DNA from: Gaiellales bacterium
GTDB taxonomy: Bacteria > Actinomycetota > Thermoleophilia > Gaiellales > JAICJC01
NCBI GenBank assembly: GCA_036273515.1
Contig: DASUHM010000026.1
Location: forward strand, 1 to 32,283
Direction of reading: 5' to 3'
DNA: 32,283 nucleotides
Shown here in pieces: positions 1 to 32,283 of this stretch. The position numbers and the translations under genes are program-made. The notes beneath the pieces are model-generated. The model saw only the letters and a program-made list of their open reading frames with translations. It searched no databases and was not told the origin of the DNA. Within the stretch, counting starts at the first letter, position 1. The number at the start of each line of letters is the position of its first letter.

Positions 1-461
1 GCGGCGACCAGCGCGGCGACGACCAGGGAGAGCCCGACGAGGATGGGGGCAGCGTCGGCGTGCACCGGGCCGCGGATGCAGCGCAGGCCCATCCAGCCGA
101 GCCCCTCGTGGTAGTGGATGCACGACTCGACCAGCGCGAAGCCGAGGTTGGTGGCGAGGCCGAGGGCGACTGCGCGGGCGGCGATCCGCGCGGGCCGAAG
201 CGGCGCGGGGGCGGCCCAGCGGGCCAGGTCGAGCGCGCACCGCTCGCGCACGCCGATCGCCACCAGCCAGGCGCCGACCACGGCGACCGCCGCGGACGCC
301 GACAGCGCGACCGCGGCGATCCAGATGGGATCTGTGCCTCCGCCGCTGCCTGCCAGCTGCCGTGCGACCGCGTCGCCGGCAAGGGCGTACGCGATCTGGC
401 GCGCGATCGCGATCACGAGGATCGCGGCGAGCGTCCAGACGGCGATCCGGGCCCGGCTCAT
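1..461 (-). CDS. Membrane protein, C-terminal part cut off by window edge
   Basis: Unrecognised membrane protein that reads leftward and runs off the window with no stop. The ATG at 461 overlaps the stop of the upstream lipoprotein gene as ATGA (458-461), so the two are probably translationally coupled. The visible 153 residues begin MSRARIAVWTLAAILVIAIA, a hydrophobic segment (signal anchor or TM1). A second hydrophobic stretch lies near residues 45-65 and a third starts near residue 135. Between them is a short Cys/His-containing loop (SCIHYHEGLGWMGLRC). It is the last visible gene of a leftward run with lipoprotein and secreted-protein genes. No function is proposed; Cys/His residues and the nearby CtaG and SCO genes would fit metal handling, but that is only inference. 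Confidence 0.6.
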   Translation of the reverse strand, partial: MSRARIAVWTLAAILVIAIARQIAYALAGDAVARQLAGSGGGTDPIWIAAVALSASAAVAVVGAWLVAIGVRERCALDLARWAAPAPLRPARIAARAVALGLATNLGFALVESCIHYHEGLGWMGLRCIRGPVHADAAPILVGLSLVVAALVA

Positions 462-1306
462 CCGGCCACCTTGAGCGTGAACGGCGCGGTCAGGATCTGG
501 CCGTTCACCTTGCACTGCAGGAAGAGGCGCCAGGTGCCCGTCTCCGGCAGGAGCACGCCGACGTGCATCACCCCCGGCTGCGTCGAGCTCCCGGTGATCG
601 ACGTCGGGCCGCCGATGCTGGCGCAGCCGGCCTGGTTCGGCGCGCAGATGTGAGTGTGGAAGTAGGCCAGATCGCCCTCGTGGAAGAAGATCGCGTGGCC
701 CATCGCCCCGAACCAGGGCGTGAAGTCGGCGGGATGTCCGGCGGCGTCGCGGACGCTGACGTCGATCAGGGCGGCCTGGGCCAGATGCAGCTTCGGCAGG
801 CGCTCGATCGTGAACGTCCAGCCGCGGGTGGTGACGACCGGCTTGTACGGCGGGAGGGGGATCGGGTGATAGGCGCCGGCGACGTGGATCGTCTGGAAGA
901 GCTGGAAGTTCGTGTAGCCCGGCCCCTTCGTCTGCGGGTACACGTCGACCAGCACCCGGTACGGCCCCGGGTGGGGCAAGACCACGTGCTCGCTGATCTT
1001 GCCGTCGGGGCCGATCGGCGGGTGGCGGTGGATGATCGACGAGAGGTCGTCCCGGACGATGATGACGTGGACGCCGGTGTGCGGGCCAGGGCCGGTGCGG
1101 TAGTGGACGAGCGGCGCCCCGGAGGGCTGCGTGACGGTGAACGAGACCGTCACGGGCTGCCCCGCCTCGACGCTGCCCGCGGGCTGGAACCCCTGCAGGT
1201 GGTAGACCTTCGCCGCCGGGATCAGGGGCGCGCTGGGCGAGCCGCCGCCCCCGCCACAGCCCGCGACCAGGAGCGCCGGCGCCACCAGCCCGAGCGCCCG
1301 CCTCAT
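458..1306 (-). CDS. His-rich two-domain lipoprotein, probable heavy-metal-associated
   Basis: A 282-residue exported lipoprotein. It starts MRRALGLVAPALLVAGC, a short signal peptide with a lipobox (VAGC) and Cys17 as lipidation site, followed by a glycine linker. Two beta-rich repeats follow. The first contains GVHVIIVRDDLSSIIHRHPP and ends in HPGPYRVLVDVYP. The second contains GAMGHAIFFHEGDLAYFHTH and ends in GTWRLFLQCKVNGQILTAPF. This alternation of a hydrophobic strand, an HxH motif and a 'pGxYrv' strand resembles FixH/YtkA-like domains found near copper-handling genes; I am confident of the resemblance, not of a bound metal. ATG at 1306 was chosen because it gives the signal peptide and an ATGA overlap (1303-1306) with the upstream gene. 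The in-frame extension upstream is low-complexity shadow. Confidence 0.85.
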   Translation of the reverse strand: MRRALGLVAPALLVAGCGGGGGSPSAPLIPAAKVYHLQGFQPAGSVEAGQPVTVSFTVTQPSGAPLVHYRTGPGPHTGVHVIIVRDDLSSIIHRHPPIGPDGKISEHVVLPHPGPYRVLVDVYPQTKGPGYTNFQLFQTIHVAGAYHPIPLPPYKPVVTTRGWTFTIERLPKLHLAQAALIDVSVRDAAGHPADFTPWFGAMGHAIFFHEGDLAYFHTHICAPNQAGCASIGGPTSITGSSTQPGVMHVGVLLPETGTWRLFLQCKVNGQILTAPFTLKVAG

Positions 1307-1899
1307 GCCGTCGCCGCCTTTCCGCCGGCGAACACGTAGAGGTGGTGCGGCGGCACGTGGCGGCCGATCTCCACCACGATCTCGGCGTGGCGGCGAAGCG
1401 GTACCGCCCCCGGCCGGCCGGCGACCCGGCGGCCGCCGACGTAGACGCGGACGGCGCCCCTGGAGCGGAACCCGCACACGCGGTGCCGCCCGAGCGGCTG
1501 CCCCCACACGGCGAAGAGGTCGCCCAGCCGCAGGCCGCGGCCGGGGCGGTAGCGGACGACGCCCGTGGGGTCCGTCGTGCGCACGGGATAGGAGCAGCGG
1601 CCCCCGCGCACGGCGGCGCCGACGGCGTGGCGGGGCCGGGCGACGCCGATCCCCGGCGGCAGGATCAGGACGCGGCCGCGCGCGAACACCTCGACGTGCG
1701 CGTCCTGCCACCGTCCGGCGGCGGCCGTGCAGCGCAGCCCGGCGATGGGCGCGCCCCGGTCGGCGCGGGCGCCCGTGGAGAGCTCGAACGCGGGTCCGCG
1801 CCCGATCGGCGTGGCCACCGGCGCGGTCTGGTGCGCCGGCACGGCGCCGCCGAGGAGCGCAGCGGCGACCAGCCGCAGCAGCGCGGCGATCGCGGTCAT
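1303..1899 (-). CDS. Secreted protein of unknown function
   Basis: A 198-residue protein with an N-terminal signal peptide (MTAIAALLRLVAAALLGGAV, cleavage probably near AVPA). The mature part is rich in Arg and Gly, has two well-separated cysteines (near GLRC and GRCSYP) that could form a disulfide, and ends in HAEIVVEIGRHVPPHHLYVF, which resembles a beta-strand module seen in other high-GC actinobacterial secreted proteins. I do not recognise a family with a defined role. It overlaps the downstream lipoprotein gene by 4 nt (ATGA), so the two are probably co-translated. The 84-nt gap before it (1900-1983) holds only a weak -10 candidate (CAGATT, minus strand, just upstream of the start). Confidence 0.7.
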   Translation of the reverse strand: MTAIAALLRLVAAALLGGAVPAHQTAPVATPIGRGPAFELSTGARADRGAPIAGLRCTAAAGRWQDAHVEVFARGRVLILPPGIGVARPRHAVGAAVRGGRCSYPVRTTDPTGVVRYRPGRGLRLGDLFAVWGQPLGRHRVCGFRSRGAVRVYVGGRRVAGRPGAVPLRRHAEIVVEIGRHVPPHHLYVFAGGKAATA

Positions 1900-1983
1900 C
1901 CTGGAATCTGTGCCGATGCCGGCACGGGTCGCATCGAACTGTCTCCCACCTGCGGCCAGAGTCTCATGGCCGCGCCGACTCCT

Positions 1984-2562
1984 CTAGGACACGACGGCGA
2001 GCGGCGGAGCACGGCCCGGATGCGCACGCCCGCGGGGCGTGCGGAGCGGCGACGAGGCCGGGCGCGCGGCCACGGCGGGCGCCGTGCGGGCAAGCCGCGC
2101 GACGGCCGTGGCGATCGCCTCCGCCAGCGAGGCGCCGGCCGAGCCCAGCAGCCGCTCGACGCCGACGACGAGGGCGGCCGCAGCGAGCGCGAAGAGCACG
2201 TGGAGCGCGACGGGCGCGGGCGCCCCGCCGTGCGCGGCGAGCCCGGCGAGGATCAGGCCGACGTGTGCGCCGGCCTGGCAGACGAGCAGGACCGCGACGA
2301 GCGCCGACGCGCCGGGCGCCGTCTCGGGATCGAGCCGGGCGGCGAGCAGGTCGCCGCGGCGGACACGGGCGGCGCGGGCGGCGCGCGAGACGGCCGAGGC
2401 CAGCAGCGCGGCGACGCCGAGCGCGGCGAGGGCAGCGCCGGCGAGCGCGAAGAGGAGCGGGCGGCCGGCGCCGAGCGCGGCCGGGCCCTCATGGGCCGCG
2501 ACGGCGGAAACTCCGGAGAGACCGGTGACCGCCAGCGCCCGTGCGAGCCAGTTCACGCGCAT
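1984..2562 (-). CDS. Small integral membrane protein, first gene of leftward run
   Basis: A 192-residue protein with an N-terminal hydrophobic segment (residues 5-22, possible signal peptide) and about three further TM helices (roughly 33-56, 84-110 and 118-138). The C-terminal 50 residues are Ala/Arg/Pro-rich and probably cytoplasmic. No family recognised. The ATG at 2562 lies 7 nt after a minus-strand CATACT box (2570-2575), matching the leaderless pattern seen elsewhere in this window, and heads the run that continues into the secreted protein, lipoprotein and truncated membrane protein. GC3 bias supports it being coding. What it does is unknown; a supporting role for the exported proteins downstream is only a guess. 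Confidence 0.65.
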   Translation of the reverse strand: MRVNWLARALAVTGLSGVSAVAAHEGPAALGAGRPLLFALAGAALAALGVAALLASAVSRAARAARVRRGDLLAARLDPETAPGASALVAVLLVCQAGAHVGLILAGLAAHGGAPAPVALHVLFALAAAALVVGVERLLGSAGASLAEAIATAVARLARTAPAVAARPASSPLRTPRGRAHPGRAPPLAVVS

Positions 2563-2569
2563 CCGAAGG

Positions 2570-2575
2570 AGTATG
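2570..2575 (-). promoter_or_regulatory. -10 box of leaderless promoter
   Basis: Minus-strand CATACT lies 7 nt before the ATG at 2562, so the transcript would begin at or near the start codon. No clear -35 is visible. Confidence 0.4.
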
Positions 2576-2581
2576 CCAAAC

Positions 2582-3292
2582 CTACTCGTCCGCTTCCGTT
2601 GGCCGGTTCCGGCGGACGCCGACGCCGATGAGCGCGATCGCCGCGAGTGCCGCCACGACCAGGCCTCCGGCCAACCCGATCGATGTGAACGACGTGCCCG
2701 ACCCGGACGACCCCGACCCGGACGGCTCCACCTTCGCGATCGGCCCCTTGATCGGGTGGCCGGCCGCGGCCGAGATCGCCTTGACGGCCGTCACGCCGGC
2801 TGCCGTCAGGGTGTCCGGATCGTTCGTGCCGGGCGGCTGGAGCGGCTTCACCGCCCGCTCGAGCGGCCCGATCGGACGGGGGATGAAGCGCTTCTTGTCG
2901 CGCGACAGCCGCCCGCCCGGGGCGACCCCGAAGCCCTGCGGCATCACGACGACGAGCGCGCCGAGGTACCCGGCCGAGCGCAGCTCGGCGTCGAGGAACT
3001 TGGCGTAGAGCTGCGGCTTCGCGTACAGCTCCGGGTCGGCGCCGAGGTCGCGGCGCGACTGGATCACCGCCACCCGGATCGTGTAGCCCGCCTTCCTGGC
3101 AGCAGCCACGGCGCCGAGCAGCTCCGCCTTCGCGTCGTTCGACGGCGGCGCGTAGGGGAAGAACGCCGGCTGGAACAGGAGCACGTCGCTGGCCGGATCG
3201 CCGTCCGCCATGGCCGGGGTGGCCGTCGCCGCACGGGCCGCAAGAGCCAGCGAGACCGCGAGCACCACGCACGCGAGCAGCCTTCGGGCCAT
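2582..3292 (-). CDS. TPM-domain-like exported, C-terminally anchored protein
   Basis: A 236-residue protein with a signal peptide (MARRLLACVVLAVSLALAAR), a globular domain (about 35-165), a Ser/Gly linker and a C-terminal TM helix (about 203-228, SIGLAGGLVVAALAAIALIG) followed by a basic tail. The globular part, with AGYTIRVAVIQSRRDLG, then YAKFLDAEL and GALVVVMPQGFGV, resembles the alpha/beta arrangement of TPM (DUF477) domains: a 'vavi.s..dl' strand and later 'lvvv.p.g' strand. The match is by eye and moderate. The topology places the domain outside the membrane. ATG 3292 was chosen because it gives the signal peptide and sits 8 nt from a TACTCT -10 box. It is divergent from ctaG, 24 nt apart. 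Confidence 0.78.
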   Translation of the reverse strand: MARRLLACVVLAVSLALAARAATATPAMADGDPASDVLLFQPAFFPYAPPSNDAKAELLGAVAAARKAGYTIRVAVIQSRRDLGADPELYAKPQLYAKFLDAELRSAGYLGALVVVMPQGFGVAPGGRLSRDKKRFIPRPIGPLERAVKPLQPPGTNDPDTLTAAGVTAVKAISAAAGHPIKGPIAKVEPSGSGSSGSGTSFTSIGLAGGLVVAALAAIALIGVGVRRNRPTEADE

Positions 3293-3300
3293 TGGCTCGG

Positions 3301-3310
3301 AGAGTAGTGT
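3301..3310. promoter_or_regulatory. Overlapping divergent -10 boxes
   Basis: The 10 bp agagtagtgt reads TACTCT on the minus strand (3306-3301, 8 nt before ATG 3292) and TAGTGT on the plus strand (3305-3310, 6 nt before GTG 3317). Both have the TANNNT form, so one element may serve both genes with mutually exclusive polymerase binding. Confidence 0.5.
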
Positions 3311-3316
3311 CCATCC

Positions 3317-4084
3317 GTGGTGCACCCCTGGCAGTTCGTATTCGACCCGGCGTGGATCGTGGGGCTCGTCGTGATCGCCGCCGACTACGTCGTCGTGGTG
3401 CGGGCGTACGAGCGGCGGGGCCGGCCGGTGCCCACGTGGCGGCGGTGGGCGTTCGCCGCCGCGATCACGGTGACGGCGCTGGCGCTGTTCTCGCCGATCG
3501 AGCACCTGGCGCTGCACTCGATGCTGAGCTTCCATCTGCTCCAGAACGTCATGCTGGGCGACTGGGCGCCACCGCTCTTCCTGCTCGGCCTGAGCGCCGC
3601 GATGGCGCGCGACCTGGCCCGGCGGCGCTGGGTGGGGATGCTCGCGAACCCGCCGGTCGCGCTCGCGATCTGGCTCGTCGTCTGGTACGCGACCCACATC
3701 CCGGCCTTCTACGACTACGCCCTGCGGCACGAGTGGGCGCTCGGGTTCGAGCACCTCGCGTTCCTGATCTCCGGCCTCATCTTCTGGTGGCCTGAAATCG
3801 TTTCCGGCTACCTGTCCCCGGTGGGCAAGGTGTCGTACCTGGCGATCGCGTTCCTGGCCATCAGCCCGCTCAGCCTCTTCATCTACCTGGCCAACTCGCC
3901 GCTCTACAGCTTCTACGAGCACACCCCGAAGCTGGGCAACATCAGCGCCCTGGCCGACCAGCAGATCGCGGGCGTCGCGATGGCGATCGAGTCGAACGTC
4001 GTGCTCCTGACCGTGATCGCGTTCGCCCTGATGCGGCTGCTCTCCGACGCGCCCACGCCGGACGGCCCCGCGGACGTCGCTTAG
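3317..4084 (+). CDS. ctaG: Cytochrome c oxidase assembly factor CtaG (caa3 type)
   Basis: A 255-residue polytopic membrane protein of the caa3_CtaG family, needed for assembly of the copper centre of caa3-type cytochrome oxidase. About seven TM helices are visible. Family-like features are the FSPIEHLALHSMLSFHLLQN stretch in the early helices, with several conserved His residues, the WYATHIPAFYDYAL region and the FLISGLIFWWPEI helix. Length fits the family. Start: GTG GTG at 3317/3320, with TAGTGT 6 nt upstream of the first. It is convergent with the SCO gene; the stops share TTAG (4081-4084). The SCO neighbour strongly supports a copper delivery/oxidase assembly role. No oxidase subunit genes are in the window. 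Confidence 0.92.
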   Translation: MVHPWQFVFDPAWIVGLVVIAADYVVVVRAYERRGRPVPTWRRWAFAAAITVTALALFSPIEHLALHSMLSFHLLQNVMLGDWAPPLFLLGLSAAMARDLARRRWVGMLANPPVALAIWLVVWYATHIPAFYDYALRHEWALGFEHLAFLISGLIFWWPEIVSGYLSPVGKVSYLAIAFLAISPLSLFIYLANSPLYSFYEHTPKLGNISALADQQIAGVAMAIESNVVLLTVIAFALMRLLSDAPTPDGPADVA

Positions 4085-4776
4085 CCGATCGAGGAGATGG
4101 CCGACGCCACGGCCGCCGGCCGGAACGGCGGCAGGTATCCGTACCGCTCCCGCCCGTCTCGGTCGATCACGTAGAGCGCGATCGTGTGGACGACGCTGCC
4201 CGCGACGCGGATGGTCGTCTTCCCGGTCTGGACGGCCTGACCGTGACTCAGGCGCACGCCGATGTGGTACGCCTTCCACACCGGCGCGAGCGTCGCCCGC
4301 GTCCCCAGCAGCCAGCGCCACGGCTGCGTCCAGCCCGCCTGGCGGACGAACTTCGCCACCGAGGCGCGGGTGTCGGCCGGGTTCACGCTGATCACGACGA
4401 GCTCCGGGCGCCTGCCCGCCGGCAGGCGCTTCTGTACCGCGGCCAGCTGGGCGCCCTCGATCGGGCACAGGTTGGTGCAGCGCGAGTCGAGGAACGTGAG
4501 CAGCACGGTGTGCCCGTGCAGCGACGCGAGGCTGGTCATCCGACCGTCCTGGTCGGGCAGGCGCACGGCCGGCGCGGGGGTGTTCGGGAGCGTCCAGCGC
4601 AGGCCCGAGGGGCCCGACCCGTTCGACCCAGACGCCGCGGCGCCGTTCGAGTCCGGCGAGATCGCCAGGAGCACCCCGAGCGCGATGCCGGCGACGACGA
4701 GCGCGAGCACGGCCGCCTCGATCGCCGCCCGCCTCCTCGGCGGGCCGCCAACGGACTGCGGGGACGCGCCGGCCAC
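4081..4776 (-). CDS. SCO1/SenC family copper chaperone, membrane-anchored thioredoxin fold
   Basis: A 231-residue protein with a TM anchor (about 18-39), a Gly/Ser linker and a SCO domain. The copper ligands are visible: CxxxC as Cys100 and Cys104 (SRCTNLCP) and the distal His in VVHTIALYVIDRDG. The domain sits outside the membrane and is expected to load Cu into CuA of cytochrome oxidase or act as a thiol-disulfide reductant. Start: GTG 4776 gives a sensible anchor and lies 6 nt after a minus-strand TATCTT box; an ATG at 4815 is possible but would overlap the divergent gene. It shares overlapping stops with ctaG, its functional partner. Confidence 0.92.
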   Translation of the reverse strand: MAGASPQSVGGPPRRRAAIEAAVLALVVAGIALGVLLAISPDSNGAAASGSNGSGPSGLRWTLPNTPAPAVRLPDQDGRMTSLASLHGHTVLLTFLDSRCTNLCPIEGAQLAAVQKRLPAGRRPELVVISVNPADTRASVAKFVRQAGWTQPWRWLLGTRATLAPVWKAYHIGVRLSHGQAVQTGKTTIRVAGSVVHTIALYVIDRDGRERYGYLPPFRPAAVASAISSIG

Positions 4777-4781
4777 ACCCC

Positions 4782-4788
4782 CAAGATA
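4782..4788. promoter_or_regulatory. Possible overlapping divergent -10 boxes
   Basis: Minus strand TATCTT (4788-4783) lies 6 nt before GTG 4776. Plus strand CAAGAT (4782-4787) lies 8 nt before GTG 4796. The starts are 19 nt apart, so transcripts from both would be leaderless. The plus-strand box is weak. Confidence 0.35.
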
Positions 4789-4795
4789 GCGGGCC

Positions 4796-5866
4796 GTGGT
4801 AGAAGTGACGAGCATCGTGGGGGACCGCAGCCCGTCCCGGACGGCGTCGATCGCACGCCGGTCGGCGCTCCTCGCCGTCGCCCTCGCCCTCGTGGCGCCG
4901 GCGACCGCGTACGCGCACACGGGCGGGCGCATCGCCACCGACTTCGAGGCCCGCGTCATCGGCCTCGCGCCGCGCGCGCCCGGCGTCCGCGCCCGGGTGC
5001 TCGGCGGCGACGTGAAGCTCGAGCTGACCGTGTCCGGCGGCCAGGACGTCGTCGTCCTCGGACTGCTCGGCGAGCCGTTCCTGCGCTTCTCGCCGGCCGG
5101 GGTCGCCGCCAACGCCGCGTCGCCGACCGCCTGGTCGACCGGAGTCGTCGGGAGCTCGGACGCCGTGAAGTCGGCGTCCGGCCCGGCCTGGCGCCGGGTG
5201 TCGTCGGGGCACACCTACGCCTGGCACGAGAACCGCCTGCGCCCGCGCCCGTCCGTACCGGGCGGAGGGGCGACGCCGCGGCGCGTGGCGCAGTGGTCGA
5301 TCCCGCTCGTCGTCGACGGCCGGCGGACGCGCCTGGCCGGGTGGGAGTGGTACGCGAGCGGCCCACCCCCGTGGCCGTGGCTGGCGGCGTGGCTCGTGCC
5401 GCTCGCCGCGACGATCGTCGCGGTGCGGTACGGCCGCCGCCGGCTCCATCGACAGCTCGCCGCCGTGCTCGTCCCCGTCGCCGTCGGCGCCTGGCTGGCC
5501 GGCTGGATCGGGATCCTGCTCGACGGGGGAGCCTCGGCGCTCGTGCTCGCCCTGGCCGCGGCGTACGCGGCCGTCACGATCCTGCTCGTCGCCGCCGCCC
5601 TGGCCGCGGCGTCCGGGAACGCGCGGATGGCGGTCGCCGGCACCGTCGGGGCCCTGGCCGCCGTCTTCACGCTGCCCGAGATCGAGGCGTTCACGCGCGG
5701 GTTCGTCCTCTCCGCGCTGCCGGCCACGGCCGCCCGGGCGGCCGCGATCGTCTCGTTCACCGCCGGCCTTGCCCTCGTCGCCGCGTGCGTCCCGGCGATG
5801 GCCGACATCCTGCGCGACGACCCGCTCCGCCGCCGGCTTCTGGCGGGGACGCCTGACGACGGCTAG
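4796..5866 (+). CDS. Exported/membrane protein linked to SCO gene, unknown function
   Basis: A 356-residue protein. It has a signal peptide ending in ATAYA-HTGG, an extracytoplasmic beta-rich domain (about 40-195: DVKLELTVSGGQDVVVLGLL, then RFSPAGVAAN, then GHTYAWHENRL), and a C-terminal membrane domain with about five helices (roughly 200-345). Such 'signal peptide, HTGG, SCO-adjacent' proteins are common in high-GC actinobacteria, but I do not know a tested role. The His at the mature N-terminus and the HTYAWHE motif might bind metal. Possible starts are GTG 4796, 4805 and 4817; none has a good ribosome binding site, so the first 7 residues are uncertain. It is divergent from the SCO gene. 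Confidence 0.75.
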   Translation: MVEVTSIVGDRSPSRTASIARRSALLAVALALVAPATAYAHTGGRIATDFEARVIGLAPRAPGVRARVLGGDVKLELTVSGGQDVVVLGLLGEPFLRFSPAGVAANAASPTAWSTGVVGSSDAVKSASGPAWRRVSSGHTYAWHENRLRPRPSVPGGGATPRRVAQWSIPLVVDGRRTRLAGWEWYASGPPPWPWLAAWLVPLAATIVAVRYGRRRLHRQLAAVLVPVAVGAWLAGWIGILLDGGASALVLALAAAYAAVTILLVAAALAAASGNARMAVAGTVGALAAVFTLPEIEAFTRGFVLSALPATAARAAAIVSFTAGLALVAACVPAMADILRDDPLRRRLLAGTPDDG

Positions 5867-5889
5867 ATTATCCCCGTGGCACCGACTTC

Positions 5890-5941
5890 CGACAGTTGAC
5901 CGGCGCGCGGCGCACCGCGCGCCGCAGCAACCCCGCCGTCG
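5890..5941 (+). promoter_or_regulatory. Structured leader with long hairpin before MFS gene
   Basis: A perfect 10-bp stem, cggcgcgcgg (5901-5910) with ccgcgcgccg (5915-5924), is closed by a CGCA tetraloop. It is extended outward by GTTG (5895-5898) with CAAC (5928-5931) and CGAC (5890-5893) with GTCG (5938-5941). The structure ends 6 nt before AGGAG (5948-5952), which precedes the MFS start. There is no T run, so it may be a U-less terminator of the upstream gene or a leader controlling the MFS gene. TAGATT (5864-5869) is a possible -10. Confidence 0.5.
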
Positions 5942-5959
5942 ACCGTTCAGGAGTCACCC

Positions 5960-7180
5960 GTGTCCACCCAGCCTCGCATCGCAATCCGCCGCCTCGCCGC
6001 CGCCCGCGTCATCTCGGTGACGGGCACGGAGGCTGCCTGGATCGCGCTGATGGTGGCGATCTACGCGTCGACGCACTCGACCGCGTGGATGTCCGCCGCG
6101 CTGTTCGCCGCGATCGGCGCCGAGGGCGTGGCGACGTCGCTCCTGGGCACGCTCGGCGACCGCTTCGACCGCCGCCGGGTGATGCTCGCGTCGGAGCTCT
6201 GCGCAGCGGTCGTCGCGGTCGCGATGGCGATCACCGGCAGCCCGCTCGGGCTGGTCGTGCTCGCGCTGATGAGTGCCGTCGCCCAGTCGCCGTACATGTC
6301 GGCCTCGACGGCCGCCGTGCCGAACCTGGTCGAGCCGCACGACGTCGCCTGGGCCAACAGCACGATCTCGATCGGCCGCAACGCGGGCGCCCTGCTCGGC
6401 CCCATGCTGGGCGGCGCGATCGCGGGCTTCGTCTCGCCGTCGGCCGTCTTCGCCGGGAACGCCGCCTGCTTCGCCCTGTCGGCGGCCCTGATCTGGTCGG
6501 TGCGCGGCACGTTTGCCGATCCCAACCGGGCTGACGCCGACGCGCATGCGGGCGTCCGGGCCGGCTTTCGGTTCGTCATGGCCGACCCGGTGCTGCGCCT
6601 GATCCTGCTCGCCTGGGTGGTGCTGCTCTTCCTGCTCGGACCGATCCTGGTGGCCGAGCTACCGCTGGCCCGCTCGTTCGGCGTCGGCTCGGTCGGCTAC
6701 GGCTTCCTGGCCGCCTGCTGGGGCGGCGGCGCCATCGCCGGGTCGTTCCTCGGCCGTCGCCTGGCCGAGCGGAATGAGCGGGCGACCATGGTCGTCGGCT
6801 GCGCGTTCATCGGCGCGGGCTTCGCGGCCGTCGCCGCGGCGCCGGCGTTCGCGTTCGCGCTCATGGGCATGGCGACCGCCGGCCTCGCCGACGGCGCCGT
6901 GATGGTGTCCGAGCAGGGCATCCTGCAGCGGCGCACGCCCGACGCCGTCCGCTCGCGGGCGACTGCGGCGACCGAGGCGGCCGCGATGAGCGCGTTCGCG
7001 CTCTCGTTCCCGACCGCCGGCTTCATGCTGCACCTGATCGGCGTGCGTGGCGTCTACGTGCTCGCGGCGGCCGGCTGCGCCGTGGCCACCCTCGTGCTCG
7101 TCTCGGCGATGCGCGAGCTGGCCGACGCCGAGCCCACAGCCGCCGAGGAGCCGGTCGGGGAGCTGGGCGAGGCGGCTTAG
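5960..7180 (+). CDS. MFS transporter, drug-efflux-like
   Basis: A 406-residue major facilitator with about 12 TM helices. The loop 2-3 signature is clear (GDRFDRRRVMLASE, motif A), and the fourth-fifth helix region contains NAGALLGPMLGGAIAG, typical of the MFS_3 / enterobactin-exporter-like group. It probably exports a small molecule by proton antiport; the substrate cannot be read from sequence. GTG 5960 is preceded by AGGAG (5948-5952), one of the few real ribosome binding sites in the window, matching a transcript with a structured leader. Its stop overlaps that of the convergent GGDEF-EAL gene as TTAG (7177-7180). Confidence 0.92.
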   Translation: MSTQPRIAIRRLAAARVISVTGTEAAWIALMVAIYASTHSTAWMSAALFAAIGAEGVATSLLGTLGDRFDRRRVMLASELCAAVVAVAMAITGSPLGLVVLALMSAVAQSPYMSASTAAVPNLVEPHDVAWANSTISIGRNAGALLGPMLGGAIAGFVSPSAVFAGNAACFALSAALIWSVRGTFADPNRADADAHAGVRAGFRFVMADPVLRLILLAWVVLLFLLGPILVAELPLARSFGVGSVGYGFLAACWGGGAIAGSFLGRRLAERNERATMVVGCAFIGAGFAAVAAAPAFAFALMGMATAGLADGAVMVSEQGILQRRTPDAVRSRATAATEAAAMSAFALSFPTAGFMLHLIGVRGVYVLAAAGCAVATLVLVSAMRELADAEPTAAEEPVGELGEAA

Positions 7181-9510
7181 GCGGCCTGCGCGTCGTCGCG
7201 CGCGGCGGCCAGGAACGCGGTGATCTCTTCGGCCGGCGCCGGCCGGGAGAAGAGGTAGCCCTGGCCGACGTCACAACCGACGGTGCGCATGTGGGCGAGC
7301 TGGCCCTCGGTTTCGATGCCCTCGGCGACGGCTACCAGCCCGAGCGCATGGGCGAGGGCGACGACGTTGGTCGTGATGGCCGTGTCCTTGCTGTCGCGCT
7401 CGACGCCCTGCACGAACGAGCGGTCGACCTTGATCATGTCGACCGGGAAGTGGCGCAGCTGGGCCAGCGATGAGAAGCCGGTGCCGAAGTCGTCGATGGC
7501 GATGCCGACCCCGGCGTCGCGGAGCTGCTGCAGCTCGACGCGGGCGCGGTCGGCGGCGCCGCCGGGCACGATGGCCGTCTCGGTGACCTCGAGCCCCAGG
7601 TTCCGGGCCGGCAGGCCGGCCTCGCGCAGCGCCCGGTCGACGGCGGCCGGGACCCCGCCCATCGTGAGCTGCTTGCCGGAGACGTTGACCCATGTGACGA
7701 AGTCACGGCCGACGATGCCGTCGCGCAGCCAGCCGGCGGTGACGCCGCAGGCCTCCCGCAGGACGAGCTCTCCCAGCGCCGCGATCAGGCCCGACGCCTC
7801 GGCGACCGGGATGAACACGTCCGGCCCGACCGGGCCGCGGGTCGGCGACGTCCACCGCACGAGCGCCTCGACGCCCACGATCCTGCCGCCTGAGAGCGAG
7901 ATCTCGGGCTGGTAGTGGACGCTGAGCTCGTCCCGCGCAAGCGCGTAGCGCAGCTCGTTGTCGAGCCCGAGCAGCTCGTCGGGATCGCGGGCCATCTCGC
8001 TGCGGAAGACCTCGTGGCGGCCGCGGCCGGCGTCCTTGGCGGCGTACATGGCGACGTCGGCGTCGCGGACGAGCTCGTCGCCGGCGCCCTTGCCGGAGTG
8101 CAGCGCGATCCCGATGCTGGCGGCCACCTCGAGCTCGCGGCCGGCGACGACGGCCGGCTCGGCCAGCCGCGCCAGCGCCCGCCGGGCGACGCTCACGGCC
8201 AGCGCCTCGTCGGTCTGGTCGAGCAGCACCGCGAACTCGTCGCCGCCGAAGCGGGCGACGGTGTCGGTCGCGCGCACGGTCTCGGTCAGCCGGTCGGCGA
8301 CGACGCGCAGGAGCTGGTCGCCGGCGTCGTGGCCGAGGCTGTCGTTCACCTGCTTGAAGCCGTCCAGGTCGAGGACCAGCACCGCGACCTCACCGCCGGT
8401 GCGAGACGACCGCGCGAGCGCCTGCTCGAGCCGGTCGCGGAAGAGGCTGCGGTTGGCGAGGCCGGTGAGGCCGTCGTGGTAGGCCTGACGCACGAGCTCG
8501 TCCTGCAGCCGCACCCGCTCGGTCACGTCGCGGGCGTTCAGGACGACGCCGCGGATCGCGCGGTCGTTGCGCAGGTCGGTGACGTGCGCCTCCAGGGTGC
8601 GCCACTCGCCGTGCTGGTTCAGGAGCTGGAACACGATCTCCTCGGCCCGGCCGCTGGTCTGGGCGGAGCGCACGAGCGCGCGGTCGTCCGGGTGCAGGTA
8701 GCGGAGGATGCCGTCGCCGACGACGGCGTCCTCGGACGCGCCGAGCATGGCGGTGACCGAGCGGCTGACGTGGCGGCAGCCGCCGTCGCCGAGCACGATC
8801 ACGAGGTCGGTCGACGAGTCGACGATGCTGCGGAAGTGGGCCGTCTGGCGGCGGGTGGCCGCGACGAGAGCCAGGGCCAGGGTGAGCGAGACCAGCAGCC
8901 CGACCGCGCCCAGGACGGACTGCATGGCGATCAGGTTCGTGACGTCCGAGTCGCTCTGGGCGACGATCGTGCGCGCCGTGTTCAGGGCGGCGTCCGCCGT
9001 CAGCATGGAGAGCACGCGCAGGCGCGCGAGGGGTGCGCTCACCGCCAGGTGCTCGCCGGCGGTCAGCGGCACGGACGACGCCGGCCGGCCGGCGAGATAG
9101 GCGGCGCCGGTGGCGGTCATGTCGTCCACGAGCCGCCGCTCCTGGATCAGCTGCGCGCGTACGACCGGGGCGGTGGTCGGCCCCAGCTTGGCCTGATCGT
9201 CGTTGCCCGGGACGGCGGGCACGGCGCCGCCGTCGAGCAGGGCGTCCGTGCTCAGGCGCATGATCGTCGCGGTCACGTCGGGATCCGACTGCTGGCCGGC
9301 GCGGACGAGCATCACCTGCTGGACGTACTCGGAGGCGAGCGTCTGCTGGCGCTCGGCGACGCGGAGGACCTCGGCGCGGTGCTGGGTGCGGGCCGTCTGC
9401 CAGATCGAGAGGCCGACGCTCGCCGTCGAGCAGAGCGCGAAGGTGACCAGGATGGCAACGATCGGCTTGCGGCCACGGGAGGCGTACGGGGTGAATGCGG
9501 GTGCGCGCAT
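7177..9510 (-). CDS. Membrane sensor with PAS, GGDEF and EAL domains (c-di-GMP turnover)
   Basis: A 777-residue protein: TM1 (about 15-38), an extracytoplasmic sensor region of about 155 residues, TM2 (about 194-218), PAS (about 222-335, linker ARDVTERVRLQDEL), GGDEF (about 342-505) and EAL (about 520-770). The cyclase signature GGDEF is intact (422-426). The phosphodiesterase residues are present too: EALVRW, WVNVSGKQ, LEVTETAI, DDFGTGFSS, MIKVDRSFV, AEGIET and GQGYLF. Both activities are therefore possible; the net direction is not predictable. ATG 9510 overlaps the cupredoxin stop as TGATG (9508-9512), suggesting coupled translation and a shared FliA-like promoter. In many dual proteins one domain is regulatory despite intact motifs. 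Confidence 0.95.
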   Translation of the reverse strand: MRAPAFTPYASRGRKPIVAILVTFALCSTASVGLSIWQTARTQHRAEVLRVAERQQTLASEYVQQVMLVRAGQQSDPDVTATIMRLSTDALLDGGAVPAVPGNDDQAKLGPTTAPVVRAQLIQERRLVDDMTATGAAYLAGRPASSVPLTAGEHLAVSAPLARLRVLSMLTADAALNTARTIVAQSDSDVTNLIAMQSVLGAVGLLVSLTLALALVAATRRQTAHFRSIVDSSTDLVIVLGDGGCRHVSRSVTAMLGASEDAVVGDGILRYLHPDDRALVRSAQTSGRAEEIVFQLLNQHGEWRTLEAHVTDLRNDRAIRGVVLNARDVTERVRLQDELVRQAYHDGLTGLANRSLFRDRLEQALARSSRTGGEVAVLVLDLDGFKQVNDSLGHDAGDQLLRVVADRLTETVRATDTVARFGGDEFAVLLDQTDEALAVSVARRALARLAEPAVVAGRELEVAASIGIALHSGKGAGDELVRDADVAMYAAKDAGRGRHEVFRSEMARDPDELLGLDNELRYALARDELSVHYQPEISLSGGRIVGVEALVRWTSPTRGPVGPDVFIPVAEASGLIAALGELVLREACGVTAGWLRDGIVGRDFVTWVNVSGKQLTMGGVPAAVDRALREAGLPARNLGLEVTETAIVPGGAADRARVELQQLRDAGVGIAIDDFGTGFSSLAQLRHFPVDMIKVDRSFVQGVERDSKDTAITTNVVALAHALGLVAVAEGIETEGQLAHMRTVGCDVGQGYLFSRPAPAEEITAFLAAARDDAQAA

Positions 9511-9965
9511 CACGGCTTCCCGATCAGCAGGACGGCGTGCATCCCGCTCATGTAGTGGCCCGCCATGTTGCAGAAGATCTCGTAGCGACCCGGGCGCAGC
9601 CGGAGCGTCAGCCCGCGTACGCTGCCCGGCACGCCGGGCTCGAGCGAGCCGACCTCCTCGGGGGCGAGGGCGTCCTCGTTCACCGTGAGGCCGTCGGTGC
9701 GCAGCGGCAGCCTGGTGCCCGCGGGATCGCGCACCACGATCAGCTCGTGCAGGTCGGGGCCGTCGTTCTTCACCTCGAGCCGGACGCGGCCCGGCGCGAG
9801 CCGCCGCGGCGCGCGGATGTGGAAGTCGCGCTCGGTGATGCGGACGACCTGGACGGACGGCTTGCTGCTGCCGCCGGCTCCGCTCCACTCGGCGAACGCG
9901 AGCAGGCCTGCGCACGCGAGCATGCCCGCGAGGAGTGCAGCCGGCCGGTGAAGAGCGGTGACCAC
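9510..9965 (-). CDS. Cupredoxin-like exported copper protein
   Basis: A 151-residue protein with a signal peptide or N-terminal anchor (ALHRPAALLAGMLACAGLL) and one cupredoxin domain. Type 1 copper ligands can be traced: a His in DLHELIVVRD, then Cys in GRYEIFCNMAGHYMSGMHAV, followed by His and Met in the usual C-x(n)-H-x(n)-M order. It would act outside the membrane as an electron carrier or copper-binding sensor. GTG 9965 was chosen because it begins the signal sequence and lies 10 nt after the -10 of a FliA-like promoter; an ATG at 10073 would reach into the divergent gene. It is coupled (TGATG) to the GGDEF-EAL gene, an unusual partner. Confidence 0.8.
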   Translation of the reverse strand: MVTALHRPAALLAGMLACAGLLAFAEWSGAGGSSKPSVQVVRITERDFHIRAPRRLAPGRVRLEVKNDGPDLHELIVVRDPAGTRLPLRTDGLTVNEDALAPEEVGSLEPGVPGSVRGLTLRLRPGRYEIFCNMAGHYMSGMHAVLLIGKP

Positions 9966-9975
9966 CTTCGTCGGT

Positions 9976-10003
9976 GGATCGGCCCAGCCTCCCCGTTCTT
10001 GAG
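9976..10003 (-). promoter_or_regulatory. FliA (sigma-28)-like promoter of cupredoxin/GGDEF-EAL operon
   Basis: Minus strand CTCAAG (10003-9998) and GCCGATCC (9983-9976), with 20 nt between the first bases of the two elements. This matches the TCAAG / GCCGATA form of sigma-28 promoters known in Pseudomonas. The same spacing recurs at 10539 and 29088. Confidence 0.5.
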
Positions 10004-10029
10004 TAGATCCGGCGCTCCGCGCAGGTTGG

Positions 10030-10035
10030 TAGCCT
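10030..10035 (+). promoter_or_regulatory. -10 box of leaderless promoter for peroxiredoxin gene
   Basis: TAGCCT lies 6 nt before GTG 10042, supporting that start and a leaderless transcript. Confidence 0.45.
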
Positions 10036-10041
10036 GCCCGC

Positions 10042-10497
10042 GTGCAGCCCGGAGCCACCGTCCCCAGCGTCATCGTGTTCGACCAGGACGTGCAGCCGGT
10101 CGACCTGGCCGGCCTGGCCGCCGAGGGGCCGTTCCTGCTCTCGTTCTACCTGTACGACTGGACCGGCACCTGACGGACACAGCTGCGGCTCCTGCGTGAC
10201 AGGAGCGACGAGTTCACGGAGGCCGGGGTGCGCCTGTTCGCGGTCTCGCGCGACAGCCCGTACTCGCACAAGCGCTACGCCGAGCAGCAATGGCTGACCT
10301 ATCCGCTGCTCTCCGACTGGACGGCGGCCGCGGTGCGGGCGTTCGGCGTCAGCCAGACCCTGGACGGGCTGGAGGACACCCCGGTGCGCAGCTGCTTCCT
10401 GGTGGACGGCGACGGGGTGATCCGGGGCACGTGGCGATACGGCGACGACGAGGTGCCGGACGTCGACGAGCTCCTGACCGCCGCCCACGCCTTGTGA
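10042..10497 (+). CDS. Selenocysteine-containing peroxiredoxin-like protein (AhpC/TSA family), in-frame TGA
   Basis: A 151-codon frame with an internal TGA at codon 44 (10171-10173) and stop at 10495-10497. Before the TGA it reads FLLSFYLYDWTGT, and directly after it RTQLRLLRDR. In AhpC/TSA thioredoxin-fold peroxiredoxins the peroxidatic cysteine follows this 'FY..dwTgt' stretch, so TGA stands exactly where the catalytic Cys belongs. Downstream sequence is full-length and family-like (LFAVSRDSPYSHKRYAE, YPLLSDW, RSCFLVDGDGVIRGTWRYGD, VPDVDELL) with normal codon bias. A hairpin fit for a bacterial SECIS lies just after the TGA. It would reduce peroxides in the cytoplasm. No resolving Cys four or five residues on; Leu is there instead. 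Conventional annotation would call only the last 89 residues from 10228. The alternative is a nonsense mutation. Confidence 0.82.
10188..10206 (+). promoter_or_regulatory. Candidate bacterial SECIS hairpin
   Basis: A perfect 7-bp stem, GCTCCTG (10188-10194) with CAGGAGC (10200-10206), encloses loop CGTGA with G and U in the apical part. The loop begins 22 nt after the in-frame TGA, inside the range accepted for bSECIS elements (about 16-37 nt). The hairpin is within coding sequence, as usual for bacterial SECIS. Confidence 0.62.
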
Positions 10498-10538
10498 CCA
10501 TCCGGCTCACCACGCGCCCGGCATAGCCCGGTCGGGGG

Positions 10539-10566
10539 CTCAAGTCTTCCCCCGCGGCACCGAAGT
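10539..10566 (+). promoter_or_regulatory. FliA-like promoter before small membrane protein
   Basis: CTCAAGT (10539-10545) and ACCGAAGT (10559-10566), first bases 20 nt apart, 7 nt before ATG 10574. The -10 is less perfect than at the other two sites. Confidence 0.4.
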
Positions 10567-10573
10567 ACGAGAT

Positions 10574-10771
10574 ATGACCACCGTGCGAACCGCCGTCGCA
10601 GGCGCCACCGTGCTCGCCCTCGGGGCCGTGCTCGCCGCCCCGGCGCTCTCGACCCGGGCGACGGTGGTTGCCGCCGCGCTGCTCGCTCCCGCCGGCGCCG
10701 TCGTCGCGGTCGCCGCCTCACGGGCGCTGTCGATCTGGATCGACGCCGCGGTCGCTCGCATGGATCGCTAG
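10574..10771 (+). CDS. Small two-helix membrane protein
   Basis: A 65-residue protein with two hydrophobic segments (about 8-26 and 30-52) and a short charged tail (ARMDR). No family recognised. Support for coding comes from GC3 bias, an ATG 7 nt after a FliA-like -10 box, and a stop that overlaps the convergent NRAMP gene as CTAG (10768-10771), the same arrangement used by other convergent pairs in the window. The promoter class would place it in a motility or c-di-GMP regulon, which is inference. Confidence 0.62.
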   Translation: MTTVRTAVAGATVLALGAVLAAPALSTRATVVAAALLAPAGAVVAVAASRALSIWIDAAVARMDR

Positions 10772-12099
10772 AACAGGCCGGCGAACGTCTGGACGAGCAG
10801 GAAGACGTTCAGGCAGACGATCACGGCCGCGACGGCGACCGCTGCGACGGTCGTGATCGGCCGGTTCGTCAGCGTCCCCATCAGGTCGCGGTTGCGGCAG
10901 AAGATCACGAGCGGGATCAGCGCGAAGGGGATGCCGAACGAGAGCGCGACCTGGGAGAGCACGAGCGCCTTGGACGGGTCGAGCCCGACCGCGAGCACGA
11001 TCATGGCCGGCGCCATGGTCACCGCCCGGCGCAGGAAGAGCGGGATCGACCTGCGCACGAAGCCCTGCATGACGACCTGGCCGGCCAGCGTGCCGACCGA
11101 CGACGACGAGAGCCCGGACGCGAGCAGGGCGATGCCGAACATCGTGTCGGCATGCGAGCCGACGACCTTCCCGAGCATGTGCGACGCCTGCTCGATGCCG
11201 TCCACTCCGGTGAAGCCGTTCGCGTGGAAGACCGCGGCCGCGGTGATCAGCATCGACATGTTGACGACGCCGGCGATCGACATCGCGATGACGACGTCGA
11301 TCAGCTCGAAGCGGAAGATGCGCCGGCGCGCGGCCGGCGTGGCGCCGACGACGCGCCGCTGCGTGAGGGCGGAGTGCAGGTAGATCACGTGCGGCATGAC
11401 CGTCGCGCCCAGGATGCCGGCCGCGAGCAGCACGCTCTCTGAGCCGTCGAAACCGGGCACGAACAGCCCGTGGGCGATGCCGTGCGGCGAGGGATCGGCG
11501 TTGAAGACCTCGAAGGCGAACCCGGCCACGATCAGGCCGACCAGGCCGACGATCACGGCCTCGAGGTGGCGGAAGCCGCCCCGCGTCTGCAGGGCCAGGA
11601 TCGCGAACGCGAAGACGCCGGTCAGGAGGCCCGCCCACACCAGCGGGATGCCGAAGAGCAGGTTCAGGCCGAGCGCGGCGCCGATGAACTCGGCCAGGTC
11701 GGTCGCCATCGCGATCAGCTCGGCCTGCACCCAGAGGCCGAACGTGACCGGCCGCCGGAACTGCGACCGGCACACCTCGGGCAGGTTCATCCCGGTGGCG
11801 ATGCCGAGCTTGGCGCTCATCGACTGGATCAGCATCGCCATCAGGTTCGAGGCCAGGATCACCCACAGGAGCAGGTAGCCGAACTTGGCCCCGCCGGCGA
11901 TGTTCGTCGCGAAGTTGCCCGGGTCGACGTAGGCGACGGCGGCGATGAAGGCCGGCCCGAGGAACGGCCAGGCGGCGCGCAGGCCGCGGCGCTCGCCGTT
12001 CAGCGACCGCTCGGCCGCCTCGAGCACGCGCTGCTCGCCCGGCAGCGCGACGGGCGCCGAGGGGAGCGGAAGAGCTGCCGACTCAGCCGGCGGCGGCAT
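10768..12099 (-). CDS. mntH: NRAMP-family divalent metal (Mn2+/Fe2+) transporter
   Basis: A 443-residue NRAMP transporter with 11-12 TM helices, importing Mn2+ or Fe2+ with protons. The metal-binding helix 1 motif DPGN is present (AYVDPGNFATNI), and helix 6 carries the A-T-V-M-P-H motif (GATVMPHVIYLHSAL), which matches the conserved MPH of family members. ATG 12099 is preceded by GGAG (minus strand) and gives the usual short cytoplasmic N-terminus. The gene begins 17 nt inside the end of the upstream DtxR/MntR regulator gene, so the pair forms an operon in which the regulator is made first. Control is expected through the palindrome in front of the regulator. The symbol reflects family and context; Fe2+ cannot be excluded. 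Confidence 0.94.
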   Translation of the reverse strand: MPPPAESAALPLPSAPVALPGEQRVLEAAERSLNGERRGLRAAWPFLGPAFIAAVAYVDPGNFATNIAGGAKFGYLLLWVILASNLMAMLIQSMSAKLGIATGMNLPEVCRSQFRRPVTFGLWVQAELIAMATDLAEFIGAALGLNLLFGIPLVWAGLLTGVFAFAILALQTRGGFRHLEAVIVGLVGLIVAGFAFEVFNADPSPHGIAHGLFVPGFDGSESVLLAAGILGATVMPHVIYLHSALTQRRVVGATPAARRRIFRFELIDVVIAMSIAGVVNMSMLITAAAVFHANGFTGVDGIEQASHMLGKVVGSHADTMFGIALLASGLSSSSVGTLAGQVVMQGFVRRSIPLFLRRAVTMAPAMIVLAVGLDPSKALVLSQVALSFGIPFALIPLVIFCRNRDLMGTLTNRPITTVAAVAVAAVIVCLNVFLLVQTFAGLF

Positions 12100-12748
12100 G
12101 CTCCGCTCCCACCTCGATCTGGGCCGCCAGCGAGCGGCCGATCGCATGCCGGCTGCCGCGCACCTCCACCGTGACCGGGCCGTCGAACGGCGCCTGCTCG
12201 ACGACGGTCACCTCCTCCGCCGGGACCAGGCCGAGCGAGGCCAGGTAGCGCAGGAGCTCCGGATCGCTGTCGGGCACGCGGCGGACGACCGTCATGCTGC
12301 CGGCGTCGAGGTCGCTCAGGCACACGAGCTCGTCGCGCACGAGCAGCAGCTCGGGCGAGGGGATCGGGTCGCCGTGCGGGTCGCGGGTCGGGTGGCCGAG
12401 CGCCTGGTCGATGGCCGCCTCGAGCTCGTCGGACAGGTGGTGCTCGAGCCGCTCGGCCTCCTGGTGCACCTGATCCCACGTCAGCCCGAGCGCCTCCATC
12501 AGGTAGAGCTCGAGCAGGCGGTGGTGGCGCACGACCTCGAGCGCCATCCGCTCTCCGGCCGGGGTCAGGGTGGCGCCGTGGTAGCGCTCGTGCACGACCA
12601 ATCCGAGCGTCGCGAGCTTCTTCAGCATCGCGGTCGCGGAGGCGGGCGTGACTCCGAGCGACTCGGCCAGCGCGCTCGTGGACATGTCGCCCGTGCGCTC
12701 GAGCTTCCAGATCGCCTTTAGATAGTCCTGCGCGGATTCGCTGACCAT
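12083..12748 (-). CDS. DtxR/MntR-family metal-dependent repressor
   Basis: A 221-residue regulator with all three expected parts: a winged helix (1-72; SALAESLGVTPASATAMLKKLATLG as the recognition unit), a dimerisation/metal domain (about 73-140; LEVVRHHRLLELYLMEALGL, then EAERLEHHLSDELEAAID) and an FeoA/SH3-like C-terminal domain (about 150-215). The metal ligands of the family (Glu/His pairs in HRLLE and EAERLEHHLS) are present. Full length is closer to DtxR/IdeR than to short MntR, yet the operon partner is an NRAMP transporter, so Mn or Fe sensing is open. It probably represses its own operon through TTAGACGCGTCTAA 14 nt upstream of its start. Confidence 0.94.
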   Translation of the reverse strand: MVSESAQDYLKAIWKLERTGDMSTSALAESLGVTPASATAMLKKLATLGLVVHERYHGATLTPAGERMALEVVRHHRLLELYLMEALGLTWDQVHQEAERLEHHLSDELEAAIDQALGHPTRDPHGDPIPSPELLLVRDELVCLSDLDAGSMTVVRRVPDSDPELLRYLASLGLVPAEEVTVVEQAPFDGPVTVEVRGSRHAIGRSLAAQIEVGAEHAAAG

Positions 12749-12758
12749 GCCAACTCTG

Positions 12759-12788
12759 AGTTTAGACGCGTCTAACTCTGCTGGCCAA
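12759..12788 (-). promoter_or_regulatory. Promoter and palindromic operator of the metal regulon
   Basis: Minus-strand TTGGCC (12788-12783), an 18-nt spacer, then TAAACT (12764-12759), 10 nt before ATG 12748. The perfect 14-bp palindrome TTAGACGCGTCTAA (12762-12775) covers the -10 and spacer, ideal for metal-dependent repression by the adjacent DtxR/MntR protein. TTAG...CTAA half sites recall DtxR-family boxes. Confidence 0.65.
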
Positions 12789-12798
12789 TTTCCACCGG

Positions 12799-13674
12799 TC
12801 AGCCGGCGGCGGCCTCCCGCGCGAACGTCGCCAGGCGGGCGGCGGCAGACGGATCCGACCCGATCGCGAGCACGTGCACGCCACGCACCTCGGGCATGGC
12901 CACGAGCCGGGTCACGATCTCGCGCGCGACCGCCTCGCCCTCGCCCGCCTCGGCCCGCTCGGCGACGCCGGGAGCGACCTGCGCGCCAAAGCCGCCCACG
13001 AGCTCGACCGACCGCGCCGACGCCGGAACGACCAGACTCGGCAGGAGCGGCGCGCCGTCGAGCGCCGAGATCTCCCGCAGCCCCTCCACCCAGGCGGCGA
13101 AGCCGTCGGCGTCGAGGACGACCTGCGTCTGCACGAACGACGCGCCCGCGGAGATCTTGGCCGCGAGCGACGCGGCCGGCGTGAACTTCGGCGACGCCGC
13201 CGCGCCGACCAGCAGCTGCGGCGGCGGCCCGTCGAGCTGCGAGCCGTCCGGCAGCAGGCCCTTGGACAGGTCGACGAGGAGCTGCACGAGCCCGCCGGCG
13301 TCGAGATCGCCGACCGCCTTGCCGGGGACGCCCTCGGGCAGCGGGTCGCCGCCCAGCGGGAGCACGGCGCCGACGCCCAGCGCTGCCGCCCCCAGGGCGT
13401 CTGACGCGAGCGCGATCCGGTTCCGGTCGCGGCTCGTCATCTGCAGGATCGGCTCCGCGCCGGCGGCGATCGCGAGCGCGGCGGCGGCCAGGGCCGACAC
13501 GCGCGGGCGCGCGCGGGGCAGGTCGGTGATGTTGAGCGCGTCGGCGAAGTCCAGCTGCTCGACCGACCGGGCCACGGCGGCGGCGTCGGCCTCCCGCGGC
13601 GGGACGAGCTCGGACGTCACGACGAAGTCGCCCGCCGCAAGGCGCGCGGCGAACCCGCCTGCCGCGGCCGTCAC
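12799..13674 (-). CDS. Methylenetetrahydrofolate reductase-like TIM-barrel flavoprotein
   Basis: A 291-residue protein of the MetF/MTHFR family (FAD TIM barrel that makes 5-methyl-THF from methylene-THF). Visible are the N-terminal strand with the catalytic Glu region (FVVTSELVPPREAD), the folate/FAD-facing strand EPILQMTSRDRNRIAL, the GVGAVLPLGGDPLP loop and GASFVQTQVVLDADGFAAWV. Similar stand-alone MetF-like proteins occur in actinobacteria, some on atypical folate reactions, so 'MTHFR-like' is safer than MetF. GTG 13674 overlaps the P450 stop as GTGA (13671-13674), so it is coupled to the P450. A folate enzyme behind a P450 could mean oxidative demethylation and C1 recycling, which is inference. 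Confidence 0.86.
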   Translation of the reverse strand: MTAAAGGFAARLAAGDFVVTSELVPPREADAAAVARSVEQLDFADALNITDLPRARPRVSALAAAALAIAAGAEPILQMTSRDRNRIALASDALGAAALGVGAVLPLGGDPLPEGVPGKAVGDLDAGGLVQLLVDLSKGLLPDGSQLDGPPPQLLVGAAASPKFTPAASLAAKISAGASFVQTQVVLDADGFAAWVEGLREISALDGAPLLPSLVVPASARSVELVGGFGAQVAPGVAERAEAGEGEAVAREIVTRLVAMPEVRGVHVLAIGSDPSAAARLATFAREAAAG

Positions 13675-15041
13675 GCGGCCCGCACCGTCGCCGGGAGCCC
13701 GTACCGCGGGCGGAGGGTGAAACGGGCGTCGATCCGGGGCGCCTCGGCGCCGGGAACGACGCGCCAGCTGCGGCCGATCGCCGCCAGGACGAGCGTCCCC
13801 TCGAGCATCGCGAAGCGCTCGCCGATGCACATGCGCGGGCCGGCGGCGAACGGGAAGTACGCGCCGGGCGCCGGCGCGGGCCCGTCCAGCCAGCGCTCGG
13901 GCGAAAAGCGCAGCGGGTCGGGGTGGTAGCGCACGCTGCGGTGGACGACCCACTGGCTCATGACGATCGTGCCGCCCTCGGGGACGGCGTATGGCCCGAG
14001 CGCATACGGCCGGGTGGCGATCCGGGCGAGCGCCCACACCGGCGGGTACAGGCGCAGCGCCTCGCGGAACACGGCCTGGGTGTACGGGAGCCGGGCGAAG
14101 TCGGCCGGCACCGGCGGCCGCGACCCCAGCTGGGCCGCGAGCTCGGCCCGCATCGCCTCCCACGCGGCCGGGTTCCGGTGCAGGAGGTACCACGCCCACG
14201 TGAGCGCCTGGGCGGTCGTCTCGTGCCCGGCCAGCATGAGCGTGATGGCCTCGTCGCGGATCTCGGCGTCGTCGAGCGCCGGCCGCCCCCGCTCGTCGCG
14301 CAGGCCGCGCAGCACGGCCACCAGGTCGTCGCCGCCACCGCCGGCGGCGCGCTCGGCGACGAGCCGCTCGAGGAAGGCGTCGATGTCGCGCTTGGCGGTG
14401 TTGAAGCGGCGCGTGGCCGGCAGCGGCACCCGCCAGAGCAGCTCGGCGCCGGGCAGCAGGAAGCGGTGGAACACGCGCATGCCTGCGTCGAGGACGGCCC
14501 CGATCTCGGGCGCCTCGGACTCGACGTCGGCATCGAAGATGGTGCGGCCGACGACGCGCAGGGCGACCCGGGTCATCTCGCCGTTGATGTCCACCTCGGC
14601 CCCGTCCGTCCAGCCGGCGGAGACGTGCTCGGCGGCGTCGATCATGACGTCGCCGTAGCGGGCGATGCGCTCGTGCCCGAACACCGGCTGGATCGAGCGG
14701 CGGCGGCGCAGGTGGTCGGCGCCCTCGCTCGTGAGCAGGCCCTCGCCGAGCAGGCGCTTGGCCGCCCGCAGCGCCCGCCCCTTGACGAAGGCCGAGTTGT
14801 CGTCGACGAGCACCCGCCGGATGAGGTCGGCGTCGCTGACGAAGAAGAAGCTGTGGCCACCGGGGAAGCGCACGTAGACGACGCCGTCGTAATCGGCCGC
14901 GAACCCGTCCATCGTCCGCAGCGGATCGCGCAGGTAGCGGGTGAAGTTGCCCCAGGCCGGCCCGCCCGGCCCTGGCGGGAGCGCCCCGCCGGCGACGTCC
15001 GCAGAGGCCGGTGGGCGTTCGCGAGCCTCGCGGGAGATCAT
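13671..15041 (-). CDS. Cytochrome P450
   Basis: A 456-residue soluble P450. Signatures: I-helix LAGHETTAQ with the oxygen-activating Thr, K-helix ExxR (FREALRLYPP), PERF-like region (FSPERW) and heme loop FPFAAGPRMCIGERFA with Cys405 as iron ligand. The absence of an N-terminal TM helix and of fused reductase implies external ferredoxin/reductase partners, not present here. The substrate is unknown; the proline-rich start and LPPGPGGPAWGN resemble bacterial members close to the CYP4/CYP102-type fold. ATG 15041 is 6 nt after TATGCT, fitting the leaderless pattern. It is coupled by GTGA to the MTHFR-like gene. Confidence 0.96.
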   Translation of the reverse strand: MISREARERPPASADVAGGALPPGPGGPAWGNFTRYLRDPLRTMDGFAADYDGVVYVRFPGGHSFFFVSDADLIRRVLVDDNSAFVKGRALRAAKRLLGEGLLTSEGADHLRRRRSIQPVFGHERIARYGDVMIDAAEHVSAGWTDGAEVDINGEMTRVALRVVGRTIFDADVESEAPEIGAVLDAGMRVFHRFLLPGAELLWRVPLPATRRFNTAKRDIDAFLERLVAERAAGGGGDDLVAVLRGLRDERGRPALDDAEIRDEAITLMLAGHETTAQALTWAWYLLHRNPAAWEAMRAELAAQLGSRPPVPADFARLPYTQAVFREALRLYPPVWALARIATRPYALGPYAVPEGGTIVMSQWVVHRSVRYHPDPLRFSPERWLDGPAPAPGAYFPFAAGPRMCIGERFAMLEGTLVLAAIGRSWRVVPGAEAPRIDARFTLRPRYGLPATVRAA

Positions 15042-15047
15042 TTCGAC

Positions 15048-15053
15048 AGCATA
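15048..15053 (-). promoter_or_regulatory. -10 box of leaderless P450 promoter
   Basis: Minus-strand TATGCT lies 6 nt before ATG 15041. Confidence 0.5.
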
Positions 15054-15076
15054 GAACGGTCGTGGCACCACGAACC

Positions 15077-15109
15077 GGGGCCGGGCCCCGCAGTCGCGGG
15101 CCCGGCCCC
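15077..15109 (-). terminator. GC-rich hairpin terminator between htrA and P450
   Basis: Perfect 12-bp arms GGGGCCGGGCCC (15077-15088) and GGGCCCGGCCCC (15098-15109) with a 9-nt loop. No T run. The position, between the htrA stop and the P450 promoter on the same strand, argues for termination. Confidence 0.6.
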
Positions 15110-15118
15110 AAGAACGCT

Positions 15119-15154
15119 CGGCGGGCCGCCCCCAGGCCCGAGGGCGACCCGCCG
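15119..15154 (-). terminator. Second hairpin downstream of htrA
   Basis: Arms CGGCGGG (15119-15125) and CCCGCCG (15148-15154), continued after one mismatch by CGCCC (15127-15131) and GGGCG (15142-15146). It lies 23 nt after the htrA stop and is in tandem with the 15077-15109 hairpin. Confidence 0.5.
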
Positions 15155-15176
15155 TCCGTTGGCCCCGTCCCGGGGG

Positions 15177-16328
15177 CTAGTTGCTGCCCAGAGTCACCGT
15201 GACGGTGCTCGTGTGGCCGCCGCGGACGATCTGCAGCTGGACGTCCTGTCCGGGCTTCTTCGTCGCGATCTGGGCGATCAGCTCCTCGGACGTGTGCACC
15301 GCGGTGCCGTCGATCTTGGTGATCACGTCGCCGCCCGTCTGGAAGCGGGTGCCCTCGATCGTCTTGGTGCCGGTCGCGCCCTGCAGGCCCGCCATGTCGC
15401 CGGGGGCGCCCTTCGTGACCGCGACGATCTCGACGCCCGGGCTCATCCCGGTCGCGTTCGCGACCGACGGGGTGACCGTGACGAGGACGATGCCGACGTA
15501 GGGCTTCGACTTCGCGGTCTCGATCAGGCTGTGGGCGACGCTCGCGACGGTGTTCGACGGGATCGAGAAGCCGATGCCGATGTTGCCGCCGCCACCGCCG
15601 TTCTGCGAGCCGGACTCGATCTGGCTGTTCACGCCGATGACCTGGCCCTGGGAGTTCAGGAGCGGGCCGCCGCTGTTGCCGCTGTTGATCGCGGCGTCGG
15701 TCTGGATGACGCCCGTGATCTTGTCGTTGCTGGGCGAGACGATCGTGCGGTGGAGCGCGCTCACGATGCCGGCCGTCGCGGTGTTGCGCAGGCCGTAGGG
15801 GTCGCCGATCGCGACGACGGAGTCACCCACCTGCACGGCCGACGAGTCGGCGAAGGTCAGCGGGGTGAGCTCGCTCGCCGGCGCGCTGATGCGGATCACG
15901 GCGAGGTCCTTGCTGGGCTCGCGGCCGATGACACGGCCGGGGAAGGTGTGGCCGTTGTTCAGGCGCACCTGCACGGAGTCGGAGTTCTCGACGACGTGGT
16001 AGTTGGTGACGATGTCGCCCTTGGTGTCGACCTGGAAGCCGGTGCCCTGGGCGCTCTCGGTCTGGCCGCCGAAGAAGCCGCTGCCGCTCGTCTGGCCGGT
16101 GGCCAGCACCTCGACGACGCCGGGGACGGACTTCCGGTAGATCTCGCTGACGCTCATCCCGCCGGACGGCGACGTGCTCGCGGCGGGGGCCGCGTTCACG
16201 GTGACCGCCGGGCGACGGATGATCGTGGTGCCGGCGCCGCCGTCCGCCTCATGGACGGCGACGGCCGCCACTGAGGCCCCGAGCCCGGCCGAGGCGAGCA
16301 ACGCGGCGACGGCTATTGGGGTTCTCAT
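15177..16328 (-). CDS. HtrA/DegP-type serine protease with PDZ domain
   Basis: A 383-residue envelope protease. It has an N-terminal signal/anchor (about 4-25), a low-complexity linker, a trypsin-like domain (about 60-270) and one PDZ domain (about 275-380). The catalytic triad is intact: His111 (TNYHVVEN), Asp141 (SKDLAVI) and Ser219 (INSGNSGGPLL). This makes it an S1C protease acting outside the membrane on misfolded proteins. ATG 16328 gives the signal sequence and has a GAAAGG ribosome binding site. A tandem hairpin terminator follows. The upstream 193-nt gap has several inverted repeats that may regulate it. Confidence 0.95.
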   Translation of the reverse strand: MRTPIAVAALLASAGLGASVAAVAVHEADGGAGTTIIRRPAVTVNAAPAASTSPSGGMSVSEIYRKSVPGVVEVLATGQTSGSGFFGGQTESAQGTGFQVDTKGDIVTNYHVVENSDSVQVRLNNGHTFPGRVIGREPSKDLAVIRISAPASELTPLTFADSSAVQVGDSVVAIGDPYGLRNTATAGIVSALHRTIVSPSNDKITGVIQTDAAINSGNSGGPLLNSQGQVIGVNSQIESGSQNGGGGGNIGIGFSIPSNTVASVAHSLIETAKSKPYVGIVLVTVTPSVANATGMSPGVEIVAVTKGAPGDMAGLQGATGTKTIEGTRFQTGGDVITKIDGTAVHTSEELIAQIATKKPGQDVQLQIVRGGHTSTVTVTLGSN

Positions 16329-16521
16329 GTGATTCGTACCTTTCGGGAGAAGCTGGCGGGCCGGTCGTCCGGTCCCGTATGTCTGTCTTGACACCGGCAT
16401 GATGCCGGACGACTTTGAACAGATTCGGAGACGGATCTGAAAAAACGCTGAGAAGTCTCGTCTTTTGGCACCCCCCTTTCGGGTGGTGCCCATACCTGAT
16501 TCCCGGTCGAACACCCGGACG
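16329..16521. promoter_or_regulatory. Divergent intergenic region with four inverted repeats
   Basis: Between htrA (minus) and the PAS-GGDEF-EAL gene (plus). Repeats: GGGCCGG with CCGGTCCC (about 16359-16376, one mismatch); the palindrome CCGGCAT-G-ATGCCGG (16394-16408) immediately after TTGACA (16388-16393); CAGATTC with GGATCTG (about 16420-16439) followed on the plus strand by A6; and GGCACC (16467-16472) with GGTGCC (16485-16490) enclosing CCC/GGG and a TTTC loop. The 16394 palindrome is the best operator candidate. Confidence 0.45.
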
Positions 16522-18276
16522 ATGCACCACTCCGACTTCACCGGCGACGCCATGTGGGACGCGCACCGCCTCGAGGCACTGATCTCCAACGTGCCCGGGG
16601 CCATCTACCGCTGCTCGCCGGAGAGCGACTGGGCGATGCAGTTCCTGAGCGACGAGATCGAGCCGATCACAGGCTATCCGGCCGCCGAGTTCGTGGAGAG
16701 CAGCGTGCGCACGTTCGCGAGCGTGATCCACCCCGACGACCGCGACCTGGTCGAGCACGGCGTCGGCGAGGCCCTCGAGCGGCGCGACGCGTTCGTGCTC
16801 GAGTACCGGATTCTCCACGCCGACGGGTCGGTGCGGTGGGTGTACGAGCGCGGCCGCGGCATCTTCACCGCGGCCGGGGAGGTCGAGTTCCTGGACGGCG
16901 CGATCTTCGACATCACCGCCCGCAAGGAGGCGGAGGACCGCCTGGCCTACCTGGCGTACCACGACGCGCTCACCGACCTGCCGAACCGCACGCTGTTCCA
17001 GGAGCACCTGACGACGGCCATCGCGACGGCCAACCGCAACGGCGGCGCGGCCGCGGTGCTCTACATCGACCTCGACGACTTCAAGCTCATCAACGACAAC
17101 TTCGGCCACACGATCGGCGACGAGCTGCTCCAGGAGGTGGCCAGACGCCTGCGCCGCGTCACCCGGGCCGGCGACGTGGTCGCCCGCCAGGGCGGGGACG
17201 AGTTCCTCATCCTCGTCGCGGGCCGCGGCGACGCGCGCACGCCGCGCAGCCAGGCGCACGCCCACATGCGCTCCGCGGCGGAGCGGATCGCGTCCAAGAT
17301 GCGCGACGCGCTGCTCGACCCGTTCATGCTCGGCGACGTCGAGCTCGTCGTCACGGCCAGCATCGGCGCGAGCGTCTATCCCGACGACGCCGACTCGGCC
17401 GAGGCGCTCATGAAGCACGCCGACATCGCCCTCTACGCCGCCAAGGACGCGGGCCGCGACGGCTTCCAGCTGTACCGGCCCAGCGACCGCGATCCCAGCC
17501 GCGAGCTCTCGCTGGCCGGCCGGCTGCGCCACGCCGCCAGCCGCGACGAGCTCGAGCTCCACTACCAGCCGCTCGTGAGCCTGGCCGACCGCCGCACGAT
17601 CGGGGCGGAGGCATTGATCCGCTGGAACGACCCCGACCGCGGGCTGCTCCCGCCGGCGGCCTTCCTGCCCGTCGCCGAGCGCACGGGGCTGATCCGCCCG
17701 ATCACCGACTGGGTGGTCGACGAGGCCTGCCGCCAGAGCCGCGACTGGCGCAACGCCGGCCACGACCTGTTCGTCTCGGTCAACCTGCCGCCGGCCTTCT
17801 GGCTGCCGACCGCGATCCGCCGGGTCATGTCGACCATCGAGGCGTTCGGCCTGAACGCCGACCGGATGATGATGGAGATCACCGAGGACGCCGTGATGGC
17901 GCAGGCGGCGGACCTCGAGCCCGTGCTCGCGGAGCTCCATGCGCGCGGCCTGCGGCTCGCGATCGACGACTTCGGACTCGGCCATTCGTCGCTCGGGCGG
18001 CTCAACCAGCTGCGCGTGAGCACGCTCAAGATCGACCGCAGCTTCACCGCCGACGTGCCCGGCGACCGCGGCGCGGCGATCCTCATCGAGACGATGATCG
18101 GGCTCGCCCGAAACCTCGGCCTGCAGTGCCTCGCCGAGGGCATCGAGACGGAGGAGCAGCTGGCGTTCCTGCTCGCCCGCGGCTGCCCGCTAGGCCAGGG
18201 GTACCTCTTCGGCAAGCCGATGCCAGCGGCCGACTTCGCGGCCCATCTGGCCGCCCAGAGCCGCAGCGCGGCGTAG
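16522..18276 (+). CDS. Soluble PAS-GGDEF-EAL c-di-GMP enzyme
   Basis: A 584-residue cytoplasmic protein: PAS with PAC (about 15-138, ending FDITARKEAEDRL), GGDEF (about 142-310) and EAL (about 325-575). GGDEF is intact at 224-228. The EAL set is intact: Glu363 in EALIRW, SVNLPPAFW, MEITEDAVM, DDFGLGHSS, LKIDRSF, AEGIETEEQ and GQGYLFGKP. Both synthesis and hydrolysis of c-di-GMP are possible. Start is uncertain: ATG 16522, ATG 16552 and TTG 16465 are in frame and none has a good ribosome binding site; 16522 keeps the whole PAS domain. Unlike the other two GGDEF-EAL genes here it lacks a FliA-like promoter. Confidence 0.94.
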   Translation: MHHSDFTGDAMWDAHRLEALISNVPGAIYRCSPESDWAMQFLSDEIEPITGYPAAEFVESSVRTFASVIHPDDRDLVEHGVGEALERRDAFVLEYRILHADGSVRWVYERGRGIFTAAGEVEFLDGAIFDITARKEAEDRLAYLAYHDALTDLPNRTLFQEHLTTAIATANRNGGAAAVLYIDLDDFKLINDNFGHTIGDELLQEVARRLRRVTRAGDVVARQGGDEFLILVAGRGDARTPRSQAHAHMRSAAERIASKMRDALLDPFMLGDVELVVTASIGASVYPDDADSAEALMKHADIALYAAKDAGRDGFQLYRPSDRDPSRELSLAGRLRHAASRDELELHYQPLVSLADRRTIGAEALIRWNDPDRGLLPPAAFLPVAERTGLIRPITDWVVDEACRQSRDWRNAGHDLFVSVNLPPAFWLPTAIRRVMSTIEAFGLNADRMMMEITEDAVMAQAADLEPVLAELHARGLRLAIDDFGLGHSSLGRLNQLRVSTLKIDRSFTADVPGDRGAAILIETMIGLARNLGLQCLAEGIETEEQLAFLLARGCPLGQGYLFGKPMPAADFAAHLAAQSRSAA

Positions 18277-18326
18277 TCCGGGATACCGATCCGCACACGA
18301 CCCTCCACGCGCGGGGGCGAAGGTGG

Positions 18327-18332
18327 TACCGT
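18327..18332 (+). promoter_or_regulatory. -10 box of leaderless promoter
   Basis: TACCGT lies 7 nt before GTG 18340; an upstream GTG at 18331 falls inside the box, so 18340 is the better start. Confidence 0.45.
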
Positions 18333-18339
18333 GCTCGAC

Positions 18340-18627
18340 GTGACACGTTCTCGTCGATGGGCCGCGCCGCTCTTCATCGCCGTGCTCGCGCTGGGGTTCG
18401 TGGTCGCCGGGATCGTGACGTGGCAGGACACGTCCCCGCGGCCGTCGTGCCCGACGCGGACTGCGGCCGTCTGCGGCACCCGCGCACACCACCATCATCC
18501 GCTCCGCGCCGAGCTCCTGTGGGCCACCGCCGGACTGCTCGGGATCATCGCCTTCGAGGTCGGGCTGTGGCAGCGCAAGCAGCTGCCGATGCCTCGCACG
18601 CGCTCGGCGGCCTCCCGGTTTCATTAG
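18340..18627 (+). CDS. Small membrane protein with Cys/His loop
   Basis: A 95-residue protein with two TM helices (about 7-27 and 56-78). The loop between them carries Cys-Pro-Thr, a second Cys and a run of four histidines (AVCGTRAHHHHPL), which could bind metal or be a disulfide loop. The C-terminal tail is basic. No family recognised. GTG 18340 was chosen by its spacing to TACCGT. Codon bias supports coding. It stands alone between the GGDEF-EAL gene and the NlpC/P60 gene. The 180-nt gap after it contains GC-rich imperfect inverted repeats but nothing I can name. Confidence 0.62.
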   Translation: MTRSRRWAAPLFIAVLALGFVVAGIVTWQDTSPRPSCPTRTAAVCGTRAHHHHPLRAELLWATAGLLGIIAFEVGLWQRKQLPMPRTRSAASRFH

Positions 18628-18807
18628 CGCGGGGCACCCATGGTTCCCCCACGGGGCCCCCTCGGCAGCCACAATGTCACGAGCTCGCCCACACCGAGAC
18701 GGGCCAACGATCCGGCACCCCCGCGGTGACGCGTGACACGTTACCGCCCGGCCCTGCCGGGGAAACGTGGCATCATGCCGGTTGAGGGCGGCATGGGAGG
18801 TCCGAAG

Positions 18808-20325
18808 GTGCGATTGTGGGGTCGCTGGTGGCTTGGACTGTGTGCCGCGGCGTTGGCCGTCGCGGTCTCGGGGCCTGCCGGCGCGGCGGCCGCGGCCGGC
18901 TCGCCGCCCGCCCAGGCCTCGGCGGACGCGATCTCCGTGGTCGCGCCGGGCGCCGACGCGGCCGGCACCGCCCTCGTCACCGCCGGCGGCGCGCCCGTGA
19001 AGAGCGGCCCCTACCAGGACGGCGCGGCCGTCCTCGCGAGCTGGGCCCGGGCGGAAGCAGCCCTCGGCACCGGCACGGCGCCCTCGGCGACGGCGAACTC
19101 GATCGACCGCCACGTGCGCCTGCTCCACGGCGCGGTGAAGGCGCGCAAGGTGTGGACGCAGACCGCCCTCGCGGTCGAGAACGGTGCGGTGACCGACCAG
19201 ACCACGGGCGGCGTGCAGGGCCTCTTCGTGCTCGGTCGGCGCATCCACGTGCGCCCGGGGATGCAGGTACGCCTGCACGGCTGGGGCACGCTCGACATCA
19301 TCGCCTCCGGGCGGACGAAGAAGGGCCGCACCATCACCGAGGCGATCGCCGGCCTGCGGCTGACGCTGCTCCACGCCCACGACGGCCTCCCCGCCGGGAC
19401 GACGATCACCCTCGCGGCGGCGAGCGCCGCCGTCACGCCCCCGGCGCCGCCCTCGCCGAAGCCGAGCCCCACGCCCAAGCCCAAGCCGAAGCCCAAGCCG
19501 CAGCCGAAGCCCAAGCCGGCCCCGAAGCCGCACCCGGCGCACCACCACCCGGCCGCGCCGAAGCCGAAGCCGAAGCCGACGGTGCACCTCCCCCACGCGG
19601 CGCACGCGCTCATCCACGCCACCGCGGGCGGGCGCGCGCGGGTGATCAAGGCGGCCCTGGAGCAGGTCGGGTGGCCGTACCTGTGGGGCGGCGACAGCCC
19701 CTCCGAGGGCGGCTTCGACTGCTCCGGCCTCGTCGACTACGCCTACGCCCACGCCGGCATGGCCCTGCCCGGGCGGCCGACCGCCGCCGTGCTGTGGCAG
19801 ATGTCCGCCGCCGTCGGCCCCAAGCACCTGAAGCCGGGCGATCTGGCCTTCCTGTACACGCGCACGCGGGCACCGTTCCACGTGGCCCTCTACGTCGGCG
19901 CCGGCCTCGTGGTCGTGGCGCCGCACACGGGCGCCGACGTTCAGATCGAGCCGCTGTCCGCGGTGCCGTGGGACGGCTACGGCCGCCTGCTGCGCGGGGG
20001 GCTCGGCGACGGCCTCGCCCGCAGCGTCGCGATGGCGGCGCGCCGGTTCGCGCACCCCACCCCGATGTGGCTCGACGTGTCCCAGGTCGTCGACACCCCC
20101 GTCGCGAGCGCCGGCGCGACGTTCGACCGCCGGCTCTTCCTGTCCCGCACCCCGGTCGCCACGACCCCCGTGGCGACGCCACAGCTCGTCCCGCTGGCGA
20201 GCGTGCAGCCCGCGGACAGCGCCGGCGACACCGGCGTGGCCGGGCTCGTGCTGATCCTGGTCGTCGGTGCAGCCGCCTGCGTCGTGCGCGTCCCCGCGTT
20301 CACGCGCCGCTCCCGCGGCGACTGA
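18808..20325 (+). CDS. NlpC/P60 peptidoglycan hydrolase with Pro-Lys linker and C-terminal TM
   Basis: A 505-residue exported cell-wall hydrolase: signal peptide (MRLWGRWWLGLCAAALAVAV), an N-terminal domain of unknown type (about 40-205), a Pro/Lys/His linker (211-258), the NlpC/P60 domain (about 273-395) and a C-terminal TM helix (about 478-500) with basic tail. The catalytic residues are Cys305 (GFDCSGLVDYAY), His358 (PFHVALYVG) and probably His373 (APHTGAD). It should cleave stem-peptide bonds (D,L-endopeptidase type). GTG 18808 was chosen because GGGAGG (18795-18800) sits 7 nt upstream and the signal peptide starts there; an ATG at 18775 or 18793 would add residues without benefit. The terminal TM would tether the enzyme, which is unusual for this family. 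Confidence 0.93.
   Translation: MRLWGRWWLGLCAAALAVAVSGPAGAAAAAGSPPAQASADAISVVAPGADAAGTALVTAGGAPVKSGPYQDGAAVLASWARAEAALGTGTAPSATANSIDRHVRLLHGAVKARKVWTQTALAVENGAVTDQTTGGVQGLFVLGRRIHVRPGMQVRLHGWGTLDIIASGRTKKGRTITEAIAGLRLTLLHAHDGLPAGTTITLAAASAAVTPPAPPSPKPSPTPKPKPKPKPQPKPKPAPKPHPAHHHPAAPKPKPKPTVHLPHAAHALIHATAGGRARVIKAALEQVGWPYLWGGDSPSEGGFDCSGLVDYAYAHAGMALPGRPTAAVLWQMSAAVGPKHLKPGDLAFLYTRTRAPFHVALYVGAGLVVVAPHTGADVQIEPLSAVPWDGYGRLLRGGLGDGLARSVAMAARRFAHPTPMWLDVSQVVDTPVASAGATFDRRLFLSRTPVATTPVATPQLVPLASVQPADSAGDTGVAGLVLILVVGAAACVVRVPAFTRRSRGD
19438..19581 (+). repeat. Pro-Lys repeat linker
   Basis: Degenerate CCSAAG hexamer repeats code for a (Pro-Lys)n stretch broken by Pro-Gln, Pro-Ala and a His cluster (PAHHHP). 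It is likely an extended wall-spanning linker between domains. Confidence 0.75.
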
Positions 20326-20348
20326 GCGCCCGGGCCGGCGTGCGACGA

Positions 20349-20354
20349 TAGCGT
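20349..20354 (+). promoter_or_regulatory. -10 box of leaderless MFS promoter
   Basis: TAGCGT lies 7 nt before ATG 20362. An in-frame GTG at 20353 overlaps the box, which favours ATG 20362 as the start. Confidence 0.45.
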
Positions 20355-20361
20355 GCGGCTG

Positions 20362-21654
20362 ATGCAGGTTCCCCCACGCCGGCCGCGGTTGCGCTGGCTG
20401 CGCGCGGTCGCGGTCGACACCGGGCCGCTGCGCCACTCGCGGGACTACCGCCTGCTTGCGCTGGGAGGCTTCGTTTCGGGCATGGGCACCCAGGTGACCC
20501 TCGTGGCGCTGCCCTTCCAGATGTACGTGCTGACGGGGTCGTCGTTCGACGTCGGGATGATCGGCCTGGCGGAGCTGGTGCCGCTGGCGGCGATGTCGCT
20601 GCTCGGCGGCGCGCTCGCCGACCGCACCGAGCGCCGCCGCCTGCTCCAGATCTCCCAGCTCGTCCAGCTCTCGACGTCGTCGCTGCTCGCGCTCGGCGCG
20701 GCGTCCGGCGGCCCACCGGTGGCGTCCCTCTACATCCTCGCCGGCATCGCGGCGGCCGCATCCGGCGTCGACCGGCCGACGCGCACGGCGATCATCCCAA
20801 GCCTCGTCGGGCCGGACGAGATCCAGCCCGCGGTGGCCTTCAACTACGGCCTGGCGCAGCTGACGATGGTGATCGGGCCGGCGCTCGGCGGGATCGTGAT
20901 CGCAGTCGCCGGTCTCGGCTGGGCCTACGCGCTCGACGTGGCCACGTTCGCGGCCATGGTCGGCGCAGTCGCGCTCATGTCCCGCCTGCCGGCGCCGCCG
21001 CGGACGGAGGGCGAGTCGGTGCTCGCGGCCGTGCGCTCGGGCCTGCGCTTCGCCGTGCGCCGCGGCGAGCTCATGGGCAGCTTCGCGGCCGACCTGCTGG
21101 CGATGACCTTCGGGATGCCGCGGGCGCTCTTCCCCGCCCTGGCGCTCACGGTCTACCACGCCGGCGCGACGGGCGTGGGCCTGCTCTACGCGGCCCTCTC
21201 GGCCGGCGCCACGCTGGCCGCGTTCGCGACCGGATGGCTCGCGCACGTGCGCCGGCTGGGCCGGATCGTCGTCTTCGCGATCGCGGCCTGGGGCGTGGCG
21301 GTGACGCTGGCCGGGCTCACACACAGCCTCTGGGTTGCGATGGCCTGCCTCGCGTGCGCCGGCGCCGCCGACAGCGTGAGCGCCGTCTGCCGCAGCGCGA
21401 TCATGCTGATCGCGACGCCCGACGCGATGCGCGGCCGGATGTCGTCGATCTTCACGCTCGTGGTGGCGGGCGGCCCCCGCGTCGGCGACGTCGAGTCCGG
21501 CTCGATCGCGGCGGCAGTGGGCACCCGCGCGGCCGTCGTGTCAGGCGGCCTCCTCTGCATCCTCGGGCTGGTGCCGATCGTGGCGCTCTTCCCCGCGTTC
21601 TGGCGCTACGGCGAGGAGGACGGCACCCCCGCCGAGGCGCCGGCGGGCGCCTGA
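20362..21654 (+). CDS. MFS transporter (MFS_3, enterobactin-exporter-like)
   Basis: A 430-residue transporter with 12 predicted TM helices. After a short basic N-terminus comes the family-like DYRLLALGGFVSGMGTQVTL, then motif A in ALADRTERRRLLQ, then GVDRPTRTAIIPSLVGPDE in the helix 4-5 region, typical of the EntS-like group that exports siderophores or drugs. Substrate unknown. The stop overlaps the next start as TGATG (21652-21656), so the broken small gene downstream was once coupled to it. Confidence 0.92.
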   Translation: MQVPPRRPRLRWLRAVAVDTGPLRHSRDYRLLALGGFVSGMGTQVTLVALPFQMYVLTGSSFDVGMIGLAELVPLAAMSLLGGALADRTERRRLLQISQLVQLSTSSLLALGAASGGPPVASLYILAGIAAAASGVDRPTRTAIIPSLVGPDEIQPAVAFNYGLAQLTMVIGPALGGIVIAVAGLGWAYALDVATFAAMVGAVALMSRLPAPPRTEGESVLAAVRSGLRFAVRRGELMGSFAADLLAMTFGMPRALFPALALTVYHAGATGVGLLYAALSAGATLAAFATGWLAHVRRLGRIVVFAIAAWGVAVTLAGLTHSLWVAMACLACAGAADSVSAVCRSAIMLIATPDAMRGRMSSIFTLVVAGGPRVGDVESGSIAAAVGTRAAVVSGGLLCILGLVPIVALFPAFWRYGEEDGTPAEAPAGA

Positions 21655-21886
21655 TGGCACGCCGGCCCGGCCGGATCGCGTTCGTCTTCGCCGGCGGATC
21701 CGAGCGGTACCTGACCGTGCGCCGGCTCGAGGACACCGCGATCCCCCTGCCGACGGCGCCTGGCGGAGGACCCGCCGCTCGGCACGGCCATCGAGCGCCC
21801 GGCAGCTGATCGCCGACGCCGAGCGGATGACGCGCGAGTGGCTGCCGCATGCGACCACCTGGCGGCATCCCGGCGCGGACGGCTAG
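21654..21886 (+). pseudogene. Small gene with two +1 frame shifts
   Basis: Coding-like sequence starts at ATG 21654 (MARRPGRIAFVFAGGSERYL...) and has strong GC3 bias in three successive frames: the first to about 21750, a +1 frame from about 21757 to 21795 (RRLAEDPPLGTAIE) and a second +1 frame to TAG 21884-21886 (ARQLIADAERMTREWLPHAT, then TWRHPGADG). The uninterrupted first frame ends at 21809 as a 51-residue product with a shadow-like tail. The last frame ends in CTAG shared with the convergent gene, as intact pairs do here, so about 77 residues was probably the original product. Two real insertions or sequencing/assembly errors are both possible; the first lies near a C5 run. No family recognised. 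Confidence 0.5.
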
Positions 21887-22524
21887 ACGGGCTGGGAGAG
21901 GGCGGCCGGCGACGGCGCGGCCACGCCGCGGGCGGCGGCGGTCGCGATCACCTCGACGAGCTCGTCGGGCCGGAACCGCTCGGCCGCGAGCAGGAGGTGG
22001 AAGTTGGCCGGGTCGTCGATGCGGCGATGGTGGTAGTGGCGCACAAAGGCGGCCCGGTTGCGGTCGTCGGACTCGATCCTGCGCTCGGCCTGCTCGGCCG
22101 GGAGGCACTCGCAGGCCGCCAGCCGGGCGGCCCGCCAGGCGGCCGGCGCCGTGAGGCGCACGTGGCACGCGCCGGGGTGGTCGGCCAGGATCGCGAACCC
22201 GCCCCGGCCCATGATCACGCACGAGCGCTTGGCCGCCTCGCGGATGACCGCCTCGACCGCGGTGTGGGCGCACTCGGCCCGGATGACGTCGGCGCGGGCG
22301 GCGGGCATCCCGGCCGTGGCGAGCAGCGACACGGCCAGATTGGCGCTCCACGTGGGGACGAACCGCTCCATGTCGGCGGCGTCGGCCCGGCCCGTCCGGA
22401 GCGCGTGCATCACGGCGTCGACCACCTCGCCGTCGACGACGGGCACCCCCAACCGCTCGCCCAGCAGGGCGCCCACTCGCTCGCCGTCGATCCCGATCTG
22501 CCACGAGATGGTGACGATCACCAC
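21883..22524 (-). CDS. Cytidylate kinase-like family protein
   Basis: A 213-residue protein resembling the Cytidylate_kin2 family (P-loop kinase-like proteins of uncertain substrate). The N-terminal TISWQIGIDGERVGALLGER corresponds to the usual 'tISRqiGSGG.eIa..lAe.lg', but the Gly-rich loop is altered (GIDGE), so ATP binding may be changed or lost. Next come VIMGRGGFAIL (matches the family's 'vivGRGa..il') and CHVRLTAPAAWRAAR. GTG 22524 has GGAAGGAG 6 nt upstream. The ribosome binding site and start lie inside a weak inverted repeat (cacgg 22522-22526, ccgtg 22537-22541). TACGAT (22550-22545) is a likely -10. Confidence 0.85.
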   Translation of the reverse strand: MVIVTISWQIGIDGERVGALLGERLGVPVVDGEVVDAVMHALRTGRADAADMERFVPTWSANLAVSLLATAGMPAARADVIRAECAHTAVEAVIREAAKRSCVIMGRGGFAILADHPGACHVRLTAPAAWRAARLAACECLPAEQAERRIESDDRNRAAFVRHYHHRRIDDPANFHLLLAAERFRPDELVEVIATAAARGVAAPSPAALSQPV

Positions 22525-22596
22525 GGGGAACTCCTTCCGTGCACATCGTACTCCAAGCCGCTTACGGCACGCAGGAAATTCCGCATGCCGGCGTGC

Positions 22597-23652
22597 TCAT
22601 GTGGGCAGCGCGGAGAGCCCGAGAACCCCCAACCCGAACACGATCAGAACGAGGATCGAGTCGATTCCGAGGCGTAACAGGCAGCGGCGCGGGCGCACGA
22701 CGACCCCGATCACGTAGATGACCGTGAGGACGATCCCGAGGCCGCCGAGCCAGCTGTTCAATGCGCCTGCGGTGGGTAGCACCGGCCGGCCCGCGACCAG
22801 GTCGGCGACCAGGAACAGGCACACCTGGAAGGCGTTGCCGCCGAAGATGTCGCCGGTCGCGAGCTGGTGATCGCCGATCCGCACGGCCGCGACGCCCGAG
22901 GAGATCTCGGGCAGCGCCGTCGCCAGCGCGAGCACGGTGGCGCCGAAGATGACGCCGTTGATCCCGGCCCGGTCGGCCAGCTCGCTGCCGCCGCTCTCGA
23001 GCACGACGCCGCCGACCAGCGTCACGACGGCCCCGGCGGTGAAGATGGCGAGAACGGCCGCGAGCGAGCGCTCCTGGTGCCGCTTGGGGTGCTGGTCCTC
23101 ACGCACCGAGCGGTCGGGCCGGCCGGGCTCGGAGCCGGGCATGACGACGTCCCAGCGCGGGTTGCGCTGGACGTGGTTCAGCACCCACAGGAGGCCGAGC
23201 CAGGTGAGCACGATGGCGATCGAGGCCGGGCTGACCGGCCCGATCGCGACGTGGGCCGGAAGCAGGGCGCCGAGCAGCACCTCGCCCACCACGAAGACGA
23301 CCGCCATGCCCTCGACCACGGGGACGAGCGAGCCGACCAGGTAGGTCAGCGGACGCTCGCCCGACGCCGCGGCGTCGCATACGACGAGCACCATCGTCTG
23401 GATGGCGATACCCCCGATCAGGTTGCCGGCGGCGAGGCCGAGGTTGCCCTGCGCCGTCGCCGTCACCGTGATGACGAGCTCGGGCAGGCTGCCGGCGATC
23501 GCGAGCAGGATCATCCCGCCGAGCGCGGCGCCCAGGCCGAGCCGGTTGTCGAGCTCGTCGGTCGTGCTCGAGAGGACGACGCCCGCGATCCAGGTGGCGA
23601 GGGAGGCGCCGAGGAACACCAGGACGAGGAGCGGGGTCGAGAGGCCGGCCAT
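22597..23652 (-). CDS. Cation/Ca2+ exchanger (CaCA superfamily)
   Basis: A 351-residue antiporter of the Na+/Ca2+ exchanger (CaCA) superfamily with 10-11 TM helices. The two alpha repeats are visible: AGSLPELVITVTATAQGNLG followed by LAAGNLIGG in the first half, and LALATALPEISSGVAAVRIG followed by QLATGDIFGGNAFQ in the second, each with the conserved Pro-Glu that binds the cation and an Asn/Asp-containing second segment. A charged cytoplasmic loop (about 172-200) links the halves. The exact ions are unknown. ATG 23652 is 12 nt from TAGGCT (23670-23665). It is divergent from the PrmC-like gene, 46 nt apart. Confidence 0.92.
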   Translation of the reverse strand: MAGLSTPLLVLVFLGASLATWIAGVVLSSTTDELDNRLGLGAALGGMILLAIAGSLPELVITVTATAQGNLGLAAGNLIGGIAIQTMVLVVCDAAASGERPLTYLVGSLVPVVEGMAVVFVVGEVLLGALLPAHVAIGPVSPASIAIVLTWLGLLWVLNHVQRNPRWDVVMPGSEPGRPDRSVREDQHPKRHQERSLAAVLAIFTAGAVVTLVGGVVLESGGSELADRAGINGVIFGATVLALATALPEISSGVAAVRIGDHQLATGDIFGGNAFQVCLFLVADLVAGRPVLPTAGALNSWLGGLGIVLTVIYVIGVVVRPRRCLLRLGIDSILVLIVFGLGVLGLSALPT

Positions 23653-23664
23653 CTGGCGGCGGAG

Positions 23665-23692
23665 AGCCTATTGCAGAAGGTGGATGTAGCAT
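23665..23692. promoter_or_regulatory. Divergent promoter region
   Basis: Minus-strand TAGGCT (23670-23665) serves the exchanger gene. Plus-strand TAGCAT (23687-23692) is 6 nt before ATG 23699, a leaderless arrangement. Confidence 0.42.
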
Positions 23693-23698
23693 CGCGGC

Positions 23699-24457
23699 AT
23701 GCCGCAGCTCGCCGACCGGCTGGCCGCCGCCGGCTTCCTCAGCGCCCGCGAGGAGGCCGAGGAGCTGCGGGCCCGGGCCGGCGGGGACGACCGGTTGCTG
23801 GAGGAGCTCGTCGAGCGCCGGCTCTCCGGGGAGCCGCTGGCCTGGCTCGTCGGCAGCGCCGCGTTCTGCGGCCTGCGGGTGCGGGTCCACCCGCGGGTCT
23901 ACGTGCCCCGGCCGCACACCGAGGCGCTCGCGCTGCGCGCGGCCGAGCGGCTGCCGGCGCGGGGGACGGCCGTCGACCTCTGTACCGGGTCCGGCGCGGT
24001 CGCGGCCGTGCTCATCGACCGCCGGCCGGCCGCCATGGTGATCGCGACCGACGTGGACGAGCGGGCCGTCGCCTGCGCGCGGTCGAACGGCGTCGACGCG
24101 CGCCAGGGCGACCTGTTCGGCCCCCTGCCGGCTGCCCTGCGCGACCGGGTCGACGTCGTGACGGCCGTCGTCCCCTACGTCCCCACCGCGGCGCTCGCGT
24201 CGCTCCAGCGCGACACCTTCGCCCACGAGTCGGCGCTCGCCTACGACGGCGGGCCGGACGGCACGGCGATCCTGCGCCGCGCGCTCGAGGGCGGCCGCGC
24301 CGTGCTGCGGCCGGGCGGCGCGCTCCTGCTCGAGCTGGGCGGTGACCAGGCCGATCTGCTGGCCGGCGACCTCGCCCGGCTCGGCTTCGGCGACGTCTCC
24401 GTGCTGGCCGACGAGGACGGCGACCTGCGCGGGATCGAGGCCACGCTGGCCGGTTGA
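23699..24457 (+). CDS. PrmC/HemK-related methyltransferase
   Basis: A 252-residue SAM-dependent methyltransferase. It has an N-terminal helical substrate domain (1-70, with RRLSGEPLAWLVGSAAF like the PrmC 'r..gePl.yi.g...F'), PRPHTEALALRA as the PrmC 'vPRpeTE.l', the SAM site VDLCTGSGAVAAVL and the acidic strand ATDVDERAVACARSN. The catalytic NPPY is replaced by VVPYVPT. This fits the actinobacterial PrmC-related group with NaPYVPT better than true PrmC, but even the Asn is missing, so N5-glutamine methylation of release factors is doubtful. Its TGA stop overlaps the -35 of the glnA promoter. Confidence 0.85.
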   Translation: MPQLADRLAAAGFLSAREEAEELRARAGGDDRLLEELVERRLSGEPLAWLVGSAAFCGLRVRVHPRVYVPRPHTEALALRAAERLPARGTAVDLCTGSGAVAAVLIDRRPAAMVIATDVDERAVACARSNGVDARQGDLFGPLPAALRDRVDVVTAVVPYVPTAALASLQRDTFAHESALAYDGGPDGTAILRRALEGGRAVLRPGGALLLELGGDQADLLAGDLARLGFGDVSVLADEDGDLRGIEATLAG

Positions 24458-24484
24458 CGGGCCCGCCGGGCCATCGGCTACAGT
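24454..24484 (+). promoter_or_regulatory. glnA promoter
   Basis: TTGACG (24454-24459), a 19-nt spacer, TACAGT (24479-24484). Expected start near 24491, giving a leader of about 120 nt before the glnA ATG. It is one of the few promoters here with a clear -35. Confidence 0.6.
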
Positions 24485-24506
24485 CCCGGGCGAAGTGAAA
24501 CCGCGC

Positions 24507-24545
24507 CCGCCGACGGCGGCGGTGTGCGGGAGGCGACGGAGCCTC
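24507..24545 (+). promoter_or_regulatory. Twin hairpins with matching GACGG loops (candidate ANTAR target)
   Basis: Hairpin 1: CCGCC (24507-24511) pairs with GGCGG (24518-24522) around the hexaloop GACGGC. Hairpin 2: GAGGC (24530-24534) pairs with GCCTC (24541-24545) around the hexaloop GACGGA. They are 7 nt apart and the first five loop bases are identical. The 3' arm of hairpin 2 is also the 5' arm of the terminator that follows, so the two are mutually exclusive. This is the layout of targets of ANTAR antiterminators (EutV, NasR). Deviation: those loops are described with A at position 1 and G at position 4; here G is at position 4 but A is at 2. Confidence 0.65.
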
Positions 24546-24582
24546 TGGCAAGGACCCGTGTGGTCCGGCCAGGGGCTTTTTT
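24541..24582 (+). terminator. Intrinsic terminator in glnA leader (attenuator)
   Basis: GCCTCTGGC (24541-24549) pairs with GCCAGGGGC (24568-24576, one G-U). A nested GGACC (24552-24556) / GGTCC (24562-24566) hairpin lies inside, and T6 (24577-24582) follows. It is the only T-run terminator in the window and it stands 28 nt before the glnA start, so it must be a conditional stop. Confidence 0.85.
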
Positions 24583-24610
24583 CATGCCCGATAGCGGCGA
24601 AAGGAGCGAG

Positions 24611-25966
24611 ATGGAAACGATCCCAACCGCGGCGGACGACCTGCGCGCCGAGGTGATCAGGCGGGTGAAGGACGAGGACATCACCTTCGTCCAGCTGTGG
24701 TTCACCGATCTGGTCGGACGGCTGAAGAGCTTCGCCATCACCCAGCGCGAGCTCGAGAACGCGATCACGCACGGTATGGGCTTCGACGGCTCGTCCGTGA
24801 CCGGGTTCAACGCGATCGAGGAGTCGGACATGATCGCGATGCCCGACCCGACGTCGTTCCGGGTGCTGCCCTGGAGCTCGGGCGACCGGTCGGTGGCGCG
24901 CATGATCTGCGACATCCGCACGCCCGCCGGCGAGCCCTACTTCGCCGACTCCCGCCACGTCCTGCGCTGCGCGCTCGACCGCATGCGCTCGCTCGGCTTC
25001 GACGCCTTCAACGTCGGCCCCGAGCTCGAGTTCTTCTACTTCCGCATGGACGAGGAGGGGCGCCCGCACCCGCTCGACGCCGGCGGCTACTTCGAGGAGA
25101 CGACCGCCGACGCGTCGGTCGACCTGCGCAAGCACACGGTGCTCGCGCTCGAGCAGATGGGCATCCCCATCGAGTACCTCCACCACGAGGTCGGGCCGAG
25201 CCAGCACGAGATCGACATGCGCTACTCCCCCGGTCTCGACATGGCCGACCACTGCATCACCTACCGCAGCGTGGTCAAGGAGGTCGCCAAGCGCCACGGC
25301 GTCTACGCGACCTTCATGCCGAAGCCGCTCTTCGGCGTGAACGGCTCGGGCATGCACACGCACCAGTCGCTCTTCACCGCCGGCGAGAACGCGTTCTACG
25401 ACGGCGACGACCGCTGGTACCTGTCCGACATCGCCAAGAGCTTCATCGCCGGCCAGCTGCGGCACGCGCGCGAGATCTCGCTCCTCTTCGCGCAGTGGGC
25501 GAACAGCTACAAGCGGCTGGTACCGGGCTACGAGGCGCCGGTCTACATCGCCTGGTCGCAGCGCAACCGCTCGGCGCTGATCCGGGTGCCGCTCTACCAC
25601 CCCGGCAAGGCGGCGGCCACCCGGGCCGAGATCCGCTGTCCCGACCCGGCCTGCAACCCGTACCTGGCGTTCGCGGCGCTGCTGCACGCCGGGCTCGAGG
25701 GGATCGAGCAGGGTTACGAGCTGCCCGACCCGATGGAGACGAACCTGTACACGCTTTCGAAGCCGGAGCGGCACGCGCTCGGGATCGAGTCGCTGCCCGA
25801 GTCGCTCGGCGAGGCGATCGACCTGGCCGAGGAGTCGCCGCTGGTCGAGAAGGCGCTCGGCTTCGAGCTGCGCGACCGCCTGATCGCGCTCAAGCGCGAG
25901 GAGTGGGACGAGTACCGCGTGCAGGTGAGCGAGTGGGAGCTCGCGCGCTACCTGCCGACGCTCTAG
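24611..25966 (+). CDS. glnA: Glutamine synthetase type I
   Basis: A 451-residue class I glutamine synthetase (glutamate + NH3 + ATP to glutamine), a cytoplasmic dodecamer. Visible: the beta-grasp loop GMGFDGSSVTGFNAIEESDM, the metal/glutamate site GPELEFFYF, HHEVGPSQHEIDMRY, the GVNGSGMHTHQSLF nucleotide/ammonium region, VPGYEAPVYIAWSQRNRSAL with the flap, and AEIRCPDPACNPYLAF. Length is that of the shorter alpha type, as in Firmicutes. NLYTLSKPER stands where the beta type carries its adenylylated Tyr, so that modification cannot be ruled in or out. AAGGAG (24601-24606) precedes ATG 24611. Expression is probably set by the leader attenuator and the ANTAR pair downstream. Confidence 0.96.
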   Translation: METIPTAADDLRAEVIRRVKDEDITFVQLWFTDLVGRLKSFAITQRELENAITHGMGFDGSSVTGFNAIEESDMIAMPDPTSFRVLPWSSGDRSVARMICDIRTPAGEPYFADSRHVLRCALDRMRSLGFDAFNVGPELEFFYFRMDEEGRPHPLDAGGYFEETTADASVDLRKHTVLALEQMGIPIEYLHHEVGPSQHEIDMRYSPGLDMADHCITYRSVVKEVAKRHGVYATFMPKPLFGVNGSGMHTHQSLFTAGENAFYDGDDRWYLSDIAKSFIAGQLRHAREISLLFAQWANSYKRLVPGYEAPVYIAWSQRNRSALIRVPLYHPGKAAATRAEIRCPDPACNPYLAFAALLHAGLEGIEQGYELPDPMETNLYTLSKPERHALGIESLPESLGEAIDLAEESPLVEKALGFELRDRLIALKREEWDEYRVQVSEWELARYLPTL

Positions 25967-25978
25967 CGCCTCCGGTGT

Positions 25979-26010
25979 GGGGCCAGGCCTCGGTTCCGGG
26001 GCCTGGCCCC
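25979..26010 (+). terminator. Hairpin terminator after glnA
   Basis: GGGGCCAGGCC (25979-25989) and GGCCTGGCCCC (26000-26010) form a perfect 11-bp stem with a 10-nt loop, 13 nt after the glnA stop. No T run; same GGGGCC...GGCCCC style as the hairpin at 15077-15109. Confidence 0.6.
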
Positions 26011-26021
26011 ATGCCCGCAAC

Positions 26022-26027
26022 TACACT
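26022..26027 (+). promoter_or_regulatory. -10 box of leaderless kinase promoter
   Basis: TACACT lies 6 nt before ATG 26034, so the kinase/ANTAR operon has its own promoter after the glnA terminator. Confidence 0.5.
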
Positions 26028-26033
26028 CGGCCC

Positions 26034-27521
26034 ATGAGCACGACGTCGGACCGTGCCACCCGGCACGTCGAGCTCCTGACCGACACGGTCGCGGCAGTCA
26101 GCTCGAGCCTGGACCTGGCCGAAGTGCTCGAGCGGATCGCCTCGCGCGTCGCCGACGCGATGGCCACCGACGCGTGCTTCCTCTACCTCTACGAAGAGAC
26201 AACCGGGATGCTCGAGCTGCGGGCGACGCACGGCACCCGCTTCGACGATCCCGCCCACCGGCCGCGCATGCGCCCGGGCGAGGGCATCACGGGCGCCGCG
26301 GCGGAGCTGCGGCATCCGGTGATGATCGCCGCCCAGGCGCACCTCGACCGGCGCTTCCGCGCCTTCCCCAACCTGCCCGAGGACGAGTACGAGTCGATCC
26401 TGGCCGTGCCCGTCCTCGCCCGCGACCACCTCGCCGGCGCGCTCAACGTGCGCACGCGCGAGCCGCGGGCCTTCTCCGACGAGGAGGTGGCGCTGCTCTC
26501 GGCGATCGCCGGCCAGGTCGGCCAGGCGATCGAGAACGCGAAGCTCTACGAGCGCTCCCAGCGGCGGGTGGCCGAGCTCGAGGCGCTCGCCGAGATCTCC
26601 CGCTCGATGACCTCGTCGCTCTACCTCGACGACGTGCTGCGCGACATCTCCGAGAGCACCTGCCGGGCGCTGCGCGCGCAGGAGTGCGCCGTCGTGCTCG
26701 ACTCCGAGGACGGCCCCGCCGTCGCCTACAGCTCCGGCGCCGGCCGCGGCGAGGAGGAGCTGATCGCGCTGGCGGCGCGGGCGCCGTTCGCCGCCGAGAC
26801 GGCCGCGGCGGAGCCGCTCTCGTGGAAGCAGGGCGGGATCGGGTCGCTGGTCGTCTCGTGCGACACGCCGCGCACCTGGGCGCCGGAGGAGCTCTCGCTG
26901 CTGCGCACGGTCGCCCACCAGGGCGCCGCCGCGGTCGCGTCGGCCCGCTCCGCGCTGCGCGGCCTGCTCGCCCAGGAGATCCACCACCGGGTCAAGAACA
27001 ACCTGCAGACGGTGGCGTCGCTCCTGCGGCTGCAGCTGCGCTCGGCCGGCGACCCGGCCGCCGAGAAGGCGCTGCGCGAGAGCGTGAACCGGATCTGCTC
27101 GATCGCCGAGGTGCACGACCTGCTCACCTCGTCGCGGGTCGACGGCGTCGACTGCGCCGGGCTCGTCGGCCGGCTCCAGGCGATGCTCGGCACCGGGACG
27201 CCCGAGCGGCCGGTGCGGGCGCAGCTCGAGCCGGTGCCGCTCCCGGGCGACCGGGCCACGGCGCTGGCGCTCGTCTTCTGCGAGCTGCACTCGAACGCCG
27301 TCGAGCACGGCGCCGGTGCGGTGGGTGCCGAGCTGCGGCGCGACGGTGACGACGTCGTGCTGGTCGTGACGGACGAGGGCACCGGGCCGGCGCCCGAGAG
27401 CGGCGACGGCCTCGGCCTCACGATCGCGCGCACACTGGTGCGCGACCAGCTGGCCGGCGAGCTCGAGCTGGTGGCGGACGGCGGCGGGAAGGCGGTGGCC
27501 CGGTTTCCGGCCGAGTCCTGA
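26034..27521 (+). CDS. GAF-GAF-HisKA_2 sensor histidine kinase, ANTAR partner
   Basis: A 495-residue soluble kinase. GAF1 (about 10-165) senses an unknown ligand; a coiled helix carries on to GAF2 (about 180-305). The HisKA_2 dimerisation domain has LAQEIHHRVKNNLQTVASLL with the phospho-acceptor at His317 or His318, and the ATPase has an N-box (LVFCELHSNAVEHG), a VTDEGTGP loop and GLGLTIARTLV. This is the kinase class (PdtaS, EutW) that pairs with ANTAR response regulators. No TM helix, so a cytoplasmic signal is likely. ATG 26034 fits both the domain edge and the -10 box. The stop overlaps the ANTAR gene as CTGA. Next to glnA, a nitrogen or glutamine-related signal is inferred. Confidence 0.93.
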   Translation: MSTTSDRATRHVELLTDTVAAVSSSLDLAEVLERIASRVADAMATDACFLYLYEETTGMLELRATHGTRFDDPAHRPRMRPGEGITGAAAELRHPVMIAAQAHLDRRFRAFPNLPEDEYESILAVPVLARDHLAGALNVRTREPRAFSDEEVALLSAIAGQVGQAIENAKLYERSQRRVAELEALAEISRSMTSSLYLDDVLRDISESTCRALRAQECAVVLDSEDGPAVAYSSGAGRGEEELIALAARAPFAAETAAAEPLSWKQGGIGSLVVSCDTPRTWAPEELSLLRTVAHQGAAAVASARSALRGLLAQEIHHRVKNNLQTVASLLRLQLRSAGDPAAEKALRESVNRICSIAEVHDLLTSSRVDGVDCAGLVGRLQAMLGTGTPERPVRAQLEPVPLPGDRATALALVFCELHSNAVEHGAGAVGAELRRDGDDVVLVVTDEGTGPAPESGDGLGLTIARTLVRDQLAGELELVADGGGKAVARFPAES

Positions 27522-28078
27522 TCGCCGAGGACGAGACGATCATCCGGCTCGACCTGGCCGCGATGCTGGCGCGGGCCGGATTCGAGGTCGTCGCCGAGGC
27601 CCGTGACGGCGGTGAGGCGATCGACCTGGCGCGCGCGACGACGCCCGACCTGGCGCTGCTCGACGTGCGCATGCCGGGGGTGGACGGGATCGACGCCGCC
27701 CGGGCGATGCTCGAGGAGCGGCCGATCCCGATCGTCATGATCACCGCCTACTCGCAGCGCGACGTCGTCGCCCGGGCGGTCGAGGCGGGCGTCTTCGGCT
27801 ACCTGGTGAAGCCGTTCCGGGAGGCCGACCTCGTCCCGGCGATCGAGACCGCCCGCGCCCGCCATGCCGAGCTGCTGGCGGTGCGGGCCGAGTCGGACTC
27901 GCTGCGCGACGCCCTGGCCGTCCGCAAGACGATCGAGCGGGCCAAGGGCCTCCTCATGGAGCGCGACGGCCTCACCGAGTCCGAGGCGTTCGGGCGGATG
28001 CGCGCAGCGGCGCAGCGCACCGGGAAGACGCTCCAGGACATCGCCGAGGCCGTCAGCGAGACCTACGCTCCGCGCTGA
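27518..28078 (+). CDS. ANTAR-domain response regulator (RNA-binding antiterminator)
   Basis: A 186-residue regulator if read from CTG 27518. The receiver domain (about 1-118) has the acidic pair in IAEDETIIRLDL, Asp49 as phosphorylation site (LLDVRMPG), the switch Thr (VMITAYSQ) and Lys (YLVKPF). The ANTAR domain (about 128-186) reads LAVRKTIERAKGLLMERDGL, then TESEAFGRMRAAAQRTGKTL. ANTAR proteins bind RNA hairpins and prevent termination. There is no ATG/GTG/TTG in the right place: the first ATG (27563) would delete the acidic pair and first strand. CTG 27518 begins exactly at the domain and overlaps the kinase stop as CTGA, copying the ATGA/GTGA couplings elsewhere. Alternatives are a -1 frameshift fusion or a sequence error. 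Confidence 0.88.
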   Translation: MIAEDETIIRLDLAAMLARAGFEVVAEARDGGEAIDLARATTPDLALLDVRMPGVDGIDAARAMLEERPIPIVMITAYSQRDVVARAVEAGVFGYLVKPFREADLVPAIETARARHAELLAVRAESDSLRDALAVRKTIERAKGLLMERDGLTESEAFGRMRAAAQRTGKTLQDIAEAVSETYAPR

Positions 28079-28111
28079 CCGCCTCGGTCAAGGGACGTGC
28101 GCCTCCTCGAG

Positions 28112-28137
28112 TGTTGAGGGACAGTCCCCCTTAACAT
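28112..28137 (+). promoter_or_regulatory. Inverted repeat over LLM gene promoter
   Basis: TGTTGAGGG (28112-28120) and CCCTTAACA (28128-28136), 7 nt apart, one G-T mismatch. The right arm overlaps the -10 TAACAT (28132-28137), 7 nt before ATG 28145. Good operator geometry; the binder is unknown. It also lies just after the ANTAR operon and could act as a terminator. Confidence 0.5.
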
Positions 28138-28144
28138 TCCGCGC

Positions 28145-29080
28145 ATGGCGCGGGTGGTCATGGTGCTTTCCGAGAACTGGACGCTCACGTCGCCCCGCGA
28201 TCTTCCCGCGCTCGTCGAGCTGGCGGTCGTCGCGGAGGCGGCGGGCGTCGACACGGTGATGCTCTCCGAGCACGTCGTCCTCGGCCCCTCGGCCGGCGCG
28301 GCCGGGCGGATGGAGAACCCACGTGACTACGCGGCGCCGGGGAACCAGGATCCCGACACGCCCTGGCCCGACTCGGTCGTGCTGGCCGCGGCGATCGCCG
28401 CGCGGACGACGACCCTGCGCGTGGCGCTCGCCGCGATCATCGCGCCACTGCGCCATCCGCTGCTGCTGGCGAAGCAGCTCGCCACCCTCGACCTGCTCGC
28501 CGGGGGACGGCTGGTCGTACAGCCGACCGTGAGCTGGGCCGAGGAGGAGTACGCGGCGCTCGGCGTCCCGTTCGGGCAGCGGGGCGCGATCCTCGACGAG
28601 CAGCTCGCCGCGATGCACGCGGCCTGGACGCAGTCGCCTGCGGCGTTCGCCGGCAAGCACTTCGCGTTCGGCGACGTCTACTGCGAGCCGCGGCCGTTCC
28701 ACGCCGGCGGCCCCCGGATGTGGTTCGGCGGCCAGTCGCTCCACCCGGCCCTGCTCCGCCGGATCGCCCGCTACGGCAGCGGATTCCACCCGTTCGGCAC
28801 GCCGACCGACGCCGATCTGGCCCGCCTGGCGGAGGCCATGCGGGCCGCCGGGCGCGACGTCGCGGAGCTCGAGATGGTCGGCGGCATCCGCGGCCGCTTC
28901 GCCGCGCCCGACGCCGTCGCCGACCTCGACGAGGCGCTCGCCGACGTGCCGGCGCAGCTCGCCCGCGGGTTCACATCGATCTGCTTCAAGCCGTCGATGT
29001 ACACGGATGAGCGCGCCGAGGTCGGGGCGATCTCGCGGCGCGTCGTCGAGGCCGTCGCGGCCGCCGCCGCCGGCGCCTGA
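28145..29080 (+). CDS. Luciferase-like (LLM) F420-dependent oxidoreductase
   Basis: A 311-residue TIM-barrel oxidoreductase of the luciferase-like superfamily, in the F420-dependent subgroup. Features: LVELAVVAEAAGVDTVMLSE for the first barrel helix and strand, HVVLGPSAG, TTTLRVALAAIIAPLRHPLL as the typical 'lrl...v.....rhP...A', then KQLATLDLLAGGRLVVQPTV, and FGGQSLHPALLRRIARYGSG in the C-terminal part. Cofactor F420 is inferred from family, not seen. Substrate unknown. It is monocistronic, with TAACAT 7 nt before the start and an inverted repeat over the promoter. Confidence 0.92.
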   Translation: MARVVMVLSENWTLTSPRDLPALVELAVVAEAAGVDTVMLSEHVVLGPSAGAAGRMENPRDYAAPGNQDPDTPWPDSVVLAAAIAARTTTLRVALAAIIAPLRHPLLLAKQLATLDLLAGGRLVVQPTVSWAEEEYAALGVPFGQRGAILDEQLAAMHAAWTQSPAAFAGKHFAFGDVYCEPRPFHAGGPRMWFGGQSLHPALLRRIARYGSGFHPFGTPTDADLARLAEAMRAAGRDVAELEMVGGIRGRFAAPDAVADLDEALADVPAQLARGFTSICFKPSMYTDERAEVGAISRRVVEAVAAAAAGA

Positions 29081-29087
29081 GATTCCG

Positions 29088-29115
29088 CTCAACCGCGCGC
29101 CGACCCCGCCGATGT
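29088..29115 (+). promoter_or_regulatory. FliA-like promoter of triple-PAS GGDEF-EAL gene
   Basis: CTCAAC (29088-29093) and GCCGATGT (29108-29115), first bases 20 nt apart, the same as at 10003-9976 and 10539-10566. Expected transcript start near 29122. Confidence 0.5.
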
Positions 29116-29129
29116 TGTGGAGTGAAACC

Positions 29130-29171
29130 ATGACCGTGGTTGCGACGCCATGCCCGGAGTTCGGAGGATGA
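29130..29171 (+). CDS. Possible 13-codon leader peptide
   Basis: ATG 29130 (MTVVATPCPEFGG) is 7 nt after GGAG (29119-29122). Its TGA (29169-29171) overlaps the ATG at 29168 of the GGDEF-EAL gene as ATGA, so translation could pass by reinitiation. If transcription starts near 29122 the GGAG would be largely untranscribed and initiation would be leaderless-like. ATG 29150 is in the main frame and is the competing start. Confidence 0.35.
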   Translation: MTVVATPCPEFGG

Positions 29172-31711
29172 GGCGGCTCGCGCGAGCGCTGCTCGGCGGC
29201 CGCGGGCCGCGCGTGGACCCGGCCGGCTGCGATGCCCTGGTCGCGCAGCTCGAGGCCGAGCGCGACCACTACTCACGGGTGCTCGCCGCGGCCACGGGCG
29301 ACGCGATCTTCACCACCGGCGGCGACGGCGTCCTCACCCTCTTCAACGACGGCGCCGAGCGGCTGCTCGGCTACTCGGCGGACGAGGTCGTGGGCCGCAT
29401 GCGCGCGCTCGAGCTGCACCTGCCCGAGGAGATCGAGGCGGCCGCCCGCGAGCTCGGCGTCGAGCCCGGCCGGGCCGTGTTCACGACGCTGGCCGGCCGC
29501 GGGGCCGAGGCGCGGGAGTGGACGTTCGTCCGCCGCGACGGCTCCCACGTCCGCGTCGCCCACACCGTCACGACCCTGCGCGACGAGCACGGCGAGATCG
29601 TCGGCCACGTCGGCCTCGCCCACGACATCACCGCCCGCCACCGCGGCGAGCAGGCGCTGCGCAAGTCGGAGGAGCGCTTCCGCGCGCTGTCCGAGCACGC
29701 GCCGGTCGGGATCGTCCAGACCGACGAGCTCGGCGGCTGCTGGTACGCGAACCGGCGCTTCTGCGAGATCGTCGGCCGTTCCGTCGCCGAGGTGCGAGGC
29801 GCCGGCTGGCTCGAGATCCTGGGCGGCGACGACGGCTCGGGCGTCCTCGAGCGGTGGTCGGCCGAGCTCGGCGAGGGCCGCGGCTTCGACGCCGAGTTCC
29901 GGGTCACCCGCCCCGACGGCACGGCCGCGCACGTGCGGGCCACCGCCGGGCCGATCCAGGCCGACGGCGGGCGCGCAACCGGTTTCGTCATCACCACCCA
30001 GGACATCTCCGAGCGGGTCGGCGCCCAGCGCCGGCTCTCCGAGCAGGAGCAGCTCTTCCGCGACACGCTCGAGAACGTGGCGCTGGCCGCCGTGCAGCTC
30101 GACCCGGCCGGCCGCGTCGTCTACTGCAACCCGCACCTGGCCGAGCTGCTGGGCCGGCGGGCCGAGACGCTCGCGGGCCTCGACTGGTTCGCCGAGGTCG
30201 TGCCGCCGGAGCGCTCGTGGACGCGCGAGGCGTTCGAGCAGTCGATGCGCGGCGAGCTCGAGCGCCCCCACCACGAGAACCAGATCGTGACTGCGAGCGG
30301 CGACCGGCGCGTCATCGCCTGGTCGACGATCGTCCACCACGACGCCGACGGCGCCGTCAGCGGATCCATCTCGCTCGGCCAGGACGTGACCGAGCGCCGC
30401 CGCGACGAGCAGCGCGTCTCCCACCTCGCCTACCACGACGACCTCACCGGCCTGCCCAACCGGATGTCGTTCTCCGACCACCTGGTGGCGACGGTCGCCG
30501 AGGCGGAGCGGGGCGAGGCCGAGATCGCCGTCCTCTTCTGCGACATCGACGCGTTCAAGCTCGTGAACGACTCGCTCGGCCATGCCGCCGGCGATGAGCT
30601 CCTGCGCCACGTCGCCACCCGCCTGCGCGCCGTCACCCGCTCGGCCGACATGATCGCCCGCCAGTCCGGCGACGAGTTCCTCGTGCTCGTGCGCGACACC
30701 CGCGGCAGCCGCGCCGACGTCGCCCAGCTGGCCGAGTCGCTCGCCGCCCGCATCGAGCACGCCATCTCCTCCCCGTTCTCGGTCGAGGGCCACGAGGTCG
30801 TGATCGGCGTCTCGGTGGGGACGAGCGTGTTCCCCGACGACGGCCGCACCGCCGAGGAGCTCCTGCACCACGCCGACGCCGAGATGTACCAGGCCAAGTC
30901 CGCCCGCCAGGGCCGGCGCGTGCGCGAGCGCGCGTCCGACGACCCGGCCCGCGACCTCGAGATGGCGGCCGCGCTGCACCATGCCATCGCCCGCGGCCAG
31001 CTGGTGCTCGAGTACCAGCCCATCGTCGAGCTCGCCACGGGCACGATGCAGAACGTCGAGGCGCTCGTGCGCTGGGACCGCGCCGGCGAGCTCGTCACAC
31101 CCGGCCAGTTCCTGCCCGCGGCCGAGCGCACCGGCCTGCTCACGCCCATCACCCACTGGGTGGTCGAGGAGGCGATCCGCCAGCTCGACCGCTGGGGCGC
31201 GGTCGGCATGGAGGTGGACGTCTCGGTCAACGTGCCGCCGGCGATGCTCGACCGGCGCATGCGCGACCGGCTCGTCCGCCTGGCCGGCGAGCACCGCCTG
31301 CGCCGCGGCGCGATCACGCTCGAGCTGGTCGAGTCGGCCATGATGGACGACCGCCGCCTGTTCGACCACCTCGAGTCCCTGCGGGCCGCCGGCTACCGGA
31401 TCGCGATCGACGACTTCGGCAGCGGCCACTCGTCGCTCGCCCGGGTCGCCCAGCTCCCGGTCGACGTGCTCAAGATCGACCGCAGCCTGATCGCCGGGAT
31501 CTGCGACTCGCCGCGCGAGGAGGCGATCGTGCGCGCGATCATCGCGACCGCCGAGGCGCTCGACGCCGTGGTCGTGGCAGAGGGCATCGAGACCGAGGGC
31601 CAGCGCACCGCCCTGCGCGCCCTGGGCGTGCGCTCGGGGCAGGGCTACCTGTTCGCGCGGCCGATGGCCGCCCGGCTGGTGGCCGAGGCGCGCGCGGCCG
31701 ACGCCGCCTAG
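29168..31711 (+). CDS. Triple-PAS GGDEF-EAL c-di-GMP enzyme with SGDEF site
   Basis: An 847-residue soluble protein: three PAS/PAC modules (about 30-160, 165-288 and 290-412; linkers HDITARHRGEQALR, DISERVGAQRRLSE and QDVTERRRDEQRVS), GGDEF (about 418-580) and EAL (about 592-840). The cyclase motif is SGDEF (Ser500) instead of GGDEF, which may reduce or retain activity. EAL residues are intact: Glu631 in EALVRW, SVNVPPAML, LELVESAMM, DDFGSGHSS, LKIDRSL, AEGIETEGQ and GQGYLFARP. Phosphodiesterase activity is thus the safer prediction. ATG 29168 is preferred because it overlaps the leader peptide stop; ATG 29150 adds six residues. The FliA-like promoter suggests co-expression with motility genes. 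Confidence 0.94.
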   Translation: MRRLARALLGGRGPRVDPAGCDALVAQLEAERDHYSRVLAAATGDAIFTTGGDGVLTLFNDGAERLLGYSADEVVGRMRALELHLPEEIEAAARELGVEPGRAVFTTLAGRGAEAREWTFVRRDGSHVRVAHTVTTLRDEHGEIVGHVGLAHDITARHRGEQALRKSEERFRALSEHAPVGIVQTDELGGCWYANRRFCEIVGRSVAEVRGAGWLEILGGDDGSGVLERWSAELGEGRGFDAEFRVTRPDGTAAHVRATAGPIQADGGRATGFVITTQDISERVGAQRRLSEQEQLFRDTLENVALAAVQLDPAGRVVYCNPHLAELLGRRAETLAGLDWFAEVVPPERSWTREAFEQSMRGELERPHHENQIVTASGDRRVIAWSTIVHHDADGAVSGSISLGQDVTERRRDEQRVSHLAYHDDLTGLPNRMSFSDHLVATVAEAERGEAEIAVLFCDIDAFKLVNDSLGHAAGDELLRHVATRLRAVTRSADMIARQSGDEFLVLVRDTRGSRADVAQLAESLAARIEHAISSPFSVEGHEVVIGVSVGTSVFPDDGRTAEELLHHADAEMYQAKSARQGRRVRERASDDPARDLEMAAALHHAIARGQLVLEYQPIVELATGTMQNVEALVRWDRAGELVTPGQFLPAAERTGLLTPITHWVVEEAIRQLDRWGAVGMEVDVSVNVPPAMLDRRMRDRLVRLAGEHRLRRGAITLELVESAMMDDRRLFDHLESLRAAGYRIAIDDFGSGHSSLARVAQLPVDVLKIDRSLIAGICDSPREEAIVRAIIATAEALDAVVVAEGIETEGQRTALRALGVRSGQGYLFARPMAARLVAEARAADAA

Positions 31712-31714
31712 CGG

Positions 31715-32236
31715 CTAGGCCAGCTGGTCGATCTGCAGCCCCTGCAGGAGCGCGGGGCTCACGCCGTAGCCCGAGGTCGCGCCCTGGCCGGTCGAGCCGA
31801 GGCCGTTCTGGAGCGCCTGGACGAGCTCGTCGTCCGACACGCCGAGCGCCGAGCTCAGGTCGGCGACGCGCTGCTGGAGGCTCTCGCCGCCGGCCTGGAT
31901 GCCGGCGCTGCTCGGGTGGTGGCGGTGGCCGGTGCCCTTGCGGTCGGCGATCCTCGCGGCCATCGCGTCGAGGTCGTTGGCCTGGCCGGTCATCGTCTGG
32001 TTGGCCTGGAGGCCCTGCTTGATCGTCGCCAGCAGATCGTCCTGCGAGATGCCCTTGGCCGAGGCGAGGTCGCTCAGGCTCTGGCCGCCCTGGAGGCTCT
32101 TGATGAGGTCGTCGGTGGTCGTCCCGAGCAGGTTCGCGACGCCCGAGAGCAGGGTGGTCGTCGAGGTGGTCGGGGCCGTGACGCCTGCGAGCGACTGGGC
32201 GAGCGATGCTGCCGAGCCGGAGATCGAGTTCTGCAT
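31715..32236 (-). CDS. Unrecognised protein with repeated 'DD-L' helical modules
   Basis: A 173-residue protein without signal peptide or TM helix. The N-terminal third is Ser/Thr/Ala/Gly-rich. Then come related helical modules: LLGTTTDDLIKSLQGGQSL, AKGISQDDLLATIKQGL and LGVSDDELVQALQNGLG, each with a small turn, an acidic pair and an amphipathic helix. Between the second and third lies a His-rich basic hinge (DRKGTGHRHHPSS). Such modules often mediate protein contacts, but I know no function for this family. Its stop is 3 nt from that of the convergent GGDEF-EAL gene. A GAGG ribosome binding site lies in a short inverted repeat before ATG 32236. Confidence 0.7.
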   Translation of the reverse strand: MQNSISGSAASLAQSLAGVTAPTTSTTTLLSGVANLLGTTTDDLIKSLQGGQSLSDLASAKGISQDDLLATIKQGLQANQTMTGQANDLDAMAARIADRKGTGHRHHPSSAGIQAGGESLQQRVADLSSALGVSDDELVQALQNGLGSTGQGATSGYGVSPALLQGLQIDQLA

Positions 32237-32283
32237 GGTGACCTCACCGGTGGGGGGATTGCCGATACCTCTTCGGTATCCCC
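32237..32283 (-). promoter_or_regulatory. Leader with competing hairpins, cut by window edge
   Basis: Next to the start codon, GGTGA-CC-TCACC (32237-32248) can fold over the ribosome binding site. Further upstream GATACC (32264-32269) pairs with GGTATC (32275-32280), and GGGGAT (32254-32259) can pair with ATCCCC (32278-32283); the two use shared bases and exclude each other. More of the leader lies outside the window. Confidence 0.4.

Follow-up and report, generated by a model that had tools for sequence, protein, structure and literature searches.

The window analysed here is a stretch of 32,283 nucleotides, comprising the entire contig C26 of a Gaiellales draft genome (4.07 Mb, 98 contigs, 96.6% complete). 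It contains a gene predicted to encode a peroxiredoxin with an in-frame TGA at its active site. The relevant features are as follows.

10042..10497, forward strand: predicted AhpE-like selenocysteine (Sec) peroxiredoxin gene, 151 amino acids with U44; presumed GTG start, TGA stop at 10495-10497
10171..10173, forward strand: in-frame TGA, codon 44, predicted to be read as selenocysteine; peroxidatic position, T41-G-T-U44
10188..10206, forward strand: putative bSECIS hairpin, 7 bp here, inner 6 (CUCCUG/CAGGAG) conserved in most of the family
10195..10199, forward strand: apical loop of the putative bSECIS, CGUGA, with G in loop position 2, then U; probable SelB contact

A first-pass annotation of this DNA had described one frame broken by a single TGA at codon 44. 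This is correct; the frame runs from GTG at 10042 to the TGA at 10495-10497. The same annotation warned that gene callers would lose the N-terminal part of the protein. Indeed, the list of standard-code open reading frames holds the C-terminal 89 amino acids alone (10228-10497), and 62 of the 151 residues are dropped. Because callers treating TGA as a stop leave this 89-residue fragment, which lacks the catalytic residue, mis-annotation is likely throughout this lineage of peroxidases, whose hosts are soil and sediment bacteria, most of them uncultured.

Conserved neighbours of the window copy were apparent from synteny with one genome only, G002, which is of the same genus. Downstream of the peroxiredoxin, on the opposite strand, an Nramp-family metal transporter (10768-12147, reverse) adjoins a DtxR-type metal-dependent repressor with a FeoA domain (12083-12748, reverse). 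Divergent to the peroxiredoxin is a small protein (9510-9950, reverse) with a weak, below cut-off, match to SoxE (sulfocyanin). Further away, an open reading frame at 4081-5214 (reverse) has a C-terminal SCO1/SenC thioredoxin-fold domain. Note that, in relatives, we judged those large open reading frames adjoining the gene that have no Pfam matches to be shadow frames.

The predicted protein belongs to the AhpC-TSA family. A single Pfam match (PF00578) covers residues 4-128, reading across the TGA, with an E-value of 1.6e-26 and 93.1 bits against a gathering score of 26. The best PDB sequence matches are entries for Mycobacterium tuberculosis AhpE (1.5e-15). In the alignment, residue 44 falls on the catalytic, peroxidatic Cys of AhpE, where the first-pass annotation had placed it by reference to AhpC/TSA proteins. 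Using 35 members of the family, we obtained an AlphaFold2 model with a mean pLDDT of 96.2. On superposition, the best fold match was Sulfolobus solfataricus Bcp4 (TM 0.94), and AhpE gave a TM of 0.90 with 35% identity in the fold alignment. The active site retains T41, three residues before U44, and R116, which is invariant across the family alignment. In the PxxxTxxC/U motif, the Pro is replaced by Leu37. Most of the family also has Leu, and a few members have Pro. The protein has one other Cys, C118; most family members have Ala at that position, and no second Cys is conserved. The position five residues after U44, where a PrxQ-type resolving Cys would lie, is not Cys. The chain thus lacks a resolving Cys, as is typical of AhpE-type 1-Cys enzymes.

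One alternative to a selenoprotein is that the window copy is a pseudogene, a normal Cys peroxiredoxin into which a nonsense mutation, or an error in sequencing, has brought a stop. A single TGA does interrupt an otherwise standard peroxiredoxin frame and, as described below, the assembly yielded neither selC nor selD. The codon itself tells otherwise. Our scan of 84,980 species genomes recovered 79 related loci, and 75 of these, counting the window and drawn from Thermoleophilia and similar metagenome-assembled genomes (MAGs), have a readable active-site motif. The active-site codon is TGA at 68 loci, TGC or TGT (Cys) at seven, and nothing else at any. Such a pattern is produced by a Sec site and not by a nonsense mutation; besides the window, 67 loci spread over many genera have the identical TGA. 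An in-frame UGA aligned with the Cys of homologues is a criterion for bacterial selenoproteins, and such an alignment is seen here. The first-pass annotation had proposed this comparison, and had said that sense codons in close relatives, together with decay of this copy, would weigh against its reading. We did not find that combination. Comparison of the source genome with G002 gives a dN/dS of about 0.23 for the part before the TGA and about 0.17 for the part after it. Values of around 0.2 on either side indicate that both halves of the gene are under purifying selection, contrary to expectation for a pseudogene.

The closest named relatives, judged by the peroxiredoxin gene, are Thermoleophilia MAGs, among which GZL_FP_2_bin.148 is 85% identical. 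In our survey of 61 genomes (60 relatives and the source genome), 29 have a copy in which TGA occupies this codon, and four relatives have a Cys version. From these comparisons, dozens of relatives within the Thermoleophilia, most of them uncultured, carry the same predicted gene. The family members L149, L160 and L183 come from MAGs that bear the labels Burkholderiales, Acidobacteriota and Chloroflexi. In the tree, L149 and L160 group with actinobacterial members, and these two were therefore likely mis-binned or mislabelled.

A bSECIS hairpin is a further criterion for bacterial selenoproteins. A perfect 7 bp hairpin, starting 15 nt after the TGA and with its loop at 22 nt, had been claimed, and both positions are accurate. 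The arms are GCUCCUG (10188-10194) and CAGGAGC (10200-10206), flanking the loop CGUGA (10195-10199). The hairpin starts at the 15th nucleotide past the TGA and the loop at the 22nd, leaving 21 nt between. Published constraints for bSECIS elements are a loop of 3-9 nt, a stem of 4-16 bp, G in loop positions 1-2, a distance of 16-37 nt from the UGA and a minimum free energy of -7.5 kcal/mol or below (PMC13188914). With a 5-nt loop, 7 bp, 21 nt and -10.8 kcal/mol, the hairpin lies inside this range, as had been suggested. Note that the energy of the entire 55-nt stretch is not unusual when compared with shuffled sequences (z 0.28). Hence, the hairpin in this single sequence is not significant alone, and its significance as a predicted element comes from conservation across relatives. 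The 17-nt hairpin core occurs once in the window.

Conservation of the hairpin is evident at the level of codons. Across the 68 TGA genes, the hairpin codons CTC CTG CGT GAC AGG are nearly invariant, and the loop is CGUGA in 65 and CGGGA in three. Counting from the TGA, codon +6 is CTC in 66/68, +7 is CTG in 68/68, +8 is CGT in 65/68 and +10 is AGR in 68/68, whereas elsewhere in the same genes the frequencies are 60%, 32%, 6% and 5%, respectively. For Arg in particular, CGT and AGG are seldom used in the rest of these genes (6% and 4%). Fisher tests of hairpin codons against the remainder of the TGA genes give 9e-12, 8e-32, 7e-49 and 3e-57 (+6, +7, +8 and +10); these ignore descent, overstate the independence of related sequences, and are best read as large effects, not exact probabilities. 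Covariation was unusable as a test because the inner stem hardly varies. The Cys homologues differ: CTC is present in 2/7, CTG in 5/7, CGT in 0/7 and AGR in 1/7, and the codons are mostly CTG, CGC and CGG. Since the hairpin codons are frozen in TGA genes and not in Cys homologues, the plain reading is a constraint at the RNA level coupled to the TGA. A pseudogene would not be expected to show this. Taken with the dN/dS values and with the TGA being conserved throughout the order, it leads us to reject a nonsense mutation or sequencing error, which we now regard as extremely improbable.

The reading of this gene as a selenoprotein was to stand or fall with the presence of selenocysteine machinery, and a search for selA, selB, selC and selD had been recommended. 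The first two were found and the last two were not. On contig C35, selA (508 bits, cut-off 268) and selB (360 bits, cut-off 242) lie together, and selB has the C-terminal SelB winged helix. A second selenoprotein candidate is a Sec-type formate dehydrogenase alpha subunit (G000:C62:22950-24836, L216) with an in-frame TGA, DSCNRT-U-HAPSVVGL. The hairpin after this TGA contains GGUCUG, which we take to be shared with the E. coli fdhF element. Most relatives giving a strong match also have a TGA-containing formate dehydrogenase. Among the 61 genomes, selA or selD is present in all 29 that have the TGA peroxiredoxin and in 16/32 of the others (Fisher, 3e-6).

Neither selC nor selD was found in the draft assembly. 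A pattern search of the genome for selC returned nothing. All matches to the Rfam tRNA-Sec model (RF01852) are ordinary tRNAs according to ARAGORN (Ser, Leu, Arg, Tyr, Trp, Asp and Met), and an ARAGORN tRNA call inside selB looks spurious. Three weak, sub-cut-off, selD matches are probably related AIR-synthase-type proteins. Both same-genus genomes, G001 and G002, have selD, and G001 has tRNA-Sec (selC) with anticodon TCA. In G002, which is 82% complete, selC was not found. Searching the syntenic places with DNA from G001 and G002 found neither gene here. At the selD locus, the best match lies at the end of contig C64 and is a tRNA-Leu; because its anticodon differs from that in G002, no gap is proven. 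At the site of selC in G001, the sequence continues here into a different gene with no contig end, and nothing there points directly to a gap. As a separate observation, selD itself has an in-frame TGA in several genomes of one neighbouring family (G011, G014, G017, G020 and G030) and, because of this, SelD is probably a selenoprotein there.

These absences could mean that a genuine selenoprotein lineage is represented here by a species that recently lost selC and selD, so that UGA now acts as a stop. Both genes are missing from an assembly that is 96.6% complete, and other sequence occupies the place of selC in G001. Set against this, selA, selB, the Sec formate dehydrogenase gene and the peroxiredoxin gene are all intact, and the latter two keep their hairpins. 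The peroxiredoxin is under purifying selection relative to G002, the assembly is a draft in 98 contigs, and G002 keeps selD even though selC was likewise not found there. Consequently, we think recent loss very improbable. Given the intact state of the four genes, an incomplete assembly is the likeliest explanation for the absence of selC and selD, a gap being assumed.

It is also conceivable that the ribosome inserts Trp or some other standard amino acid at the UGA, with no involvement of selenium. An in-frame TGA permits this, and nothing specific speaks for it. The only alternative codon at the site is Cys, the position is that of the peroxidatic Cys, and the peroxiredoxin gene itself terminates with TGA. 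Moreover, a putative bSECIS, SelA and SelB are present. We give this idea almost no credence. Instead, we conclude that the gene very probably encodes an AhpE/Bcp-type 1-Sec peroxiredoxin, with the codon-44 UGA decoded as Sec by means of SelB and the hairpin. The original proposal of a peroxiredoxin-like selenoprotein is thus supported by conservation of the TGA, by hairpin codons tied to it, and by selA and selB.

On a quick, unrooted tree of 73 family members, four changes between Sec and Cys are needed, and the natural reading of that unrooted tree is that Sec is the ancestral state. The four exchanges, with altered hairpin codons in the Cys forms, provide a natural experiment, useful for testing what advantage Sec gives to a peroxiredoxin and as training material for bSECIS finders. 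One genome, G004 (L107, G004:C105), has a Sec copy and a Cys paralogue. The latter has an in-frame TAA near its start, departs from frame at its end and looks decayed.

How might the enzyme work? We envisage that SelB, carrying Sec-tRNA(Sec), would bind the hairpin, whose loop follows the UGA after 21 nt, and deliver its cargo to the ribosome. The UGA at codon 44 would then be decoded as selenocysteine. In other peroxiredoxins, T and Arg hold the peroxidatic residue. By analogy with the family, the U44 selenolate, held by T41 and R116, would attack H2O2 or an organic peroxide and become a selenenic acid. Given that C118 varies in the family and that this protein has no Cys at the PrxQ resolving position, we propose that the selenenic acid would most likely be reduced by an outside small thiol or redoxin and not by a resolving Cys of the protein.

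Gene order in relatives offers a lead on the reductant. Upstream of the peroxiredoxin, on the same strand, 44 related loci have a gene for a GCS2/YbdK-type carboxylate-amine (glutamate-cysteine) ligase (for instance, L125:2531-3976). All four ligases tested score above the cut-off for TIGR02050. In more than half of the 44 loci, the end of the ligase match lies 135-200 nt upstream of the active-site codon; hence, the ligase adjoins or overlaps the start of the peroxiredoxin. The ligase gene is not beside the window copy. Note that the physiological role of YbdK-type ligases is uncertain. Going by gene order, a thiol derived from gamma-glutamylcysteine is a candidate reductant in relatives with the ligase neighbour, and this can be tested. 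Tentatively, and with more doubt than confidence, we suggest that soil Thermoleophilia may have a clade-specific selenium peroxidase system, pairing the Sec peroxiredoxin with a gamma-glutamylcysteine-type thiol made by the upstream YbdK/GCS2 ligase. If so, the Sec peroxiredoxin would behave as a bacterial counterpart of glutathione peroxidase.

Sec-containing peroxiredoxins with a TxxU motif are an established bacterial selenoprotein family (PMC1794560, PMC9312934, PMC13188914), as the first-pass annotation had said. A literature search by title and abstract, pairing selenoproteins with Thermoleophilia, Gaiella, Rubrobacter or AhpE, returned no description of the present one; subscription papers lay mostly outside that search. 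The known Sec peroxiredoxins (Prx, TxxU; Bcp/COG1225), such as PrxU of Eubacterium acidaminophilum (NF040737), share the AhpC-TSA fold, Sec at the peroxidatic position and T three residues before it. However, the protein described here scores 43.3 bits against the NF040737 cut-off of 270, has Leu for the Pro of PxxxTxxU, and comes from a different clade of organisms. The thiol peroxidase Prx-SUH (NF045827) is also Sec-containing and of the same superfamily, but its motif is CxxU (table of PMC13188914), and our protein scores 19.5 bits against a cut-off of 298. PrxQ/Bcp enzymes have the same fold, S. solfataricus Bcp4 being the best fold match, but the PrxQ-type resolving Cys, five residues after U44, is missing here. 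The greatest likeness in sequence is to the 1-Cys enzyme AhpE of M. tuberculosis (PDB 1XXU, 4X0X), which is the best PDB sequence match, superposes with a TM of 0.90 and has the conserved Arg116; AhpE has Cys and the motif Pro where our protein has predicted Sec and Leu. Because it is far below the PrxU and Prx-SUH cut-offs, is closest in sequence to AhpE and has Leu for the motif Pro, the protein is apparently an AhpE-like Sec peroxiredoxin from an uncatalogued lineage of the known Sec-peroxiredoxin kind.
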